Below, in pieces: positions 1 to 64,000 of a stretch of 64,000 nucleotides of DNA (within the stretch, counting starts at the first letter, position 1; every line of letters begins with the position of its first letter). The translations under genes and the position numbers were made by a program. The DNA lies in the NCBI RefSeq assembly GCF_001445655.1, contig NZ_LNBE01000002.1:744001-808000 (forward strand), read 5' to 3'. This DNA comes from Streptomyces roseifaciens. Its GTDB lineage: Bacteria; Actinomycetota; Actinomycetes; Streptomycetales; Streptomycetaceae. Below the pieces are notes generated by a model, which was not told the DNA's origin, made no database searches, and was given only the letters and a program-made list of their open reading frames with translations.

Positions 1-90
1 CAGGTCGGCCGGGCCGGGCAGGCGGGCCGGGCCGGGCAGGCGGGGCCGGCCGCGCAGGCGGTACGGGTGGCCCGGGCGGTGTCGCGGTGA
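1..90 (+). CDS. C-terminal end of an upstream gene (partial)
   Basis: Frame 1 is open from the window edge and ends at TGA 88-90. The 29 visible codons encode a low-complexity tail with repeated GRAGQA units ending in AVRVARAVSR. The stop overlaps the GTG start of the ADP-ribosyltransferase gene as GTGA, so the two genes are translationally coupled and probably form one operon. The product cannot be named. By context it may be another eCIS-locus protein or a helper of the downstream toxin. Confidence 0.6.
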   Translation, partial: QVGRAGQAGRAGQAGPAAQAVRVARAVSR

Positions 91-2429
91 GCCCGGGCCC
101 GCTCCCGGAGCCGGAGCAGCGCCAGGATCCCGCCCCCGCCCCCGCCACCGAAGCCGCGGCACCGCCGGCCTCGCACCTGGCCGCGGTGGGAGACATCCTC
201 GCCGCCCGCCTCAAGGAGCTCCAGCAGCAGGCCGGCAACGCGGCGACGGCCGCCCACGCGCTCGGCGCCGGCGGACAGCAGGCCGCGGCCGGCGCGCCGT
301 TCGGCCACCGTCGCCTCGTCGCCTCGCCCCGCTGGCACCAGGAGGCCGAGCTCTACGAACAGCGGCTCGGCGCCGCTCTGGCAGCCGCACCCGAGGTCGG
401 CCGCGCCGCCCGTACGGCCGTGCTGCGGCTGAACGAGGTGCTGAGCGCGGAATTCACCGCGGAGCGGGCGGCGGGAGCCTTCCTCAAGGACGATCCGGCC
501 AGCGCCGGCCAGGTCGGCACGGGAGATACGGCGGGAACGGCGGGAACGGGGGGAACGGCGGGAGACGCCCGGGAGCGGCTCCTGCAGTGGACCGCCCCCG
601 GCTCCTCCGCCACCGTCCGCGAGCTCGTCACCGCCTTCTACAACGCCGCCTACTACAAATACGGCCCCCAGCCCGGGCCGTCCGGAGACGCCCGCGACGT
701 CTCCTTCAAGACCCTCCTGCACCGCATCGTCCTCGACGGCGACCTGCGGCGCGCCCGCGAACTCGGCCTCGACACCGAAGCCCTGAGCGCGCAGCGGGAG
801 TACCTGACCGGCGGCACCCGCAGCGTCCTCGGGCAACTGCCGCAGGACATCGGGCGCCTGTTCGCGAAGGACATCTTCGCCCTGGGCAACATGACCCTCC
901 AGCACGGCACCGGCACCACCGTGTCGATGGGCCGCAGTCAGCAGGGCAGGACCGAGCGGCCCGAGGCCGCGGCCGGGACCGGACCGGGCAGGAGCACCCT
1001 CCGCAACTACCAGGACCTCGGCGTGCCCCTGAGCGAAGCGGAGCGGGCACACGCACAGAGCAGCACCACACCCCTGCGCGTCGAAGGCGTCCGGCTCGAC
1101 GGCGACCGGATCCACCCGCAGGAGTACGACGTCACCCCGGAAGCCATCTGGGCGGCCGTGGCTCCGGCCGGGGAGCAGGGGCCCGAGTTCCCCCTGCCCT
1201 GGGCCTCGGGGCAGGCGCTCTTCGCCATGAACCCCGCAGCCGCCTGGTACCGCAAGCACCACGAGCGCGGCGCACCCCTCGTCGCGGGCATCTCCGGCAC
1301 CACCACCCGCATGCTCAGCGCCTTCCGCTGGCTGAAGGCCGTGCCGGGAGGACCGGGCGGCGGGCAGGAGCGTTCCGAGCGGGAGTTCTTCCTCGCCGTC
1401 GCCTCCTGGATGCTGACGGGCCGGGACCACTCGCTGTACGAGATCCTGCGCGGCGCGAAAGCGGCCGGCCTCGCGAGCCTCTCCGGCCTCACGGCGTCCT
1501 CCAAGGACGTGGCCGCGATGTACCGGGACTTCGACGCGTTCGTGCGGGCCACGCTGCCCCGGGCGAAGCTGCCCGAGCCGCCGTACGCCGCGCTCTACGA
1601 ACAGGAGGCGCAGGCCGAGCGGGAGGACGGCGGGATGCTCACCGTTCACGACGACACGGTGCGCGCGGCGCGCCGCAAGCAGCGGCGCCTGCAGCGGCAG
1701 GCAGGCGGCGCGGACGGACCCGGCAAGGACCTCGACTTCGCGCACTTCCTGGCGCTGACGCAGTACACCGGTGACAACCACCAGCTCATCAACCGTGTTC
1801 TCACCACTCCCGGCGGTTTCACGTCGGTCGGCGTCGGCCGGCTGATCGACGAGATGATCTCCCGGGTCGCCGAGGGCGTGCCCACAGAGGTGCCCTTCAC
1901 CAGGTGGCGTGACGACGAGCTCCAGGGGCTGATCAGCCGGTACACGGCGCCCGGTATCGACGATCAGGAGCGGAAGGCCCGGCTGGAGCCCGTGCGGACG
2001 AGGATGCATGCCCTCGCCGGCACACTGCGGGCCGAGGCCAAGACCCATGCCGACATACTCGCCGACTCCCTCCACCGGCTCCCTCCCGTAACGGGGTCGG
2101 TGTACCGCGCGGGGTGGGAGATGTGGCCCCGGAAACGCATTGCCTTCGACGGCTTCACCAGCACCAGCGAGAAGCGGAAGAAGGCCGAGGAGTTCCTGCC
2201 GCTCCAGTACCCGACCGCCGGAGGCCGCAGGGTCCTCTACCGGCTCGAACTCGCCGGACGCAGCGGACGGGACATCTCCGCCTTCTCGCAGAAGCCGGAG
2301 GAGAAAGAAGTGCTCCTCCTGCCGGGGGCGGCGTTCACCGTGCAGCTGCGCAACCGCGACGAAGCCGTACGGGTCAACGGGCAGGAGATCCGTTACGACT
2401 TCGTCTGGGCCACGGAAGCGACGGGCTGA
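87..2429 (+). CDS. Candidate eCIS-loaded ADP-ribosyltransferase toxin
   Basis: The 780-aa protein has a C-terminal arginine-type mono-ADP-ribosyltransferase fold with the full R-S-E signature: R674 (VYRAGW), F690-T-S692-T-S694, and E739-K-E741 followed by VLLLPG, the usual ExE catalytic loop. A helical segment just upstream (ALTQYTGDNHQLINRVL) matches the helix that precedes this domain in other ARTs. The N-terminus is Pro/Ala-rich, then LQQQAGNAA at 45-53, a variant of the LQRxAGNAAV motif common in actinobacterial eCIS-associated proteins (recalled, not searched). The middle (about 190-560) is unrecognised. The start is a GTG coupled to the preceding gene. It is convergent with the sheath/tube operon across a shared terminator. 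No signal peptide is seen, as expected for cargo loaded into an injection particle. NAD-dependent modification of a host protein is inferred from the family; target and loading are unknown. Confidence 0.75.
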   Translation: MSPGPLPEPEQRQDPAPAPATEAAAPPASHLAAVGDILAARLKELQQQAGNAATAAHALGAGGQQAAAGAPFGHRRLVASPRWHQEAELYEQRLGAALAAAPEVGRAARTAVLRLNEVLSAEFTAERAAGAFLKDDPASAGQVGTGDTAGTAGTGGTAGDARERLLQWTAPGSSATVRELVTAFYNAAYYKYGPQPGPSGDARDVSFKTLLHRIVLDGDLRRARELGLDTEALSAQREYLTGGTRSVLGQLPQDIGRLFAKDIFALGNMTLQHGTGTTVSMGRSQQGRTERPEAAAGTGPGRSTLRNYQDLGVPLSEAERAHAQSSTTPLRVEGVRLDGDRIHPQEYDVTPEAIWAAVAPAGEQGPEFPLPWASGQALFAMNPAAAWYRKHHERGAPLVAGISGTTTRMLSAFRWLKAVPGGPGGGQERSEREFFLAVASWMLTGRDHSLYEILRGAKAAGLASLSGLTASSKDVAAMYRDFDAFVRATLPRAKLPEPPYAALYEQEAQAEREDGGMLTVHDDTVRAARRKQRRLQRQAGGADGPGKDLDFAHFLALTQYTGDNHQLINRVLTTPGGFTSVGVGRLIDEMISRVAEGVPTEVPFTRWRDDELQGLISRYTAPGIDDQERKARLEPVRTRMHALAGTLRAEAKTHADILADSLHRLPPVTGSVYRAGWEMWPRKRIAFDGFTSTSEKRKKAEEFLPLQYPTAGGRRVLYRLELAGRSGRDISAFSQKPEEKEVLLLPGAAFTVQLRNRDEAVRVNGQEIRYDFVWATEATG

Positions 2430-2492
2430 CTGCGCCGCTCCGCCCCGTGCCCTGCCCTGCCGTGCCTTGCCGCCCTTGATGTGCCTTGATGT

Positions 2493-2533
2493 GCTTGTGC
2501 CCTGGACACCGGACCGGTGTCCAGGGCACAAGC
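2493..2533. terminator. Bidirectional terminator hairpin
   Basis: A perfect inverted repeat: 20-base arms (GCTTGTGCCCTGGACACCGG at 2493-2512 and its complement at 2514-2533) around a single A. It sits between the convergent toxin gene and the sheath/tube operon, so it can end transcription from both sides. A GC-rich hairpin without a long T run is normal for Streptomyces. Confidence 0.7.
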
Positions 2534-2546
2534 GCGAAAGGGCCGG

Positions 2547-3026
2547 TCAGGTGGCAGGACCGGCGGTGACGGGCCATGCGCGGACGCAGGTGAGGACGGC
2601 CGTGCCTTCGTACTCCTTCTCCTTGTCCTCGGCGGGCGGGTTGAGGATGCGCGCCGCCGTCGTCGGGGTGAAGACCAGCTCGAGCGGGCCGCCGTCGACG
2701 ACGACCTCTTTGCCTTGTGTGGTCCTGGCGTACTGGGCGCGGTTCCGCTTCGGCACCTTGAGTTCGACGGTGCCGGCCCCCGGGACGGGAAACGCCGGCG
2801 GCACCACGTAGGGGACTCCTTCGATCCGCAGGGACTCGATGTCGCCCGGGACGCAGGCGACGTGTCCCTCGACCCGGAAGCCGGCCGAGCCCTGCAGACG
2901 GAAGGCAGGAGGAGGCGGGGCGAGCGCTGGGCTGGTGGAGGTTTCGACGGCAGACGCGGCGGAGGGCACGGTCAAGGTCACCTGGATCGTCACCAGATCA
3001 CCCTCCCGCACCACGAGCTTCTGCAT
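2547..3026 (-). CDS. eCIS-associated small protein of unknown function
   Basis: The 159-aa product is unrecognised. It begins MQKLVVREGDLVTIQVTLTV and alternates short hydrophobic and polar stretches typical of an all-beta protein, with a proline-rich insert (ALAPPPPAF) near residue 40 and single cysteines near the middle and the C-terminus. It is the last gene of the leftward operon, 45 bases after sheath-1. The start at 3026 is preferred over GTG 3038 because AGGAG then lies about ten bases upstream. Position suggests a structural or accessory particle component (cap, adaptor or chaperone), but no motif proves this. Confidence 0.7.
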   Translation of the reverse strand: MQKLVVREGDLVTIQVTLTVPSAASAVETSTSPALAPPPPAFRLQGSAGFRVEGHVACVPGDIESLRIEGVPYVVPPAFPVPGAGTVELKVPKRNRAQYARTTQGKEVVVDGGPLELVFTPTTAARILNPPAEDKEKEYEGTAVLTCVRAWPVTAGPAT

Positions 3027-3071
3027 GACGGACAGCACTCCTGACGTCGTGGGCGGGGCCGTGAACGGCGG

Positions 3072-4400
3072 CTAGCTGTTCGGCCCCGGCTGTCCGGCGA
3101 TCTGGGTGATGGTGAAGTGGACGAATTCGGCGGGGCGGACGGGTGCGATGCCGATGTCGCAGTGGACTTCGCCGTTGTCGATGGTGGTGCGGGTGTTGTT
3201 GGTGTTGTCGCAGATGACGTAGAAGGCTTCGTCGGGTGTGCGGCCTTGGAGGGCCCCTTGTCGCCATTGGTCGGTGAGGAAGCTGGTGACGGAGTGGCGG
3301 AGGGTGGCCCAGAGGCGGTCGTCGTTGGGTTCGAAGACGGCCCAGGTGGTGGATTGGCGGATGGAGTCGGAGAGGAAGGAGACGAGGCGGCGGACGTTGA
3401 GGTACTTCCAGTCGCGACTGCTGGACCTCGTCCGTGCGCCCCACACCAGCAGGCCGCGGTCGGGGAAGACCCGCAGACAGTTCACGCCCTTGGAGTTGAG
3501 CTCTCCCTGCATGTCGTCGGTGAGCAGGACCGGGATGTCGAGCACGCCGCGGAGGTTCTGGTTTGCGGGGGCCTTGAAGACGCCGCGTTCGGCGTCGGTA
3601 CGGGCCCAGACGCCGGCGATGTGGCCGGAAGGCGGGACGGTGCGTGGGGTCCCGTCGACGCCGGGCACGTTCACCCACGGGTAGTAGAGCGTGGTGAACT
3701 CCGCGTCGGACGTGTCCTGGGACGGGAGCGAGTCGGCGAACGCCTTGAGCGGTTCGGCGGTCTGGCCCGGAGGGGCGTCGAGCACTGCGAGGCGGTTGTT
3801 CAGAGCCTTGCAGTGGCCGACGACAGCGCTCATCAGCCCCCGTCCTGTGTCCAGGTCCGGTGCGGGGGGCGTCTCGGCCTCGGAGACCGCGGCGGTCATG
3901 TCCCACAGATTCGGCACGGCGACCATGGTCACCTCGGGGACGGTCTCCAGCCCGGCCAGACCCGTCCGCTGATCGGCATTGCCCTGCAGCGCCGTGCTCG
4001 CGACGGCCGCCGAGGGATCGGTGAAGCCCACGACGTAACAGGACGTGCCCCCGTTGGCGAAGAACCCGTAGACGGATTCCGCGAGGACGAGGCACCGCTG
4101 CAATGCGCGGACCTTCTTGAGGTCTTCCGCTGCCTTGCTGTTCTTCTTCAGAAGGCCGGCGAGCTCCGCGCTCAGCTCCTGGATGCTGTAGCGGGCGGCG
4201 AACTCCTGCCAGCCGCGGATCCGCTGGGGGTGCGTGCGCTCCTCGGCCGTGAACGGGGGAGTGGCCGCCCCCTCGTTCCTGGTGTCCGGAACCTTGGTGT
4301 AACCCAGGAACGCAGGAGTGGAGGTACCCACCCCGACGATCATGCGGACGCCGCTGGACTTCTCCGTGACGTAGACGCCCGGGGGCTTCGGTGTGGTCAT
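3072..4400 (-). CDS. Contractile tail sheath protein, eCIS (sheath-1)
   Basis: 442 aa. The N-terminus PGVYVTEKSSGVR and the C-terminal block (RDWKYLNVRR, EPNDDRLWATL, FLTDQWRQGALQG, ITQIAG) are those of phage-type tail sheath subunits, which polymerise around the tube and contract to drive it into a target. The internal YYPWVNVPG and GHIAGVWARTDAERGVFKAPANQ segments are also classic sheath motifs. The gene follows the tube gene by 65 bases and has an upstream GGAG. Its last ~390 bases are almost identical to the corresponding part of sheath-2 (4991-5384), while the N-terminal regions differ strongly and sheath-1 lacks the long charged insert of its paralogue. Two sheath types around one tube resemble the multi-sheath PVC/Afp plan. 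Confidence 0.93.
   Translation of the reverse strand: MTTPKPPGVYVTEKSSGVRMIVGVGTSTPAFLGYTKVPDTRNEGAATPPFTAEERTHPQRIRGWQEFAARYSIQELSAELAGLLKKNSKAAEDLKKVRALQRCLVLAESVYGFFANGGTSCYVVGFTDPSAAVASTALQGNADQRTGLAGLETVPEVTMVAVPNLWDMTAAVSEAETPPAPDLDTGRGLMSAVVGHCKALNNRLAVLDAPPGQTAEPLKAFADSLPSQDTSDAEFTTLYYPWVNVPGVDGTPRTVPPSGHIAGVWARTDAERGVFKAPANQNLRGVLDIPVLLTDDMQGELNSKGVNCLRVFPDRGLLVWGARTRSSSRDWKYLNVRRLVSFLSDSIRQSTTWAVFEPNDDRLWATLRHSVTSFLTDQWRQGALQGRTPDEAFYVICDNTNNTRTTIDNGEVHCDIGIAPVRPAEFVHFTITQIAGQPGPNS
3095..3488. repeat. Near-identical 394-bp duplicate segment, copy 1
   Basis: This stretch at the 3' end of sheath-1 matches 4991-5384 in sheath-2 with only four mismatches that I can count. Identity drops abruptly at both ends. 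It spans the C-terminal sheath domain and is best explained by recent gene conversion between paralogues. Confidence 0.85.
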
Positions 4401-4465
4401 CGCTGCTGCTCCCTCTCCTTCATCATCTGCTGCTGTGCTTGCGACGCGTCGTGACGGGGGGAGAG

Positions 4466-4906
4466 CTATTCGACGGTGATGTCCTCGTAGGTGATCGTCA
4501 CCTGTTCCGTGGCGACGCCGGAGTTCGTCGCCCCGAGCTGAGGGCCTTCCCAGCGCGAGGCCCAGGCGTTGCTCAGGTGGATGCGCCGGACGGTCTCCTT
4601 CTTGGCGTCCTTGAGGGCGATGGTGATGTTCTGCCGGGCGCTGTCGAGGTCGGCGTCGACCAGCGTGGCCTTGATCCAGTCGGTGAACGCGGTGCTCTTG
4701 TCCATGCCGCGGGTGATCGTGATCTCGCCGGTGCGGCGGGCGCCCGGCTGTTTGCGCACGATCAGTTCTCCCGTGGAGGAGACCTGGCGGGTCTCGACCA
4801 CGTCCTGTTCCAGGGTCAGCCCTGAGACGTCCTGGACGGTCTCGACCTGGAACTTGCCCAGTTCGATGGCGAAGGTGCTGCTGCTGAAGGTGTCACCGGT
4901 CAACAC
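4466..4906 (-). CDS. Contractile tail tube protein, eCIS
   Basis: 146 aa, the usual size of gp19-type tail tube subunits. The sequence FAIELGKFQVETVQDVSGL near the N-terminus, the central ITITRGMDKSTAFTDWIK and the C-terminal RIHLSNAWASRWEGP followed by EQVTITYEDITVE are hallmark tube-protein motifs (beta-sandwich subunits stacking into hexameric rings). The start is GTG 4906 with AGGAGG eight bases upstream. It lies between the two sheath genes in one leftward operon (61 and 65 bases from its neighbours). Function: the inner tube of the injection particle, whose lumen may hold cargo such as the convergent ART protein (inference). Confidence 0.93.
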   Translation of the reverse strand: MLTGDTFSSSTFAIELGKFQVETVQDVSGLTLEQDVVETRQVSSTGELIVRKQPGARRTGEITITRGMDKSTAFTDWIKATLVDADLDSARQNITIALKDAKKETVRRIHLSNAWASRWEGPQLGATNSGVATEQVTITYEDITVE

Positions 4907-4967
4907 GTGCGGTGCCTCCTGGGCTCATGGTGTCCTCATGGTGCCGGGCCGGGCTGGGCTGCGCGGA

Positions 4968-6503
4968 TCAGCCGGACTGTGCAGGACCGTCGGCGATCTG
5001 GGTGATGGTGAAGTGGACGAATTCGGCGGGGCGGACGGGTGCGATGCCGATGTCGCAGTGGACTTCGCCGTTGTCGATGGTGGCGGGGGTGTTGTTGGTG
5101 TTGTCGCAGATGACGTAGAAGGCTTCGTCGGGTGTGCGGCCTTGGAGGGCCCCTTGTCGCCATTGGTCGGTGAGGAAGCTGGTGACGGAGTGGCGGAGGG
5201 TGGCCCAGAGGCGGTCGTCGTTGGGTTCGAAGACGGCCCAGGTGGTGGATTGGCGGATGGAGCCGGAGAGGAAGGAGACGAGGCGGCGGACGTTGAGGTA
5301 CTTCCAGTCGCGACTGCTGGACCTCGTCCGTGCGCCCCACACCAGCAGGCCGCGGTCGGGAAAGACCCGCAGACAGTTCACGCCATGGGCGTTGAGCTCT
5401 CCGTGGCGGTCCTCGGTCAGCAGCGTTGGCAGCGTCAGCACGCCGCGGAGGTTCTGGTTGGCGGGGGCCTTGAAGACGCCGCGTTCGGCATCCGTGCGGG
5501 CCCAGACGCCGGCGATGTGCCCGCAGGGCGGGACGGTGCGCGGGGTGCCGTCGACGCCCGGCACGTTCACCCACGGGTAATAGAGCGTGGTGAACTCGGC
5601 GTCGGTCGTGTCCGGCGATGCCAGCTTCGTCAGGAAACCGGCAACGTCGCCGGGTGCCGTGCCGGGCGGCGGTTCCAGCAGGGCGAGCCGGTTGCGCATG
5701 GTCGTGCAATGGCCCGCGACTTTGCTGATGACGGTCGCGCCCGTCGCGGCATCGGTCCCCTTGGACCAGAGGTCCGGAACGGCGACCATGGTCACTTCCG
5801 GGACGGTCTTCAGCCCGGCGAGACCGGTGCGTGCAACAGGATCACCGTCGACTTGCGCGGCGAGGCCCTGGGCATGGTCGAGCCGGAGGATGTAACAGGA
5901 CGTCCCGCCGTTGGCGAAGAATCCGTAGACGGCTTCGGCGAGTTGATAGGTCTTCGCTTCGTCGAGGTGTTCCTTGAGGGCGGTCAGCTCCGCCTGGCGT
6001 TGGTGGAGCGGCAGCAGCCGGGCCCCGGTCGAGTTCCATTGCGTGTACTCGTCGGGGTGGGCTTCGGAGACGGTCGTCGCGGTGGCTGCGGCCGCCTCCT
6101 CGTCCGCCGGTGCGACCGGCTGATCCTGCCACTGGGCCGTACGGACGGCGACGAGCTTGTCGAACGCTTCAGGGGTTACGGTCGGTTCCGGCTCCCCGGT
6201 CGCCGCCTCCCGGAGGTGGTCCTCAAGCGGCTTGAGCTCCCCGCTGACCTCCTCGATGGCCTTGACCAGCGTCTTCAGCTCCTCTTCGACCGCTTCCACC
6301 GGGTGCGGCGGGCGAAAGTGGAAGAGGTCGACGAACTCGGGCCAGCTCCTGACGAGGGTCGGCGGGGAAGCCGTGAGATCACCGGGGCCCCGGAGGGAGT
6401 ACCCGAGGAAGGCAGGGGTGGACGTCCCTGCGCCGGTGATCGTCCTGACTCCGCTGGGCTGTTCCTTGACGAACACTCCGGGCGCTAACGGGCCTGTAGT
6501 CAT
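4968..6503 (-). CDS. Contractile tail sheath protein, eCIS (sheath-2)
   Basis: 511 aa and first gene of the operon. N-terminal PGVFVKEQPSGVRTITG and the C-terminal sheath core are shared with sheath-1. Residues about 45-175 form an extra charged, Glu/Lys-rich helical insert (VEAVEEELKTLVKAIEEV and a second helix QAELTALKEHLDEAKTYQL) likely to form a coiled coil; this accounts for the greater length. The conserved AVYGFFANGGTSCYI follows the insert. The final 394 bases coincide with sheath-1. The two proteins may build different rings (for example baseplate-proximal versus main sheath) or mix; the sequence alone cannot say. The start ATG 6503 has GAGAGGGG upstream. Confidence 0.92.
   Translation of the reverse strand: MTTGPLAPGVFVKEQPSGVRTITGAGTSTPAFLGYSLRGPGDLTASPPTLVRSWPEFVDLFHFRPPHPVEAVEEELKTLVKAIEEVSGELKPLEDHLREAATGEPEPTVTPEAFDKLVAVRTAQWQDQPVAPADEEAAAATATTVSEAHPDEYTQWNSTGARLLPLHQRQAELTALKEHLDEAKTYQLAEAVYGFFANGGTSCYILRLDHAQGLAAQVDGDPVARTGLAGLKTVPEVTMVAVPDLWSKGTDAATGATVISKVAGHCTTMRNRLALLEPPPGTAPGDVAGFLTKLASPDTTDAEFTTLYYPWVNVPGVDGTPRTVPPCGHIAGVWARTDAERGVFKAPANQNLRGVLTLPTLLTEDRHGELNAHGVNCLRVFPDRGLLVWGARTRSSSRDWKYLNVRRLVSFLSGSIRQSTTWAVFEPNDDRLWATLRHSVTSFLTDQWRQGALQGRTPDEAFYVICDNTNNTPATIDNGEVHCDIGIAPVRPAEFVHFTITQIADGPAQSG
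4991..5384. repeat. Near-identical 394-bp duplicate segment, copy 2
   Basis: Partner of 3095-3488. Differences seen are two adjacent changes that turn RT into PA, one change giving D to G, and one silent change. Flanking sheath sequence is clearly more diverged. Confidence 0.85.
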
Positions 6504-6552
6504 GCGCTGTTTGCCCCTCTCATCGGGAAATGCGCGCCATCAGCGAACCAGT

Positions 6553-6572
6553 CGCGCGCGCGTGCGCGCACG
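6553..6572. repeat. Alternating purine-pyrimidine tract (Z-DNA-prone)
   Basis: Twenty bases alternate strictly (CGCGCGCG then TGCGCGCACGCG) in the upstream region of the sheath/tube operon, about 50 bases before its first codon. It also contains the palindrome GCGTGCGCGCACGC. It may be a structural or operator element for the eCIS operon. Confidence 0.45.
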
Positions 6573-6645
6573 CGAACGAGTGAAGCTAAGCCGGATGACG
6601 TACGGAGGCCCTTCACCCACTTGATGATCCCGACTACGCCGCTCC

Positions 6646-6670
6646 GGATGTGCGGTTGCACACTGGGTAA
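6646..6670 (+). promoter_or_regulatory. Possible SigB-type stress promoter
   Basis: GGAT at 6646-6649, a 15-base spacer and GGGTAA at 6665-6670 fit the GNNT-N14-16-GGGTAC/T pattern known for Streptomyces SigB-family promoters. It lies 53 bases before the VOC gene at 6723. Single-site pattern match only. Confidence 0.35.
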
Positions 6671-6722
6671 CCGGGCGGCCGGCGTGGTGCCGGACACGCC
6701 GGCGTTCTTGAGGAGACTCACC

Positions 6723-7205
6723 ATGAGCACCACGAACACCACGAACCCTAAGAACACCACGAACACCAAGAACCGGAACTGGACACTCGAAGTCGTCCCG
6801 GTCCCCGTCGCCGACATGGACCGGGCGAAGGAGTTCTACGTCGGCAAGGCCGGCTTCAAGCTCGACCTCGACGACGAGGTGGCCCCCGGCATGCGGATCA
6901 TCCAGATGACCCCGCCCGGCTCGCGGTGTTCGATCGCGATGCTCGAGGGGATGCCGGTGGCACCGGGTACGAAGGTGATGTCCCCCGGCACGCTGCAGGG
7001 CCTCCAGCTCTGCGTCACCGACATCGAGGCGGCCCGCGAGGAGCTGGTGAGCCGGGGTGTGGACGTCTCCCCGGTCCGCCACGTCGGTGCGACGGGCTGG
7101 GAGGACGGCAAGGGCGGCACGTGGAACTCGTTCATGACGTTCGAGGACCCGGACGGCAATGGCTGGGTGGTCCAGGAGGCCCCGTCGGAGCTCTCGGAAC
7201 GCTAG
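6723..7205 (+). CDS. VOC/glyoxalase-family protein
   Basis: 160 aa. After a Thr/Asn-rich N-terminal stretch (STTNTTNPKNTTNTKN), LEVVPVPVADMDRAKEFYVGKAGFKLDLD is the standard opening of a vicinal-oxygen-chelate domain, and the C-terminal EDPDGNGWVVQE is the second metal-side motif. The start ATG 6723 has GAGGAG upstream; an earlier in-frame start at 6621 lacks such a site. VOC proteins include glyoxalases, extradiol dioxygenases and antibiotic-binding proteins; the substrate is not readable. The following short membrane protein and the possible SigB promoter suggest a stress-related cassette. Confidence 0.85.
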   Translation: MSTTNTTNPKNTTNTKNRNWTLEVVPVPVADMDRAKEFYVGKAGFKLDLDDEVAPGMRIIQMTPPGSRCSIAMLEGMPVAPGTKVMSPGTLQGLQLCVTDIEAAREELVSRGVDVSPVRHVGATGWEDGKGGTWNSFMTFEDPDGNGWVVQEAPSELSER

Positions 7206-7283
7206 CCATGGGCGGTTCGGGAATCTCGCGGACCGTGTGGGAACGGGAATCCGGGGAACACGTCGTTTCGGAGGTTGATAACG

Positions 7284-7457
7284 ATGGTTCCTCTTCTCCT
7301 TGTTCTGCTCCTCGCGCTGATCCTTTTCGGCGCAGGGTTCGCGGTGAAGCTGCTCTGGTGGGTCGCCGTGGCGGTCCTGGTGCTCTGGCTCCTCGGCTTC
7401 GTCATGCGTTCCCCGGGCCCCGGGGGCGGCGGCCGAGGCCGCTGGTACCGCTGGTGA
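7284..7457 (+). CDS. Small hydrophobic membrane protein (DUF5670-like)
   Basis: 57 aa: two membrane segments (VPLLLVLLLALILFGAGFAV and LLWWVAVAVLVLWLLGFV) then a Gly/Arg tail RSPGPGGGGRGRWYRW. This is the layout of the lmo0937/DUF5670 hydrophobic proteins that are widespread and often stress-induced. GGAGG at 7270-7274 lies ten bases before ATG 7284; a TTG at 7275 would overlap the ribosome site and is rejected. No enzymatic motif. Confidence 0.8.
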   Translation: MVPLLLVLLLALILFGAGFAVKLLWWVAVAVLVLWLLGFVMRSPGPGGGGRGRWYRW

Positions 7458-7487
7458 CCTGACATCACCCGCACGTCGGACCGTGAG

Positions 7488-7514
7488 CGCTCTGCTCACG
7501 GTCCTTCGGGCGAT
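7488..7514 (+). terminator. Hairpin terminator
   Basis: GGACCGTGAGC (7488-7498), a five-base loop and the exact complement GCTCACGGTCC (7504-7514), 30 bases after the small hydrophobic gene and followed by TTC. Confidence 0.6.
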
Positions 7515-7674
7515 ACGGCAGCCGTACGAAAACGGGTGGTCGCCCAGCCGGCGAGGCAGGTACTGTCTGGTCTCCCGATCAGCCGTACCGGCAGCTTCCC
7601 AGCCCCAGTCCCAGCCCCAATCCCAGTCCCAGGCCCAGGCCCACTTCCAGGTCCAGATCCAGAGAGTGATTCAC

Positions 7675-8028
7675 ATGCCCATCCGACCGGCGACGACGAC
7701 CCTGTGGCGCCCCACCGGCCCCAAGGAGCTGGACCTGGTCCGGGATGCGGGCTGGCGTGCCTGGCCGCCCCGTCTCCCCGAGCAGCCGATCTTCTACCCG
7801 GTCCTCAACGAGGATTACGCGATCACCATTGCCCGGGACTGGAACGTGAAACACGACGGCGCCGGTTTCGTCACCCGATTCGAGGCCGAGGCCGAATTCC
7901 TGAGCCGTTATCCGGTCCGGCAGGCCGGTGGGCGGACGATTCTCGAACTGTGGGTTCCGGCCGAGGAGCTCGAGGAATTCAACGCCCATATCGTCGGTGA
8001 GATCCAGGTGGTTCACGAGTTCCGCTGA
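7675..8028 (+). CDS. Conserved Streptomyces protein often labelled ADP-ribosylation/crystallin J1
   Basis: 117 aa beginning MPIRPATTTLWRPTGPKELD. Conserved pieces are LPEQPIFYPVLNEDYA, ARDWNVK and the C-terminal ELWVPAEELEEFNAHIVGEI. Similar short proteins are common in Streptomyces and are usually named ADP-ribosylation/crystallin J1, though no ADP-ribosylglycohydrolase motif is visible and the biochemical function is unproven. The upstream 60 bases are a CCCAGT/CCCAGC-type tandem repeat, so a longer N-terminal extension reading Ser-Gln repeats is considered unlikely. Its end overlaps the convergent response-regulator gene by 16 bases. Confidence 0.75.
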   Translation: MPIRPATTTLWRPTGPKELDLVRDAGWRAWPPRLPEQPIFYPVLNEDYAITIARDWNVKHDGAGFVTRFEAEAEFLSRYPVRQAGGRTILELWVPAEELEEFNAHIVGEIQVVHEFR

Positions 8029-8843
8029 GACACGGAGTTCCGCCCGCCGCCCACTTCGACCAGTCCCGTCTCGTACGCGGCGATCACCGCCTGAGCCCGG
8101 TCACGGACGCCGAGTTTCCCGAAAACGTTGGTGATGTGGTTCTTGACGGTGGACAGGCTGATGTCCATGGCCCCCGCGATCCCGGTGTTGTCGAGCCCCG
8201 TGGCCATCAGCCGCCACACCTCCAGCTCGCGCGGTGTGAGCTCGCCCGTGTGCGCGACGGGCGGCTCCGGGCGGCGCGGGGCCCTGACGTAGGTGGAGAT
8301 GAGCCTGGTCAGCAGCCGGGGCGCGACCGCGGCCTCTCCCATGTGCACCACCCGTACCGCCGCGACCAGTTCCTCCGGCGAGATGTCCTTGGGCAGGAAG
8401 CCGTAGGCGCCGGCCCGCAGGGCGGCCACCACGTACTCGTCCATGTCGAAGGTGCTGAGCGCCAGCACCCGGCAGCCGGGCAGTTCCCGTGAGAGCTGCC
8501 CGGTCGCGGCGACCCCGTCCAGTACCGGCATCCGGATGTCCATCACGACGACGTCGGGCCGCAGCCGGTGCGCGAGGTCCACCGCCTGCGCGCCGTCCCC
8601 CGCCTCGCCCACCACTTCGAAGGCCGGGTCGGGCGTGAGGATCAGCGCGAGCCCGCGTCGTACGAGCGGCTGGTCGTCCGCGATCAGCACTCTGATCGTC
8701 CGCCGCCCCACCACGTCACTCATCGCGCCCACGTTGCCGCCCACGTTCCCGTCCCTGCCCGTGCTCCTGCCCCTGTCCCCGCCCCCGTTCAGGCTCACGC
8801 CCGCGTTCGTGTTCGCCTTCGCATCGTTCGTCACCGCGCTCAT
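8013..8843 (-). CDS. NarL/LuxR-family response regulator
   Basis: 276 aa. A receiver domain (IRVLIADDQPLVRRGL, phospho-Asp in VVVMDIRMPV, PKD-type lysine in GFLPKDIS) is followed by a LuxR helix-turn-helix (LTPRELEVWRLMATGLDNTGIAGAM, STVKNHITNVFGKLGV). It is the partner of the histidine kinase just upstream. I chose ATG 8843 because it overlaps the kinase stop as ATGA and has GAGGAGG in front. This adds about 40 residues of low-complexity Asn/Gly sequence (DGNVGGNVGAM) before the receiver; the alternative ATG 8723 has no ribosome site. It likely controls the divergent MMPL exporter. Confidence 0.9.
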   Translation of the reverse strand: MSAVTNDAKANTNAGVSLNGGGDRGRSTGRDGNVGGNVGAMSDVVGRRTIRVLIADDQPLVRRGLALILTPDPAFEVVGEAGDGAQAVDLAHRLRPDVVVMDIRMPVLDGVAATGQLSRELPGCRVLALSTFDMDEYVVAALRAGAYGFLPKDISPEELVAAVRVVHMGEAAVAPRLLTRLISTYVRAPRRPEPPVAHTGELTPRELEVWRLMATGLDNTGIAGAMDISLSTVKNHITNVFGKLGVRDRAQAVIAAYETGLVEVGGGRNSVSQRNS

Positions 8844-10114
8844 CGCAGCACCTCCTCGCCGGTCGCCGGCAGCAGCTGTTCGTCGGTTTTCAGCGGCAAC
8901 CGGGCCGACACCCGGAACCCGCCCTCCTCCAGCGGACCGGCCTCCAGCGTCCCGCCGTGCAGCACGACCCGCTCCCGCATCCCGACCAGGCCGTAACCGG
9001 AGCGCGCACCGGCCAGGGCCCCGGCCCCGACCCCGGCCCCCCACCCGAAGCCCGCGTCCGTGCCGAAGCCCGCGTCCGTGCCGGCTCCCGCGCCGTCGTC
9101 CGACACCTCCACCGCCACCCCGCCCGGCTCGTAGGTCAGCCGTACGGACGCCTGCGCCCTGCCCGCGTGCTTGCGCGCGTTGGTCAGGGCCTCCTGCACG
9201 ATCCGGAACACGGTCAGGCCCACGCTCGGCGGCAGCGGGCGCTCCTCGCCCCGCACGTCGAGTGCGGTCGGCAACCCGGCCCGGCACGACTCGGAGACGA
9301 CCCGCTCCAGGTCCCCGATCCCGGGCTGCGGGGCGGCCGGTGCCTCTTCAGGCTCCTCCCCGGCGCGCAGTACGTCCAGCAGTTGCCGCATCTCGCGCAG
9401 CGCGATCCGCCCGGACGCCTCCAGGTCGACCAGTGCCTCCCTGGCCACCTCGGGGTCGTGGGCGAGGTTGGCCCGGGCGCCTCCGGCCATCAGCTGCATG
9501 GTGGTGATGTGGTGCGCCACGATGTCGTGCAGTTCCCGTGCGATGCGCCGTCGTTCGTCGGCGACGGCCCGGTCGGCGAGGAGCCGGCGGTTGGCCTCGA
9601 TGTCCCGCTGCCAGTGGGTCATCACGATCGCGGCGATGACGACGATCGCCCCGGTGGCCCCGTTGGCCACCACGTCCACGAGCCTCAGCCGCGGCCAGGA
9701 CGCCAGTCCCACCAGCGGCAGCGTCACGGCCGCGAGCGTCGCCGCCGCGGCAACGGCCGCGCGCCGGGTCCGTACGACCGTGTACAGCGCGACCACGATC
9801 GTGGCGTTGAAGTGCTGCGCCACCGGCACGCTCAGGTTCAGCCCCAGGCCGAACAGCAGGACGGCCGCGAGCGTCAGCACCGGCGCCCGGCGCCGGGCCA
9901 GCAGCGGCAGCGCGGACACCACCATGAGTACGCACCCGGCCGGCGGGACGTACCCGAGATCGACCTGGCTGGCGAGCGTGAAGCCGATCAGGTCCACGGC
10001 CGCGGCCCCGACCGCGACGAGCGCGTCGTTGCGCGTCCAGGGGAGCGCGTCGCCGCTCGGCGCAGCCCGGAACCCTCCGGTTGAATCCCTTGCGCCCGGG
10101 CGCGTCGTCGACAT
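8840..10114 (-). CDS. Sensor histidine kinase, NarL partner type
   Basis: 424 aa. Five or so membrane segments in the first 170 residues, then a HisKA_3 dimerisation helix RRIARELHDIVAHHITTM with phospho-His at residue 196, and a HATPase domain (IVQEALTNARKHAG as N box, VEVSDDGAG as G1, GYGLVGMRERV as G2). Between G1 and G2 there is an unusual Gly/Ala-rich expansion including GTDAGF twice, caused by an 18-base tandem repeat in the DNA near 9046-9087. No extracellular sensor domain is present, so it probably senses membrane state. It is coupled to the regulator gene by an ATGA overlap and divergent from the exporter gene, the usual layout of an envelope-stress or drug-response module. Confidence 0.92.
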   Translation of the reverse strand: MSTTRPGARDSTGGFRAAPSGDALPWTRNDALVAVGAAAVDLIGFTLASQVDLGYVPPAGCVLMVVSALPLLARRRAPVLTLAAVLLFGLGLNLSVPVAQHFNATIVVALYTVVRTRRAAVAAAATLAAVTLPLVGLASWPRLRLVDVVANGATGAIVVIAAIVMTHWQRDIEANRRLLADRAVADERRRIARELHDIVAHHITTMQLMAGGARANLAHDPEVAREALVDLEASGRIALREMRQLLDVLRAGEEPEEAPAAPQPGIGDLERVVSESCRAGLPTALDVRGEERPLPPSVGLTVFRIVQEALTNARKHAGRAQASVRLTYEPGGVAVEVSDDGAGAGTDAGFGTDAGFGWGAGVGAGALAGARSGYGLVGMRERVVLHGGTLEAGPLEEGGFRVSARLPLKTDEQLLPATGEEVLR

Positions 10115-10387
10115 CACGGTCCTTCCCCCTCAGCCGCCCCCGCCTCCGACCACTTCCGGTGCGGCGCGGCTGTCATCCGATGATCCATTCTGGCACCGGC
10201 CGGCGGCTCGGCCCCGGGCCCCCGAGCCGATCCCCGACCAGGACCACGGTCCTGGTCGGCGGCCGCTCCCGGGCCCCCGCTCCCAGTCCGTTTCTCGTCC
10301 TGCACTCGGACGGATCCTGCGTTCCGCGCTGATGAGCTGGACACCGGCCGGGACGACCCGGCGCTCCACCCACTGCCGGAGGACACC

Positions 10388-12607
10388 GTGATCCGCGCCC
10401 TGACCGGGCTCTCCACCCGCAACCCATGGAAGGTCATCGCCCTCTGGGCGGTGGTCGGCATCCTCCTGACCATGCTCGGCCAGGCGCTGCTCTACCGCGT
10501 CACCCAGAGCCAGAGCGGCGACTTCCTGCCCGCGAAGTACGACTCGGCCGCCGCGCTCAAGGTCGCAGAGGAGCGGTTCGGGGTGAAGCCCGATGCGAAC
10601 GCGGTGACCGTGCTCGTCGCCCGCGCCGACGGCAAGCCCTTGACCGGATCCGACCACCGGCGTGTCGGAGCCCTAGCCGAGCAACTGGGTCAGCGGCGCG
10701 TCGCGATGCCCGAACCCAAGGAGGACGGGCCGCCCTCCTTCCTGGCCGAGGACCACTCCCAGACGCCGAAGGTCAGCCCGGCCATGGTCGCGCCCGACCG
10801 CAGCTTCGAGCTGCTCTCGGTGCAGCTGACCGGCAACTCCGCCGACCCCGGCATGCACGACCTCTACCGCGCCTTCCGCGACCGGGCGAAGGCCGACTTC
10901 GCCGAGGCCGGGATGCGTACGGGCTTCACCGGCGGCCTGGCCGACCTCGTCGACACCGCCGAAGCCGAGGAGATCACCCAGAGGGTCGTCGGCACCCTCA
11001 TGATCGGCCTGATCGTGCTGATCAACATCCTGGTGTTCCGCAGCGTGCTGGCCGCCTTCGTTCCCCTGCTCGCGGTCGTCATCGTCGGCGGCGCCGCGGC
11101 GGGAGCGGTGGTCGGCCTCGCGATGCTCACCGGCATCACGCTCGATCCCTCCACCCCGAGCATGATCAGCGTCGTGCTGATCGGCATAGGCGTCGACTAC
11201 TTCCTCTTCCTCCTCTTCCGCTTCCGCGAACAGCTGCGGGCCCACCCCGACCTGGCCCCGCGCGCCGTGTCGGCCGAGGTCAGCGCCCGCGTCGGCACCG
11301 CGATCACCTCCGCCGCCCTCACCGTCGTGGCCGCCTTCGCCACCCTCGGCGTGGCGACCTTCGGACAGTTCCGCGTGCTCGGCCCCGCCATCGCCGTGTC
11401 GGTGCTCGTCATGCTGCTGGCCGGCCTGACCCTGATGCCCGCGCTGCTCGCGGTCACCGGCCGCAAGATGTTCTGGCCCTCACGCTCCCTCAAGTACGAG
11501 CCCCGTCCCGGTGCGGCCGCGCGCGTCGGCGACCTGGTCGCCCGCCGGCCGTTCACCGCCGTGCTGGCCTCCGTCGCCCTGCTCGGCGCCCTGGCGACCG
11601 GACTGGCCGGCATCCGGATGGACTTCGGCCAGACCTCCGGTACCCACGGCACCCCGGCCGCCGTCACCTCCGCCGAGATCTCCCGCGCCCTGCCCGCCGG
11701 AGTGTCCGACCCGGCCACCGTCTACGTGACCGCCAAGGACGGCCGTGCCCTCAACCCCGAGGCGCTCGACGCCCTGCCCAAGGCCTTCGCCGGGGTCAAG
11801 GGCGTCGGGCAGGTCGGCAGGACCACCCTCAACGGCGACCGCACCGCCGCCCGCATCGACCTCTACCTCACCGCCGACACCCAGTCACAGCAGGCCCGCG
11901 ACCTGGTCTCGGGGCCCGTCCGCGCCACCGTCGCCGCGCACACACCCGCCGGCCTGGAAGCCCACGTCGGCGGCACGGCCGCGATCTTCGCGGACATCTC
12001 CACCGCCGTCGACCACGACCTGAAGATCGTGTTCCCGGTCGCCGCGGTGCTCATCGCCCTCATCCTGCTCGTCCTGCTGCGCAGCCTGCTCGCCCCGGCC
12101 GTCCTCATGATCGCCGTCGGCCTCGGCTTCGCGGCCACGCTCGGCGCCTCCGCGCTCTTCTTCCAGCACCTCCTCGGCAAGCCGGGCGTCAACTTCGTCC
12201 TGCCACTGGTGCTGTTCCTCTTCGTCGTAGCCCTCGGCACCGACTACAACATCCTCATCGGCGACCGCATCCGCGAGGAGATGGAACGCCCCGGCCCGGC
12301 CCGTGCCGCCGTCGCCCGCGCCGTGCGCCACACCGCACCCGCCATCGCCACGGCGGGAATCGTCCTGGCCGCGTCCTTCGGCAGCCTCGCCGTCAACGCG
12401 GCCCCCTCCACGCAGCAGATCGGCTTCGCGACGGCGCTGGGCATCGTGCTCTCCGCCTTCGTCCTGTCCATCGTGCTGGTGCCCGCGCTCGCCGCGATCC
12501 TCGGCCGGGGCACGTGGTGGCCGTTCCGCCCGGGCCACGACCGGGGGCGCCACCAAGCGGGGCCGCAGGCCTCCCGGCCGCACTACGAGAGTGCCTCCGC
12601 CCGCTGA
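10388..12607 (+). CDS. MMPL-family RND transporter
   Basis: 739 aa with two MMPL repeats. Each has one N-terminal membrane helix (WKVIALWAVVGILLTMLG), an external loop domain and a block of five helices (MIGLIVLINILVFRSV, LAAFVPLLAVVIVGG, FLFLLFRFREQL; second copy FPVAAVLIALILLVLLRSL, VALGTDYNILIGDRIREE). The DYFLFLLFRFRE and DYNILIGDRIRE motifs are the proton-relay helices of this family. The start GTG 10388 has GGAGG six bases upstream. Family members export lipids, siderophores or drugs; the cargo is unknown. Divergent from the two-component system, which probably regulates it. Confidence 0.92.
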   Translation: MIRALTGLSTRNPWKVIALWAVVGILLTMLGQALLYRVTQSQSGDFLPAKYDSAAALKVAEERFGVKPDANAVTVLVARADGKPLTGSDHRRVGALAEQLGQRRVAMPEPKEDGPPSFLAEDHSQTPKVSPAMVAPDRSFELLSVQLTGNSADPGMHDLYRAFRDRAKADFAEAGMRTGFTGGLADLVDTAEAEEITQRVVGTLMIGLIVLINILVFRSVLAAFVPLLAVVIVGGAAAGAVVGLAMLTGITLDPSTPSMISVVLIGIGVDYFLFLLFRFREQLRAHPDLAPRAVSAEVSARVGTAITSAALTVVAAFATLGVATFGQFRVLGPAIAVSVLVMLLAGLTLMPALLAVTGRKMFWPSRSLKYEPRPGAAARVGDLVARRPFTAVLASVALLGALATGLAGIRMDFGQTSGTHGTPAAVTSAEISRALPAGVSDPATVYVTAKDGRALNPEALDALPKAFAGVKGVGQVGRTTLNGDRTAARIDLYLTADTQSQQARDLVSGPVRATVAAHTPAGLEAHVGGTAAIFADISTAVDHDLKIVFPVAAVLIALILLVLLRSLLAPAVLMIAVGLGFAATLGASALFFQHLLGKPGVNFVLPLVLFLFVVALGTDYNILIGDRIREEMERPGPARAAVARAVRHTAPAIATAGIVLAASFGSLAVNAAPSTQQIGFATALGIVLSAFVLSIVLVPALAAILGRGTWWPFRPGHDRGRHQAGPQASRPHYESASAR

Positions 12608-12624
12608 CCCGCTACCGGAACAAC

Positions 12625-12658
12625 TGAACGGGGGCCCGGTCGACCGGGCCCCCGTTCA
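12625..12658. terminator. Bidirectional terminator (34-bp perfect palindrome)
   Basis: TGAACGGGGGCCCGGTC and its exact complement meet at 12641/12642 between the convergent MMPL and acetyltransferase genes. Confidence 0.75.
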
Positions 12659-12661
12659 CGG

Positions 12662-13237
12662 CTACGCCCCCTGAGCCTGAGCCGCCCGCTTGCGCGCCCG
12701 CCACTCCGGTGCCAGGACCGACCAGACCTCCATGTCGCGCCGCTGCCCCCGGTACGGGTAGCTCGCGCGCAGTACGCCTTCCTTCGTCATTCCGAGGCGG
12801 CGGGCCACGGCGATGCTGGGTGCGTTGGCCGTCGAGACCTGCCACTCCACGCGGTGGATCCCCCGCTCCTCGACGGCCCAGTCGATGAGCACGCCGACCG
12901 CCCTGGTGATCAGCCCCTTGCCCACCGCCGCCGGCTCCAGCCAGCAGCCGGCCTCGGCGGTGCCCTGTACGACGTCCATGGTCCGGAGGAGGACACCGCC
13001 GACCAGCTTGCCGTCCGTCCGGACGCCGTACAGCCGCCCGGCGTCGGCGGCCGCCTTGTCCGCGTACCGCTGGAGGAACGTACGGCTCGACTCCAGATCG
13101 GTGACCACGTCCGCCAGCGGGATGTGCTGCCCGATCAGTTCCCGCCCCCGGTCGACGTGGGCCAGGAACTCCTCGGCCTGCCACGGCTCGAGCGGGCACA
13201 GTTCGGCGCCGTCGTCGCCCAGGGATATCGCGTACAT
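12662..13237 (-). CDS. GNAT acetyltransferase, RimJ/RimL type
   Basis: 191 aa. YGVRTDGKLVGGVLLRTMD, then AEAGCWLEPAAVGKGLITRAVGVLIDWA (the acetyl-CoA pyrophosphate loop) and HRVEWQVSTANAPSIAVARRLGMTKEGVLR, which is the classic C-terminal block of ribosomal-protein N-acetyltransferase-like GNATs. It begins at ATG 13237 and runs into the shared palindromic terminator. Substrate (protein N-terminus, antibiotic or small amine) cannot be read. Confidence 0.88.
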   Translation of the reverse strand: MYAISLGDDGAELCPLEPWQAEEFLAHVDRGRELIGQHIPLADVVTDLESSRTFLQRYADKAAADAGRLYGVRTDGKLVGGVLLRTMDVVQGTAEAGCWLEPAAVGKGLITRAVGVLIDWAVEERGIHRVEWQVSTANAPSIAVARRLGMTKEGVLRASYPYRGQRRDMEVWSVLAPEWRARKRAAQAQGA

Positions 13238-13393
13238 CGTTGCCCTCCACCACCGTCGTCACCAGCACATACAGCGAAACGATCTTCGCATGCGGGGGTG
13301 CGGCCGGCCGTGGTGCGTGGCACTGACGCCGTGACAGTGGCGATGGGGCGCTGCAGCACCCGAACGAGCGGCGAAATATCTGAAGAGGCGTCG

Positions 13394-13430
13394 CCTAGGT
13401 GTGCTAGCTTTTTTCCTAGAGGTCCTAGGA
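13394..13430. promoter_or_regulatory. Likely operator of the TetR regulator
   Basis: TCCTAG-N5-CTAGGA (13414-13430) is a perfect inverted repeat 12 bases before the TetR start. CCTAGG (13394-13399) and another CTAG lie just upstream. CTAG is rare in G+C-rich DNA, so four occurrences in 37 bases are notable. Probably the autoregulatory site. Confidence 0.55.
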
Positions 13431-13441
13431 AAGGGGTACGC

Positions 13442-14023
13442 ATGGTGCGAGCAGGGCTGACCGTGGCCAAGCTGACGGACGCAGCCGCGGCGATGGCGGA
13501 CGAGGCCGGGCTGGAGAAGGTCACCGTCTCCGCCCTCGCGCGGCACTTCGGCGTCAAGGACGCCAGCCTGTACTCGCACGTGAAGAACCTGCGGGAGCTG
13601 CGCGTGCGGATCGCCCTGCTCGGGTCCGCGGAGATGACCGAGCGCATCGCCGCCGCCGTCGCGGGCCGGGCCGGCAAGGACGCGCTCATCGCCTTCGCCG
13701 ACGCCTACCGGTCCTACGCGCTCGCGCACCCCGGCCGGTACGCCGCGACGCAGATGCAGCTCGCACCGGAAGAGGTCGCGGACTCCATCGGGTTCCGGCG
13801 CAGCGTCGAGCTGACCTACGGCATGCTGCGCGGCTACGGCCTGACCGAGCCGGACCTGACCGACGCCGGCCGGCTGCTGCGCAGCACCTTCCACGGCTAC
13901 ATCCACCTGGAGTTCAGCGGCGGCTTCGGCCACTCCCGCCCCGTGCAGGAGTCCTGGTCGCGCGGGCTGGAGGCCCTCCACGTGCTCCTGGAGCAGTGGC
14001 CTTCCGAAACGAACGGGGAGTAA
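13442..14023 (+). CDS. TetR-family regulator with WHG-type C-domain
   Basis: 193 aa. The DNA-binding region LTDAAAAMADEAGLEKVTVSALARHFGVKDASLYSHVKNLRELRVRI-type helix-turn-helix is at residues 8-55. The C-terminal FADAYRSYALAHPGRYAATQ and FRRSVELTYGMLRGYGL with STFHGYIHLE correspond to the TetR_C_33/WHG ligand domain. ATG 13442 follows GGAAAGGGG. It is probably co-transcribed with the hydrolase that starts six bases after its stop, so that hydrolase, or its substrate, is the likely regulatory target. Confidence 0.9.
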   Translation: MVRAGLTVAKLTDAAAAMADEAGLEKVTVSALARHFGVKDASLYSHVKNLRELRVRIALLGSAEMTERIAAAVAGRAGKDALIAFADAYRSYALAHPGRYAATQMQLAPEEVADSIGFRRSVELTYGMLRGYGLTEPDLTDAGRLLRSTFHGYIHLEFSGGFGHSRPVQESWSRGLEALHVLLEQWPSETNGE

Positions 14024-14028
14024 GAGAA

Positions 14029-14874
14029 ATGAACGACAAGCCCGGCTTCACGACCGGCACGCTCGCCGTGCCCGGCGCGACCCTGTACTACGAGACGCGC
14101 GGCAGCGGCCCGCTCCTGCTGCTCATCTCCGGCGGCGCGGGAGACGCCGGGATGTACGCGGGCATGTTCCCGGCGCTGGCCGCCGAGTACACCGTGGTGA
14201 CCTACGACCCGCGCGCCCTGTCCCGCAGCACCCTCGACGGCCCGCTCACCGACCAGCAGGTCCAGGTGTGGAGCGACGACGCGCGGCGCCTGCTCGACCA
14301 CCTCGCACCCGGCGAAGAGGCGGGGGTGATGGGCTGCAGCTCCGGCGCCGTCGTCGCGCTCGACCTGCTGGCCCGCCACCCCGAACGGCTGCGCCGCGTG
14401 GTCGTGCACGAGCCGCCGCTCGTGGAGCTCCTCCCGGACCCCGCCTCGTACCGGGCGCTCTTCGCCGAGGTCCGCGACACCTACCGGGCGGAGGGCCTCG
14501 GCCCGGCGATGGCCCGGTTCAGCGAAGGGGTCGGGGAGCCGGTGACGGCGGAGGAGGCGGAGCAGGCGACCGAACTGCCGCCCGAGGTCCAGGAGATGGC
14601 CCCCCGTATGCACGCCAACTTCCCGGTCTTCCTGGAGCACATGCTGTGCCCCTTCTCCTCGTCCGTCCCGGACCTGGAGGCGCTGCGCCCGGCCGCGCAC
14701 AAGCTGGTCCCGGCAGCGGGGCGGCTGTCGCGTACGCAGGAGCCCTTCTACGGGCCGGCCGCCCGGCTTGCGGAACTCTTCGGCATCCCGCTGGTGGAGT
14801 TCCCCGGCGGGCACCTCGGGGGAGTGGACCGCGCGAAGGAGTTCGGCGAGCAGCTGCTCAAGACGCTCGCCTGA
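14029..14874 (+). CDS. Alpha/beta hydrolase
   Basis: 281 aa. YYETRGSGPLLLLISGG forms strand and oxyanion region, the nucleophile elbow is MGCSSGAVVALDLLARHPERL (G-C-S-S-G), and the histidine is in the late FPGGHLGGVD. It lacks the more usual HGxP motif, having SGGAGD instead. No signal peptide. Tightly linked to the TetR gene; homologues with this neighbour are usually annotated as alpha/beta fold hydrolases acting on small esters or lactones. The in-frame upstream ATG at 13996 lies inside the TetR gene and is not used. Confidence 0.85.
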   Translation: MNDKPGFTTGTLAVPGATLYYETRGSGPLLLLISGGAGDAGMYAGMFPALAAEYTVVTYDPRALSRSTLDGPLTDQQVQVWSDDARRLLDHLAPGEEAGVMGCSSGAVVALDLLARHPERLRRVVVHEPPLVELLPDPASYRALFAEVRDTYRAEGLGPAMARFSEGVGEPVTAEEAEQATELPPEVQEMAPRMHANFPVFLEHMLCPFSSSVPDLEALRPAAHKLVPAAGRLSRTQEPFYGPAARLAELFGIPLVEFPGGHLGGVDRAKEFGEQLLKTLA

Positions 14875-14936
14875 GATCCCGTAACCGGCGGCCGGGGATC
14901 TTTACTCCAGGGGCCTCTGCTCCGGCCGGCCTCTCC

Positions 14937-14972
14937 TCCTGGGGCCTCTCCTGGGGCCTCTCCTGGGGCCTC
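14937..14972. repeat. 12-bp tandem repeat, three copies
   Basis: TCCTGGGGCCTC repeated three times without error between two convergent hydrolase genes. Could add to termination through GGGGCCTC/GAGGCCCC pairing, or be a replication-slippage product. Confidence 0.5.
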
Positions 14973-14990
14973 TCCGCTCCGGCCGTCCCG

Positions 14991-15659
14991 CTACGGCTGC
15001 CCTTCTCCGTCCGGGGCCTCCGCGGGCCGGAGGAACCACCGGCATGCCACGTCGGCGACTTCCTCCAGCGTTCCCGGCTCCTCGAAGAGGTGGGTGGCCG
15101 CCGGTACGACATGTACCTGGTGGGGTGCCTGCAGCTGCGTGGCGGCCGTGCGGTTCATCTGCAGCACGTCGTAGTCCCGGCCGCCCACGATCAGCAGGAC
15201 GGGCGCCCGGACCCGGCCGAGCGCGTCGTCGGCGAGGTCGGGGCGGCCGCCGCGCGAGACGACCGACCGCACGCGGTCCGGTCGCTGCGCGGCCGCGGTG
15301 AGCGCCGCCGCCGCGCCCGTACTGGCCCCGAACAGATGGACCGCCAGGCCGGCGGTCCGCGGGTCCCGGCCGAGCCAGTCGATCGCTGCGGCCAGGCGCC
15401 CGCTCAGCAGGTCGATGTCGAAGCGGTGCTGGGCCGTGACCGCGTCCACCCGCTCCTCCTGTTCGCTCAGGAGGTCCATCAGCAGCGTGGCCAGGCCGGC
15501 CTCCTGCAGCGTCGCGGCGACCGCCCGGTTGCGCGGGCTCATCCGGGAACTGCCGCTGCCGTGGGCGAACAGCACCACCGCCCGGGCGGAACCCGGTACG
15601 GCGAGGTCACCGACGAGCGCCGGCCCGTCGGTGGGAATCAGAACCTCCTCGGAGACCAT
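14991..15659 (-). CDS. Dienelactone-hydrolase-like alpha/beta hydrolase
   Basis: 222 aa. AVVLFAHGSGSSRMSPRN gives the oxyanion-side HGSGSS, LFGASTGAAAAL the nucleophile Ser, LIVGGRDYDVLQMN the Asp and PAATHLFEEPGTLEEVA the His, all in the order and spacing of the small DLH-type hydrolases often found beside phosphoribosyltransferases. ATG 15659 has GGAAGG upstream. An upstream extension to 15938 is possible in frame but is compositionally poor and contains a repeated ATGTCAGCCGT. Cytoplasmic; substrate unknown. Confidence 0.85.
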   Translation of the reverse strand: MVSEEVLIPTDGPALVGDLAVPGSARAVVLFAHGSGSSRMSPRNRAVAATLQEAGLATLLMDLLSEQEERVDAVTAQHRFDIDLLSGRLAAAIDWLGRDPRTAGLAVHLFGASTGAAAALTAAAQRPDRVRSVVSRGGRPDLADDALGRVRAPVLLIVGGRDYDVLQMNRTAATQLQAPHQVHVVPAATHLFEEPGTLEEVADVACRWFLRPAEAPDGEGQP

Positions 15660-16000
15660 GCAGCCACCTTCCCTCGGGTACGGCGGCTGTCCGGGCGCGC
15701 CACGCCGGAACGGGATGTCGGCCGTACGGACGGATGTCAGCCGTATGTCAGCCGTACCGGTCGAAGAGGTCGGCCGGATCGTCGCTGAGCGTGCCTCCGG
15801 CGGCGAGGCAGTGAACCGCCGGCTGCATACCGGCCTGGAAACGGACTCCGACGTCCCGCCTTCCGGTTCTGTCCGTTGTGTGGAAGTAGAAGTTCCTTCT
15901 AGAAAAGCACTCCAATGCTTCCGCTGTTTGGTCCACACTGGGCCGCGACCGGCCGCCTCCGCACCCCGTGCGGCGGCCCACCATCGGCTCAGGAGTCGCG

Positions 16001-16705
16001 GTGTCAGCAGAAGTCACTGTCAGCCTCACCCCGAGGGAGGCGTCCTCGGGTGCCGTCCGCCCCGTCGACCTGCCGTGGGGGACGATCAGAGTGCGCATAC
16101 CCCCGCTCCCGGGCGGCGGTCTCATCAGGATCGCCACGCCGCAGGGCGAGGTGCTGGTACGTGTCGTGGTGACGGCCGGGCGGCGCGGCCGTCTGACGCC
16201 GAAACTGATCGGCCTCGCGGCCGCGGCGGGCGTCCTCGCGGGCCTGGTGGTCCTGAGCGACCGCGACGACCGCTCCTCGTCCGCCGACTCCCCGCCGCCC
16301 GCGGCCGGTTCCTCCGCTTCCTCCGCGTTCGGTGCACCGGCAGGGCAGACGCCCTTCGCTTCCCCGACGCCCTACGGAGGAGCGGCGCCGACGCCCCACC
16401 GTTCCCTACCGGCTCTCGAACCGCCCGCTCCCGCCCGCCCCCACGACTTGGGCACCTGCCTCGACGGGGAGTCGGTCCCGCCGTCGGCGGGCACGGTGAG
16501 CGTCGACCCGTTCCGCGTCGTCAGCTGCTCGTCTCCGAAGGCCCACTACCGGGTGGTCCAGACGTTCCACGGGACGAGGGACCGCAGCAGGTGCAAGAGC
16601 GTCGCGGAGAGCCAGTACGCGTACTCGAGCTGGAGCAGCAGGGGCGGGCGCACCTTGTGGGAGGCCGTCTACTGCCTGGTGGGGCTCGGCTCGTACGCGA
16701 GATGA
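16001..16705 (+). CDS. Membrane-anchored protein with LppU-like extracellular domain
   Basis: 234 aa. A cytoplasmic beta-rich N-terminus (VRIPPLPGGGLIRIATPQGEVLVRVVV), one membrane helix (LIGLAAAAGVLAGLVVL), a Ser/Pro-rich linker and a C-terminal cysteine-containing domain (LGTCLDGESV, VVSCSSPKAHYRVVQTF, CKSV, AVYCLVGLG). That tail resembles the LppU/SCO3897 family of actinobacterial envelope proteins. GTG 16001 has AGGAG five bases upstream. No enzymatic motif. It stands alone, divergent from the hydrolase. Confidence 0.75.
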   Translation: MSAEVTVSLTPREASSGAVRPVDLPWGTIRVRIPPLPGGGLIRIATPQGEVLVRVVVTAGRRGRLTPKLIGLAAAAGVLAGLVVLSDRDDRSSSADSPPPAAGSSASSAFGAPAGQTPFASPTPYGGAAPTPHRSLPALEPPAPARPHDLGTCLDGESVPPSAGTVSVDPFRVVSCSSPKAHYRVVQTFHGTRDRSRCKSVAESQYAYSSWSSRGGRTLWEAVYCLVGLGSYAR

Positions 16706-16880
16706 GGGGACCGACGGGGTCTCCATCTGGGGCCGGCTGCCGGCTGCTGCCGCACGTGCCCGGCCCGTTTCCCCTGACCAGTCGGCTCGTTGGGCTGAAC
16801 GAGTGAGTGCGCCCGCCGGTCTCTGCCCGGCTCGTGGCGGCAACTCCCGTCCAGGGCAGCCGACAAGGGGAAGGGACCCC

Positions 16881-18281
16881 GTGATCCAGGTATCCGTCGA
16901 GGATGTGGAAATCGCCCCAGGGCACGTCTTCGAATGGGCGGTGGTCTCTTCGAAAATGGTCGGCTCCGCCGGGTCGCCCCGGCCGGGCGCGGCCACGACG
17001 TACAACCAGGCGAAACATTTCGCCGTCGCGCAGGACGCGCACAGAGCGAACGACACCGTCTGCGCCTACGTCGCCGGGACCTTCGATCTCCCCGGGCCCG
17101 TGGACCGCGAAGCACTCGGCTCTGCGATGCTGCATTTCGTCCGGCGCCACGAGGTGCTGCGCTCCAGCTTCCAGCAGCTCGTCGGCGAGGTGTCCTGCGA
17201 CGTCCTCGGGCCGGACGACGTGGAGCTCAAGGAGCACGACATGGGGTTCGTCGGCTCCGCCGACGGCGTGCGGGAGCATCTGCACCGCACGTTCCAGCAG
17301 GTCGACCCGCTGTCCTGGCCGCTGATCCGCATGGGCGCCGTGGTCAGGGACGACTCCGCCACGGTCTGGTTCGCCTGCGACCACCTCGTGACCGACGGCC
17401 TGTCCACGCCGATCGCCGTGCACGACATCGCCGCGGCCTACGAGGCGTTCGCGAACGGCCGCACCCCCGCCCTCCCGGAGACGGGCAGCTACCTCGACTT
17501 CAGCCGCGAGCAGCGCCGCCGAAACGTCTCCCTGGACGCCGACGACGCCCGGCTGGACCGCTGGAAGACGTTCATGGCGGGCGGCGACAGCTTCTTCCCG
17601 CGCTTCCCCCTGGACCTCGGCGCGGAGCCGGGCCGCATGTACCCCGCGGTCAACGAGACCGAGAAGCTGCTCGCGGCCGACGAGCTCGAGAAGCTGGAGG
17701 CCACGTGCCGCGCCGTCGGCGGCAGGCTCTTCATGGGGCTCCTGGGCGCCGTCGGCGTGTCCCTCAGGAAGGAGGGCGGCCCGGACGTCTACCGGGGCAT
17801 CATGCCGGTCAGTGAACGCGGCCGGGGCCCCTACGCGCACACCATGGGCTGGTTCATCAACACCATGCCCATCGCCTTCTCCGTCGCCGAGGATCAGGAC
17901 TTCGCGGCCGTCATGGCCAACGTGCGCGCCGCGTCGGCCGAGATGCAGCAGCACGTCGACGTACCGTTCGTGAAGGCGTGGCAGCTGCTGGCCCCGGTGG
18001 AGTACACGAAGATCCGCTACTGGCCGTACGCCGTGAACTTCTTCTCCTACCTCGACTTCCGGCGGTCGCCCGGCGCCCGGCACCACGTGCCCCGGCAGGC
18101 CAGGAAGCACGTCTGGCTGTCGCGCACCAACGGCTTCTGCTTCTGGCTCCACCGCACGGACACCGGCCTGTACATGAACTCGATCTACGTCGGCACGCCC
18201 GAGGCCCGGCGCACGGTGTCCGGTCTCCGGCGGACGCTCACGCGCACGCTGGAGAACATGACCGGCTCGGGGACGTTCTGA
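16881..18281 (+). CDS. Stand-alone condensation-domain protein (copy 1)
   Basis: 466 aa, the length of one NRPS condensation domain. The active-site motif is D167-H168-LVT-D172-G173 in place of HHxxxDG, so the first His is Asp but the catalytic second His and the Asp-Gly remain. VRRHEVLRSSF corresponds to the C2 region and GWFINTMPIAF to the C5-like region. It may catalyse acyl transfer to an alcohol or amine, like PapA-type enzymes. No carrier protein or adenylation domain is nearby. GTG 16881 has a GGGGAAGGG site upstream. A related protein lies at 48024-49421. A secreted esterase gene follows 91 bases later. Confidence 0.85.
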   Translation: MIQVSVEDVEIAPGHVFEWAVVSSKMVGSAGSPRPGAATTYNQAKHFAVAQDAHRANDTVCAYVAGTFDLPGPVDREALGSAMLHFVRRHEVLRSSFQQLVGEVSCDVLGPDDVELKEHDMGFVGSADGVREHLHRTFQQVDPLSWPLIRMGAVVRDDSATVWFACDHLVTDGLSTPIAVHDIAAAYEAFANGRTPALPETGSYLDFSREQRRRNVSLDADDARLDRWKTFMAGGDSFFPRFPLDLGAEPGRMYPAVNETEKLLAADELEKLEATCRAVGGRLFMGLLGAVGVSLRKEGGPDVYRGIMPVSERGRGPYAHTMGWFINTMPIAFSVAEDQDFAAVMANVRAASAEMQQHVDVPFVKAWQLLAPVEYTKIRYWPYAVNFFSYLDFRRSPGARHHVPRQARKHVWLSRTNGFCFWLHRTDTGLYMNSIYVGTPEARRTVSGLRRTLTRTLENMTGSGTF

Positions 18282-18372
18282 GCTGCAGGGGCCGAAGACG
18301 CAGAGGGCGCAGAGGGCGCGGAAGGCGTTGAACGTGCTGAAGGTGCTGAAGTTGTCGAAGGGGCAGGGAAGC

Positions 18373-20001
18373 ATGCGGCGCGCCCGGCTCCCGCGCCGCC
18401 GCCGAGGCGCTCTGGCCGCCGTGCTCCTGGCGCTGTCGTCCGCCGTCACCGCGGCCGCCGCAGCGCCGGGGGGCGGCACGCCGGAGCGCCCGGTCGTCGG
18501 GACCGACCACGGGCTCGTACGGGGCAGAGCGCACGACGGCTTCGCCACGTACGAGGGCATTCCCTTCGCGGCTCCGCCCACCGGCGGGCTGCGCTGGCGG
18601 CCGCCGCAGCCCGCCCGCCCCTGGCGCGGCGTGCGGGAGGCGGGGGAGCCCGGACCCCAGTGCCTGCAGCCGCCGGTGTTCGGCGGCGGGGCCCCCACGG
18701 GTTCGGAGGACTGCCTGCACCTCAACGTCACCGCACCCACGGGCCCCGGACCCGCCCGCGGGCGGCCCGTCATGGTGTGGCTGCACGGCGGCGGCTTCAC
18801 CTACGGCACGGGCAGCACCTACCACGCCGAGCGGCTGGCCGTACGGGGCGGCGCCGTCGTCGTCACCGTCAACTACCGGCTCGGAACGCTCGGGTTCTTC
18901 GGCCACCCGGAGCTCAAGGACGCTCCGCCGTTCGGCCTGGCCGACCAGCAGGCGGCCCTGCGCTGGGTGCGGGCCAACGCGGCCCGCTTCGGCGGGGACC
19001 CGGGCAACGTGACCCTGTTCGGGGTGTCGGCCGGCGGGCTCAGCACCTGCGCCCAGCTGGTCTCGCCGACCGCAGCCGGCCTCTTCGACAAGGCCGTCCT
19101 GCAGAGCGGCTCCTGCATGACGGAGTACCCGCCCGGCGCCCTCATCCCGAGCCTCCCCGCCTACCGGCCCTTCGTCTCCCAGCACGACCTCCGCGACGAG
19201 GGCGCGGCCGCAGCCCGCCGTCTCGGGTGCCCGCAGGGCGCGGGTGCGCTGGACTGCCTGCGGGGCCTGAGTGCCGGCAAGCTCGTCACGCCCGAGCTGA
19301 ACGCGGTCTTCAACAGACCGGCGTACGGCAACCCCCTCCTGCCCACGGAGCCGGCACGCGCCCTGGAGGCCGGCCGCTTCCACCGGGTGCCGGTGATGCA
19401 GGGCGCCAACCGCGACGAGATGCGCATGTTCCTCGGCTTCACCCTCGGCCAGTACCCCCTTCGCGACGCCCGGGACTACCGTGCCCGCCTGCGGAACTCC
19501 TTCGGCGGCGCGGCCGGGGCCGTCGAAGCGGAGTACCCGCTCTCCGCGTACCCCACGCCCGCCCTCGCCTGGGCCGCGGTGACCACCGACAACGCATGGG
19601 CGTGCACCACGCTGCGCGCCGACAAGGCCCTCGCCCGGCGCGTCCCCACGTACGCCTACGAGTTCGCCGACCGGACCGCGCCCGTCCTGGAGGGCCTGCC
19701 CGACGTGCCGGGCTTCCCCTACGGCGCCGCGCACGGCTTCGAGCTCCCCTACCTCTTCGTCTCCCCGCTCACGAAACAGCCCCTCACCGACCGGCAGCGC
19801 GCCTTGGCGGACCGGATGACCGACTACTGGACACGCTTCGCCCACACCGGCAACCCGAACCGCCTCGGCGCTCCCGGCTGGCCCGCGTTCCACAGCCAGG
19901 CGCCACTCGCCCAGTCCCTGGCACCGGGCCGGCACGGCGTGGAGCCCTTCGACGTGGGCCCGGCACACCACTGCCCCTTCTGGGACCGCCACCGGGATTG
20001 A
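18373..20001 (+). CDS. Secreted type-B carboxylesterase
   Basis: 542 aa. Signal peptide MRRARLPRRRRGALAAVLLALSSAVTAAAA with a twin-basic but not strict Tat motif. Type-B signature: EDCLHLNVTAP, VMVWLHGGGFTYGTG (oxyanion), NVTLFGVSAGGLS with nucleophile Ser, the acidic residue in GANRDEMRMF and the His in GAAHGFELPYLF. Length is usual for the carboxylesterase/lipase family. The chosen ATG follows AGGGA; an earlier GTG at 18328 lies in a GCTGAAG-repeat region. Acts outside the cell on ester substrates. Co-transcription with the condensation-like gene is possible. Confidence 0.92.
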   Translation: MRRARLPRRRRGALAAVLLALSSAVTAAAAAPGGGTPERPVVGTDHGLVRGRAHDGFATYEGIPFAAPPTGGLRWRPPQPARPWRGVREAGEPGPQCLQPPVFGGGAPTGSEDCLHLNVTAPTGPGPARGRPVMVWLHGGGFTYGTGSTYHAERLAVRGGAVVVTVNYRLGTLGFFGHPELKDAPPFGLADQQAALRWVRANAARFGGDPGNVTLFGVSAGGLSTCAQLVSPTAAGLFDKAVLQSGSCMTEYPPGALIPSLPAYRPFVSQHDLRDEGAAAARRLGCPQGAGALDCLRGLSAGKLVTPELNAVFNRPAYGNPLLPTEPARALEAGRFHRVPVMQGANRDEMRMFLGFTLGQYPLRDARDYRARLRNSFGGAAGAVEAEYPLSAYPTPALAWAAVTTDNAWACTTLRADKALARRVPTYAYEFADRTAPVLEGLPDVPGFPYGAAHGFELPYLFVSPLTKQPLTDRQRALADRMTDYWTRFAHTGNPNRLGAPGWPAFHSQAPLAQSLAPGRHGVEPFDVGPAHHCPFWDRHRD

Positions 20002-20033
20002 GTCCGTACCGCGCGGACTGCCCCTCGGCGGGT

Positions 20034-20399
20034 TCAACCCATCCGTGCTTTGACGTGGTCGACCACTTCGTTGAATTCCCTGGTCGGCGAGAAGTCGACG
20101 TATTCGCAGTCCTCCAGCGCCTCCGGGGCGTGCCCCGGAGCCCAGTAGAAGGCTTGACCGGCCTCGTAGATCTCGTCCCCGCCCGCTGTCCGCATCTTCA
20201 GCCGCCCCTTGAGCAGGTACCCCCAGTGGGGGCACTGGCACATGCCGCCCGGCAGACCCGTGAGAGCCGGCTTCATGTCCGTGCCCCGGGGGAACCGCAC
20301 GAAGGCGACGGACATGCCTCCCCCGGCTTCCCGCGTGCGCAGCTCCACGCCACCGCCTTCGATGGCGACCGGAGCCTCTTCCCGCGTCGTTGCCGTCAT
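20034..20399 (-). CDS. Cupin-domain protein
   Basis: 121 aa. A single cupin barrel: GGMCQCPHWGYLLKGRLKM (motif 1 with one His) and AGQAFYWAPGHAPEALEDCEYVDF (motif 2). The number of metal ligands is reduced relative to the canonical HxH-E-H set, so binding rather than dioxygenase activity is plausible. Convergent with the esterase (32 bases apart) and divergent from the CorA-type gene. Confidence 0.8.
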   Translation of the reverse strand: MTATTREEAPVAIEGGGVELRTREAGGGMSVAFVRFPRGTDMKPALTGLPGGMCQCPHWGYLLKGRLKMRTAGGDEIYEAGQAFYWAPGHAPEALEDCEYVDFSPTREFNEVVDHVKARMG

Positions 20400-20561
20400 G
20401 GTCCCTCCTCATGAGGTCGTGTGGTTGCACCACTTTCTGCCACCGGACAGCTAGATTCGCATGCAAAGTAGTCAAAAAGCATTCAAAAGGGGTCGACGGC
20501 CATGTCGTGAGCCCCCGTGGGCCGGCCCGGGCAACCGTCCCCGGCCGCGAGGAGGAAGGCC

Positions 20562-21608
20562 GTGATCGTCGACTGTGCCCACTACCGTGACGGCCGGCGG
20601 CAGCACGAGGGCGCGATGCCGCTGGAGCAGGCGGCCGCGCGCTGCGCGCAGGGCGGGTTCGTCTGGCTGGGCATGTTCGAGCCGGGGCCTGCGGAACTGG
20701 CCAGGGTGCGCGAGTGCTTCGGGCTGCACGAGCTCGCCGTCGAGGACGCCCGGGCGTTCCACCTTCGGCCGAAGGCCGAGCAGTACGAGGACGGCACCGA
20801 GCTCATCATCCTGCGCACGGCGCGGTACGACGACGAGCGCGAGGAGGTCGACACCGGCGAGATCAGCATCTTCCTCGCCGAGCACTTCGTGATCACCGTG
20901 CGCCAGGGCATCGCCAGCGAGCTGAGCGGCGCCCGCAGCCGGCTGGAACGCCGCCCCGAACTGCTCCGGGCAGGAAGCGTCTCCACGCTGTGGGCGATCC
21001 TCGACCAGGTCGTGGACGGCTACGCGCCCGTCGTCGCGGAACTGGAGCGCGACATCGAGCAGATCGAGGCCACCGTCTTCTCGGGGGCGGTCGCTCCGAC
21101 CGAGCGGATCTACTCCCTGCGCCGTGAAGCCACCGACTTCTACCGCGCGGTGCACCCGCTGCTCGCCGTGGTGACCCGCCGCCTGCAGCCGGGCAAGGCG
21201 CCGGCCGGACTCCTGCCGTACTTCCGCGACGTGCACGACCACCTGCTGCTCGTCAACGAGGAGGTCGCCGCCCAGCGCGACCTGCTGGCCACCGTCCTCG
21301 AAGCGAACATCGCGGTGATCTCCGTGGAACAGAACAAGATCAACCTTCGGCAGAGCGCCACGATGGAGCGGCTGACGATCCTGGCGTCGGTGTTCCTTCC
21401 CCTGTCGTTCGTGGTCGGCTTCTTCGGCCAGAACTTCGACTGGCTGGTCACGCACATCAGCAGCTTCACGGCCTTCCTCGTCCTCACCCTCTGCGGACTG
21501 CTGCTGCCCTGCCTGCTGCTGTACGTCTGGCTGCGCCGGCGCCGCAGCCACCCTGCCCCTCCGGTCCCGGAAGTGAGAGACGCCCACCCGCGTGCGGAGG
21601 CGCGGTGA
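20562..21608 (+). CDS. CorA-family divalent-cation channel
   Basis: 348 aa. A long alpha/beta N-terminal domain and coiled stalk (ELERDIEQIEATVFSG, YFRDVHDHLLLVNEEV) end in two membrane helices, TILASVFLPLSFVVGFFG and AFLVLTLCGLLLPCLLLYVWL. The selectivity motif normally GMN reads GQN (FFGQNFDWL), a variant seen in actinobacterial CorA-like proteins; ion preference may differ from Mg2+. GTG 20562 is preceded by GAGGAGGAAGG. The A+T-rich stretch 20450-20490 is the probable promoter region. Inner-membrane pentamer by family. Confidence 0.88.
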   Translation: MIVDCAHYRDGRRQHEGAMPLEQAAARCAQGGFVWLGMFEPGPAELARVRECFGLHELAVEDARAFHLRPKAEQYEDGTELIILRTARYDDEREEVDTGEISIFLAEHFVITVRQGIASELSGARSRLERRPELLRAGSVSTLWAILDQVVDGYAPVVAELERDIEQIEATVFSGAVAPTERIYSLRREATDFYRAVHPLLAVVTRRLQPGKAPAGLLPYFRDVHDHLLLVNEEVAAQRDLLATVLEANIAVISVEQNKINLRQSATMERLTILASVFLPLSFVVGFFGQNFDWLVTHISSFTAFLVLTLCGLLLPCLLLYVWLRRRRSHPAPPVPEVRDAHPRAEAR

Positions 21609-21636
21609 ACCGGCCGCGCCCCCGCCGGGCCTGATC

Positions 21637-22068
21637 TCAGCCGACCCCGACCGTCAGCAGACCGAGCCGTTCCTCCAGCCAGTCCGGCAGCTCCAGCAGC
21701 CGGACGCCTTCCTGCTCGTCGGGATCCGTCCGCGCGACGAGGCACACCATGTCCTCGCCGCTGCTGTTCACCGGCATGTGCGGGGTGTCGGCGGGGATGT
21801 GGAAGTAGTCGCCCGCGTGCAGCACCACGTGCTCGGCCAGGCCCTCGCCGTGCCACACCTCGACCTGACCCGACTGGATGAAGATGGCTGATTCATGGCC
21901 CTCGTGCAGGTGCGGGCGCCCCCGGGTGCCGGCGGGCATCACCAGCCGGTGAAGACACAGCGCCTTCGCGCCTGCCGACTGGGCGCTGATCCCCGCCCCG
22001 AACAAGCCGCCCTGAACACCTTCGTACTGCCCGGTGCGGACCACCGTGCACTGCTTGTGATCTTCCAT
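21637..22068 (-). CDS. Cupin-domain protein with complete metal site
   Basis: 143 aa. TRGRPHLHEGHESAIFIQSGQVEVWHG provides the H-x-H...E of cupin motif 1, and AGDYFHIPADTPHMPVN the late His of motif 2, so metal binding is likely. The C-terminus DPDEQEGVRLLELPDWLEERLG is helical. The start ATG 22068 is used; the frame remains open far upstream but that part is antisense-like sequence over the neighbouring gene. Convergent with the channel gene. Substrate unknown. Confidence 0.82.
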   Translation of the reverse strand: MEDHKQCTVVRTGQYEGVQGGLFGAGISAQSAGAKALCLHRLVMPAGTRGRPHLHEGHESAIFIQSGQVEVWHGEGLAEHVVLHAGDYFHIPADTPHMPVNSSGEDMVCLVARTDPDEQEGVRLLELPDWLEERLGLLTVGVG

Positions 22069-22103
22069 GCGCGCAGTACAACAAGTCTGCCCGCAGCCGG
22101 CGA

Positions 22104-22499
22104 TCAGTTCGAGCCAGAGGGCCGACGGCGGGCGGCTACGGCGTCGAAGAGGTTCCAGCCGTCCAGCTCTTCGACCGGAGGGTCGTCGGGACGCCATCCC
22201 TGGCTCAGTGCCTCGTCCAGCAGTGCCCTGACGGTCCCCGGCTCGTGGAGGTTCAGCAGCCCGCCTCCGGTGGTGCCGACTGCCCCGGACGGCATGTAGC
22301 CGTCCGGGACGAGTTTGCCGGGGCCTGTTCCGAAGGAGATGCGGAGGCGTCCTCGCGCCTTGAACAGGCGGATGACGAGGGTTTCGCAGCAGTCCTCGTA
22401 CCGGCCGCCGCCCAGCACGTGGTGGGTGTGGCCGATCGACCACATATAGGTCGCCCCGTCGACTACGAGACGCCGTGCGGCCTTTTCCTTGCGAGCCAT
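22104..22499 (-). CDS. Conserved hypothetical protein
   Basis: 131 aa, unrecognised function. Notable pieces are VDGATYMWSIGHTHHVLGGGRYEDCCETLVIRLF (His-His and Cys-Cys), FGTGPGKLVPDGYMPSGAVGTTGG and LHEPGTVRALLDEALSQGW. Similar short proteins occur across Streptomyces. It lies 35 bases upstream of the cupin gene in the same direction, so a two-gene unit is likely. Confidence 0.7.
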   Translation of the reverse strand: MARKEKAARRLVVDGATYMWSIGHTHHVLGGGRYEDCCETLVIRLFKARGRLRISFGTGPGKLVPDGYMPSGAVGTTGGGLLNLHEPGTVRALLDEALSQGWRPDDPPVEELDGWNLFDAVAARRRPSGSN

Positions 22500-22600
22500 C
22501 CGCAGATGGTAGCCGCGCCCGCGTGTTCGAGCCTGTTCGGTTCCGCTCGGGTATCAATCCGAGAATGAGTTGTGACAGTCATCAGGCAGGATGACCTCCC

Positions 22601-23188
22601 GTGATCGACTATCAGTACCAGCAACAGCACCCGAACCAGCAGCCGAATCAGCCCCCACAGTCCCCGCCCCACCCGTACGCTCCCCACCCCCAGCAGCAGT
22701 ACCCGCACCCGCACTACCAGCAGCCCCCGCACCCCTACGCGTACCCGCCTCAGCACCCGAACCCGTACCCGACCCCGCAGCCCGAGGTCCCCGAGGCGAT
22801 CGGGGACGAGCGCCGCATGCTCGCTGCGGCGATCGACGGCACCATCACGGTCGTCGGCGGCCTCGGTCTCGCCCTGCAGCTCGCGGACGACAAGAGCGTC
22901 GGCATCTTCTGGGCCTACGTGGCCGGGTGCGTGTTCGGGGTGTCCTTCGTCCACCACGTGCTGGGGGCCGTGCTGTTCCGGACGACGGTGGGCAAGTTCC
23001 TGCTGGTGTCCCGTGTGGTGCGCGACGCCGACGCCGGGCGGCCGCGATTCTGGCAGGCCGTGGGCCGCTGGCTCCTGGGCCTGACCTGGCTCCCGATGCA
23101 GCCGGTGCGGAGCCTGATCGGCGCGGAGGGCGACCCGTACGAGGACGCCTGCGGCCTGCGCTACGTACGCAGCAGGGACCTGCGCTGA
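22601..23188 (+). CDS. RDD-family membrane protein
   Basis: 195 aa. The first 60 residues are a disordered Pro/Gln/Tyr/His-rich region (YQQQHPNQQPNQPPQSP). Then an RDD domain: ERRMLAAAIDGTITVVGGLGLALQL, a second hydrophobic segment WAYVAGCVFGVSFVHHVLGAVLF and TTVGKFLLVSRVV...RPRFWQAVGRWLLG. The classic Arg-Asp-Asp core is reduced to AAAIDG. Start GTG 22601. Possible transporter or membrane-scaffold role; unproven. Confidence 0.8.
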   Translation: MIDYQYQQQHPNQQPNQPPQSPPHPYAPHPQQQYPHPHYQQPPHPYAYPPQHPNPYPTPQPEVPEAIGDERRMLAAAIDGTITVVGGLGLALQLADDKSVGIFWAYVAGCVFGVSFVHHVLGAVLFRTTVGKFLLVSRVVRDADAGRPRFWQAVGRWLLGLTWLPMQPVRSLIGAEGDPYEDACGLRYVRSRDLR

Positions 23189-23254
23189 TCAAGGCCCCGG
23201 GCACCGCGCGGGACCGGGCGGCGACGGCCAGTCGTCCTGGTCGTCCTAGTTGTC

Positions 23255-23686
23255 CTAGTCGTCGTGGTCATCGCGGTCGTCGCGGTCGTCGCGGTCCTCG
23301 TCGGGCGTGTCGACGGTGTTGGCCGTGACCTTGCCGGACGTGGCGTCGACGGTGACGTCGTGCTCGGTGCCCTTGCCGTCGATGATCTCGACGTCCCAGG
23401 CGGTGCGGCCGTGGTCGTCGTCGAGCTCGGCGGAGACGACGGTGCCGGAGACGCTCTTGAGCGCGGCGTCGGCGGCCTGCTTGACGTCGACCTTCGCGCT
23501 CTTGACGAGCGCGCGGTGCTCGCGCTCGTCCGCCCCGATGGAGGACACGGCCGGAGCGTCGCCCCCGTTCTCCGTGAGGGAGGCGGCGGTCGCGGCGCCC
23601 GCGCCGCCCAGGAGGGCGGTTGCGGCCAGTGCAGCGGCGAGGACACGGCGGCGGCCGGTCAGTACGCGCTTGAGCTGCGGCTTCAT
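23255..23686 (-). CDS. Secreted PepSY-domain protein with acidic tail
   Basis: 143 aa. Signal peptide VLAAALAATALLGGAGAATAA, one PepSY domain (AADAALKSVSGTVVSAELDDDHGRTAWDVEIID and HDVTVDATSGKV), and an Asp-rich end with DEDRDDRDDRDDHDD. PepSY proteins inhibit or tune proteases and often act as accessory sensors beside two-component systems. It is divergent from an OmpR-type regulator whose kinase also has an Asp-rich external loop, which suggests a shared signal such as divalent cations (inference). Confidence 0.88.
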   Translation of the reverse strand: MKPQLKRVLTGRRRVLAAALAATALLGGAGAATAASLTENGGDAPAVSSIGADEREHRALVKSAKVDVKQAADAALKSVSGTVVSAELDDDHGRTAWDVEIIDGKGTEHDVTVDATSGKVTANTVDTPDEDRDDRDDRDDHDD

Positions 23687-23783
23687 GAGGACAGTCCCTT
23701 CGTCTTCGAGGACCCGGCCCCCCGGTGGCGGGGCCGGTCGTCGTTGCGGTTGTCGTTGCCGTCCTCACGGTGCCCAAGGCTTC

Positions 23784-23820
23784 CTGAACGCCCGCTGAAG
23801 GAAGCTGAAACTTTTTTCAG
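23784..23820. promoter_or_regulatory. Phased CTGAA direct repeats (putative OmpR-type box)
   Basis: CTGAA at 23784, 23795 and 23805 (11- and 10-base steps) and the inverse TTCAG at 23816-23820. Steps of one helical turn are typical of PhoB/OmpR-family sites. It lies between the PepSY gene and the response-regulator gene and probably controls both. Confidence 0.5.
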
Positions 23821-23843
23821 GTTCGCTCTGCGACGCTGAAGAC

Positions 23844-24530
23844 ATGCGACTGCTGATCGTGGAGGACGAGAAACGGCTGGCCACCACCCTTGCCCGCGGC
23901 CTGGGCGCCGAGGGCTTCGCCGTCGACGTCGCCCACAACGGCCTGGACGGCCTGCACCGGGCCCGCGAGACCGCGTACGACCTGATCGTCCTGGACATCA
24001 TGCTGCCCGGCATGAACGGCTACCGGGTCTGCTCCACCCTGCGGGCGGCCGGGGACGACACCCCGATCCTGATGCTGACCGCCAAGGACGGGGAGTACGA
24101 CGAAGCCGAGGGCCTCGACACCGGCGCCGACGACTACCTCACCAAGCCGTTCTCCTACGTCGTGCTCGTCGCCCGCATCCGCGCCCTGCTGCGTCGCAGT
24201 ACCCGCGCCGGAACCCCGGTACTGCGGCTGGGTGATCTGACGGTGGACCCGGGCGCGAAGCAGGTGCAGCGCGGGGAGACCGACGTGCCGCTCACGGCAC
24301 GGGAGTTCGCGGTCCTCGAACAGCTGGCGCTGCGGGCCGGGCAGGTGGTCTCCAAGGCCGAAATCCTCGAGCACGTATGGGACTTCGCCTACGACGGCGA
24401 CCCGAACATCGTCGAGGTCTACATCCGCACGCTGCGCCGCAAGCTCGACATCCCCTTCGGGCGTCGCTCGATCACCACGGTACGGGGAGCGGGCTACCGG
24501 CTCGCCACCGACGGCGGCACCCATGTTTAG
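23844..24530 (+). CDS. OmpR/PhoB-family response regulator
   Basis: 228 aa. Receiver domain MRLLIVEDEKRLATTLARGL with phospho-Asp D51 (DLIVLDIMLPG), Thr/Lys switch residues (LMLTAKDGE, DDYLTKPFSYVVL), then a winged helix (LTAREFAVLEQLALRAGQVVSKAEILEHVWD, NIVEVYIRTLRRKLD, ITTVRGAGYRL). Length and architecture are typical. It overlaps the kinase gene by eight bases. The repeats at 23784-23820 are the likely autoregulatory site, shared with the PepSY gene. Confidence 0.93.
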   Translation: MRLLIVEDEKRLATTLARGLGAEGFAVDVAHNGLDGLHRARETAYDLIVLDIMLPGMNGYRVCSTLRAAGDDTPILMLTAKDGEYDEAEGLDTGADDYLTKPFSYVVLVARIRALLRRSTRAGTPVLRLGDLTVDPGAKQVQRGETDVPLTAREFAVLEQLALRAGQVVSKAEILEHVWDFAYDGDPNIVEVYIRTLRRKLDIPFGRRSITTVRGAGYRLATDGGTHV

Positions 24531-26106
24531 GCCGTTGTCCAGGCCGTTCGCCTCCGTACGGGCACGCACCACCCTCGGTGCCACGGTCGTGGTCGCCCTG
24601 GCCCTGGTGGCGGCGGGCATCACCGTCATCAGCGTGCTGCGCGGCGACCTGATGGACCGCGTGTCCCTGCAGTCCGAGGTACGGGCCCGCGCGGTGGCCG
24701 GCTCCCAGGCGGCCCTCAACGGCCGCTTCTCCGAGGTCTCCCTCCCCGACGACGAGGACCACCTCGTCCAGATCGTCGACAGCGCAGGCAAGGTGCTCGC
24801 CGCGGGCGAACCTTTGCGCGGGCGGGCCCCGCTGACCACCTACGATCCCGCGCCCGCCCCCGCCCCCACGGCGAAGCCTTCGGACCGCGATGACGACGAC
24901 GGCGACGATGGCCGTGACGACGGCGGTGACGACAGCGGTGACGACAGTGAGGAGACGCCGCCCCGGGGGCAGGTCTCCACCAGCACCGACCACAAGACCG
25001 TCGCCGTGAACACCGACAGCGACGAACCGGACGAGAAGCACGATTACCGCTTCGCGTCCGTCCACGCCACCACCTACGACGGCCGCAGCTACACCGTCTA
25101 CGCCGCCACCCCTCTGGGGGACGAACAGGAGACCGTCACCTCCGTCACCCGGGCCATGCTCATCGGCCTGCCCCTGCTCCTCCTCGTGATCGCCGCCGTC
25201 ACCTGGCTGGTCACCCGCCGTGCCCTGCGCCCCGTCGAAGCCATCCGCGCGCGGATGGCGGAGATCACCACCAGCCACGACCTCAGCCGCCGCGTACCCG
25301 AACCCGCCTCGCGCGACGAAGTGGCCCGCCTGGCCGTGACCACCAACCAGACCCTGGCCGCGCTGGAGACCTCCGTCGAACGGCAACGCCGCTTCGTCGC
25401 CGACGCCTCCCACGAACTGCGCAACCCCATCGCCAGCCTCCGCGCCCAGCTCGAAGTGGCCAACGCCCACCCGGAACTCCTCGAGGCCGACGGGCTCCTT
25501 GAAGAGGTGACACGCCTGCAGACCCTGGCCGCAGACCTGCTCCTGCTCGCCCGCCTCGACGCCGGGGAAGGCACCGAAAGCACTGAAAGCGCCGGAAGGG
25601 CCGGAAGGGCCGGAAGCACCGAAAGCGCCGAAAGTGCCGGCAGGATCACTGTGGACCTCGCCCGCCTGGTACGAGCCGAACTGGTCCAGCGTGCGGCAAC
25701 CGACCGGATCACCCCCCGTGTGCAGATCACCGGAGAGAGCCACGGCGTCAGCGGCAACGCCTCCCAGCTCACCCGGGTGCTGGGCAACCTGCTCGACAAC
25801 GCCCAGCGCCACGCCGCCTCCTGCGTGTCCGTGACCCTGAGCCGAGAGGACGACGCGGTCGTGCTGACCGTCGGCGACGACGGCGCGGGCGTGCCCCCGG
25901 CCGAGCGGGAGCGCATCTTCGAACGGTTCGTCCGCCTCGACGACGCCCGGAGCCGCGACGAGGGCGGCGCCGGACTGGGCCTGGCCATCGTCCGCGACGT
26001 CGTGCAGCGCCACGGCGGACGGATTTCCGTACGCCGGGCACCGGAAAGCGGTGCACTCTTCGAGGTCAGGCTTCCCCTGGCGAACGCCGCTCCGGGCGTT
26101 GCCTAG
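24523..26106 (+). CDS. Sensor histidine kinase (HAMP-HisKA-HATPase)
   Basis: 527 aa. First membrane helix TLGATVVVALALVAAGITVIS, external sensor region, second helix LIGLPLLLLVIAAVTWLV, HAMP domain (RALRPVEAIRARMAEITTS), HisKA with phospho-His H297 (FVADASHELRNPIASLR), and ATPase boxes LGNLLDNAQRHA, VGDDGAGVPPAERERIFERF and GAGLGLAIVRDVVQRHGG. Oddities: the sensor carries an Asp-rich loop (DRDDDDGDDGRDDGGDDS), and a Ser/Gly/Glu repeat (AGRAGRAGSTESAESAGR) interrupts the kinase core between dimerisation and ATPase domains. The acidic loop may bind cations, in parallel with the PepSY protein's acidic tail. Confidence 0.92.
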   Translation: MFRPLSRPFASVRARTTLGATVVVALALVAAGITVISVLRGDLMDRVSLQSEVRARAVAGSQAALNGRFSEVSLPDDEDHLVQIVDSAGKVLAAGEPLRGRAPLTTYDPAPAPAPTAKPSDRDDDDGDDGRDDGGDDSGDDSEETPPRGQVSTSTDHKTVAVNTDSDEPDEKHDYRFASVHATTYDGRSYTVYAATPLGDEQETVTSVTRAMLIGLPLLLLVIAAVTWLVTRRALRPVEAIRARMAEITTSHDLSRRVPEPASRDEVARLAVTTNQTLAALETSVERQRRFVADASHELRNPIASLRAQLEVANAHPELLEADGLLEEVTRLQTLAADLLLLARLDAGEGTESTESAGRAGRAGSTESAESAGRITVDLARLVRAELVQRAATDRITPRVQITGESHGVSGNASQLTRVLGNLLDNAQRHAASCVSVTLSREDDAVVLTVGDDGAGVPPAERERIFERFVRLDDARSRDEGGAGLGLAIVRDVVQRHGGRISVRRAPESGALFEVRLPLANAAPGVA

Positions 26107-26219
26107 AGCTGCGGAACCGTTTTGTGATCGGTGGCAAATGCGTTACCGCCGACGGGCCCGGGAGGCATAGGTTGATGCGCGGTACGGCGGGGCGAACACG
26201 CTCCCGACGGTGAGAGCGG

Positions 26220-27125
26220 ATGATCGGTCGGCACATGGCAACCAAGATGCATGCGGACGAGGCGGACATCGACGCGGGGCTCGTCCAGCGGTTACTCCGT
26301 GCCCGGTTTCCCGAGTGGGCGGACCTGCCGGTCCGGCGCCTGGCGTCCGGTGGGACGGTGAACGCGATCTACCGGGTCGGCGACGAACTGACCGTCCGTC
26401 TGCCGCTCACCGCGGGCGGCGCCGAAGGGCTGGACGAGGAGGCCCGGTGGCTGGCGGAGCTGGCGCCCTTGATGCCCGTCCCGATCCCGACGGTCGTAGG
26501 GACGGGGGAGCCCGCCGAGGGCTACCCGTGGGCGTGGTCCGTCCACCGGTGGATCGGGGGCGAGGCGCTGGTCGAGGGGCGAGTGGCCCGGCCCGAGGCG
26601 ATGGCCCGCGACCTCGCGGGCTTCGTCACCGCCATCCGCAAGGCCGACCTCGAAGGCGGCCCTCCGGCACACCGCGGCGGACCGCTGGCCAGTGCCGATG
26701 CGGAGACCCGGGACGCGATCGAGGCGCTCCGGCGCACGGACGAGCCGTTCGACGCCGACGCGATCCTCGCCGCCTGGCAGGCGTCGCTCGCCGTCCCGGC
26801 CTGGCCTGGGGCGCCGTGCTGGATCCATTCCGACCTCATGCCGAGCAATCTGCTGGGCGCCGGTGACCGCCTGGCCGCGGTGATCGACTTCGGTACCGCG
26901 GGGCTCGGCGATCCCGCCGTCGACCTCATCCCGGCGTGGAACCTGCTGCCGTCCTCCGCCCGGCAGGTCTTCCGGGACTGCGTGGACGCCGACGACGACA
27001 CCTGGGCGCGCGGGCGCGGTTGGGCGCTGTCCATGGCGGTCATCCAGCTGCCGTACTACCGGAAGACCAACCTGGTCATCTCCGCCAACGCCCGCTACGT
27101 GATCGAGCAGGTTCTCGCGGGCTGA
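26220..27125 (+). CDS. Aminoglycoside-phosphotransferase-family kinase
   Basis: 301 aa. GGTVNAIYRVGDELTVRLPL is the nucleotide-side beta hairpin, PWAWSVHRWIGGEAL the hinge, H203-S-D205-LMPS-N210 the catalytic loop and VIDFGTAGLGDPAVDL the metal-binding DFG-like motif. This close set is typical of the APH subfamily common in Streptomyces, usually without proven antibiotic specificity. Start ATG 26220; ATG 26235 is an alternative. Stands alone after the two-component system. Confidence 0.88.
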   Translation: MIGRHMATKMHADEADIDAGLVQRLLRARFPEWADLPVRRLASGGTVNAIYRVGDELTVRLPLTAGGAEGLDEEARWLAELAPLMPVPIPTVVGTGEPAEGYPWAWSVHRWIGGEALVEGRVARPEAMARDLAGFVTAIRKADLEGGPPAHRGGPLASADAETRDAIEALRRTDEPFDADAILAAWQASLAVPAWPGAPCWIHSDLMPSNLLGAGDRLAAVIDFGTAGLGDPAVDLIPAWNLLPSSARQVFRDCVDADDDTWARGRGWALSMAVIQLPYYRKTNLVISANARYVIEQVLAG

Positions 27126-27203
27126 GCTGAGTTGATCTGTGCTGAGCTGTGCTGCGCTGCGCGGGTGCGTGCCGGGGCCCCGGGGCGCGGGCGGGCCGAG
27201 GGG

Positions 27204-27989
27204 TCAGTTCGCCGTGACGTCCGCCGCCTTTCGCAGCCCGGCAGCCAGCTCCTCCACCATCGCCATCGTGCGACGGTGGAGCCCACCGCCGAACGTGACC
27301 CGGGCAGCACCCAGTTCGCCCAGCTCGCGAGGTGCGGGCCCGTTGGTGAGGGCGATGGCGTTGACGGGTGCGGGAACGGCGCGGGTGATCTCCGGGAGGA
27401 GCTCCGCGGGGGCCAGGATGGGGTACACGCAGTCGGCGCCGGCGAGGACGTAGAGCCGGGCACGCTCGATAGCGGCTGCGGCTGCGGCTGTGGCATCCGG
27501 GGCCACCTGGCCGGCACGCAGGAAGGTGTCGGTGCGGGCATTGATCACGAGCCGGTCACCGGCCGCGGCACGCACCTCTGCCAGCCACTCGGCCTGCTCG
27601 GCAGGGTCCTTGAGCCGTCCGGTGGTGCGGTCGCTGTCCTCCAGGTTGCAGCCGACGACGCCGGTCTCCAGCAGCCGCTCGACGAGTTCGGCGGGCGGCA
27701 GCCCGTAGCCGTCCTCGATGTCGGCGGAGACCATCACGCCGTCCTCCGCGACGGCCCGGACGATGCGGGCGACCGCGGTGAACATCTCGTCCGCAGGGGT
27801 GCTGCCGTCGGCGTAGCCGAGGGAGGCCGCGATGCCGGCGCTCGGCGTGGCCAGGGCCCGGAATCCGGCGGCTGCGAAGGCGCGGGCGGTGGCGGGGTCC
27901 CAAGGGCCGGGCAGGACGAGCGGGCCGCGCCCGGCACGGTCGTGGTGCAGGTCGCGGAAGGCGGCGACGTTGCCGGTGATTGCTGTCAT
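27204..27989 (-). CDS. Isocitrate lyase/PEP-mutase-family protein
   Basis: 261 aa. PLVLPGPWDPATARAFAAAGFRALATPSAGIAASLGYADG is the N-terminal strand-loop of PEP mutase-like enzymes. SADIEDGYG carries the Mg2+-binding Asp-Glu-Asp. NLEDSD and LVINARTDTFL are the next active-site strands, and VNAIALTNGPAPRELGELG closes the barrel. The KKCGH-type loop of true isocitrate lyases is absent. Family members act on carboxy-phosphonates or 2-methylisocitrate-like substrates; the present one cannot be assigned. ATG 27989 is chosen; the in-frame ATG 28049 adds a poor leader. Confidence 0.87.
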   Translation of the reverse strand: MTAITGNVAAFRDLHHDRAGRGPLVLPGPWDPATARAFAAAGFRALATPSAGIAASLGYADGSTPADEMFTAVARIVRAVAEDGVMVSADIEDGYGLPPAELVERLLETGVVGCNLEDSDRTTGRLKDPAEQAEWLAEVRAAAGDRLVINARTDTFLRAGQVAPDATAAAAAAIERARLYVLAGADCVYPILAPAELLPEITRAVPAPVNAIALTNGPAPRELGELGAARVTFGGGLHRRTMAMVEELAAGLRKAADVTAN

Positions 27990-28183
27990 GTGAACGACCG
28001 TAGACGCGGAGGATCGCGCGGAGGTGGTCCACTTGAGGGCCCGTTTCATGGGCCATTGACGGGCGACGGGCAGGGGCGGCGGGCGATAGGGGGGGTGGGG
28101 GATGGGGAACAGGCGACCTGTGACGTAGTAGGGCGGCCGGTGTCAGGGCAGGTGGCCGACGCAGGGCGGGTGTCAGCTCGCCG

Positions 28184-28582
28184 TCACTGCTGCCGGTCGA
28201 GGGCGGCGGCGACCCGGTCCATGACGCCCTGCCAGTGAGCCCGCTGCTGCTCGCGCTCCTCGGCGCTCGCCAGGTGCTCCTGGTGGAAGCGGAGGGCCGT
28301 CCGGGCGGGGTCGGCGGCAGGGGTGAGGGCGACCTGGACCGTGGTGGTGCCGTGGGTGACGCGGATACGGTCTCCCGGCCGGTAGCCGCGCACTTCGCCC
28401 GTCACTCCGGCGGCCGTCCGGTAGGGGGCGCCGCGTTCCGGGGCGAGGGCCGCGCCGGGGCCGAGCCAGAGGGCGATCCCTTCGGGGCTGCTGATGAAGT
28501 CCCAGACGACGGGCGCGGGGTGGGGCAGCGTGCGGGACACGCCGATCTGCCAGCCGACGTCCTTGGTGAGTCCGGTGGGCAT
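28184..28582 (-). CDS. SRPBCC/AHSA1-type lipid-binding-fold protein
   Basis: 132 aa (135 if ATG 28591 is used). VGWQIGVSRTLPHPAPVVWDFISSPEGIALWLG is the standard opening of an AHSA1-like START-fold domain; RVTHGTTTVQVALTP and TALRFHQEHLASAEEREQQRAHWQGVMDRVAAAL the remaining strands and long C-terminal helix. It overlaps the CGNR gene stop. ATG 28591 gives an ATGA overlap but has the GAGGAAGG ribosome site directly against it, so ATG 28582 with nine bases spacing is preferred. Likely partner of the CGNR regulator. Confidence 0.85.
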   Translation of the reverse strand: MPTGLTKDVGWQIGVSRTLPHPAPVVWDFISSPEGIALWLGPGAALAPERGAPYRTAAGVTGEVRGYRPGDRIRVTHGTTTVQVALTPAADPARTALRFHQEHLASAEEREQQRAHWQGVMDRVAAALDRQQ

Positions 28583-28587
28583 GATGG

Positions 28588-29190
28588 TCATCCTTCCTCG
28601 GATTGGCGGGCGCGCAGCGCCCGTACCTTGCTGCGGTTGCCGCAGTGCTCCATGGAGCACCAGCGGCGCCGGCCGGGGCGTGAGGTGTCGACGTAGACAA
28701 GGTTGCAGTCCTCGGCGGCGCAGGTGCGGATTCGGTGTGCATAGGGGCCGGTCAGCAGCTCGACGGCGTCCCGGGCGACGGTGGCCGCCAGCTGCGTGCC
28801 GCTGGGGGTTCCGGACCACTGCCGCTCGCCGGTCGGTGCGACGACGGGGGCCAGGGAGGGGCGGGCGGCCGCCGCGTTGATGGTCTCCAGGTCGCCCTGC
28901 GGGTGGGGCTCGCCGCGCGTGTGGGCGATGACCACCCGGAACAGTGCGTCGCGCAGCTCCCGCATACCGGTCACCTCGGCTTCGGATATCTCCAGCACGG
29001 GCGTCGGCGTCAGCCGCGACCGCTCCGCCCAGGCGGCCAGGTCGGCGGGCTCGTGCAGGACCTCGTAGCGGCGGTACGGGCCGGGGCCGCCGGTGGGCAG
29101 CAGTTCCAGGCACAGGGCGCCGGGGTCGAACCGGTAGGCGACGCCGGTGTGGGAGCGAAGGGTGAGCCCCTTGGCTGCGGGGGAGTCCAT
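28588..29190 (-). CDS. CGNR zinc-finger (ABATE-domain) transcription factor
   Basis: 200 aa. An N-terminal ABATE domain (RFDPGALCLELLPTGGPG, LRDALFRVVIAHTRG) and a C-terminal CGNR zinc finger: IRTCAAEDCNLVYVDTSRPGRRRWCSMEHCGNRSKV, four cysteines plus the namesake C-G-N-R. These are stress-linked DNA-binding proteins in actinobacteria. It is first gene of a two-gene leftward unit with the SRPBCC protein and divergent from a VOC gene over only 48 bases that contain nested inverted repeats, so it probably autoregulates and controls both sides. Confidence 0.92.
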   Translation of the reverse strand: MDSPAAKGLTLRSHTGVAYRFDPGALCLELLPTGGPGPYRRYEVLHEPADLAAWAERSRLTPTPVLEISEAEVTGMRELRDALFRVVIAHTRGEPHPQGDLETINAAAARPSLAPVVAPTGERQWSGTPSGTQLAATVARDAVELLTGPYAHRIRTCAAEDCNLVYVDTSRPGRRRWCSMEHCGNRSKVRALRARQSEEG

Positions 29191-29242
29191 GCCGCCAGTG
29201 TAACTGGTTATATCGGTTACATCGACTATGCTGGCGGCATGG
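29187..29242. promoter_or_regulatory. Compact divergent promoter with nested inverted repeats
   Basis: Outer arms CCATGCCGCCAG (29187-29198) and CTGGCGGCATGG (29231-29242) are exact complements and contain both start codons. Inner arms are TGTAAC (29199-29204) and GTTACA (29216-29221). There is no Shine-Dalgarno site on either side, so both transcripts may be leaderless. Likely operator of the CGNR regulator. Confidence 0.6.
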
Positions 29243-29691
29243 CATTGAACTGGAAGCTGGTCATCGACAGCGCGAACGCACCCGCCCTCGCCGACTTCTG
29301 GGCCGCGGCCCTGGAGTACGAGGTGGAAGACCCCAGCAGGCTCGTCGAGCAGCTGCTGGCCGCCGGTCACATCGCCGAGGCGGCGGTCGTCGAGCACCGC
29401 GGCCGCAAGACCTTCCGCGGCTACGCCGCGATCCGTCACCCCGAGGACCCCTTCGACGAGACCAGCGGCGTCGGCCGCGGCCGGCGGCTGCTCTTCCAGG
29501 ACGTGCCCGAGGGCAAGTCCGGCAAGAACCGCCTGCACCTCGATGTGCACAGCGAGCCCGGTGGCCTCGACGAACTGGTGACCCGGCTGGAAGGGTTGGG
29601 GGCGACCCGTATCCGCGAGGTGAACCAGGGCCCGGCAGGGCACTGGTGGGTGATGCAGGACCCGGAGGGCAACGAATTCTGCGCGGCGTAG
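29239..29691 (+). CDS. VOC-family protein (glyoxalase-like)
   Basis: 150 aa. MALNWKLVIDSANAPALADFWAAALEYEV is the opening of the glyoxalase_6-type VOC domain; NRLHLDVHSEPGGLDELVTRLEGLGA and HWWVMQDPEGNEFC are the matching second module. Start ATG 29239, without a ribosome site. Divergent from the CGNR gene and probably regulated with it. Substrate unknown; VOC proteins in such settings often bind or degrade electrophiles. Confidence 0.87.
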   Translation: MALNWKLVIDSANAPALADFWAAALEYEVEDPSRLVEQLLAAGHIAEAAVVEHRGRKTFRGYAAIRHPEDPFDETSGVGRGRRLLFQDVPEGKSGKNRLHLDVHSEPGGLDELVTRLEGLGATRIREVNQGPAGHWWVMQDPEGNEFCAA

Positions 29692-29754
29692 GGCCGTGTC
29701 GGCGAACCTTCTGTGTCCCAAACCTGATTGAGCCCCAGATCGAGTCCCCGATCG

Positions 29755-29790
29755 AGCCCCTGACTGTGAAGTGATTCACAGTCAGGGGCT
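29755..29790 (+). terminator. Strong hairpin terminator
   Basis: Arms AGCCCCTGACTGTGAA (29755-29770) and exact complement (29775-29790) with loop GTGA, 63 bases after the VOC stop and before the sigma-factor gene. Confidence 0.7.
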
Positions 29791-29816
29791 GTCACGGTTC
29801 GCCGGTGCCGGGTGTC
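29790..29816 (+). promoter_or_regulatory. Possible ECF41-type autoregulatory promoter
   Basis: TGTCACG at 29790-29796 and TGTC at 29813-29816 resemble the TGTCACA-N16-CGTC promoter recalled for ECF41 sigma factors, with suitable spacing, 36 bases before the sigma gene. The -10 element is imperfect. Confidence 0.4.
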
Positions 29817-29851
29817 TCGATGGGTGCCCGAAAGAAAGGAGCCGGTTCGTC

Positions 29852-30745
29852 GTGGACGCCTTCACCGAGCACCGTGCGCTGCTGTTCACCATCGCCTACG
29901 AGATGCTGGGCAGCGCCACCGATGCCGAGGACGTGCTGCAGGAGAGTTACCTGCGATGGAGCGCGGTCGACCCGGCCACGGTCGAGCATCCGCGTGCCTA
30001 CCTGGTCCGCGTGGTGACCCGGCAGTCCCTCAATCACCTGCGCGCGGTCAAGGCGCGGCGCGAGGAGTACGTCGGCACGTGGCTGCCCGAGCCGATCCGC
30101 ACCGCACCCGAGCTGAGCGAGGACGTGATCCTCAACGAGTCGGTGTCGATGGCCATGATGCTCGTCCTGGAGACGCTGAACCCGGCCGAGCGCGCGGTGT
30201 TCGTGCTGCACGACGTGTTCGGCTACACCCACGGCGAGATCGCCGCCTCGATCGGGAAGACCGAGGTCACCGTCCGGCAGATCGCCCACCGCGCACGCCG
30301 GCACGTCCATGCTCGGCGCCGCCGCTTCGAGCCCGACTCCGAAGCCACCCGGGAGATCGTCCAGCGGTTCCTGCTCGCGACGACGACCGGCGAGGTCCAG
30401 GCGCTGATGGACCTGCTGGCGCCCGACGTCGTGCAGGTCTCCGACGGCGGCGGGAAGGTGTCAGCCGCCCGCCACCCGATCACCGGCCGCGCCGAGGTCG
30501 CCCGGTACGTCCTCGGCGTGGCCCGCACCAGCGTCACCGCGACGACCCGGATCGAGCCCGCCACCTACAACGGCATGCCCGCGGCGCGCTCGCTCACCGA
30601 CGGTGAACTCGACTGGCTGCTCGCCTTCGAGATCCACGACGGACGGATCACCGGCCTCTACGTCATGCGCAACCCGGACAAGCTGCACCGCGCCGATGCG
30701 GTGCACCCACTCAACAGGGGAGAACGCCAGCCATGGAAACCATGA
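29852..30745 (+). CDS. ECF41-group sigma factor with fused SnoaL-like domain
   Basis: 297 aa. Sigma-2 (LLFTIAYEMLGSATDAEDVLQESYLRW), linker motif W77-LPE-P81, sigma-4 (LNPAERAVFVLHDVFGYTHGEIA, VRQIAHRARRHV), then an NTF2/SnoaL-like C-terminal domain with D198-GGG-K202 and N274-PDK-L278. WLPEP, DGGGK and NPDKL are the diagnostic motifs of ECF41, whose C-terminal extension replaces a separate anti-sigma factor. GTG 29852 has GAAAGGAG upstream. The usual carboxymuconolactone-decarboxylase/oxidoreductase partner is replaced here by an overlapping SRPBCC gene. Confidence 0.93.
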   Translation: MDAFTEHRALLFTIAYEMLGSATDAEDVLQESYLRWSAVDPATVEHPRAYLVRVVTRQSLNHLRAVKARREEYVGTWLPEPIRTAPELSEDVILNESVSMAMMLVLETLNPAERAVFVLHDVFGYTHGEIAASIGKTEVTVRQIAHRARRHVHARRRRFEPDSEATREIVQRFLLATTTGEVQALMDLLAPDVVQVSDGGGKVSAARHPITGRAEVARYVLGVARTSVTATTRIEPATYNGMPAARSLTDGELDWLLAFEIHDGRITGLYVMRNPDKLHRADAVHPLNRGERQPWKP

Positions 30746-31197
30746 TCGTCGAGCGCACCATAGACGCCCCGATCGACGACGTCTTCGCCTGGCTCACCAC
30801 GACCACGAACTACACGTCCTCGCCCTTGGTGCTGCGCTGCCGCCTGGCCCGGCGCGGAGAGACCGCGCCGTACGGCTTCGGCGCGGTGCGCAATCACCTG
30901 TGGCTGATCGGTTGGTTCCGCGAGCGCATCACGCACTACGACCCGCCGTACGCCACCGAGTACGTCGTCGAGCGCAGCCTGCCGCCGGCCCGGCACGAAG
31001 TCGGCAGCATGACGTTCACCGAGACTGACGGCGGCACCCACGTCCGCTGGACCACGCGTGCCGAGATCCCCGTCCCGCTGGTCGGAACCTTCCTCACCCG
31101 TCGCTTCGCGCGGCCGATCATCACCAGCACTTTCGGGAACATCCTCGCCGCGGCCGATGCCGCGCTGGCCGGGCGCTCCAGCGGGCACCGGGCGTGA
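30733..31197 (+). CDS. SRPBCC-family protein, sigma-factor partner
   Basis: 154 aa. METMIVERTIDAPIDDVFAWLTTTTNY, then ITHYDPPYATEYVVERSLPP and GGTHVRWTTRAEIPVPLVGTFLTRRF are the strands of a polyketide-cyclase-like START fold. It overlaps the sigma gene by 13 bases and is therefore co-translated. Conserved placement suggests it is the main target or a ligand-binding helper of the ECF41 factor. No catalytic residues can be assigned. Confidence 0.85.
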   Translation: METMIVERTIDAPIDDVFAWLTTTTNYTSSPLVLRCRLARRGETAPYGFGAVRNHLWLIGWFRERITHYDPPYATEYVVERSLPPARHEVGSMTFTETDGGTHVRWTTRAEIPVPLVGTFLTRRFARPIITSTFGNILAAADAALAGRSSGHRA

Positions 31198-31373
31198 GGG
31201 CTTACGGTACATCTGTAACGTAGATGGATTGCCTGCCTGTGTCTGGGTGCCTGGATGCCCGGGTGGGTGTGGGTGGTGTGGGACGGGGCGGCTGGTGGCT
31301 GGCGCGGGTGAGCCTTCGGCGGCATTAAATAAACCGATGTGTCCGTATTGCGCACCGGCTGGCTCCGTGGTTA

Positions 31374-31389
31374 CAGTACTTATGTACTG
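31374..31389. promoter_or_regulatory. Inverted repeat CAGTAC-TTAT-GTACTG
   Basis: Perfect six-base arms with a four-base spacer, 26 bases before the VOC gene start. The A+T-rich 31323-31390 stretch around it is the likely promoter. No regulator gene is adjacent. TTAC/GTAAC half-sites also occur at 31202-31219 and at 29199-29221. Confidence 0.45.
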
Positions 31390-31415
31390 AAAGCTGCCCC
31401 CGAGGAGAGACCCTG

Positions 31416-31799
31416 ATGAAGGCCCCCGCCATCGCCCCCTGTCTCGGCGTGAAGGACACGCAGGCATCCGTCGACTTCTACGAGAAGCTCGGCTTCACCG
31501 CCACGCCCGCGGGCAACGACCCCAATGACGACATCCGCAGCCTGCTCTTCGGCGACGAGTTCGTCCTCATGGTCTACCGGGACGCTCACCTGCGGGACTG
31601 GCTGCCCGTCCTCAAGGACCGCACGCCCGGCGCGTTCGGCATGTTCTACCTGGCCGTCGACGACTTCGACGCCTACGTGAAGAAAATCCGCCCCCTGGTC
31701 GAGGTCATCAAGGAAGTCGCCCACGAGGGCGTGCAGATCCTCTACTTCACCGACCCCGACGGCTACGTCATCGGCGTCGTGCAGAAGCGGGAGTGGTGA
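31416..31799 (+). CDS. VOC-family protein (bleomycin-resistance-like)
   Basis: 127 aa. IAPCLGVKDTQASVDFYEKLGFTATP and the C-terminal QILYFTDPDGYVIGVVQ form one VOC module; the central FGDEFVLMVYRDAHLRDW is typical of glyoxalase/bleomycin-binding homologues. GAGGAG is well placed before ATG 31416. Its stop overlaps the start of the next gene as GTGA, indicating a two-gene operon. Substrate not readable. Confidence 0.87.
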   Translation: MKAPAIAPCLGVKDTQASVDFYEKLGFTATPAGNDPNDDIRSLLFGDEFVLMVYRDAHLRDWLPVLKDRTPGAFGMFYLAVDDFDAYVKKIRPLVEVIKEVAHEGVQILYFTDPDGYVIGVVQKREW

Positions 31800-32992
31800 T
31801 CCTGGAAGCCCCCCGCACGATGACCGCTCTGCGTCGTATCACCCCTGCCGAACGCCGCGCCCGGCTCGCCGAACGGCACCTGCTCGCCCCCGCCCACCGG
31901 GCCGCCACACCGCAGGAGGTGGCCGGGGCCCTCATAGGCCTGCACGCCACCGACCCGGCCACCGTCTTCCTCTCCGCCGCCGCCCGGATGGCCGCCCCCA
32001 CCGCCGCGGCCATCGACCACGCCCTCTACGACGCCGCGCCTCCGCTCGCCCGCATCCGGTGCATGCGCCGCACGATGTTCGTCACTCCCCGCCACCTCGC
32101 GCCCGTCCTCCACGCCGCCACCACCAAGGACGCCCACCGCAACCGCGGCGACGCCGTGGAGCACCTGCGCACCACCCTCGGCTGGACCCCCGCCCGCTAC
32201 GCGGCCGTGGAGAAGGCCACCCTCGGTGCCCTGGCCGCCCGCGGCGGGGCCACCGCCGCCGAGCTGGCCGCCGACATTCCCGACCTGCGCGAGTACTACG
32301 TCCTCAACCCCGGCAAGTCGTACGAGACCCGCCAGCGCGTCACCGCCCCCATCCTGGGCACGCTGGCCGCCGAAGGCCGCGTCCACCGCACCCGCCCCGC
32401 GGGCTCGTGGACCTCGGCCCAGTTCCGCTGGGCCCCGGCCGAACCGTTCCCCGCCGTGCCGGCCCCCGAAGCCAAGGCTGCGCTCGCCCGCCACTACCTC
32501 GCGGCGTTCGGCCCCGTCACCGCGGCCGACCTGAAGTGGTGGACCGGCTGGACCCTGACCGACACCCGCAAGGCCATCGCCGCCACCGGCGCCGAAGCCG
32601 TCGAACTCGACGAAGGCACCGGCTACCTCCTCCCCGAGGACAACCAGCCCGTAGCCGAGGGCGAGCCGGAGCCATGGGTGGCACTGCTGCCCGGCCTCGA
32701 TCCCACCCCCATGGGCTGGCGTCACCGCGACTGGTACCTCGACCCGGCCCACACGGCGGCCCTGTTCGACCGCAACGGCAACATCGGCCCCACCATCTGG
32801 GCCGACGGCCGCATCATCGGCGCCTGGGCCCAGCACCCCGACGGTCACATCAACCACCACCTCCTCACCGACCCCGGCAGCCACGCCCGCGCGCTCATCA
32901 CGACCGAGATCCAGCGCCTGACCGCCTTCCTGGACGGCACCCGGGTCACCCCCTGCTACCGCACCCCTCTCGAACGCCGACTCGCGAGCTGA
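31793..32992 (+). CDS. Winged-helix HTH_42 protein (AlkZ-like fold)
   Basis: 399 aa. LIGLHATDPATVFLSAAARM, a tandem winged-helix core (AADLKWWTGWTLTDTRKAIA) and PGLDPTPMGWRHRDWYLD, GRIIGAWAQHPDGHINHHLL place it in the HTH_42/YcaQ-AlkZ family. The catalytic QxQ (or QxD) of DNA-crosslink glycosylases appears to be H-A-T (GLHATDP), so glycosylase activity is doubtful. GTG 31796 overlaps the VOC stop; GTG 31793 is equally possible, ATG 31820 lacks a ribosome site. Family members are DNA-repair or regulatory proteins. Confidence 0.82.
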   Translation: MVILEAPRTMTALRRITPAERRARLAERHLLAPAHRAATPQEVAGALIGLHATDPATVFLSAAARMAAPTAAAIDHALYDAAPPLARIRCMRRTMFVTPRHLAPVLHAATTKDAHRNRGDAVEHLRTTLGWTPARYAAVEKATLGALAARGGATAAELAADIPDLREYYVLNPGKSYETRQRVTAPILGTLAAEGRVHRTRPAGSWTSAQFRWAPAEPFPAVPAPEAKAALARHYLAAFGPVTAADLKWWTGWTLTDTRKAIAATGAEAVELDEGTGYLLPEDNQPVAEGEPEPWVALLPGLDPTPMGWRHRDWYLDPAHTAALFDRNGNIGPTIWADGRIIGAWAQHPDGHINHHLLTDPGSHARALITTEIQRLTAFLDGTRVTPCYRTPLERRLAS

Positions 32993-33130
32993 CACGCTGC
33001 CCCGGAGGCGGGGTGCGCGGCAGCCCGGGTGCCGGAACTGCGGGTTCATCGGCGCAGAGACGGCTGCCGAGGGTCCGAGGGCCGGTGCCTGCTCCGCGGG
33101 GGTGGGATGGCGGGTGGTGTGTCCCGGACG

Positions 33131-33793
33131 TCAGTCGGCGGTGTCGTGGCCGGCCAGTGCGCGGAGTGCGCCCGTCAGCTGGTCAGGGGTGAGCGGCGGT
33201 ACGGGGAGGGCGGTGGCGGCGGGGGCGCGCAGGCCGTCCAGGAGGAGGCGGAGGTGGCGCCGCCAGGCCTGTGGGGCGACGGTCACGGAGGTGGGGACGA
33301 CGCGGCCGAGGGCGGCCAGCGCGAACAGCAGGTCCTCGACGACCACGTCGTCGCGCATGGAGCCCTGTTCCTGAGCGCGTCGGATGAGCACGCAGACGGT
33401 CTCGTAGTGGTGGGTCTTGAGGGCGTCGAGGGAGGGGACGTCGGGGATGCTCGTGGTCATCAGGTCGTTGGCACCCCTGTCGGCGGCCAGGCCTTCGAAG
33501 ATGTACTCCAAATAGCCGGTCAGCCCGGCCCACGCGTCGTCGGCGCCGCGCGCTTCTTCGCCTTGGCGCAGCGTGTGGGTCAGGGCGTCGCCGAAGACCG
33601 CCTCGATGAGCGCGCCGCGGGTGGGGAAGCGCCGGTAGAGGGTGGCGTTGCCGACGCCGGCCCGGCGGGCGATGTCGTCCAGGGGGGCTTCCACGCCGCG
33701 TTCGGCGTAGACCTCGCGGGCGGCTGCGATGAGCAGGTCCCGGTTGCGCTGGGCGTCCTTGCGCAAAGGGCCCGTCCCTCCTCCGTCGCTCAT
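33131..33793 (-). CDS. TetR-family regulator
   Basis: 220 aa. NRDLLIAAAREVYAERGVEAPLDDIARRAGVGNATLYRRFPTRGALIEAVF gives the canonical N-terminal helix-turn-helix at residues 17-67. The C-terminal part has GYLEYIFEGLAADRGANDLM and WRRHLRLLLDGLRAP, typical of the actinobacterial TetR_C subgroup (SACE_7040-like). Divergent from the P450 gene with a long near-palindromic operator between, so it most likely represses the P450. Confidence 0.92.
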   Translation of the reverse strand: MSDGGGTGPLRKDAQRNRDLLIAAAREVYAERGVEAPLDDIARRAGVGNATLYRRFPTRGALIEAVFGDALTHTLRQGEEARGADDAWAGLTGYLEYIFEGLAADRGANDLMTTSIPDVPSLDALKTHHYETVCVLIRRAQEQGSMRDDVVVEDLLFALAALGRVVPTSVTVAPQAWRRHLRLLLDGLRAPAATALPVPPLTPDQLTGALRALAGHDTAD

Positions 33794-33911
33794 CGGCCCT
33801 CCTTGCCTGACTTGCTCCTGCGGGGGTGCCCGCCTGCTCCTCGCCTGCCTGCTCCCGCCTGCGTCTTCCTCGTTGTCCGGCCGAGGCGGCTCAGCGGGCG
33901 TGGCAGCACTC

Positions 33912-33949
33912 TAACAGCGAAACGTGGACCAGTCCCCGTTTCGCTGTTA
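33912..33949. promoter_or_regulatory. Operator between TetR and P450 genes
   Basis: A 38-base near-perfect palindrome. The 13-base arms TAACAGCGAAACG and CGTTTCGCTGTTA match exactly and the inner part continues with GGAC/GTCC. I count 17 of 19 paired positions. Position and size suit two TetR dimers. Confidence 0.7.
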
Positions 33950-34040
33950 AGGTCACGGCCACGTAGTGGGGAGCTATCCCCACTTTTCTTGGGGCCGTGC
34001 GGGCTGGCGCTCGCACCGGCCGACGAAGGGATGACGATCG

Positions 34041-35270
34041 ATGAGCACGCTTCCCGACTTCCGGGCCCTGGCCCCGGCCGGCACGGACTCCCGGGGCTTC
34101 CCGGACTTCGTGGCCGACCCCTATCCCCTCTACGCCCACCTGCGCGAGCAAGGCCCCGTCCACCGCGTCCCCACGGAAGGAGCCGGTGACGTCTGGGTGA
34201 TCCTCGGGTACGACGCGGTGCGCGCAGCCCTCACGAACCCCGGACTCAGCACGGACGTCCGCCACTCCTCCCGCTGGATCAGCGACGGCGGCCAGGCCAT
34301 CGGCCGCAACATGCTCCAGACCGACCCGCCCCAGCACACCCGTCTGCGCGCGCTGGTCGCCGGAGAGTTCACCGCCCGGCGCATCGAAGCCCTCAGGCCG
34401 CGTATCCAGCAGATCGCCGACGAACTGCTGGACCGGATCGCCCCGTTGGGCGCGACCGACCTCGTGGAATCCTTTGCGCTCCCCCTCCCCATCGCCGTCA
34501 TCTGCGAGCTCCTGGGCGTACCCGAAGCGAACCGGGAGTCCTTCCACGAGTGGTCGCAACGGATGGTCTTCGAACCCGCCTCCCCGGCAGGCGCCGAGGC
34601 GGCCGCAGCGATGGCGGCCTTCCTCACCGAACTGCTCCAGTCCAAGGAGCGCCATCCTGAGGAGGACTTGCTGAGCGCGCTGGTCCGGGCCGAGGACGCC
34701 GAAGGGCGCCGCCTGCCACTGGACGAGTTGATCGGCATGGCGTTCCTCCTGCTCGTCGCCGGCCACGAGACCACCGTCAACCTGCTCGCCAACGGCACCC
34801 ACGCCCTGCTCACCCACCCCGAACAGCTCGCAGCCCTGCAATCCGACCCCTCCCTGCTCGAAGGCGCGATCGAGGAGATGCTGCGCTACGAGGGACCGGT
34901 GACCTCTGCCGCGTACCGCTGGACCAGGCAGCCCGTCGAGATCGCCGGCCGGACCATCCCGGCGGGCGAGGCCGTCCTCATCCTGCTGGCCTCGGCCTCC
35001 CGCGACCCCGGCCGCTTCGCCGAACCCGACCGCTTCGACATCCGTCGCCCCCGCACGCCCGGCGGCGGACATCTGGCCTTCGGCCACGGCATACACCACT
35101 GCCTGGGCGCGCCACTCGCCCGCCTGGAGGCAGCCGTCGCCCTCCCCGCCCTCCTCGGCCGCCTGCCCGACCTCAAACTGGACACCGACCCGGCCGAGGC
35201 CGCCCCCTGGAGGCCCGGCCTGATCCGCGGCCTGTCCCGTCTGCCTGTGCGGTACAGCCCGACGCAGTGA
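34041..35270 (+). CDS. Cytochrome P450
   Basis: 409 aa. I-helix oxygen-activation motif LLVAGHETTVNLLANG, K-helix EEMLRYEGPV (ExxR), and heme loop FGHGIHHCLG with axial C354. Soluble, bacterial class-I size; electrons must come from a ferredoxin that is not encoded next to it. ATG 34041 is chosen over the overlapping out-of-frame ATG 34031. Probably de-repressed through the TetR protein by its ligand. Substrate unknown; CYP105/107-like appearance only. Confidence 0.95.
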   Translation: MSTLPDFRALAPAGTDSRGFPDFVADPYPLYAHLREQGPVHRVPTEGAGDVWVILGYDAVRAALTNPGLSTDVRHSSRWISDGGQAIGRNMLQTDPPQHTRLRALVAGEFTARRIEALRPRIQQIADELLDRIAPLGATDLVESFALPLPIAVICELLGVPEANRESFHEWSQRMVFEPASPAGAEAAAAMAAFLTELLQSKERHPEEDLLSALVRAEDAEGRRLPLDELIGMAFLLLVAGHETTVNLLANGTHALLTHPEQLAALQSDPSLLEGAIEEMLRYEGPVTSAAYRWTRQPVEIAGRTIPAGEAVLILLASASRDPGRFAEPDRFDIRRPRTPGGGHLAFGHGIHHCLGAPLARLEAAVALPALLGRLPDLKLDTDPAEAAPWRPGLIRGLSRLPVRYSPTQ

Positions 35271-35344
35271 CTGGTCGCCTCCGGAGAGCCGCCACTGTGG
35301 CTCCGGCCCTGGGGATGCTCAGCCGCGTCAGTTGCTTAGCCGCG

Positions 35345-37327
35345 TCAGCCGCAGCGGCCCGTCACCCGGGGCGACGAGGCCAGGTAGAGGTACCAGTCGG
35401 CCCCGTCCGGCATCCGCAGCACGCACGGCGTCCAGCCGCGCGCGAACCCCGGCGCCCCCGGGATGCGGGCGGCGGCAGCCACCGGTTCCGACCGGGCCCG
35501 CTGCAGCAGTTCGCCGACGGTGGTGGACGTGTTGTTGCCGGTCAGCGCTTCGGACGAGCAGCCCGCGTGGAATGCGACGGAGACGACCTCGGGGCCGACC
35601 AGGGTGCACGGGGGGCTCAGACCGGCGCGGTGCAGGCGCTCGGCGGCCTGCAGCGTGTCGGCGCGGAGGCGCACCTGATCGCCGACTCTGCGTTGCAGCA
35701 CCAGGTATTGGGACGTCAGATGCAGGGCAAAGGCGACGCCCAGCACCACGGCCACGACCGGGCGCCATCGCCGCCAGGCGCAACGGAACAGGGCCACGGC
35801 GAAGGCGGCGACGGGAATGGCGAGTTGGGCGTAGGCGGGGATGAGGAAGCGGGGGGCCGCGTAGTCGAGGAGGAAGAGGTACTGCAGCGACATCGCCGCC
35901 GCGCAGGCAAGGGGCAGCGCGACCACAGCCACCGGTGGCGTGCCGCGCCCGCCGACGGAGGTCTGTCCACCGGTGGCGGCCTGTCCACCGATGGCGTCCT
36001 GCCCGCCGACGGCGTTCCGTCCATCGACGGCGGGCCGTTCATCGACGGCGGTCCGGGCGCCGTGCCGGTGCCTGGTCAGGATGAGGACCAGGATCAGGGA
36101 CGCGACGGCCACGACGGGCGTGGCGAGCCACCACAGTGACAGCAGCGGATAGTCCCAGGGGATGTGGCACGGGCGGCACAGCAGCGGCCCGTTCAGGGCG
36201 CGCAGGTGCATGCCGAGGGTGTTGGTCCACCCCATGCCGCCCTGGACGCCGCTGCCGTCCCGCAGCCGGGCCACCGGACCGTCGAAGTCGGTGTACGCCT
36301 CGGTGAGCCACGGCGCCAGCCCGGCCGCGAGCCCGCCCACCACTGCGGCCGCCGGGCGCCACCGGCGCCAGGACGGCGTCAGTGCCACGGCGGCGAGCAG
36401 CGCGAGCGCGAGGAACACCGCGTCGGGCGGGCGCATCAACGCGGTGAACGCCACACTCACCGCAACCCCCGCCCACGCCCATACGCCGCGCCGCCCCGGC
36501 CCGGCGCCAGCAGTGGCGGCGGCCCGTAGGAACCATCCCGTTGCGGCCGTCGCGCCGTAGGCCACGTACAGGTTCGGCATGACCTCGCCCGCGTAGAACT
36601 GCACGACCCACAGACCGGCGAACGCCGCCGCGGCCGCCGCCGTGACCGTTTCGCCGACCAGGCGACGCCATGGCCAGAAGGCGGCCACCAGGCCGGCCGT
36701 GGCCAGTGTCAGCATCCAGGCCCGCAACACCACCACCGATGCGCTGAGCAGCACCGCAGGCGCAGCCAGCCAGCTGATGCCCCGGGCCCGCGGCGCGCTG
36801 AAATACGCGGCCGGTACTCGCGGGCTGACCTGACTCACGTACACGGCCTCGTCCCAGCCCAGCGGCAGCCGCAACGGCACCACCACGAGCTGCACCACAC
36901 CGAAGGCCACGGCCACCCACACCACGGGTACGATCCCGCGCCACCGCCGGACTCCCGTCGCGCGGCGGGAACGGGCCCGGCCGGCGTCGCGTCGGGCGGC
37001 GGGCCCGGCTGCGGGATTACGGTCGTCCGCGACCGGGCGGCTGACCCGGGACAAGCCGGTCCAGGGCAAGCCGGTCCAGGGCAACCTGATCCGGGACAAG
37101 GGAGAATGGAACACGCCGTATGCGTCGATCGCGGTGCCCGTAGCCACACGACCGCTCGACGTCAGCCGCAGCCGGGCGTTCCTCGCCACGCGCCGCACGT
37201 ACGAAGCCGTCGCCACGCCGTACCGCTCGCCGTGCCGCTCGCCGCGTCGGGGGCGGCCGGGGGCCGGGCGCCCGGGAATCCTGATCGCGGAGCGCAGTCG
37301 GCACCCCAGGCCCGACCGGTCCGGCAT
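35345..37327 (-). CDS. Polytopic GT-C/ArnT-like glycosyltransferase
   Basis: Up to 660 aa; the true start probably lies downstream of 37327. LPLGWDEAVYVSQV carries the D-E motif of GT-C (GT39-type) enzymes after the first membrane helix (IVPVVWVAVAFGVVQLVVV). About ten further membrane segments follow, then an external C-terminal domain (CTLVGPEVVSVAFHAGCSSEAL, WYLYLASSPRVTGRC). A hydrophilic loop near the middle is a slipped repeat (AVGGQD, AIGGQA, ATGGQT, SVGGRG). Family members transfer sugars from polyprenyl-phosphate donors outside the membrane. No partner genes nearby. Confidence 0.75.
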   Translation of the reverse strand: MPDRSGLGCRLRSAIRIPGRPAPGRPRRGERHGERYGVATASYVRRVARNARLRLTSSGRVATGTAIDAYGVFHSPLSRIRLPWTGLPWTGLSRVSRPVADDRNPAAGPAARRDAGRARSRRATGVRRWRGIVPVVWVAVAFGVVQLVVVPLRLPLGWDEAVYVSQVSPRVPAAYFSAPRARGISWLAAPAVLLSASVVVLRAWMLTLATAGLVAAFWPWRRLVGETVTAAAAAAFAGLWVVQFYAGEVMPNLYVAYGATAATGWFLRAAATAGAGPGRRGVWAWAGVAVSVAFTALMRPPDAVFLALALLAAVALTPSWRRWRPAAAVVGGLAAGLAPWLTEAYTDFDGPVARLRDGSGVQGGMGWTNTLGMHLRALNGPLLCRPCHIPWDYPLLSLWWLATPVVAVASLILVLILTRHRHGARTAVDERPAVDGRNAVGGQDAIGGQAATGGQTSVGGRGTPPVAVVALPLACAAAMSLQYLFLLDYAAPRFLIPAYAQLAIPVAAFAVALFRCAWRRWRPVVAVVLGVAFALHLTSQYLVLQRRVGDQVRLRADTLQAAERLHRAGLSPPCTLVGPEVVSVAFHAGCSSEALTGNNTSTTVGELLQRARSEPVAAAARIPGAPGFARGWTPCVLRMPDGADWYLYLASSPRVTGRCG

Positions 37328-37422
37328 GCCACGCCCTCCTCACCTCCCCCAGTGGTCACGGTCGGTTCCACACTAAGTTCCCTGTGTGACGGGCGCACCC
37401 TTGTGCGGGCGAGTGGCACGGT

Positions 37423-38328
37423 CTACCGGCTGCAGGCGTCCAGGAGAGCCGCCAACCGGCGGGAAGGCGGGGCGGGGCGCACCGCCAGGTACGTCCGGAC
37501 GGCCGGGGCGGGGGCGGCGAAGGGGCGGAAGGCGATGCGGGGAGCCGGTTGGATTTCGGCCTGTGAGGCGTAGTAGACGGTCCAGCTCGGCCTGCCGGTG
37601 GCGATCGCGGCCAGGGTGTCCTGGTCGGTGGTGAACGCAGCACCCATGACCGGTTCGAAGCCGGCCGCGCGGCAAGCGTCGATGACCGTGCCGACGAGGA
37701 GGGGGTTACTGTCGCGCGGCGTGATCCGTAGGGGCAGGTCGGCCAGGTCGGCGAGGGTGACGTTCGGCTGTGCGGCCAGAGGGTGTCCGGCGGGCAGGGC
37801 GGCGACGAGGGCGTCGCACCAGAGGGGGAGAAGCTCCAGGTCCGGGCTGTGGTGGTCCGTACCGTCCGTGCGGGGTGCGAGGTCTGTGCCCCGGACGAAT
37901 GCGGCGTCCAGTTCGCCGTCGCGGACTTGCTGGAGCCGGGCCGCCTGGGGTGCGCTGACCAGCTCGACCAGCAGCTGCGGGGCCCGTTCGGTGAGGGCGG
38001 TCAGTACGGCGTCCAGGCGGAGGCCGAGTCCGGTGCTCGTGCCGAGGCGCAGGGTCGATTCCTGCTCGGCACGGAAGGCGGCCATGGCCTCGTTCGCCGA
38101 ACGCTCGGCCTGGAGGAGGGCGTGGGCGTGCGTCAGGAAGGCGTGCCCCGCGGCGGTCAGCGTCACGGTGCGGGTCGTGCGGTCGAACAGCTTCAGGCCG
38201 AGTTCGCGCTCCAGCCGCTGTATCTGCTGGCTGACGGTCGGCTGAACGATGTGCAGCCGTTCGGCGGCCCGCCCGAAGTGCAGTTCCTCGGCCACCGCTA
38301 TGAAGTAGCGCACCTGTCGCAGTTCCAC
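37423..38328 (-). CDS. LysR-family regulator
   Basis: 301 aa. N-terminal winged helix MELRQVRYFIAVAEELHFGRAAERLHIVQPTVSQQIQRLERELG and the effector domain (RLGTSTGLGLRLDAVL, DAAFVRGTD, LPLRITPRDSNPLL, GFEPVMGAAFTTDQDTLAAIATG). It is divergent from the alpha/beta hydrolase at 38470, its likely target, with LysR-type half-sites between. A decayed relative is present at 43817-44490. Confidence 0.93.
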   Translation of the reverse strand: MELRQVRYFIAVAEELHFGRAAERLHIVQPTVSQQIQRLERELGLKLFDRTTRTVTLTAAGHAFLTHAHALLQAERSANEAMAAFRAEQESTLRLGTSTGLGLRLDAVLTALTERAPQLLVELVSAPQAARLQQVRDGELDAAFVRGTDLAPRTDGTDHHSPDLELLPLWCDALVAALPAGHPLAAQPNVTLADLADLPLRITPRDSNPLLVGTVIDACRAAGFEPVMGAAFTTDQDTLAAIATGRPSWTVYYASQAEIQPAPRIAFRPFAAPAPAVRTYLAVRPAPPSRRLAALLDACSR

Positions 38329-38351
38329 GCCGCCCCCTGCTGACGCCCTTA

Positions 38352-38371
38352 TTGATCATGGTCCTTGATCA
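38352..38371. promoter_or_regulatory. Putative LysR binding site
   Basis: TTGATCA at 38352-38358 and again at 38365-38371, each holding the palindrome TGATCA, in the gap between the LysR and hydrolase genes, 24 bases before the LysR start codon. A T-N11-A pair is included. Confidence 0.5.
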
Positions 38372-38469
38372 GTCTAGGAGCGGACTGCTCATTGGTCGTG
38401 ACCGGCCTGTCCGCTGGAATCGCCCTTGGGAGACCTGGGGTACCACGGAGAGGGGAAGGAAACACGACG

Positions 38470-39234
38470 ATGGCCCACGCGACCGTCAACGGCACCACGC
38501 TCTACTACCAGGACCTCGGCTCCGGCCGCCCCTTGCTGTTCCTGCACGGCTGGGGCACCAGCGGCCGGGTGTGGGACGCACAGGCAGCCGACCTGATGAC
38601 CGACCACCGTGTGATCACCCTCGACTGGCGGGGCTGCGGCAGATCGGACCGGCCCGCCACCGGCTACACCATCGCCGACATCACCCACGACATCCTGGGG
38701 TTCGTCGACGCCCTGGAGCTCGACCGCCCGGTGCTGATCGGATCGTCGATCGCGGGGGCGTTCACCATCGAGGCCGCGCTCGCCGCCCCGGACCGGATCG
38801 GCGCCATCGTCCCGGTGGACGCGGGCGTCCACCACTTCTGCGGGATGCGGGAGGCGATGGACAAGCTGCTGGCGGACCTGCGCGCCGACAGGGCGGGCAC
38901 CCTGGCCGGCTTCGTCCCGCACTGGTACCGCCCGGGAGCCGGCACCGCCATGATCGACTGGACGGTCCGGCAGCTGCTGGACTCCACGTTCCTCATCGAC
39001 CGGCTCATCGTCGACCAGGCCGGCTACGACCCGCGCCACCGGCTGGGCCGCATGCAGGTTCCCACCCACTTCCTGCACGGCGAACTGGACACCGAGGTCC
39101 CGCTGTCCGTTCCCCGGGAGTGCGCCGACCTGATCCCCGGCGCGCGGATGACCGTCATCGAAGGCGCCGGCCACATGTCCCAGCAGGACCAGGCCGAACG
39201 CTTCAACCGGGCGCTCCGTGCGGCCTTGCGCTGA
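38470..39234 (+). CDS. Alpha/beta hydrolase (haloperoxidase/esterase type)
   Basis: 254 aa. YYQDLGSGRPLLFLHGWGTSGRVWD contains the HGWG oxyanion motif, VITLDWRGCGRSDRPATGY is standard, the nucleophile elbow reads IGSSIAGAF (G-S-S-I-A instead of GxSxG), HGELDTEVPL supplies Asp and IEGAGHMSQQDQ the His. GAGAGGGGAAGGAA precedes ATG 38470. Probably regulated by the divergent LysR protein. Substrate unknown. Confidence 0.88.
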   Translation: MAHATVNGTTLYYQDLGSGRPLLFLHGWGTSGRVWDAQAADLMTDHRVITLDWRGCGRSDRPATGYTIADITHDILGFVDALELDRPVLIGSSIAGAFTIEAALAAPDRIGAIVPVDAGVHHFCGMREAMDKLLADLRADRAGTLAGFVPHWYRPGAGTAMIDWTVRQLLDSTFLIDRLIVDQAGYDPRHRLGRMQVPTHFLHGELDTEVPLSVPRECADLIPGARMTVIEGAGHMSQQDQAERFNRALRAALR

Positions 39235-39270
39235 ACAGCCCGCAACAACTCTCGACGGCTCTGGGCAGCC

Positions 39271-39320
39271 TCGAAATCCCTCGAAATCCCTCGAAATCCC
39301 TCGACAGCCCTCGACAGCCC
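39271..39320. repeat. 10-bp tandem repeat, five units
   Basis: TCGAAATCCC three times followed by TCGACAGCCC twice, in perfect register, between two hydrolase genes. Two unit types show expansion by slippage after a mutation. Confidence 0.7.
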
Positions 39321-39414
39321 TCAGCCGGGCGGGCCGGCAGCGGCCCGGGCGAAGGTCCGTCCCCGCCCCGCCCTGGCCAAGGCCCGAACCCGGACTCTCT
39401 GGAAGAGAAGCACC

Positions 39415-40239
39415 ATGCCCGTAGTCGACGTGGCCGTCTCCGGCGGCATCAGCAAGGCCCACTACCTCGTCACCGGAAAGGGCCCGGGCCTGGTCCTGGT
39501 CCACGGCACCGGTGCCACCGCGCAGAGCAACTGGGGGCCGCTCATCGAGGCCCTCGGCGACCGCTGCACCATCGTGGCCCCGGACCTGCCCGGCTCCGGC
39601 GACACCCGCGACCCCGGCGGGCCGATCACTCTCCACGACATGGTCGCCCACGTCGTGACGGCGGCCCAGGGCGCCGGCCTCGACCACTTCCACCTGGTCG
39701 GGCACTCCCTCGGCGCCGTCGTGGCCACGGCCACCGCAGGCCTGCACCCCGGAATGGTCGACTCCCTGACCGCTCACGCCGGATGGGTCCGGGCCGACGC
39801 CCAGATGGTGTTCCAGTTCGGACTGTGGAGTCAGCTCATACGCACCGACCCCGCCGGGCTCGCCCGGATGATCCTGCTCACCGCCATGGGCAAGGACACC
39901 CTCCGCACCTGGGACCGGACCGCGTTCGCCCAGGCGGCTGCCGCCTTCACCGACATGCTGGACGGCGCCCGGGACGGCTTCGCCCGCCAGTCCGAAGCCG
40001 ACATGAGGATCGACATCACCGACCTGCTCCCGAACGTCACCGCGCCGACACTGATCATCTCCAGCGCGGACGACCGCATCGTGTACCCGCACCACCAGCA
40101 CGAACTGGCTGACGGGATCCCCCACGCCCGGCTGCTGCGCGTGCCGGGCGGACACGGGCTCCCGGCCGAGAACCCGGCTCTTCTCACGGCCAAGGTCGCC
40201 GAACACCTCGACCTCGTGGACGTTGCCCCACGCGGTTGA
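39415..40239 (+). CDS. Alpha/beta hydrolase
   Basis: 274 aa. GPGLVLVHGTGATAQSNWGPL, VAPDLPGSGDTRDPG, nucleophile elbow HLVGHSLGAVVATATAG with canonical G-H-S-L-G, late Asp in ISSADDRIVYPHH and His in VPGGHGLPAENP. Same direction as the preceding hydrolase but separated by 180 bases with tandem repeats. Followed at 20 bases by a phosphotransferase gene, likely in one transcript. Ester, lactone or C-C hydrolase; not assignable. Confidence 0.88.
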   Translation: MPVVDVAVSGGISKAHYLVTGKGPGLVLVHGTGATAQSNWGPLIEALGDRCTIVAPDLPGSGDTRDPGGPITLHDMVAHVVTAAQGAGLDHFHLVGHSLGAVVATATAGLHPGMVDSLTAHAGWVRADAQMVFQFGLWSQLIRTDPAGLARMILLTAMGKDTLRTWDRTAFAQAAAAFTDMLDGARDGFARQSEADMRIDITDLLPNVTAPTLIISSADDRIVYPHHQHELADGIPHARLLRVPGGHGLPAENPALLTAKVAEHLDLVDVAPRG

Positions 40240-40259
40240 AAGATGGAGAGTCTGATGTT

Positions 40260-41141
40260 GTGAAGTTATCGGACACGCACCGTGCGCTGCTGGGCCGGCT
40301 GCTGCCGGACGACGAACCAGGCGATCTGGCCGTCCACCGGGGTCAGTTCCATCACGTGGTCATCGGCTCAGACCGCGTCGTATGCCTGCCCCGTACCGAG
40401 GCGGCGGCCGGCAGATTGCCGGAGCGGGCAGCCGTACTGCGCGCACTCGCCGTACTCGATCTTGGCTTTCGCACGCCTGAGCCGTTGTCCTCCGAGGGCG
40501 GAGGCCATGACGCGGACGGGATGCCGTTCCTGGTTCTGAGCCGCGTTCCCGGCGCACCCCTGGAGGCCGGCGCGCTCGACGATCCCGTCGTGGCCGATGC
40601 CGTGGCGGCGCAGTACGCCTCCCTGCTGGCCGGACTGGCCCGGGCCGGCGCGGACGAGGCAACGGTACGAGCGGCTCTGCCCCGGGCACCGGAAGGCCGG
40701 TGGCGGCAGTTCGCGGCGGACGTGCGCGCAGAGCTGTTCCCCTTCATGGCCGACAGCGGACGGCGGCGAGCCGAGCGGGAACTAGCGGCGCTCGACAGCC
40801 TTCCTCACATCACCGACGCAGTGGTGCACGGCGACCTCGGGGGCGAGAACGTGCTGTGGGAGCACGCCGACGGACTGCCGCGGCTCAGTGGCGTCGTCGA
40901 CTGGGACGAGGTGGGGCTCGGTGACCCTGCCGAAGACCTCGCGGCAGTCGGTGCGAGCTATGGCGAGAACTTCTTGGGACGGGTGCTGCTGGCCGCCCGT
41001 GGCAGTCGGAGTCGGCCGGCTGACGGGCTCAGCACCCGTATCGCCGCGATCCGCGGCACGTTCGCTCTGCAGCAAGCTCTGGCCGGGCGCCTGGACGGCG
41101 ACGATGAGGAACTGGCGGAGGGCTTGGCCGACTACCGCTGA
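40260..41141 (+). CDS. Phosphotransferase (APH/macrolide-kinase-like)
   Basis: 293 aa. VIGSDRVVCLPRTEAAAGRLPERAAVLRAL is the ATP-side hairpin of macrolide phosphotransferase-like kinases, FLVLSRVPGAPLE the hinge, H190-G-D192-LGGE-N197 the catalytic loop, and GVVDWDEVGLGDPAEDLA the metal motif. GTG 40260 has GGAGAG upstream; an earlier TTG 40236 overlaps the hydrolase end and is less likely. Possible antibiotic or metabolite kinase. Confidence 0.87.
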   Translation: MKLSDTHRALLGRLLPDDEPGDLAVHRGQFHHVVIGSDRVVCLPRTEAAAGRLPERAAVLRALAVLDLGFRTPEPLSSEGGGHDADGMPFLVLSRVPGAPLEAGALDDPVVADAVAAQYASLLAGLARAGADEATVRAALPRAPEGRWRQFAADVRAELFPFMADSGRRRAERELAALDSLPHITDAVVHGDLGGENVLWEHADGLPRLSGVVDWDEVGLGDPAEDLAAVGASYGENFLGRVLLAARGSRSRPADGLSTRIAAIRGTFALQQALAGRLDGDDEELAEGLADYR

Positions 41142-41265
41142 GTGCTGGGCTCCGGGCTCCCGGACTCCGAGCTCCCGGGCTCCGGGGTCCGGGCGCCGGG
41201 CTCCTGACGCCGGTCACAGCCCCGGCGCCTTGACCCTCAACCCTCCGCTGTACTGTCAGCGGCCG

Positions 41266-41412
41266 CTACCGGCGTCCACGCAGCCGCCCGAGCAGCTTGC
41301 GGGCCTGGTCACGTTTGCGTGGGTCGGCTGCAGCACGCCGGGCCGATGCGATGGTCCGCTGTCCCTGTGGGCTGCGGGCGAACTGCTTGATACGTGCGAT
41401 CAACCCGGACAT
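41266..41412 (-). CDS. Small basic conserved protein (48 aa)
   Basis: Reading leftward from ATG 41412 to TAG 41266: MSGLIARIKQFARSPQG, then QRTIASARRAAADP and RKRDQARKLLGRLRGRR. It is short and very basic, with RIKxFxRSPQG near the start, a pattern I recall from small actinobacterial proteins of unknown role. A strong ribosome site (GAAGGAGGAG) lies seven bases before the start, and codon use is normal. Likely DNA- or RNA-binding by charge only (inference). Isolated in a 510-base gap between larger genes. Confidence 0.72.
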   Translation of the reverse strand: MSGLIARIKQFARSPQGQRTIASARRAAADPRKRDQARKLLGRLRGRR

Positions 41413-41651
41413 GGCTCCTCCTTCGGGCCGTCTATCTTCCGTTTACCCGATGGGATCCCGGTGATGTCTGTGCGAGGTCGCCGAACGGCAGGGTCCTGGA
41501 GCGTCATGGAGCGCGTACGGCGGACATGCGGAGCTCATCGACTCCGGCTGTGGGGCCTTGGATCCCAAGGGTTCACCAATGGCGATGGCTCACTGGAGAG
41601 GCCGGTAAGTCCCCGTGTCGGGCAGGTGACGGGCGGGTACCGACGGACGGG

Positions 41652-42560
41652 TTACGCGGCCGATGACTCGGACGACCCAGATGACTCGGACGATTCGGGC
41701 GACTCATCGGCCTCCGTCTCGACTCCGGGGAGGAGCAGGACGCCCCAGGTGACCAGCACCGCACCCACCCCCTCCGGGATGAGCCACCAGCCGGTCCGTA
41801 CCCGTTCGCCGTACACCAGGCCGCCCAACGCCAGGCTGACCAGCGCTTCGCCGAGAGTGAGGGCCGGCTGAGAGGCCACCAGCGGCCCCGACTCCATGGC
41901 GTTGGCCAGGAGGAAGAGCGCCAGGCCGCCGGCAGCGAAGAAGCCGTACGTCTGCCAGCAGGTGAGAAACGCCCCGGCGCCCTGCTGTTCGAAGACGTCG
42001 GTGGCGGTCGTCATCAACGTCGCCGTCAATGCGTAGCTGATCGCCGACGCGGAGCTGAACAGCGCCGCCCTGCTCATACCGCGGGGCCTGGTGAGGGCGG
42101 CCGTGACGCAGAGGGCCATGGCGCCCAGGGTGGCGGTCAGGGTGAGGAGCCACACCCAGGCGGAAACCTCCCCGTGACCCCCGGAGGGCGCGGCGGCGAC
42201 CAGCGCCAGCCCCAGCCCGAAGGCCACCATGAGGGATGCGGCCCAGCCGGTTGCGGAGAGGCGGCGGCGGGAGAACGCGCAGGCGATGACGAGAGTGAAG
42301 GGCAGTTCCGTCACGAGGATGGGCTGGACGAGCGAGAGCGACCCGAGGTTCAGGGCCAGCGCCTGGCACGCCGCAGCTCCGACGATCACCGCGATCCCGC
42401 CGAGCCATGCCGGGTTGTGCACCAGATGCCGGATCAGGCGCACGCTGAACGCGTCCCCGTGAGGCACGGTGCGCGCGGCGATGCGCTGGAGCACCGTCCC
42501 CGTCGCGTTGGCCGCGGCCGCCAGCAGGGCGAACGCCGCGGAGAGCAGGGCGGCTGACAT
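41652..42560 (-). CDS. DMT/EamA-type membrane transporter
   Basis: 302 aa with nine to ten membrane helices (LLSAAFALLAAAANATGTVLQRIAA, LVQPILVTELPFTLVIACAF, WAASLMVAFGLGLALVAAA, LVSLALGGLVYGERVRTGWW). The arrangement and the ATGTVLQR start resemble the NIPA/DMT group rather than classic EamA repeats. The cytoplasmic C-terminus is a Ser/Glu repeat (ESPESSESSGSSESSAA). Substrate unknown; metabolite or Mg2+ transport is typical of the group. Confidence 0.85.
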   Translation of the reverse strand: MSAALLSAAFALLAAAANATGTVLQRIAARTVPHGDAFSVRLIRHLVHNPAWLGGIAVIVGAAACQALALNLGSLSLVQPILVTELPFTLVIACAFSRRRLSATGWAASLMVAFGLGLALVAAAPSGGHGEVSAWVWLLTLTATLGAMALCVTAALTRPRGMSRAALFSSASAISYALTATLMTTATDVFEQQGAGAFLTCWQTYGFFAAGGLALFLLANAMESGPLVASQPALTLGEALVSLALGGLVYGERVRTGWWLIPEGVGAVLVTWGVLLLPGVETEADESPESSESSGSSESSAA

Positions 42561-42816
42561 GCAATCCTCCCGTCGTTCGTCCGTACCCCGGGCGTGACCT
42601 CGCCGGCCGTCACGTGGGAAAGACGATCACACGGCTGGACGGACCCGGGGAAGAGGCGCGCAGGACACGTCGGCCGCTGGGGGAGCTTTCCTGCGGGGCC
42701 GGGGGTGGGTGCCGGTGCCGGTGCGGGCTTTCTCGTCCCGCTCACGCGTAACCGGGCGTGAGCGGGTACGCGCACGAGTGGCCCTGACCTTACGAGAACG
42801 AGGAGAGTGGTCGCTG

Positions 42817-43278
42817 ATGAGCACGGTGAAAGAGGCTGTAGAGGTCGACGTTCCCGTCCATACCGCCTACAACCAGTGGACGCAGTTCGAGGAATTCCCG
42901 AACTTCATGGAGGGCGTCGAGGAGGTCCGGCAGATCGACGCCAGCCTCAACCACTGGGTCACCAAGATCGGTGGCGTACGGCGGGAGTTCGACACCGAGA
43001 TCGTCGACCAGTTCCCCGACGAGCGGATCACCTGGCGGACGGTCGGCGGCGAGACGGAGCAGAGGGGCACCGTCAGCTTCCAGCGCGTGGACGAGGCGCA
43101 CACACGCGTGGTGCTGGTGATGGACGTCGAGCCCAGCGGAGTCGCGGAAGCGGCCGCCGACCTGACGGGGGCGATCGACCGGCACGTCAAAGGCGACATG
43201 CGGCGCTTCAAGGACTACGTCGAGAACCGGGGCGGTGTGACGGGAGCCTGGCGGGGCCGGATCACGCCTGGTGGCTGA
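42817..43278 (+). CDS. SRPBCC cyclase/dehydrase-type protein
   Basis: 153 aa. MSTVKEAVEVDVPVHTAYNQWTQFEEFPNFMEGVEEV is the characteristic opening of the coenzyme Q-binding/polyketide-cyclase group; WRTVGGETEQRGTVSFQRVDEAHTRVVL and IDRHVKGDMRRFKDYVENRG complete the fold. GAGGAGAG precedes ATG 42817. Abundant small stress-associated proteins of this type occur in Streptomyces; ligand unknown. Confidence 0.87.
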   Translation: MSTVKEAVEVDVPVHTAYNQWTQFEEFPNFMEGVEEVRQIDASLNHWVTKIGGVRREFDTEIVDQFPDERITWRTVGGETEQRGTVSFQRVDEAHTRVVLVMDVEPSGVAEAAADLTGAIDRHVKGDMRRFKDYVENRGGVTGAWRGRITPGG

Positions 43279-43451
43279 CCTCGGCCTTGAGCCCTCGGCC
43301 CCGCTGCATCGCGAGGCACCTCGGGGCGGGCGCCGGCCGGTCGGGCCGGCGCCCGGCTCCCCGTCGGTGAGGCAGCCTCGTCCCGAGACCACGTGACCCC
43401 CGGACACGTGGTCTTGAGACAGGTGCGGCCCCCGCCCAGAGGCAGAGCGGT

Positions 43452-43634
43452 CTACTTGTCGGCAGTCAGCTTGCCCGCCACGCCCCAGCTGTCGGCCGGA
43501 ACCTCGTGGATCCATACCTGCACGGCCTCGGCGGGAATGTGCAGGGCGTCCACGAACGCGTCGGTGACGCGAGCCACCAGATCACGCTTGAGCTCGATGT
43601 CGCGGGGACCCTGCTGAATGGTGACGATGGGCAT
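43452..43634 (-). CDS. 4-oxalocrotonate-tautomerase-family protein
   Basis: 60 aa, exactly the size of the short tautomerases. MPIVTIQQGPRDIELKRDLV places the catalytic Pro directly after the initiator Met; VWIHEVPADSWGVAG contains the usual second-shell region. Homohexamer by family. It lies 180 bases downstream of a decayed LysR gene in the same direction, which may have been its regulator. Confidence 0.88.
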   Translation of the reverse strand: MPIVTIQQGPRDIELKRDLVARVTDAFVDALHIPAEAVQVWIHEVPADSWGVAGKLTADK

Positions 43635-43757
43635 GATGTGCTCCTTGTTTCCGGACTGGAGCGCCCCACCGGCGGTTCCGGTGCGGTGCGTTCCGTCGCT
43701 GGAAACAGTTCACCGCGCGGGGCCGGTGCCCACCCAGACCCGATTGACTCTCGCAGC

Positions 43758-43790
43758 GATCACGATCACTGATCACTGATCACTGATGAC
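43758..43790. repeat. 7-bp tandem repeat GATCACT
   Basis: GATCAC, then GATCACT three times, then GATGACT, between the tautomerase and the LysR remnant. Each unit contains a GATC site. Confidence 0.55.
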
Positions 43791-43816
43791 TGCTCGCCGA
43801 TGGCGAGGACCGCTGA

Positions 43817-44490
43817 TCAGGTAGCGAGAGGCGCCCCGCCCGGCGGCCGGGTGCGGCCCGCCACGGCATCCTGCAGCAAACCAACCAGCGGGGAGGACGT
43901 GCCGCCCCGGACCACCAGCTCGACGAGCAGTCGCAGCCCGGACCCGGAGAAGGGGACGAAGGCCACGCGCGGCAGCCGCATCAGCCGGGCGTTGCCGGCG
44001 TAGACCACCGTCCACATCGGCGTGCCCGAGCCGATCGCCGCCAGGGTGTCCTGAAGACTGCTGAATACGGGCCCCGGAGTCGGCTCGAAGCCCGCCTGCC
44101 GGCAGCCGTCGAGGACGAGGTCGACCAACGCCGGGTGACGACGCCGCTCGGTCAGACGCAGCGGCAGCGCCGAAAGCTCGGCGAGGCTCACTGTCGGCTG
44201 CTCGGCGAGTGGATGCCTGGCAGGCACTGCTGCCACCAGCTCGTCCTCCCAGAGCAGGCGACGCCGCAGCTCGTCACTGTGCTGAGCAGAGGCACTGTCG
44301 AAGACAGGTGCACCGCCCCGCACGAAGACGGCATCCAGGCGCCTGTCCACGAGCTGCGCGAGACGTTCCGTACGGGCAGCGCGACCAACTCCACCCGGAC
44401 ACCCGGCGCATGCTCTCCGAAGGCCTCCAGCACGCGGTCGAGCCGCGCTCGATCCTGCCGCACCGGCGTGACGCGGATACATGGCCCCTG
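43817..44490 (-). pseudogene. LysR-family regulator remnant
   Basis: Only the effector domain remains. RVTPVRQDRARLDRVLEAF and GVRVELVALPVR are in one frame; TERLAQLVDRRLDAVFVRGG through FEPTPGPVFSSLQDTLAAIGSG to the C-terminus are in another, so there is a frameshift near 44370. The N-terminal helix-turn-helix is absent: sequence upstream of about 44490 is unrelated. It aligns well with the intact regulator at 37423-38328 (for example DTLAAI.TG and LADLPLRIT/LSALPLRLT). Too damaged to regulate. Confidence 0.8.
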
Positions 44491-44554
44491 CAACTGCCCC
44501 CAAGGGGGCTTTGCGGCGTGAGGCGGCCGACACGCCCCTGTCATGATCCTTGCT

Positions 44555-45010
44555 ATGGACATACAGATCGAGTCGGCCGGTACGGCCGACTTTCACCAGG
44601 TCCTGGCCGATCACTCTCGCTACTGGGGCGAACGTGACCTCCGGTCGCTGCATGTTCTGGCGCTGGTGCAGGAGTTCGGCCCGACCTGTCTGGTCGCCCG
44701 GGCCGGGGACGGGATCCGCGGGTACGTTTTCGGGTTCGTCACCCCGGGCGGCACCGGATACGTGCATCTGATCGCCACGCGGGACGACGCTCGCGGCACC
44801 GGTCTCGGGCGTCGTCTGTACACGGAGTTCGCCGAGGCGGCGGAAGGTCTTGGGGCACGGCGGCTGAAAGCGATCACTTCGGTTGCGAACACCGGCTCGA
44901 TCGCCTTCCACCGCAGCCTCGGCTTCGACGCGAGAATCGTCGACGACTACGACGGCCCCGGCCGGGCCATGGCCGTTTTTCGCCGGGACCTGCCGCTCAT
45001 CCTTCCGTAA
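44555..45010 (+). CDS. GNAT acetyltransferase
   Basis: 151 aa. IQIESAGTADFHQVLADHSRYWGER, then CLVARAGDGIRGYVFGFVTPGG, VHLIATRDDARGTGLGRRLYTEFAEAA (acetyl-CoA loop R-x-x-G-x-G/A) and ITSVANTGSIAFHRSLGF. A typical single-domain GNAT. ATG 44555 is preferred to ATG 44543 because conserved sequence begins here. It starts 65 bases from the end of the decayed LysR gene, on the opposite strand. Confidence 0.87.
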   Translation: MDIQIESAGTADFHQVLADHSRYWGERDLRSLHVLALVQEFGPTCLVARAGDGIRGYVFGFVTPGGTGYVHLIATRDDARGTGLGRRLYTEFAEAAEGLGARRLKAITSVANTGSIAFHRSLGFDARIVDDYDGPGRAMAVFRRDLPLILP

Positions 45011-45067
45011 CCGTGGCCGCAATCCTGGCCGGCAGGGAAGACCTGCCGGCCAGCCTGCTGTGCTGCA

Positions 45068-45097
45068 CCCGTACCCGTACCCGTACCCGTACCCGTA
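45068..45097. repeat. CCCGTA hexamer repeat, five copies
   Basis: Five exact CCCGTA units in the 126-base gap between the convergent acetyltransferase and UDG-ART genes, followed by a degenerate GTGCC/GTGCCG run. Slippage-prone simple repeat. Confidence 0.75.
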
Positions 45098-45136
45098 CGC
45101 GTGCCCATACCGTGCCGGTGCCGTGCCAACCCCCGC

Positions 45137-46759
45137 TCAGGACACGAGGTGCTGCTCCTCCAATTCGGTCAGTTTCACGGTGCACAGACCCCCGCGCTCG
45201 GTCGTTACGCCCGTCACCTTGAGCTGTGTGCCCGGCGAGAGGATGAATTCCTCCTCGCCGGTGAAGGCGGAGAACCTGCTGATGCCCACGGCCCGGGCGG
45301 GTACCACCTCGAAGAGCGTCCGCTTGCCGCGGCTGCCGAGGAATGCCTGCGCCACGCTGAGCTTGGGCGTGCACGACGACACGCCCCACCAGGTCACGGT
45401 CCGACCGAGCGGGTACTGCGCGCGCAGGTCCAGCGATACGCCACGCCACAGCGGTTCGGTACGGGCGGGAAGCTGCGAAACCGCCGAGAACAGCAGCCGC
45501 AGGTAGGGGAGATACGGGACGATTCTGTCCCGGTCCGGGGAGCGCAGGACCTTGTTGATTTCCCGGTAGAACGCGGACTCACAGGTGTAGAGGTAGAGGG
45601 CGGCAATCGCGTCGGCGGACAGGCTGCCGTTGCCGACTGCTTCGTCCGCCCGCCGCTTGCCGAAATCGTGCGACAGGTCGACGTGCCGGTTGAGACCGGA
45701 CAGCAGCTTGGCGACCGGGGCGACGGCGTCGCGGAACTCCATGAGCGGGGTGTCGAACACGCCGGTGATCGCGGGGAGGGCGAGGCCCTCGTCCTTGACG
45801 CTGGAGAGCCGTTCGAGGTAGAGCTGGTGCAGCTCCATGGTGGACGTGATGAACGCGCCCATGCGGTCGGCGACGCCGTCGTCCGTCCCGCCGGCCCCCT
45901 CCGCGAGCTTGTTCCAGCCCTTGCTCGGCAGCCAGTCGATCTGGTCGGCGCCGAGCGATGCGAGGGCATCGTTCACCATTCCGAAATGGTCGCCGTCGCA
46001 GAAGATGTCGCCCTGCGCCGCGGGGTTGGGGTGGTCGATGTGCCGGACGTCGACGTCGGGGTACTTCTCCTGGAGCCGGAGGACGATCTTCTTGAGACTG
46101 CGTGCGTGAGCACCCCACCATGCGAAGACGACGCCGCGGTCCTCCTCGTCGGCGTTCTGCTTGGCCTTGAGGATCTCCTCGACGATCCGCTCGGCGACCG
46201 GGCGCCAGAATGCGGTGTGCGGGTCGGCTCCCCTCGCTCCCTCACTGCTCGCGGTGAGTGCCGCGTTCAGCAGCAACACGCCCTGCGTGAGCATCGCCTG
46301 GAACCACTCCGGCGGTTGGACGGTGTCCTGCTTCTTCAGCAGCGCACGAATGTCGGCGATAGGGGTCTTCTTGGGAATCCCGTACTTCCACATCGCCGCT
46401 GCCTTGATGATGCAGCGGATGCTGACGACCCTGCCGAACTGGCTGTCCTTCCAGTCGTGGAAGGTGTTGTCGAACATGGCGATGCCGGTGGCGCTTTCCG
46501 GCCGCGGATACGGGTTCTGCCCGAATATGACGACCTTCCACTTGTGCGGTGGATTGGGCTTGAGCGCCTGAAAGGTCAGTTCGCGGACGGGGACGACTTC
46601 CGGTCCCCGACCCGGGCCGATGAACCTGGCTGCGTCCGGCTGTGCCTCGATAACCGGCTTCAGGAGCGGAAGCCACGGTTCACCGCCGCCTTTGAACAGT
46701 TCGGTGAGGGCCAGAGGGTCATTCGGGTCGGGCTGGGCCGGGTTGTTGGCATCGCTCAT
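45137..46759 (-). CDS. Uracil-DNA-glycosylase-like / ADP-ribosyltransferase fusion
   Basis: 540 aa, two domains. Residues about 20-280 follow family-1 UDG throughout: motif A G80-Q-N82-P-Y-P85 (GQDPYH in Ung), GVLLLNAALTASSEG, VVFAWWGAHARSLKK, H243-PNP (HPSPLS in Ung) and DHFGMVNDALASLGADQIDWLP. The general-base Asp is Asn82, so base excision may be lost or weak. Residues about 300-540 are an ART: helix LYLYTCESAFYREINKVLR, R439 (LWRGV), S461-S462-C, and E502-E-E504-FILSPG. The likely role is ADP-ribosylation guided by a DNA-binding module (inference). The start ATG 46759 has GGAG ten bases upstream. Divergent from a macro-domain gene, the classic antidote type for ADP-ribosylation. Confidence 0.85.
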   Translation of the reverse strand: MSDANNPAQPDPNDPLALTELFKGGGEPWLPLLKPVIEAQPDAARFIGPGRGPEVVPVRELTFQALKPNPPHKWKVVIFGQNPYPRPESATGIAMFDNTFHDWKDSQFGRVVSIRCIIKAAAMWKYGIPKKTPIADIRALLKKQDTVQPPEWFQAMLTQGVLLLNAALTASSEGARGADPHTAFWRPVAERIVEEILKAKQNADEEDRGVVFAWWGAHARSLKKIVLRLQEKYPDVDVRHIDHPNPAAQGDIFCDGDHFGMVNDALASLGADQIDWLPSKGWNKLAEGAGGTDDGVADRMGAFITSTMELHQLYLERLSSVKDEGLALPAITGVFDTPLMEFRDAVAPVAKLLSGLNRHVDLSHDFGKRRADEAVGNGSLSADAIAALYLYTCESAFYREINKVLRSPDRDRIVPYLPYLRLLFSAVSQLPARTEPLWRGVSLDLRAQYPLGRTVTWWGVSSCTPKLSVAQAFLGSRGKRTLFEVVPARAVGISRFSAFTGEEEFILSPGTQLKVTGVTTERGGLCTVKLTELEEQHLVS

Positions 46760-47079
46760 TGTGGAGGTACTCCGAATTATCGAACCGTGCTGATGGAGAC
46801 ATGGTTGGTGAGGCGAATGGTGGGCGAGTTCCGCGCAAAAGTACTGAATGCGACAAGAGGGGGCAGGAGCCCCAAGCGCCGTGCGTGCAGGCCGGTGGGC
46901 TCTCGTCGGAGTGTCGGAGGTCAGGGCTGACCTGCGGAAATCTGGCGGCAGGCTAGCACCGGGTCGGTGCGCTCGCAATCGTGACGGCGGGTCACGAACC
47001 ACCGCCGCCAGCGCCGTTGTCAGTGGGGCAAGGTAGCTTCGTGAGTGGTCGAAGGACCGGTTGCCGATAGGAGTGCACT
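46760..47079. promoter_or_regulatory. Divergent regulatory region of the UDG-ART / macro pair
   Basis: 320 bases without a convincing gene on either strand. The ends near both start codons are comparatively A+T-rich (for example CCGAATTATCG at 46772-46782). AGGAG at 47069-47073 serves the macro gene. No clear palindromic operator was found, so the partner may regulate by protein rather than by a dedicated repressor. Confidence 0.5.
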
Positions 47080-47757
47080 ATGACCGTGAACCGCATGCAG
47101 TCCCCGCTCAGGGTGGTGCTGACCGACATCAACACCAAGGTGGTGGAGGCATGGCGGGCGGCCTTCGCCGACACCCCCGGGATCGAGATCCGCAAGGGCT
47201 CGATCCTCGATGAGAACGTCGATGCCTGGGTCACCCCGACCAATTCCCGTGGCCGGATGGACGGCGGGGTCGACGCGGCCATCAAGCGGCACCTCGGCGC
47301 GGGAATCCAACTGCGCGTTCAGCGCGCGATCCGCGACCAGTTCGCGGGAAGCCTCCCGGTGGGCGGTGCGGTGTGCGTGCCGTCCGGGGCGGTCAATCCG
47401 AAGTTCCTGATATCGACGCCCACGATGGAAACGTCCTCGCAGAACGTGAGTGAAACCTTGAATGTGGCCCTGGCGTGCGCCGCCGCATTCCAGGCGATCC
47501 ATCGGAAGAACAAGGAGGCGCCGGGCAGCATCGAGTCGGTGGCGCTGGTCGGCATGGGCGCCCAGACCGGCCGGGTGCCGGCACGAGTGTGCGCCAACCT
47601 GATGTGGACGGGCCACACGCTCTTCAACGACTACTACTTCGATGACTACGACGACCTGCGCAGCACGATCATCGGGCAACTCGACGACATCGAGAACGCA
47701 CCTGTCGAGCAGCGGGTACGCATCGAGCCGCCCAAGGGTTCGGCTTCCCGTCGCTGA
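47080..47757 (+). CDS. Macro-domain protein, putative antitoxin
   Basis: 225 aa. IEIRKGSILDENVDAWVTPTNSRGRMDGGVDAAIKRHLG contains the macro-domain ADP-ribose-binding core (TPTNSRGRMDGGVD at residues 52-65, matching the VNAANxxxxGGGGVDxAI pattern). VGMGAQTGRVPARVCANLMW matches the second, phosphate-binding loop. Macro domains bind or hydrolyse ADP-ribose; DarG-type ones remove it from DNA. The C-terminal 25 residues are charged. ATG 47080 has AGGAG upstream. Its divergent placement next to an ART fusion implies that it reverses or restrains that activity; this is inferred from context. Confidence 0.88.
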   Translation: MTVNRMQSPLRVVLTDINTKVVEAWRAAFADTPGIEIRKGSILDENVDAWVTPTNSRGRMDGGVDAAIKRHLGAGIQLRVQRAIRDQFAGSLPVGGAVCVPSGAVNPKFLISTPTMETSSQNVSETLNVALACAAAFQAIHRKNKEAPGSIESVALVGMGAQTGRVPARVCANLMWTGHTLFNDYYFDDYDDLRSTIIGQLDDIENAPVEQRVRIEPPKGSASRR

Positions 47758-47890
47758 CGAGGTTCCTTCCCGTCGCTGACGGGGTTCCTCTCGGCGAGTC
47801 TCTTCCCCATCGCGTTCCCGCTGTCCGTTGAGGTTGAGGTTGAGGACGAGTGCGGAGCGGGCGATGCCCCGCCGGCCCTGCGGGCGGGCG

Positions 47891-47966
47891 GGGCGTGCCA
47901 CAGCAGAGCGGCTGCTGCTGCGGCACGCCCACTGTCCGGCTCTGCCCGTGAGCACAGAGCCGGACA
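47891..47966. terminator. Tandem hairpins between convergent genes
   Basis: GGGCGTGCC/GGCACGCCC (47891-47899, 47922-47930) and TGTCCGGCTCTG/CAGAGCCGGACA (47933-47944, 47955-47966). Both can end the macro-domain transcript and the oncoming condensation-like transcript. Confidence 0.65.
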
Positions 47967-48023
47967 GCAACGAACCTGGCGGGGCGCGGGCCCTACGAAT
48001 GGAGCGCTATGAACGGAGCACTG

Positions 48024-49421
48024 CTAAACGCGCACAGCCGAATGTTCCCGCGCCACAGCGACGATGCGCTCCCGCAGCCGCTCCACGCACAGGAGCATGT
48101 TTCTGTGCGCGACGTCGGTGTCCGGATAGCGGCTGGCGAACTGCAAGCCCTCGTGGAGCCGGGTGGTCCACATGCACACCTGGTCGCCGTACGAAACCCG
48201 GATCAGCCCGTACGCCTTCTGGTCCTGCCACAGCTCCGACCCGGGGATGACGCGCGCGTCGGCGAACGAGACGATCGAGTACAGGTCCGGGGACGTGGGC
48301 CGGAAGTCGGATCCCAGAAGGCGGAGCATGCGGGCGATGGGAATCCGCGACATCTGCCGGTTCTCGCGCAGCGCGGCGCGGACCATCGCGAGTGCGCTGT
48401 CGAAGTCGGGCGCCTGGGCCACGGGAATCTCGATCGGTGCGCCGCCCACATACCAGCCCACCGAGTCCGACCACTGGGATTTCGCCCTGGTGTGGAACGG
48501 GACGACGGTGCGGTACACCTGCTGCCCGCCGATCTCGTGAACAATGAGGGCGATGGTTGCGAGGATGCCGACCAAGCTGCCGCCGTACGGGCGGCAGTAC
48601 GCCTCGAACGCTGCTGCCTCCGTATCGTCCGCGAGCATCTCGTGCATGAACTTCTGGACCGGCAGCGGGCCTTCGGGGTCGAGCCCGAGATCGACGGGGA
48701 AGTTCGGCAGTTTCCCGTCGCACCGGGCGATGAACTCTCTCCAGCGGGAGACGATCGCGTGCGTGTCGTCGATCCGATCGGCTTCCGTACGCTCGGCTGC
48801 GCTGAAGTCGACATAGCTGGCGACCGGGGTGGCATCCACGGAGCGGCCTTCGAGGCCGGCCGAGTAGAGATCGTGTAGCTCACTGGGGATTCGCTGGATC
48901 GAGTACGCATCGACGTTGCTGTGGTCGAACGCCATGTGCACGCTGGTGCAGTCGTCCCGGACGACTGCGGCGAAGAGGAAGTTCGGCCAGACGAGCGCGT
49001 TCGCCACGACGTCGAAGCGATCCTGGAGGTACTGGGTCAGCGTCGCCGTGTCGGGAAAGTCACCGACGTCTTGGCGCTGCAGCATGACGTCGTCGGCGCC
49101 CAGCGTGAAGCGCCGCATGTCGTCGCCTGTCCAGCGGAATCCGCTGCGTAGCGTCTCGTGCCGGAGCGTCCATGTCTGCAGAGCGACGTGGAGGACGTCG
49201 AGGTCGACTTTTCCCGGGATGTCGAATGCCGTGCCGAGCCAGGTGGGTACGAACAGGCCGTCCTGGCGGACCGATCGCGCCGTACGGACGTGGGATTCCT
49301 GAACGTACGCGGGTGGACGGGAATCGTCCGGCAAGCTCATCGCGGCTTCGACGGAGGACGGATGGAGCGTCCATTCCACGACACGGCCGGGTCGGATCTC
49401 GCATCGCTGAATCTCGGTCAT
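48024..49421 (-). CDS. Stand-alone condensation-domain protein (copy 2)
   Basis: 465 aa. Same family and layout as 16881-18281: an N-terminal EIRPGRVVEW (copy 1: EIAPGHVFEW), FDIPGKVDLDVLHVALQTWTLRHETLRSGF and the late WYVGGAPIEIPVAQAPDF. The active-site motif is D166-H167-SNV-D171-A172, keeping His and Asp but lacking the first His and the Gly. Catalysis is therefore less certain than in copy 1. ATG 49421 (GTG 49427 also possible) has GGAGAG upstream. A long hairpin sits just before the gene. No NRPS genes are near; role unknown, perhaps an acyltransferase. Confidence 0.82.
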   Translation of the reverse strand: MTEIQRCEIRPGRVVEWTLHPSSVEAAMSLPDDSRPPAYVQESHVRTARSVRQDGLFVPTWLGTAFDIPGKVDLDVLHVALQTWTLRHETLRSGFRWTGDDMRRFTLGADDVMLQRQDVGDFPDTATLTQYLQDRFDVVANALVWPNFLFAAVVRDDCTSVHMAFDHSNVDAYSIQRIPSELHDLYSAGLEGRSVDATPVASYVDFSAAERTEADRIDDTHAIVSRWREFIARCDGKLPNFPVDLGLDPEGPLPVQKFMHEMLADDTEAAAFEAYCRPYGGSLVGILATIALIVHEIGGQQVYRTVVPFHTRAKSQWSDSVGWYVGGAPIEIPVAQAPDFDSALAMVRAALRENRQMSRIPIARMLRLLGSDFRPTSPDLYSIVSFADARVIPGSELWQDQKAYGLIRVSYGDQVCMWTTRLHEGLQFASRYPDTDVAHRNMLLCVERLRERIVAVAREHSAVRV

Positions 49422-49427
49422 TCGCAC

Positions 49428-49951
49428 GGAGCTCTCCGTTCGCGTGGCCTCGCCTTTGCCTCGGTCGAGGCAAAGGCGAGACAGGGGAAAGGTCGGGTGA
49501 AGGCTGAGCGAGAGGCTGTGGTCGCCCGGCGGGCCGCTCGGGCATCGCCACTACGGGGTTGCCGTCGGCCCACGCCCGTGGGGTATCGCCCATCGCACAA
49601 CCGGAACCACCGATTGAACCCACGATCAGGTGATCCAAAAGGAACGGCCCAGCCCGGCGATGTCCGCTCGGCCCGTGACGGAATGGGCCACAGCGCACTC
49701 GTGTGGCGGACACCCTACCGTGCCCCAAGTGCCCTTTGTGGGCACTTGGTTGGGGATGATGTTGCCGGGGAGGTTGAGGGGGATGATGTGACGGGCCGTG
49801 GTGACGAGGACGTGGCGGTGATCGGGTTTCCGTGTCCTTCGGGGGCGACTCGGGGCGCAGGAACCGTATGTCTTTCAGCGCCATGGTTCCGAGGGACACT
49901 GTGGTGGTGCAGCACATCGGTTCGGCCGTTGCTCCCGCCTAGGGTGCGGGC
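49428..49951. other. 524-base intergenic region with two hairpins
   Basis: I see no convincing gene. It holds a hairpin at 49449-49480 (15-base arms CTCGCCTTTGCCTCG, two-base loop) 28 bases before the condensation-like gene, and a second at 49725-49749 (CCAAGTGCCC/GGGCACTTGG, loop TTTGT). The first may be an operator or 5'-leader structure. A leftward ATG near 49884 opens a frame without support. The SDR promoter lies near the right end. Confidence 0.55.
49449..49480. promoter_or_regulatory. Long inverted repeat in the leader of the condensation-like gene
   Basis: CTCGCCTTTGCCTCG, GT, CGAGGCAAAGGCGAG: 15 paired bases. Located -28 to -59 relative to ATG 49421, where a repressor site or attenuating leader hairpin would be expected. 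Confidence 0.5.
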
Positions 49952-50806
49952 ATGACCGCGTCCCACTCCCCGAACCCGCTGAACCCCCTGAACTCCTGGA
50001 ACCCTCCGGACCCTTCCGATCCGCGCCCCCACCCGGTGGCCACCGCGCTCGACCTGCGCGGGCGCACGGCGCTGGTCACCGGGGCCGCGGGCGGGATCGG
50101 AGCCGCCTGTGCCCTGCGGCTGGCCGCCGCCGGAGCGCGGGTCCGTGCCCTGGACCGGGACGCCTCCGGCCTGGACGCTCTCTGCGCACGGGCAGCATGC
50201 CTGCCCGGCGCCGTCGAGAGCGTGCTGCTCGACCTCACGGACCTCGACGCGGCCGAGGAGGCGGCTGCCGGCACCGACATCCTCGTCAACAACGCCGGCA
50301 CCCAGCTCGTACGCCCCATCCAGGACTTTCCGCCGGAGAAGTTCCGCGCCGTCCTCACCCTCCTCCTGGAAACACCCTTCCGGCTGCTGAGGGGAGCCCT
50401 GGCACACATGTACGAGCGGGGCTGGGGCCGTGTCGTCAACATCTCCTCCGTGCACGGGCTGCGGGGCTCCGCCTATAAGTCCGCCTACGTCGCCGCCAAG
50501 CACGGCCTCGAAGGGCTGTCCAAGGTCACCGCTCTCGAAGGGGCGCCACACGGAGTCACGTCCAACTGTGTGAGCCCCGGCTACGTGCGCACCCCCCTCG
50601 TAGAGAAGCAGCTCGCCGACCAGGCGGCCCTCCACGACATCCCGGCCGAGAGCGTCCTCACGGGAATCCTCTTGGCGGACTCGGCCCTCAAGCGCCTCAT
50701 CGAGCCCGGCGAGGTCGCCGAGGCCGTCGCCTACCTGTGCGGACCGCACGCCTCCTTCATCACCGGCAGCACCTTGACCATGGACGGCGGATGGACGGCC
50801 CACTGA
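49952..50806 (+). CDS. 3-hydroxybutyrate-dehydrogenase-like SDR
   Basis: 284 aa. LRGRTALVTGAAGGIGAACAL (Rossmann TGxxxGIG), DILVNNAGTQLVRPIQDFP, INISSVHGL-type Ser, and Y179-x3-K183 (SAYVAAKHGLEGLSKV). The stretches HGLRGSAYKSAYVAAKHG, VSPGYVRTPLVEKQ and LIEPGEVAEAVAYLCGP are typical of bacterial 3-hydroxybutyrate dehydrogenases (NAD-linked, acetoacetate-forming). A Pro/Asn-rich N-terminal leader (NPLNPLNSWNPPDPSDP) precedes the domain. With the adjacent PucR/CdaR regulator and MHS transporter it suggests a 3-hydroxybutyrate-utilisation cluster. Confidence 0.88.
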   Translation: MTASHSPNPLNPLNSWNPPDPSDPRPHPVATALDLRGRTALVTGAAGGIGAACALRLAAAGARVRALDRDASGLDALCARAACLPGAVESVLLDLTDLDAAEEAAAGTDILVNNAGTQLVRPIQDFPPEKFRAVLTLLLETPFRLLRGALAHMYERGWGRVVNISSVHGLRGSAYKSAYVAAKHGLEGLSKVTALEGAPHGVTSNCVSPGYVRTPLVEKQLADQAALHDIPAESVLTGILLADSALKRLIEPGEVAEAVAYLCGPHASFITGSTLTMDGGWTAH

Positions 50807-50872
50807 AGGACGGGCGTCCGCTGAGCGGAGGCGGATCACCGAAGGGCAGCGACCGCCCGCAGACCGGTGATC

Positions 50873-50921
50873 GCTCACTGACCGGGGGCTGCTCACTGAC
50901 CGGGGGCCGCTCACAGACCGG
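50873..50921. repeat. 18-bp tandem repeat upstream of the regulator
   Basis: GCTCACTGACCGGGGGCT, then the same with a final C, then a partial third copy (GCTCACAGACCGG), in the 167-base gap between the SDR and regulator genes. May be a binding site array for the regulator or a slippage product. Confidence 0.6.
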
Positions 50922-50973
50922 CGATCGCCCAATGTCTGGCGCGCCGTCGGCCGGCGGCGGTAAGCCTGTGCCC

Positions 50974-53067
50974 ATGTCCGATGATCACACCGAGACCCCG
51001 TACCTCGCGCTGCTCGCCCGCGGCGCGCCCGCCGGGGAGTACGAGCGTCCGGTGCTGCGCGCCCGCGCCGACGGGGCACCACCGGACCGGCTCGCCGCCC
51101 TCGAGCGGGCCAAGCACCTCGCCCTGCGAGTACGGGCCGAGCTGGAGGACCGGCGGCGGCGCGAGGCCGAACTGTCGGCCCTGTTCGCGACCGCCCACGA
51201 CCTGGCCGGCCTGCGCGACCTCGACGCGGTGCTGCAGGCCATCGTGCAGCGGGCCCGCTCCCTGCTGAGCACGGACGTCGCGTACCTCACCCTCCATGAC
51301 CAGGCCGCCGGCGACACGTACATGCGCGTCACCGACGGCTCGGTCTCGGCCCGCTTCCAGCAGCTGCGGCTCGGCATGGGGGAGGGGCTGGGCGGCCTGG
51401 TCGCCCAGACCGCCCGCCCCTACGTCACCGACGACTACTTCGACGACCCTCGCTTTCAACACACCCGGGCCATCGATTCGGGAGTCCGCGACGAGGGCCT
51501 GGTCGCGATCCTCGGCGTGCCGCTCAAGCTCGGCAGCCACGTCATCGGGGTGCTCTTCGCGGCGGACCGCCGCGCCCGCGCATTCGAACGCGGGCAGACC
51601 GCGCTCCTCGCCTCGTTCGCCGCACACGCCGCCGTCGCCATCGACACGGCGAACCTGCTGGCCGAGACCCGCTCCGCCCTCGCCGGACTGGAGGCCGCGA
51701 ACGAGATCATCCGCGACCGCAGCGCCGTCATCGAGCGCGCCTCCGACGTCCACGACCGGCTGACCGCACTCGTCCTGCACGGCGGCGACGTGCACGACGT
51801 CTCTGCGGCCGTCGCGGAGAGCCTCGGCGGGAAGGTCACTTTCCTGGAGGCTGGCCAGTTCCCCACGGCCGCCGTCGACCGCTCCCGCGCCGTACGCCAC
51901 GAGGACGGCTGGTACGCCGCCGTCTCCGCAGGCGGCGAACTCCTCGGAGCCCTGGTCCTGCACGGACACCCCGAGCTCGACCCGGTCGACCAGCGCACCT
52001 TGGAACGGGCGGCCATGGTCACCTCACTCCTGCAACTCGCAAGCCGCCAGGCAGGCGAGGCCGAACAGCGGGTACGGGGCGAGCTGCTCGACGACCTCCT
52101 CGACGCGCCCGGCCGCGACCTGCGCCTGCTGAGGGAGCGAGCCGCACGCTTGCGCGCGGATCTGGATACGCCGCATGTGGTCCTGGCGGCGAGGGTGGTG
52201 GAGGGCACGGCGGATGCCGCGCGCGGCTGTGCCCTGAGTGAACTGAGTCCGGCGAATGCGCTGGGCCCGGGGAACTCAGCGTGTCCGGCGAGTCCGGCGG
52301 AGGAAGGAGAACAGGCAGACGACGGGCCCGCGACCACATGGCCCCCACCCGCGGACCACCGGCAACGGCTATGGTCCGCGGCGTCCCACCTGGCGGCGAC
52401 CCGGCAGGGCCTGGCCGCGGCCCGAGACGGGGGCACGGTGCTGCTGTTGCCGCACGACGGGCGGCACAGCCCGTCCGAAGCGGCCCGCCGCGCCGCCCGC
52501 CAGCTGGGTGCCGCGGTCCCCGGCGGCGTCACGGTGGGCGCCTCCGCGCCCGTACCCGCTCCGGGGGCCGACCCCGCAGCCGTGGCCGGCGCCTACGCCG
52601 AGGCGAGGCGCTGCCTCGACGTGCTGCACGTACTCGGCCGGGACGGAGAAGGCGCGGCGTCAGACGACTTCGGCTTTGTAGGGCTGCTGCTCGCCGGGGC
52701 GGGAGACGAGGGCGGGGGAGGGGACCGTATCGGCCGGTTCGTGGCCCGCACCATCGGGCCCGTCGTCGACTACGACACGCGGCGCGGCACGGCGCTCGTC
52801 CCCACCCTGGACGCGTACTTCGCCGCCGGCATGAGCCCGGCCCGAACGAAGGACGCCCTGCACGTGCACGTCAACACCGTCGCCCAGCGTCTGGACCGCG
52901 TCGGCCGTCTGCTGGGGCCGGACTGGCAGACGCCCGCCCGGTCCCTGGAGATCCAGCTGGCGCTGCGGCTGCACCGTCTCGCGGCCCCGCCGCCGTCGGA
53001 TCCGCGAGCGGGCCGTCGAGGTCACGGTGACGCGTCTCAGGCGCGAGACCGACCGCGACCAGAGTGA
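50974..53067 (+). CDS. GAF-domain PucR/CdaR-type transcriptional regulator
   Basis: 697 aa. A helical leader (LAALERAKHLALRVRAELEDRRRREAEL), a GAF sensor domain (LFATAHDLAGLRDLDAVLQAI, YVTDDYFDDPRF, ILGVPLKLGSHVIGVLFAADR), a GGDEF-like CdaR middle region, and the C-terminal PucR helix-turn-helix (VPTLDAYFAAGMSPARTKDALHVHVNTVAQRLDRVGRLLG). Homologues control catabolic operons such as 3-hydroxybutyrate or glycerate use. ATG 50974 is taken because the frame upstream is repeat DNA. Its last 197 bases overlap the convergent MHS transporter gene. Confidence 0.88.
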   Translation: MSDDHTETPYLALLARGAPAGEYERPVLRARADGAPPDRLAALERAKHLALRVRAELEDRRRREAELSALFATAHDLAGLRDLDAVLQAIVQRARSLLSTDVAYLTLHDQAAGDTYMRVTDGSVSARFQQLRLGMGEGLGGLVAQTARPYVTDDYFDDPRFQHTRAIDSGVRDEGLVAILGVPLKLGSHVIGVLFAADRRARAFERGQTALLASFAAHAAVAIDTANLLAETRSALAGLEAANEIIRDRSAVIERASDVHDRLTALVLHGGDVHDVSAAVAESLGGKVTFLEAGQFPTAAVDRSRAVRHEDGWYAAVSAGGELLGALVLHGHPELDPVDQRTLERAAMVTSLLQLASRQAGEAEQRVRGELLDDLLDAPGRDLRLLRERAARLRADLDTPHVVLAARVVEGTADAARGCALSELSPANALGPGNSACPASPAEEGEQADDGPATTWPPPADHRQRLWSAASHLAATRQGLAAARDGGTVLLLPHDGRHSPSEAARRAARQLGAAVPGGVTVGASAPVPAPGADPAAVAGAYAEARRCLDVLHVLGRDGEGAASDDFGFVGLLLAGAGDEGGGGDRIGRFVARTIGPVVDYDTRRGTALVPTLDAYFAAGMSPARTKDALHVHVNTVAQRLDRVGRLLGPDWQTPARSLEIQLALRLHRLAAPPPSDPRAGRRGHGDASQARDRPRPE

Positions 53068-54319
53068 GCACGACGGCGGCGATCACGTACAAGGCGACCG
53101 GCGTGCCGCTGTCGTACTCCGCAATCAGCGCCGTGGCGATCAGGGGCGCCGGCGCGCCGGCGGCCACGGACGCGAACTGCGCGCCGATCGAGGCACCCGA
53201 GTACCGCATCCGGGTAGCGAACATCTCCGAAAAGAAGGCCGCTTGGGGAGCGTACATCCCTCCATGAAGCACCAGCCCGACCGTGACAGCCACGAGCCCG
53301 CCGAAACTCCCGGAGTCCACGAGCGCGAAGAACGGAAAAGCCCAGAGCCCCACGCCCGCGGCTCCGATCAGATACACGGGTCGCCGCCCGATCCGGTCCG
53401 AGAGGGCGCCCCAGGCCGGGATGGCCGCGAAGTGTACGGCGGAGCCGATGAGCACGGCGTCGAGGGCGGTCTGCTTGGACAGCTGGGTGTGCTCGGTGGC
53501 GTAGACGAGGATGAAGGCGGTGATGACGTAGTAGCTGATGTTCTCCGCCATACGGGCACCCATGGCGACCAGGACGTCGCGCCAGTGGTCCCGCAGCACC
53601 GCAACGAGCGGCGGCTTCTCCGGCTCACCCGTCGAGGCCCGCGCGAGGGCGGCCTTGAACACCGGCGACTCGTCGACCGACAGCCGGATCCACAACCCCA
53701 CGATCACCAGCAGCCCCGACAACAAAAACGGCACCCGCCAGCCCCACGACAAAAACGCCGCATCGGACAACAGCGCCGTCAGCGCGGACAGTACCCCGCT
53801 GGCGAGCAACTGCCCGGCAGGAGCCCCAGTCTGCGGCCAAGCAGCCCAGAACCCCCGCCGCCGAGCATCCCCATGCTCGGACACCAACAACACGGCCCCA
53901 CCCCACTCCCCACCCAGCGCAAACCCCTGCACGAGCCGGAGCAGAGTCAGCAGCACGGGCGCCAGCGACCCGACGGCAGCATGGGTAGGCAACACCCCAA
54001 TGGCACACGTAGCACCCCCCATCATCACCAGACTCACCACAAGCAACCGCTTCCGCCCCAGCCGGTCCCCGAAATGCCCGAACACCAACGCCCCAACAGG
54101 CCGCGCAACGAAGCCGACGGCGTAGGTGAGAAAGGAAAGCAGAGTCCCGACGAGCGGATCGGACCCGGGAAAGAAGAGCTTGTTGAAGACGAGCGCAGCG
54201 GCGGATCCGTAGAGGAAGAAGTCGTACCACTCGATGGTGGTCCCGATGAGGCTTGCGACGACGATCTTGGGGAGGGAGTTGGGGGTGGGTGTGGGTGGTG
54301 CGGGGGTGGCCATGGTCAT
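52871..54319 (-). CDS. MHS-family MFS transporter
   Basis: 482 aa. LPKIVVASLIGTTIEWYDFFLYGSAAALVF, then VGALVFGHFGDRLGRKRLLVVSLVMMGG, LVQGFALGGEWGGAVLLVSE, and DRIGRRPVYLIGAAG are the signature motifs of metabolite:H+ symporters of the MHS group (ProP/KgtP/ShiA-like). Twelve helices are visible. The conserved core ends near ETRHRDLDGPL; the last 50 residues (PAGSPGTGRASASPAP) are a disordered tail that overlaps the regulator gene on the other strand. Likely carboxylate uptake, fitting the 3-hydroxybutyrate cluster. Confidence 0.92.
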   Translation of the reverse strand: MTMATPAPPTPTPNSLPKIVVASLIGTTIEWYDFFLYGSAAALVFNKLFFPGSDPLVGTLLSFLTYAVGFVARPVGALVFGHFGDRLGRKRLLVVSLVMMGGATCAIGVLPTHAAVGSLAPVLLTLLRLVQGFALGGEWGGAVLLVSEHGDARRRGFWAAWPQTGAPAGQLLASGVLSALTALLSDAAFLSWGWRVPFLLSGLLVIVGLWIRLSVDESPVFKAALARASTGEPEKPPLVAVLRDHWRDVLVAMGARMAENISYYVITAFILVYATEHTQLSKQTALDAVLIGSAVHFAAIPAWGALSDRIGRRPVYLIGAAGVGLWAFPFFALVDSGSFGGLVAVTVGLVLHGGMYAPQAAFFSEMFATRMRYSGASIGAQFASVAAGAPAPLIATALIAEYDSGTPVALYVIAAVVLTLVAVGLAPETRHRDLDGPLADPTAAGPRDGAAAAPAGSPGTGRASASPAPADGRRGPDAGRRC

Positions 54320-54804
54320 CACTTCCGGGTGGGGGAGGGTGCGTCATTGCGTCGCCATACCGTAGGAAGTAGCAGGTGGGGGGCCTATGTTGTGAGGATC
54401 CATAGTTCGGGGCCGGGATGTGAGGGCGGCCGCCATGCCGAGGTGCGAGGGGTGACGTCAGGAGCCCAACTCGTATTAGAAAATCCGAGAGAGCTCAAGA
54501 AATCGATTGCCCTGATTTGAGATCATTTGTTGATGCGGTGCTGACTCCCGTGCTGATTTCGTGCTGACTAAAATCGCACGTCAGCACCCCTGCGAGCCTC
54601 TCCCGTGCTGACTTTGTGCTGACTACGGAGCGTTGAACTTCGACATTTGGCTACAGGTCGGGCGGTGCGGAGGGTGTGCCGACCGGACGGTCGCGAGGGT
54701 CCCCAGGGGGTCCGCTCTGGAAGATCGTCAGCGGCACACGTGGCGTCCTGGAAACAATCGTGAGTCCGCCGCCGTTGCGGCAGACGGGAGCGAGGAGGAG
54801 CAGG
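54320..54804. other. 485-base boundary region of the defence island
   Basis: No supported gene. G+C falls in 54450-54630 compared with flanking DNA. It holds the TGCTGACT repeat array and, at its right end, the GAGGAGGAG ribosome site of the NucS-like gene. No tRNA, integrase or obvious core attachment site is visible. Confidence 0.6.
54539..54624. repeat. Phased TGCTGACT repeats
   Basis: TGCTGACT at 54539, 54562, 54606 and 54617, TGCTGATT at 54551, and an inverted copy (CGTCAGCA) at 54579-54586. Steps of 11-12 bases put most copies on one face of the helix. Looks like an iteron or operator array, or a recombination-protein site. Confidence 0.7.
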
Positions 54805-55833
54805 GTGTCGGGTGGTCTGAGGCTGTTCAGTATCGGTGACGAGGGCGTGGCGGAGATCACCGCCCGCGGTGCGGTGCGTGAGCGTCATCTGCAGGATCTG
54901 GTCGAGGCGAACATGGAGGCGTTGCCAGGGGTGCGCTTCCTGGCGAGCGAGTACAGCACCGGTGCCCGGCACCGCGGACGGATCGACTCTCTCGGCCTTG
55001 ATGAGAACGGCGCTCCGGTGATCGTCGAGTACAAGCGTGAGCGGGGCGCCAACGTCATCAGCCAGGGACTGTTCTATCTCTCCTGGCTGGTCGATCACCG
55101 GGGTGAGTTCCAGCTCCTGGTCCGCGAGCGCCTCGGGAAGGAGGCCGCCTCCCAGGTGCTGTGGTCCGCCCCGCGCGTGATCTGCATCGCGGAGAACTTC
55201 ACCCGCTACGACCTCCACGCCGTCCATGAAATGGGCCGCACCATCGACCTGGTCACCTACCGCTGCTTCAGCGACAGCCTCCTCACCCTGGAAACCGTCG
55301 CCTCCGTCCAGGAACCCGGCACCGCCCGCCGCACAGCCCAACAGCCGGCCAGACCCGCCGCACCCACAAGCGGGGAGTCGGCAGAGGGATCGCTGGCGGC
55401 GCTGCGGGAAGCCTTGCACGACACGCTGCTCGCGCTCGGGGAGGACACCCAGCAGGTGGAGCGCCAGACCTACGACGCCTACCGGCGCCTGCGGAACTTC
55501 GCCTGTGTGGTGAACACCCGCCGGGATGCGATCGTGATGTACCTCAAGGCTGGCCCGGACGAGTTCGACCTCGTCGACGGCTTCAGTCGCGATGTCCGCG
55601 GGATCGGTCACCACGGCACCGGCGACCTGGAGGTCCGCCTGCGCTCCAGGGCGGACCTGCAGCGGGCTGACGAGATGGTGCCGCCGGTGGTGGTGGGCGG
55701 CCTCAGGGCTCCACGCATCCTGGTCCTAGGCGCAGCCCGAACGATCGGTGGTCGCGCTCAGGTGGTTCCGATCAGCTGCCGTGGCGCAATTTGCCAGAAG
55801 CAACCTTTTGGAGAAGTCGCTCGTGCGTCCTGA
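54805..55833 (+). CDS. NucS/DUF5655-like PD-(D/E)XK nuclease
   Basis: 342 aa. LRLFSIGDEGVAEITARGAVRERHLQDLVEANMEALPGVRF leads into the nuclease core: D61 (GRIDSLGLDENG) and E75-Y-K77 (PVIVEYKRERG). LVRERLGKEAASQVLWSAPRVICIAENFTRYDL follows. The C-terminal FACVVNTRRDAIVMYLKAGPDEFDL and GTGDLEVRLRSRADLQRADEM are the DUF5655 part, after which about 50 residues look non-homologous, so the extreme 3' end may have shifted frame near 55680. GTG 54805 has GAGGAGGAG upstream. Likely cleaves DNA; stands beside the ABC-3C operon, convergent. Confidence 0.82.
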   Translation: MSGGLRLFSIGDEGVAEITARGAVRERHLQDLVEANMEALPGVRFLASEYSTGARHRGRIDSLGLDENGAPVIVEYKRERGANVISQGLFYLSWLVDHRGEFQLLVRERLGKEAASQVLWSAPRVICIAENFTRYDLHAVHEMGRTIDLVTYRCFSDSLLTLETVASVQEPGTARRTAQQPARPAAPTSGESAEGSLAALREALHDTLLALGEDTQQVERQTYDAYRRLRNFACVVNTRRDAIVMYLKAGPDEFDLVDGFSRDVRGIGHHGTGDLEVRLRSRADLQRADEMVPPVVVGGLRAPRILVLGAARTIGGRAQVVPISCRGAICQKQPFGEVARAS

Positions 55834-55875
55834 GTATGAAGGTGGAGTCGTAACCTTGCTTCAGGCCCCCGGTGG

Positions 55876-57711
55876 TCAGGGCCTGGCCAGGACGCTGGTG
55901 GGGCGAGCGGGGAAGAAGCCGGGGCGGTCTCCGCTACCGCTGAACGTGATGATTCGCGCATGCTCGAGGACGTCGGGGGGCGGGGGCGCGTTTTCGACGA
56001 CGATCGCCTGGCCGGGGAAGGCCAGGATTGAGCGGTAGAAGTGGTCGATCACGTTCGGCGGGATACGGTCGGCGTCATAATCAGGCTCCTTGTACGTCAC
56101 CAAAGGTGAGTCCAGAACGAGGAAGCCGAGGTGCGGGAGCCGGCGGTCCAGGCAGTAGCGGGCCAGGGCAATTGAGAATGCGGCATGCAGCAGCGCCCGC
56201 ATGCCCCTGCCGTGCCCCGCACGAGTGGTCCCACCCGCACTTACGTCCCCGCCGTAGGGGTCGAAGCCGGCCGCCTCGACGTTGGGGATGCGCCAGGAGT
56301 CCAGGGTGCTTTGCAAGACGCCGTCGAAGGAAGTCAGGATTCTGCCCGCGATGAACGCTTCCACGCGTTTGGAGGGTAAAGCCCCTTGGGAAACCAGCTC
56401 GGAGCGGTGCTCGTCCAGTTCGTCGATCCGGGCACGCAGTTCCAGGTCCCTCTCCACGCGCAGCCGTTCGGCGACAACCGCTTGCAGCTCCTCATTGAGG
56501 GGAGCCAGCCGCGCTTCGATCTGCGCCAGGACACTGTCCGCCTCGCCTGCCTGTCGCGTCAAAGCGTTCCGGCGTTCGATTAGTTCGTCGCGCTGGGCTT
56601 CCAGGTCCGAGAGAGTCAGCAGTAGATCAGCGAGCAGGGAGTGGGTCTTGGTGGACTCGACAACGACGGCCTCATGTAGCTGCGTGGTCTCCTGGTTGCC
56701 GTGCTGGGCATGCTGGTGCTCAGGGTCTGCTCCGCAAAAGACACAGCGACCGACCTGGAAGTAGCCCAGGAGGTTCCCGGCTTCACTGACCATCTCCAGG
56801 CGTGCCAGGTCCGACTCGTACTGCTGACGCAGGATGTCGAATCGTCCCAACAGGTCGAGCACCTCGCCCAGACGTGTCTCCAGCTCGGCGTCTGTCTGGG
56901 CGAGTTGCGCGCGAGCAGCGACGGCACGGGCTTGCTGTTCGGACTCACGGGCCAAGGAACGGGCCATATCTTCCAGCGTGCCTTCCAGAAGAGCCAGCTG
57001 CTCTCGCAGCTCTGCTGGGGACTGGTCGCGGGAGAGCTTGGCGTGTAAGTCCAATGCCAGCGAGTCGATCAGGTTGATCTTGCCTCTTTGGACACGACGT
57101 TGAGACGCATTGGGGAGCGTCGTCGCTGGAGGCTCATCCTCACCGGTCAACATCAGCTTCATGACCGAGCGCGCGGCGGTCCGGGCCGCAGTGCCGCGCG
57201 TTCGCTGCGAGGGAGGGTTTGGATCGATCATGCGCGTGTCGGTGACCACGGAAAGGTGTGTCAGGTCGGCAAGTTTGAGCAGTTCGGTATTGCCGGACTC
57301 ATTGGTGCGGATGTACCTGTCGTCCAGGCCTACCTTGCTGAGTAGATAGTGCGAGATATCTCGGCGACTGCGGATCCTGCGGGCCGAGACGACGGCGTCG
57401 GGTGTGTCGTGGACCATGCCCCGCAGGTCGGCTTGGTGTACATGGATGCTCTTGCCACCGGGCTTGCGTACGAGTGTCAGGGGACTTCCGTCGGGCAACA
57501 GCAGCCCGAGCAGGATCTGCCCGTAGCCCTCAGCGCGTGGGATGTACGGGCGCACATGGCCGCCGAGCATGTAGTCGATGGAGTCGACGATGAAAGTCTT
57601 CCCGGTGTTGGAAGATCCGTAGATGACCGTGAACGTGGGGTCGAATTCCACGCTGGCAGTGGGCAGCCCCGCGCCTGCGTATGTCAGATGCGTGAGGGTG
57701 AGGCTACCCAT
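55876..57711 (-). CDS. ABC-3C system ATPase (Rad50/SMC-like, DUF3732 type)
   Basis: 611 aa. Walker A G32-SSNTGK-T39 in FTVIYGSSNTGKTFIVDSI, a long coiled-coil middle (LLEGTLEDMARSLARESEQQ, ELQAVVAERLRVERDLEL), a C323-V-F-C326 pair at the coiled-coil turn, and Walker B LGFLVLDSPL with D534. RAGHGRGMRALLHAAFSIAL acts as signature region. This is the SMC/Rad50-like ATPase of the ABC-three-component class (Krishnan, Burroughs, Iyer and Aravind), with the DUF3732 C-terminus. It starts inside the preceding gene with an eight-base overlap (ATGGGTAG). Probably senses DNA or virus structures and licenses the REase-CTD effector. Confidence 0.88.
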   Translation of the reverse strand: MGSLTLTHLTYAGAGLPTASVEFDPTFTVIYGSSNTGKTFIVDSIDYMLGGHVRPYIPRAEGYGQILLGLLLPDGSPLTLVRKPGGKSIHVHQADLRGMVHDTPDAVVSARRIRSRRDISHYLLSKVGLDDRYIRTNESGNTELLKLADLTHLSVVTDTRMIDPNPPSQRTRGTAARTAARSVMKLMLTGEDEPPATTLPNASQRRVQRGKINLIDSLALDLHAKLSRDQSPAELREQLALLEGTLEDMARSLARESEQQARAVAARAQLAQTDAELETRLGEVLDLLGRFDILRQQYESDLARLEMVSEAGNLLGYFQVGRCVFCGADPEHQHAQHGNQETTQLHEAVVVESTKTHSLLADLLLTLSDLEAQRDELIERRNALTRQAGEADSVLAQIEARLAPLNEELQAVVAERLRVERDLELRARIDELDEHRSELVSQGALPSKRVEAFIAGRILTSFDGVLQSTLDSWRIPNVEAAGFDPYGGDVSAGGTTRAGHGRGMRALLHAAFSIALARYCLDRRLPHLGFLVLDSPLVTYKEPDYDADRIPPNVIDHFYRSILAFPGQAIVVENAPPPPDVLEHARIITFSGSGDRPGFFPARPTSVLARP

Positions 57712-58177
57712 GGCTGATCCCCAGGTGTCGTGTGCAGGCAGTGAACTCGTCGTGCCAGCGAGCGGTGATGTCGCGTGTGGCGGCCACAACGTCCGTGGCT
57801 GACGCGAACTGGTCGATGGCCCACTGCGCACGCAGGCTCAGTGCATCGACGTACGGCGCCTCCAGAATTCCCACAAACCCCGACCCGCGCTGCGTGACCT
57901 TATAGACCAGCCCGTCACCGGTCGCCTCGACCGTGGCAAGACCGGCGCGCATCAGGACCTCCAGCCCTTCCTGTACCAGATGGCGCTTCATGCCAAGCTC
58001 GCCCGGCTGGGCCGGTAGCTGCGGGTGGAGGCTCGGCGGGCCGTCGAACTGACCGCTGTGCAGCATGGCGTGATCCAGCAGGACAAGCCAGGAAAGGTCC
58101 AGTGGGTCGGGATGGCTGCGGGCCAGCAGAACCAATGCTCGCATCCCCAATTCAACCGGGCTGTTGAGCGGATTCAC
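57704..58177 (-). CDS. ABC-3C middle component
   Basis: 157 aa. VNPLNSPVELGMRALVLLARSHPDPLDLSWLVLLDHAMLHS and GELGMKRHLVQEGLEVLMRAGLATVEATGDGLVYKVT look like a winged-helix-type alpha/beta unit, followed by a helical end (YVDALSLRAQWAIDQFA). The start GTG 58177 overlaps the REase-CTD stop as GTGA and has AAGGGGGG upstream, better than the in-frame GTG 58198. It sits between the effector and the ATPase as the middle component (MC) does in ABC-3C systems. No catalytic motif. Confidence 0.8.
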   Translation of the reverse strand: MNPLNSPVELGMRALVLLARSHPDPLDLSWLVLLDHAMLHSGQFDGPPSLHPQLPAQPGELGMKRHLVQEGLEVLMRAGLATVEATGDGLVYKVTQRGSGFVGILEAPYVDALSLRAQWAIDQFASATDVVAATRDITARWHDEFTACTRHLGISHG

Positions 58178-59346
58178 CGGCAACCCCCCTTGCACCACGT
58201 CAACTTATCGTCGTTCGCCAGCTGGTGACACATACCCTTTCGCTGGCTGTTGCGGAAGTGCGACACCAAGTGAGTCAGCAGGGGCGAGCCAGTAGGGACC
58301 AGTTGCCCGGACGCTTTCAGTACCTCCTGCAACCGGTCCCACCCCGAGGGGAAGTCCATGTCAATCACCTCAATCAGGTTGGCCAGCACGTCGTCCTGTA
58401 ACTCCTCGTAGGCATCCCCTGGAACGCTTTCCCGCGCATACATGCGGAGAGACTCGGCATCGAAGAATGCCACACGCTGTCGCCCAAGATGCTGTCCCGA
58501 AGACGGGTGCTCGAACGCGTCCTCAACGGTCGCGATATCCACGCCGAACCTCTCCTGGTAAACGTCCAGGAGCTTCTGGAGGTAGCGCGCCTCATTGCCT
58601 TGAGGAACGGGCGGAGGGAGTAATTTGCGGGGTTCGCCGGTGGGAGGGAGGTTGAAGCGGGAGGCGAATAGCTGTGACTTGCTGTACACCTCCAAGACCT
58701 CGTCAAGGTTTACGGTCCAGAACATCGAGAAGTCAGTGCGGACCGCCAGCTCGCGCACTGCCTCGCGGGTCGCGGAGGGCAGCGCGGCGACCGGCCGTGT
58801 CCGTCCGTCCATGTAGGCCAGGAACCGCTTCTTCAGCTCGGCTGGCGTCAGTACGGTGTCCTTCAGACGGGGGTGGATCCTCGGCGCAACGAAGGTGTAT
58901 CTGGTAGGAAGAGTCCTACTTGTCTCCAACGTGGCCACGAACGGTTTGATCATCTCGGGCAATGCGTCGTCGAGCGTCAGGTCTGCGGAGTGGTGCTTGC
59001 ACTGGTAACAGTGCCAAACACCGTTCAGCCTCTGGTCGCTCATAAAGGCCACTACATCGGCGCCGCGGTCGTTGGTCCCTCCGACGATTTCGACACCGAG
59101 GTAACCGAGCTCGTCCCTGCGCATGCGGACCCACTCACAGGTGAACTGCTCCCACTGGTCTGGCGTCCAGTAGAAGACCTGTTGCAGTGGTGTGCGTGTG
59201 TCGAACCGGTTATGTGAAACCGCCGATGGCAAAGGCGCATACTGCGACACAGACACGTTCTCCGCGCCCGTCGAGCCGCTGCCCTGCGGTAATGCGTCCA
59301 CCCCTACCCCCCGTGCGCCATCCCCCATACGAACGCCGGTGTTCAT
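58174..59346 (-). CDS. ABC-3C effector: restriction-endonuclease-like domain plus CTD
   Basis: 390 aa. N-terminal nuclease: WTPDQWEQFTCEWVRMRRDELGYLGVEIVGGTNDRGADVV, then HCYQCKHHSADL. D97 and Q115-x-K117 form the PD-(D/E)XK (Mrr-like) site. The rest (IKPFVATLETSRTLPTRYTFVAPRIHPRLKDTVLTP and the helical C-terminus) is the ABC-3C C-terminal domain module. First gene of the operon, overlapping the middle component by four bases. ATG 59346 is used; the frame open to 60012 is Pro/Ser shadow sequence. Expected role: DNA cleavage upon signalling by the ATPase, as abortive or direct defence. Confidence 0.85.
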   Translation of the reverse strand: MNTGVRMGDGARGVGVDALPQGSGSTGAENVSVSQYAPLPSAVSHNRFDTRTPLQQVFYWTPDQWEQFTCEWVRMRRDELGYLGVEIVGGTNDRGADVVAFMSDQRLNGVWHCYQCKHHSADLTLDDALPEMIKPFVATLETSRTLPTRYTFVAPRIHPRLKDTVLTPAELKKRFLAYMDGRTRPVAALPSATREAVRELAVRTDFSMFWTVNLDEVLEVYSKSQLFASRFNLPPTGEPRKLLPPPVPQGNEARYLQKLLDVYQERFGVDIATVEDAFEHPSSGQHLGRQRVAFFDAESLRMYARESVPGDAYEELQDDVLANLIEVIDMDFPSGWDRLQEVLKASGQLVPTGSPLLTHLVSHFRNSQRKGMCHQLANDDKLTWCKGGCR

Positions 59347-59518
59347 TTTTACCACCGGAAAACGTTCATGGACAGGCCAACCTTGAACGATCGGCCACCC
59401 GAGTCTCCTGTGGAGAGCTGCTCCAGGCATCAGCAGTAGGGGCACCGGGGCCATCTGCATCTGGACCTGGTGCTGCAACCGTGCTTGTTGTGACGGGTGA
59501 GCAGCAGTTGGTGGGTCG

Positions 59519-60307
59519 TCACCGTGAGGTATGGGCTGGCTGTGGGTGGGGCCTGGGGGCGGCGGGCTGCGGTGTTCTGGCATGGGCCCAGGTGGTGGCG
59601 CGAGCACTGGTGATTCTCTCCCGCAGGCGTGCGGTGATCTGTGAGGGCAGTGCGGAGACGGATGTGGTGTGGATCTTCTGGGTGGCAGGGACGTGGTCGC
59701 GGGGGCGTAGGAGGGGTTCGGGGTCGGCGAGGGCGGTGGTGAACGCGGCGACGAGGTGCATGGGCGTGTGGTGGCTGAAGACGGCCTCCCATTGTTTGCC
59801 GTGTTCGGTGTGGGCGGTGGCCCACCAGATGGCGGTGCCGGGCTCCTCTTGGTGGAAGCGGATGGTGGCGGTGCCGTCCGGGCTGGTGGCGGTGTGGTGC
59901 CCGTCCCGGTTGTCCGTCCGCCAGTTCTGTTCTCTGAGCGGCGCCCACACGTTGGGGGCGTGGGCGCGGCGGGGCTGGGTGAGGGCGTGGGTGACGCCGG
60001 CGACGATCTCAACCGGGATACGGGAGCTCAAGGTGGCGTGCCAGGCGGGCTGATCTGGCGTGGCTTTGCCGGAGATGGTCCAGCCGGGCGGGGTGGTGGA
60101 GGGGTCGTATCCGAGGCGGACGCTGTGGTCGGGGCTGTCGAAGACGATGGGTGTTCCGGCGCGTGAAGCGTGGTCTTTCCAGCCGCTGGCCCGCAGGTGC
60201 TCGGTGATGTAGGCGAGGTTGCCGCCGCCGGCCAGGTGCCTGGGGCGGACGAAGTAGTGCTGCTCGGGTGTCTCGGGGCTCCAGGTGGCCCACTTCTGCC
60301 GCTTCAC
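59519..60307 (-). CDS. DUF317-domain protein
   Basis: 262 aa. WATWSPETPEQHYFVRPRHLAGGGNLAYITEHLRASGWKDHA, PSTTPPGWTISGKATPDQPAWHATLSSRIPVEIVAGVTHAL and a repeat of the same module in the second half (RFHQEEPGTAIWWATAHTEHGKQWEAVFSHHTPMHLVAAFTTAL) identify the Streptomyces DUF317 family. GTG 60307 overlaps the preceding gene's stop as GTGA. The C-terminus is Pro/Arg-rich. Function unknown; such genes often sit in integrated or plasmid-derived regions. Confidence 0.85.
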   Translation of the reverse strand: MKRQKWATWSPETPEQHYFVRPRHLAGGGNLAYITEHLRASGWKDHASRAGTPIVFDSPDHSVRLGYDPSTTPPGWTISGKATPDQPAWHATLSSRIPVEIVAGVTHALTQPRRAHAPNVWAPLREQNWRTDNRDGHHTATSPDGTATIRFHQEEPGTAIWWATAHTEHGKQWEAVFSHHTPMHLVAAFTTALADPEPLLRPRDHVPATQKIHTTSVSALPSQITARLRERITSARATTWAHARTPQPAAPRPHPQPAHTSR

Positions 60308-60699
60308 TGGCGCGCCTTGGGTGCCGGTGTGCGCTGGGCGGTGGCCGGGGCGGCTGGGAGGTGCGATGGAGTGGGCGGGGTGTGCAGGGCGGCAAGGATC
60401 TGATCGGTGCCCGTGAGCGCGGTGGCGTGGTCGTGGAGTGCTTCTCCGGCCTGGGAGAAGCTCTGCCACAGGTCGCGGTGTTCTTGGTTGCCCGAGGCGT
60501 GGTGGTAGGTGCTGATGCATGCGGCGTCGAGGACCAGGGATAGACGGTCGAGCACACCGTGCCGGTCGAGGATCGGTGCCAGGAGTCGGGCTGCTTCGTG
60601 TGCGGAGATCTTGCTGTCGAGCCTGCGGGCGAGGCGTAGCAGCGTATGGGAGACCTCGCGCACCTCGTCGGGAGTGATCACATCGGGGGCGGGAGGCAC
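60304..60699 (-). CDS. Small helical protein linked to DUF317
   Basis: 131 aa, unrecognised. ITPDEVREVSHTLLRLARRLDSKISAHEAARLLAPILD and HGVLDRLSLVLDAACISTYHHASG and HRDLWQSFSQAGEALHDHATAL are amphipathic helices; the tail is Pro/Ala-rich. Coupled to the DUF317 gene by a four-base overlap and 48 bases after the DnaB-N gene. It probably acts together with its neighbours. Confidence 0.72.
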   Translation of the reverse strand: MPPAPDVITPDEVREVSHTLLRLARRLDSKISAHEAARLLAPILDRHGVLDRLSLVLDAACISTYHHASGNQEHRDLWQSFSQAGEALHDHATALTGTDQILAALHTPPTPSHLPAAPATAQRTPAPKARQ

Positions 60700-60747
60700 A
60701 GCGTTTCCTTGAATTCAGGGCGGGTGTTGGAGGCCTGCAGACGAGCT

Positions 60748-61422
60748 CTACCGGGTGCGTACGGTGATGCGTGGTGCATTGGCTGTCGGTGGTGGGCGGC
60801 CGCGGGGGCGGGGAGTGGGCGGGGGTGTGGACCGGCCGGTGGGGGCGGCGCGGTACTGGCCGGGGTGGGTGCGGTGCCAGTGGAGCCGGACGGCGGTCAG
60901 GTCGCCCAGGGTGCGGTGGGTTGCGGTGATGAGCTGGTGTGGTGTGAGGGTGGGGTCGGCGGCGAGGTGGCCGATGCGGCCGGCGGTGGCGGCGGCCGTC
61001 TCCAGCAGGGAGTGGCGCAGGATGCGTGAGGCCCAGTAGGCGGGGTCGGCTCCCGAAGGGGCGCAGGCGGTGAGGATGGCCTCGGGTGTGGTGTGGGTGA
61101 GCAGGCCGCGGTGCTGGGCTTCCCAGACGACGGTGACGGGGTCGATCGCCTCACCACGGTGAACCAGCGCGGCCAGACACCCGAAGAGCCCTGCGTGTAC
61201 GGGGTCCGCGAAGTCCTCCGCGTGGAGGTAGGCCCGGACCTCTTTCAGGGCGGCCGGCTGTGTGGTGGCAGCGGAGAGGAACGCCCGCTCGTCCTCGAGC
61301 CGCCCCTCCTCCCGGCCCTGAACGGCGGGCGGTGGAACGGAGACGATGCGGGTGTGTGAGCCGGGATACGGGCGCCACTGCTGGGCGAATCCGTCGAGAA
61401 CACGGGCCAGGCCGGCATCCAC
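60748..61422 (-). CDS. DnaB-N-domain protein without helicase core
   Basis: 224 aa. EDERAFLSAATTQPAALKEVRAYLHAEDFADPVHAGLFGCLAALVHRGEAIDPVTVVWEAQHRG is the helicase-loader-binding N-terminal domain of DnaB; the RecA-type ATPase core with Walker motifs is absent. The C-terminus is low-complexity (TPPPTPRPRGRPPPT). Similar short proteins are common in Streptomyces. Start GTG 61422 is tentative. Could interfere with or recruit replication factors (inference). First of three leftward genes. Confidence 0.78.
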   Translation of the reverse strand: MDAGLARVLDGFAQQWRPYPGSHTRIVSVPPPAVQGREEGRLEDERAFLSAATTQPAALKEVRAYLHAEDFADPVHAGLFGCLAALVHRGEAIDPVTVVWEAQHRGLLTHTTPEAILTACAPSGADPAYWASRILRHSLLETAAATAGRIGHLAADPTLTPHQLITATHRTLGDLTAVRLHWHRTHPGQYRAAPTGRSTPPPTPRPRGRPPPTANAPRITVRTR

Positions 61423-61541
61423 GTGATGAGCCGCTACGCTACCGAGCCCGCCACCGACCTCACCTGAAGCCGGTGGGATGCCCCGCCCCCAACCCGAACA
61501 GCGCAGCCGGGGCGCTCTCGTCCCGTCGTGTGACCCACATC

Positions 61542-62207
61542 ATGGGAACCCGTACCTCCTACCGGACATATCAAGACGTGACGTCAATACACACCCGCAT
61601 CAGGGACGGCGACCCGGACTCGTTCCGCCATCTCTTCCGCTCACACGCCCAGATCGTCCACCGCTACGCCATCCGCGCCACCGGCGACCGGTCCACCGCC
61701 GAGGACATCGTCTCGCTCACGTTCCTGGAGGCCTGGCGCCTGCGCGCCCGGCTTCCCGAGGAGCCGGACGGCGCGAAGGCCTGGCTGATGGGCATCGCGG
61801 TGAACATCCAGCGCAACACCAACCGTGCCGCCCGCCGCCACGCGAAGGCCCTGGCCCGCATGCCCGCCAAGGAAGCCGTGCCGGACATCGCGGGTGAAGT
61901 GGTGGGCAGGATGGCGGACGCCGAACAGCTCACCGCCGCGAAGAACGCCCTGGGGAAGCTGCGCCGGTCGGAGCGCGAGGTCGTCACCCTCTGCGTCTGG
62001 TCCGGCCTGAGCTATGCGGAAGCGGCCGAGGCTCTGGGCGTGGCCGTCGGCACCGTACGGTCGCGGCTGTTCCGGGCCCGCGAGCGCCTGCGCAAGCTCA
62101 CCGAACAGGAGCTCCGGCAACACGCTGCCGAGATGGCGGCCCGGCGGCCCGAGCGCCTCCACCTGCACCTGAACCTGAACCGGCCGAACGAGAAGTGGAA
62201 CCGATGA
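61542..62207 (+). CDS. ECF-family sigma factor
   Basis: 221 aa. Sigma-2: IRDGDPDSFRHLFRSHAQIVHRYAIRATGDRSTAEDIVSLTFLEAWRLR. Sigma-4: ALGKLRRSEREVVTLCVWSGLSYAEAAEALGVAVGTVRSRLFRARERL. The start may be ATG 61542 or GTG 61578 (VTSIHTRIRDG); neither has a good ribosome site. Its stop overlaps the next gene as ATGA, and that gene encodes a membrane-anchored CU044_5270 protein, the usual partner and possible anti-sigma element. Tail ends LHLHLNLNRPNEKWNR. Confidence 0.88.
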   Translation: MGTRTSYRTYQDVTSIHTRIRDGDPDSFRHLFRSHAQIVHRYAIRATGDRSTAEDIVSLTFLEAWRLRARLPEEPDGAKAWLMGIAVNIQRNTNRAARRHAKALARMPAKEAVPDIAGEVVGRMADAEQLTAAKNALGKLRRSEREVVTLCVWSGLSYAEAAEALGVAVGTVRSRLFRARERLRKLTEQELRQHAAEMAARRPERLHLHLNLNRPNEKWNR

Positions 62208-63241
62208 TGCGTATCTCCCGGCGGCCCCAAGAGCCGCTCGACCACGGCGACTTCGACCTGCTGCTTCCCCGGCAGGACGAGACCGCCCTGCCCAAGGCCC
62301 GGCAGGACCTGCTCGAAGAGGCCCTGTGGGCCGAGGTGCACCGGACCGCCCTGTGCGCACCGCGCTCCCTTGCGCGCCGCACGGCCTGGATTGCGCTGCC
62401 GGCCGCCACAGCCGTGATAGCGGGCGCCGTGATCGTTGCCCCGGGCAGCTCGGGTACCTCGGGTACGGACACCCGCCCGCCGAAGGCCGGTGCGAAGCTG
62501 CAACCCGGCACCTCCAAAGGCCTGTCGGCGACCGTCGACCGCATCTCGCTCGCGGCGGCACGGCAGCCGGCCCTGGAGCCCCGGCAGGACCAGTACATCT
62601 ACGTGGAGAGCAAGGTGACGGGCGGGCGGGTCGACAGGGCGGGCGGTAAGGAGAAGCTCGCGGTGACTCCGCTGCACTCGCGCCAGGTCTGGCACTCGCC
62701 CGACGGCCTCAAGAGCTTCATCTATGAGCCCGGCCATGAATTCATGGACAAGAACGGCGAGGACCTCGACCTCGAGCGTGCCGATGACGTCACCGATCGG
62801 GGCTCCTACAACAGCGTCAAGGCGCTCCCCACCGACCCCGACGTCCTGCTCAAGCGCCTCTACCAGGGGGGCAGGATGGGCGACCCGCAGGCCGACTGGA
62901 CGGCGTTCGGGGAGATAGGCCAGCTGTTGGAGGAGCAGATCGCGGCGCCGAAGATCAGCGCCGCACTGTTCAAGGCGGCTGCCAAGATCCCGGGCGTCAC
63001 GCTCGTGGACAAGGCTGCCGACGCGACCGGCCGGCCCGGTGTCGCAATCACTTTTACCGGCCCCGAGAGCCGTCAGGAGTGGATCTTCGACAGGAACACC
63101 TATGCGTACCTCGGCCAGCGTGACGTGCTGGTCAAGCCGTATCGGGGTCTCGAACCCGGCGCCGTCACCTACGAGACCGTGGTCATCAAGCGAGCCGTGG
63201 TCGACGCGAAGAAGGAACTCCCCGACGGCACGACGCTCTGA
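62204..63241 (+). CDS. CU044_5270-family membrane-anchored protein
   Basis: 345 aa. An N-terminal cytoplasmic helix segment (LPKARQDLLEEALWAEVHR), one membrane helix (TAWIALPAATAVIAGAVIVA), then an external domain (QYIYVESKVTGGRVDRAGG, SRQVWHSPDGLKSFIYEPG, GVAITFTGPESRQEWIFDRNTYAYLGQRDVLV) typical of the CU044_5270 family found downstream of ECF sigma genes. Coupled to the sigma gene by ATGA. It may report cell-envelope state to the sigma factor; mechanism not readable from the sequence. Confidence 0.87.
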   Translation: MMRISRRPQEPLDHGDFDLLLPRQDETALPKARQDLLEEALWAEVHRTALCAPRSLARRTAWIALPAATAVIAGAVIVAPGSSGTSGTDTRPPKAGAKLQPGTSKGLSATVDRISLAAARQPALEPRQDQYIYVESKVTGGRVDRAGGKEKLAVTPLHSRQVWHSPDGLKSFIYEPGHEFMDKNGEDLDLERADDVTDRGSYNSVKALPTDPDVLLKRLYQGGRMGDPQADWTAFGEIGQLLEEQIAAPKISAALFKAAAKIPGVTLVDKAADATGRPGVAITFTGPESRQEWIFDRNTYAYLGQRDVLVKPYRGLEPGAVTYETVVIKRAVVDAKKELPDGTTL

Positions 63242-63351
63242 GCTGATCCGGACCCCGAGCGTCTGGATCAGCAGCCGCACCTGCCCGAGGGGCCTCGCTC
63301 GCCGCGGCGGTTCCGGGCCGGCTACCGGTCCCTGCTCGCTTCCCCGCCATG

Positions 63352-63594
63352 TCAGGTGTGGTCGCGAGCGATGAAGAGCTTGAACAACTTCGCCAGCGAG
63401 GTCTTCCCCGTGTTGTTACGGCCGACGCACAACGTCACCTTGTCAGTGAAGGAGAGCTCGGTCTCACGTAGCAGCCTGAAGTTGGCGATGACGGCCTTGG
63501 CCGGCCGGGGTGGCGTCGAAAGGCTGAGGCCGGGTGACCCGGCAAAGCCGTCTCGCTGCCCCGGAATGGCACTGCCTGCACTGGTCTGAGTCAT
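63352..63594 (-). pseudogene. Truncated AAA/OLD-like ATPase
   Basis: Only 80 codons. AVIANFRLLRETELSFTDKVTLCVGRNNTGKTSLAKLF is the start of a RecF/OLD-type ATP-binding domain with Walker A G58-RNNTGK-T65, and the frame stops six codons after KLFKLF. The remaining ~400 residues, Walker B and any nuclease domain are absent in the 110 bases before the next gene. A remnant of a defence-type ATPase rather than a functional protein. Confidence 0.75.
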
Positions 63595-64000
63595 CTCTCG
63601 GCTCCCGGTGTGCTTTCACCTCTGGGGCAACCAGGGAGAACGTGGCGAACGTACCGAGGAGCCCGTGTTATGCCACAGGCTCCGGGGCCGCATCCTGCCA
63701 CCAAAGGCCCGTAATTGAGCAATTCGCACATTGCGATCAATTCCTATCATGTCGACTCGGTGGTTAACGCCAAATGCCCAAATGATGCCAAATGTATTCG
63801 CGGCGCACTGTGCCCTTGGGCTCCTTACCGCCCATTTGGCGTGAGCGGCCCCGGCCTCGGTCCCCGCTGAACCAGCACTCGGCTATCGCTGCCGGTTGCG
63901 TCCGCTTTCAGCTGTCAGTACCTCGTGGCCGCCCTCGAGCCCGAGCACCAGATGGGGGTGTAAACAGCCCAGTGAGCGGGGCTCGGGGCGTGTTGTGGTG
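63595..64000. other. Gene-free right edge with inverted repeats
   Basis: No gene is supported. G+C drops between about 63715 and 63800. ACGCCAAATG (63767-63776) and CATTTGGCGT (63833-63842) are exact inverted repeats, with two further CCAAATG copies between. Possibly a regulatory region for a gene beyond the window, or a scar of the deletion that removed the ATPase. Confidence 0.5.

What the first reader, a model, noticed from the sequence alone, without database searches (positions are those of the whole stretch)
45137..47757. UDG-fold/ADP-ribosyltransferase fusion divergently paired with a macro-domain protein: candidate new DNA-targeting toxin-antitoxin or defence system
One protein joins a nearly complete family-1 uracil-DNA-glycosylase fold to an R-S-E type ART domain, and its divergent neighbour is a macro-domain protein. 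Established knowledge: DarT-type toxins ADP-ribosylate DNA and DarG-type macro domains reverse it; ART toxins and macro antidotes co-occur. A UDG-like module in front of the ART would give a new way to recognise DNA, for example uracil-containing phage DNA or a modified base. I know of no named system with this composition. Function is inference; the domain calls come from the sequence.
Basis: partly seen in the sequence, partly recalled or inferred. Interest (0 to 1): 0.94.

Follow-up and report, generated by a model that had tools for sequence, protein, structure and literature searches.

The report
DNA-damage-linked ADP-ribose writer–eraser gene pair
In this genome of the Streptomyces kind a gene joins a predicted uracil-DNA-glycosylase fold, whose cutting residue is replaced, to an ADP-ribosyl-transferase domain, and it sits back to back with a macro-domain gene that carries a promoter sequence of the DNA-damage type; the pair likely reads damaged or uracil-containing DNA and would put a removable ADP-ribose mark on nearby proteins.

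Summary
A 540-aa UDG-fold + R-S-E ART protein (45137-46759, minus) lies divergent to a macro-domain gene (47080-47757, plus). The pair is real: of 246 Streptomyces genomes 42 carry the fusion and the same 42 the macro gene; the other 204 lack both (one holds an ART scrap). Of 54 regions with both genes, 23 are divergent, 13 tandem, 18 one open frame.

Two results change the interpretation. (1) The UDG catalytic Asp is never Asp (0 of 319 readable motifs, Asn in 300), while the uracil-contacting Asn is kept: a predicted reader, not a cutter. The ART loop is the arginine type, not that of base-targeting ScARP. (2) A RecA-independent DNA-damage promoter ends 40 bp before the macro start; its relaxed form precedes macro in 71 of 79 divergent and 42 of 42 tandem/fused regions (0.14 expected). 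Here the strict motif also precedes recA, uvrB, dnaX and ung.

Best reading: a damage-regulon ADP-ribosylation writer-eraser module with a non-cutting UDG reader. Substrate, toxicity and induction are untested; the window's UDG-ART gene itself shows no motif copy. Database-labelled relatives occur in eukaryotes and, with VWA, in two deltaproteobacterial MAGs.

The parts
45137..46759 (-). UDG-fold + ART fusion gene, 540 aa (ATG at 46759, stop included)
   Evidence: ORF; homologues of similar length
45905..46717 (-). UDG-fold domain (about residues 15-285)
46505..46522 (-). altered UDG motif A, GQNPYP (canonical GQDPY; Asn82 in place of the catalytic Asp)
   Evidence: canonical motif
46016..46033 (-). 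altered UDG motif B, HPNPAA (canonical HPSPLS)
   Evidence: canonical motif
45158..45655 (-). R-S-E ADP-ribosyltransferase domain (about residues 369-534; R439, S461/S462, E502-x-E504)
45248..45271 (-). ARTT loop SAFTGEEE (X-X-phi-X-X-E-X-E)
47080..47757 (+). macro-domain gene, 225 aa
   Evidence: PF01661; fold
47242..47274 (+). macro catalytic loop N55-x6-GGV-D65 (MacroD-type signature)
47017..47039 (+). RecA-independent (RecA-NDp / PafBC-type) DNA-damage promoter motif TTGTCAGTG-N8-TAGCTT, ending 40 bp before the macro start codon
   Evidence: consensus
46760..47079 (.). shared intergenic region between the two start codons

Best explanation
The pair is a predicted ADP-ribosylation writer and its macro-domain partner, with a DNA-damage-type promoter motif in front of the macro gene, in which a UDG fold whose catalytic Asp is replaced likely holds on to uracil-containing or otherwise damaged DNA and would bring the attached ART domain to arginines of proteins there, while the macro protein is predicted to remove or restrain the mark. 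SHOWN by sequence: the domain make-up, the replaced catalytic Asp with retention of the LLxN Asn, the intact R-S-E/E-x-E ART site, the fixed pairing (divergent, tandem or in one open frame), and the promoter motif. INFERRED: DNA binding without cutting, arginine as the acceptor, hydrolysis by the macro protein, induction by damage, and the biological purpose (a local, reversible damage signal that works like a PARP but is built from other parts). In the window's own layout only the macro gene has a recognisable copy of the motif, so damage would there raise the eraser, and the writer might be made all the time; in tandem and fused loci one promoter would serve both.
For: Pairing: fusion in 43 of 246 Streptomyces genomes at E <= 1e-20, one of them (G090) only a 68-residue ART scrap; macro gene in exactly the other 42 and in 0 of the remaining 204. 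Arrangement: of 59 regions read, 23 divergent, 18 in one open frame, 13 tandem, 5 with only one gene in reach; of 80 species-representative loci 63 divergent (one, L147, labelled convergent by the script because the two gene heads overlap), 7 fused, 6 tandem, 4 without macro. One fused copy is annotated as a single CDS (801 aa) on a Streptomyces record labelled plasmid. Neighbours: at the thresholds used no other family recurs in more than 4 of 80 loci. UDG: motif A readable in 319 of 374 sequences (overlapping sets), catalytic position N 300, S 15, T 2, C 1, A 1, D 0; LLxN motif found in 332 of 374; a canonical ung and a second UDG-like gene of the same genome keep GQDPY. ART: sixth and eighth ARTT residues E and E in 300 of 300 readable; sixth Glu goes with arginine targets. 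Promoter: TGTCR-N11-TAnnnT upstream of macro in 71 of 79 divergent and 42 of 42 tandem/fused unique regions, shuffled means 0.06 and 0.08; real flanking DNA 9 hits in 3,384,606 strand-bases, i.e. 0.03 per 79 regions. The strict motif occurs 16 times in this 8.6-Mb genome, its reversed control 0 times; genes behind it include recA, uvrB, dnaX, ung, a RarA-like ATPase and an AlkZ-like glycosylase.
Against: No activity, toxicity, DNA binding or induction was measured. The UDG-ART gene of the window has no motif copy of its own (best score -15.6 against 33.6 on the macro side); upstream of UDG-ART the relaxed form is seen in 27 of 79 divergent loci, and 6 of 79 divergent loci have it on neither side. 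MacroD-, PARG- and ALC1-type macro domains are not known to act on arginine links (passages of PMC10951314), so the predicted writer and eraser do not obviously match chemically; the second MacroD signature is absent. The motif B His is Tyr or Asn in at least two distant relatives (P0265, P0323). The two deltaproteobacterial MAG relatives have VWA in front and no match to this macro in 10.4 and 7.3 kb. One macro copy (L175) has a stop codon inside the match. Only 17% of the Streptomyces genomes carry the pair, so it is accessory, which suits a defence role as well.
Confidence: 0.5

Rival explanations
1. A toxin-antitoxin or abortive anti-phage system: the UDG-ART is a toxin switched on by phage or uracil-rich DNA, and the macro protein is its antidote (works like DarTG).
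For: The fusion is never found without macro among 42 Streptomyces carriers; a two-gene cassette with no other recurrent neighbours at the thresholds used; patchy, and on two Streptomyces records labelled plasmid; in the window the damage promoter serves the would-be antidote; fused toxin-antitoxin proteins are known in general (recalled).
Against: No PADLOC match for the fusion at E <= 1, only E 0.02 to DarG for the macro; no phage record covers 80% of the fusion (38 records with partial matches, the 25 listed all in the UDG part) and two IMG/VR scans found no relative; the antidote alone is never seen either (0 of 204); the promoter is of the damage regulon.
Confidence: 0.25
2. The ART modifies nucleic-acid bases, for example the uracil that the UDG fold flips out, and the macro protein removes ADP-ribose from the base.
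Against: ARTT sixth residue is Glu, not the Gln of base-targeting ScARP; the macro catalytic loop is MacroD type, and a MACROD homologue is set against the active SCO6735 in that paper's uracil-ADPr test.
Confidence: 0.12
3. A decoy: the inactive UDG fold senses phage inhibitors of uracil-DNA glycosylase (Ugi, p56, SAUGI types) and then releases the ART.
For: UNG fold; UNG structures solved with such inhibitors are among the listed matches; catalytic loss fits a decoy.
Against: The pocket motifs are strictly conserved, which a decoy surface alone would not need; database-labelled eukaryotic relatives with lysine-rich starts; damage promoter.
Confidence: 0.05
4. An ordinary repair fusion: the UDG half still cuts uracil out, using Asn as TDG/MUG-type enzymes do, and the ART signals the cut.
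For: Asn at the catalytic place is used by the MUG/TDG family (recalled); same promoter motif as canonical ung.
Against: Ser, Thr, Cys or Ala stand there in 19 of 319; the motif B Leu and the stacking Phe are also changed.
Confidence: 0.08

Closest known systems
DarTG (DNA ADP-ribosyltransferase toxin + macro-domain antitoxin)
   Different: ART is of the R-S-E, PF01129 kind with a UDG domain in front; no PADLOC DarT match; arginine-type loop; damage-type promoter; forms in one open frame
SCO6735 of Streptomyces coelicolor (macro-domain hydrolase under a RecA-NDp promoter)
   Same: macro protein behind the same promoter type; SCO6735 is UV-induced and its endogenous transferase is reported as unknown (passages of PMC9411070)
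   Different: SCO6735 is of the TARG1/DarG subgroup and its upstream neighbour is an amino-acid permease; the macro gene here has the MacroD loop and a fixed ART partner
Family-1 uracil-DNA glycosylase (UNG)
   Different: catalytic Asp, stacking Phe and intercalating Leu all replaced
Eukaryotic arginine-specific mono-ARTs (ART2.2) and Tre1-type toxins
   Different: joined to a UDG fold; secretion signals were not searched for
PARP-type DNA-damage ADP-ribosylation
   Same: proposed logic (lesion reader + ADP-ribose writer + macro eraser); some relatives carry WWE or VWA domains, which also occur in PARP proteins (recalled)
   Different: R-S-E, not H-Y-E, active site; UDG fold as reader; bacterial

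Membership tests
Active family-1 UDG (Ung) | motif A GQDPY with catalytic Asp | tested here: not met
   0 of 319 readable motifs have Asp; 55 of 374 sequences had no readable motif
Active family-1 UDG (Ung) | motif B HPSPLS (intercalation loop) | tested here: not met
   HPNPAA in the window; [NH]PAA pattern found in 329 of 374, at least two of these (L132, L160) at another place
Active family-1 UDG (Ung) | UNG fold | tested here: met
R-S-E ART (PF01129) | Arg, Ser-Thr-Ser-like motif and Glu | tested here: met
   L[WYF]RGV in 303 of 374, WWxxSS in 303 of 374, E-x-E in 300 of 300 readable
R-S-E ART (PF01129) | arginine-type ARTT loop (sixth residue Glu) | tested here: met
   SAFTGEEE; rule from PMC7827354, section headed 6
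R-S-E ART (PF01129) | NAD-dependent transferase activity | not testable with these tools
   needs an enzyme assay
MacroD-type hydrolase | catalytic loop Nx6GG[V/L/I] | tested here: met
   window N55SRGRMDGGV; V or L at the last place in 226 of 251 macro proteins (220 counted by pattern, 6 more read from the printed rows), T or A in 24, one (L081) has no loop in its matched part; signature
MacroD-type hydrolase | diphosphate loop G[V/I/A][Y/F]G | tested here: not met
   the loop that aligns there reads VG[ML]GAxTG in 251 of 251
DarTG | DarT-family ART | tested here: not met
   no PADLOC match for the fusion at E <= 1
DarTG | DarG macro antitoxin | tested here: inconclusive
Toxin-antitoxin system | toxin tolerated only with its antidote | not testable with these tools
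   co-occurrence fits but toxicity was not measured
RecA-independent (PafBC) DNA-damage regulon | TTGTCRGTG-N8-TAnnnT promoter | tested here: met
   47017-47039; strict form in 68 of 121 unique macro upstream regions, relaxed form in 113 of 121
RecA-independent (PafBC) DNA-damage regulon | induction by DNA damage | not testable with these tools
   needs RNA measurement; the pafBC genes of this genome were not looked for
PARP (H-Y-E ART) | H-Y-E triad | tested here: not met
   R-S-E by Pfam family and motifs

The most novel reading that the evidence does not exclude
An ancient, non-PARP DNA-damage ADP-ribosylation system shared by bacteria and some eukaryotes: a glycosylase fold turned into a uracil or lesion reader drives an R-S-E transferase, a macro partner (in actinomycetes) erases the mark, and the unit belongs to the PafBC damage regulon. 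It would be a lesion-guided ADP-ribosylation switch in bacteria and a candidate kind of writer for the damage-induced macro proteins of Streptomyces.
Probability: 0.35. Interest if true: 0.93.

Novelty: new variant of a known kind. Interest (0 to 1): 0.85.

Why it matters
ADP-ribosylation in the DNA-damage response is the textbook role of eukaryotic PARPs (recalled); in bacteria it is mostly discussed as toxin-antitoxin or warfare chemistry. Here an actinobacterial pair ties an ADP-ribosyltransferase to a glycosylase-fold domain and to the DNA-damage promoter motif that also precedes recA, uvrB and ung in the same genome. For the S. coelicolor macro hydrolase SCO6735, which has the same promoter type, the endogenous transferase is reported as unknown; a writer linked to the same regulon makes the question 'do bacteria mark damaged DNA sites with ADP-ribose?' directly testable. 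The natural one-frame fusions give a ready-made protein for structure and biochemistry.

Tried and rejected
LexA/SOS box in the intergenic regions: 9 of 76 regions within two mismatches of CGAAC-N4-GTTCG against 6.8 expected from shuffles, so no excess. Phage carriage: 38 phage records gave partial matches, none covering 80%; two IMG/VR scans gave no relative. The macro part of the fused model was poor, so the macro was folded alone (mean pLDDT 75.5). A 2.3-kb gap between the divergent genes of L061 holds an ORF that I read by eye as a sigma-factor gene, not family-searched. A second promoter in front of UDG-ART: strict matrix 6 of 79 divergent loci, relaxed form 27 of 79, none in the window. 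The relaxed form was chosen after seeing the regions, although it follows the published consensus; shuffles kept base content only. The unique regions are related to one another, so their counts are not independent.

Papers: ten searches; the two that asked for uracil-DNA glycosylase together with ADP-ribosyltransferase and macro domain + phage, or fusion + domain architecture, returned 0 papers. The library holds no bioRxiv preprints and lacks most subscription journals. What was seen: PMC7827354 passages and the section headed 6; PMC10951314 passages; PMC9411070 passages; PMC13036486 abstract, outline and passages; PMC5656591 and PMC8223512 passages; PMC11804915 passages; PMC10359453 passages; PMC9503650 passages, with 0 occurrences of uracil or UDG (50); all others as search listings only. 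Recalled, from no call: residue numbers and roles of E. coli/human UNG residues, Asn use by MUG/TDG, VWA, WWE and WGR in PARPs, fused toxin-antitoxins.
Full report
WHAT IS THERE. The window lies in a genome of 8.6 Mb (G000:C2:744001-808000); that it is a Streptomyces rests on its nearest named homologues (95% identity, Streptomyces aureoversilis). The divergent neighbour, 47080-47757, is a 225-aa macro-domain protein.

THE PAIR IS A UNIT. In 246 Streptomyces genomes (E <= 1e-20) the fusion was found in 43, of which one (G090) is a 68-residue remnant of the ART; the macro gene was found in the other 42 and in none of the 204 remaining genomes. In G120 and G041 the pair or the fusion is split over contig ends. 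A scan of GTDB representatives found 205 loci, of which the best 80 were kept: 63 divergent, 7 fused, 6 tandem, 4 without macro. Of these four, two begin 7 and 71 bases from a contig end (L170, L156) and two are a Myxococcaceae and a Deltaproteobacteria MAG (L114, L153) in which a von Willebrand A domain stands in front of UDG-ART in one protein of 1076 or 1039 aa. The two sets overlap (9 identical UDG-ART sequences). A macro-UDG-ART protein of 801 aa is annotated as one CDS on a plasmid record of Streptomyces sp. Caat 7-52. On a tree of 124 distinct UDG-ART sequences all 24 fused copies fall, with 16 of the 17 tandem ones, in one supported set of 41 rows, and need at least 5 changes of label (3 forced by well supported branches); the 78 divergent copies are spread over the rest (quick method, root not inferred). 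Apart from the pair, the most recurrent neighbour family occurs in 4 of 80 loci. So a two-gene cassette is inherited and moved as such.

Distribution beyond. Of 394 genomes of the class, 14 matched, in 4 of 137 genera, one only as a fragment. In 246 genomes of the phylum the macro query found 2, both Streptomyces. A search with the UDG half alone (the 120 best of 223 listed) returned proteins labelled Planctomycetota, Acidobacteria, the choanoflagellate Salpingoeca rosetta (UDG + ART, 61% identity, lysine-rich start), the haptophyte Prymnesium and a Symbiodinium-type dinoflagellate; two metagenome proteins join a WWE domain (an ADP-ribose-binding domain) to the UDG fold. These labels come from the databases.

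THE UDG HALF IS A PREDICTED READER. Family-1 UDGs have GQDPY (active-site residue) and HPSPLS (intercalation loop). Here motif A was readable in 319 of 374 sequences (overlapping sets; the others are fragments or vary more); the Asp place is Asn in 300, Ser in 15, Thr 2, Cys 1, Ala 1 and never Asp; the place of the stacking Phe is Met in 304, His in 12, other in 3, never Phe. Motif B is mostly xxNPAA, putting Ala where the intercalating Leu stands (alignments). The Asn of LLxN that contacts uracil (recalled) was found in 332 of 374. A canonical ung and a second UDG-like gene of the same genome keep GQDPY. Strict conservation of an altered pocket speaks for a working non-cutting pocket rather than decay; that it binds uracil is inference.

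THE ART HALF LOOKS LIKE A PROTEIN-ARGININE ENZYME. The ARTT loop reads SAFTGEEE, exactly X-X-phi-X-X-E-X-E. According to PMC7827354 (section read) Glu at the sixth place goes with arginine in Ia, Gln with asparagine in C3 and with guanine in ScARP. E and E were found in 300 of 300 readable loops.

THE MACRO PROTEIN. It has the MacroD catalytic-loop signature Nx6GG[V/L/I] quoted in PMC10951314: V or L in 226 of 251, T or A in 24, loop outside the matched part in one; it lacks the second MacroD signature. The same paper states that there is no evidence that the three classical hydrolase classes act on arginine links. Writer and eraser thus do not match by known chemistry; this is an open point and I count it against the simple model.

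THE PROMOTER. The commonest k-mers of 76 unique divergent intergenic regions spell TTGTCAGTGG. This is the RecA-independent damage promoter, published as tTGTCRgtg-8 nt-TannnT (PMC5656591), called RecA-NDp, present in Actinobacteria and closely resembling the PafBC motif (PMC8223512). In the window it is TTGTCAGTG-GGGCAAGG-TAGCTT at 47017-47039, ending 40 bp before the macro start. The strict form precedes the macro gene in 35 of 79 divergent and 33 of 42 tandem/fused unique regions, the relaxed form TGTCR-N11-TAnnnT in 71 of 79 and 42 of 42, with shuffled means of 0.06 and 0.08 and 9 hits in 3,384,606 strand-bases of flanking DNA. In the UDG-ART direction the relaxed form is found in 27 of 79 divergent and 0 of 42 tandem/fused loci, and 6 of 79 divergent loci have it on neither side; the window has none on the UDG-ART side. 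Positive control: the strict motif occurs 16 times in this genome, its reversed control 0 times. The ORFs picked behind the 16 are canonical ung, the macro gene, recA, uvrB, dnaX, a RarA-like AAA ATPase (below model cut-offs), ribosomal protein S6, an AlkZ-like DNA glycosylase, a WGR-domain protein, a SWIM-zinc-finger protein, a mycothiol-dependent isomerase-family protein, and five without a family call, two of which (L186, L192) were scanned in neither library. All 121 Streptomyces genomes searched have the motif, with at most 2 control hits each. The pafBC genes themselves were not looked for.

INTERPRETATION. The simplest reading is a damage-regulon writer-eraser pair: a non-cutting UDG fold would locate uracil or abasic sites, the ART would mark arginines of proteins there, and the macro protein would clear or limit the mark. 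The one-frame form in 18 of 54 two-gene regions says that eraser and writer can be parts of one molecule. In the window the damage promoter serves the eraser, which could mean that the writer is always present and the eraser is raised to end or to survive the response; the same fact also suits a toxin with a damage-raised antidote. I give the damage-signal reading 0.5, the toxin-antitoxin or defence reading 0.25, base modification 0.12, an active repair enzyme 0.08, a decoy 0.05.

KNOWN OR NEW. Two full-text searches that combine uracil-DNA glycosylase with ADP-ribosyltransferase and further terms returned no paper. The nearest described case is SCO6735, a macro hydrolase of another subgroup, UV-induced, behind the same promoter type, with an unknown endogenous transferase (passages of PMC9411070). 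As a kind, reversible ADP-ribosylation modules are known (DarTG, PARP/PARG); a UDG-fold reader, natural macro-UDG-ART fusions and a damage-regulon promoter make this a new variant.

Noticed in passing
L184 (G000:C2:33114-33136): The canonical uracil-DNA glycosylase gene of the same genome has the same strict damage-promoter motif, ending 38 bp before its start.
   Followed up: yes
L190 (G000:C4:978251-978273): A WGR-domain protein with a beta-propeller-like part lies behind the same damage promoter motif; WGR is otherwise known from PARPs (recalled), so it may be another ADP-ribose or damage component.
   Followed up: partly
L196, L197, L199, L189: Further ORFs without clear family (one with a SWIM zinc finger) lie behind strict damage-promoter motifs and are candidates for new damage-regulon members.
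   Followed up: partly
L114:4387-7617 and L153:2756-5875: VWA-UDG-ART proteins of 1076 and 1039 aa in a Myxococcaceae and a Deltaproteobacteria MAG; no match to this macro protein in the DNA held.
   Followed up: partly
P0302, P0303: Metagenome proteins that join a WWE domain to the same altered UDG fold.
   Followed up: partly
P0265, P0278, P0294, P0305, P0318: Relatives labelled as choanoflagellate, haptophyte, dinoflagellate and marine-eukaryote transcripts; P0265 and P0278 have lysine-rich starts that look like nuclear signals (by eye).
   Followed up: partly
L061:8000-10325: A sigma-factor-like gene (by eye) and a second ORF sit between the otherwise divergent macro and UDG-ART genes.
   Followed up: partly
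L088 (G090) and L098 (G591): Short ART remnants without a match to the macro gene, apparently dead copies.
   Followed up: no
L175: The macro match of this Nocardia locus contains one stop codon.
   Followed up: no
window 48024-49427: A condensation-domain protein lies next to the macro gene; no neighbour family recurs in more than 4 of 80 other loci.
   Followed up: no
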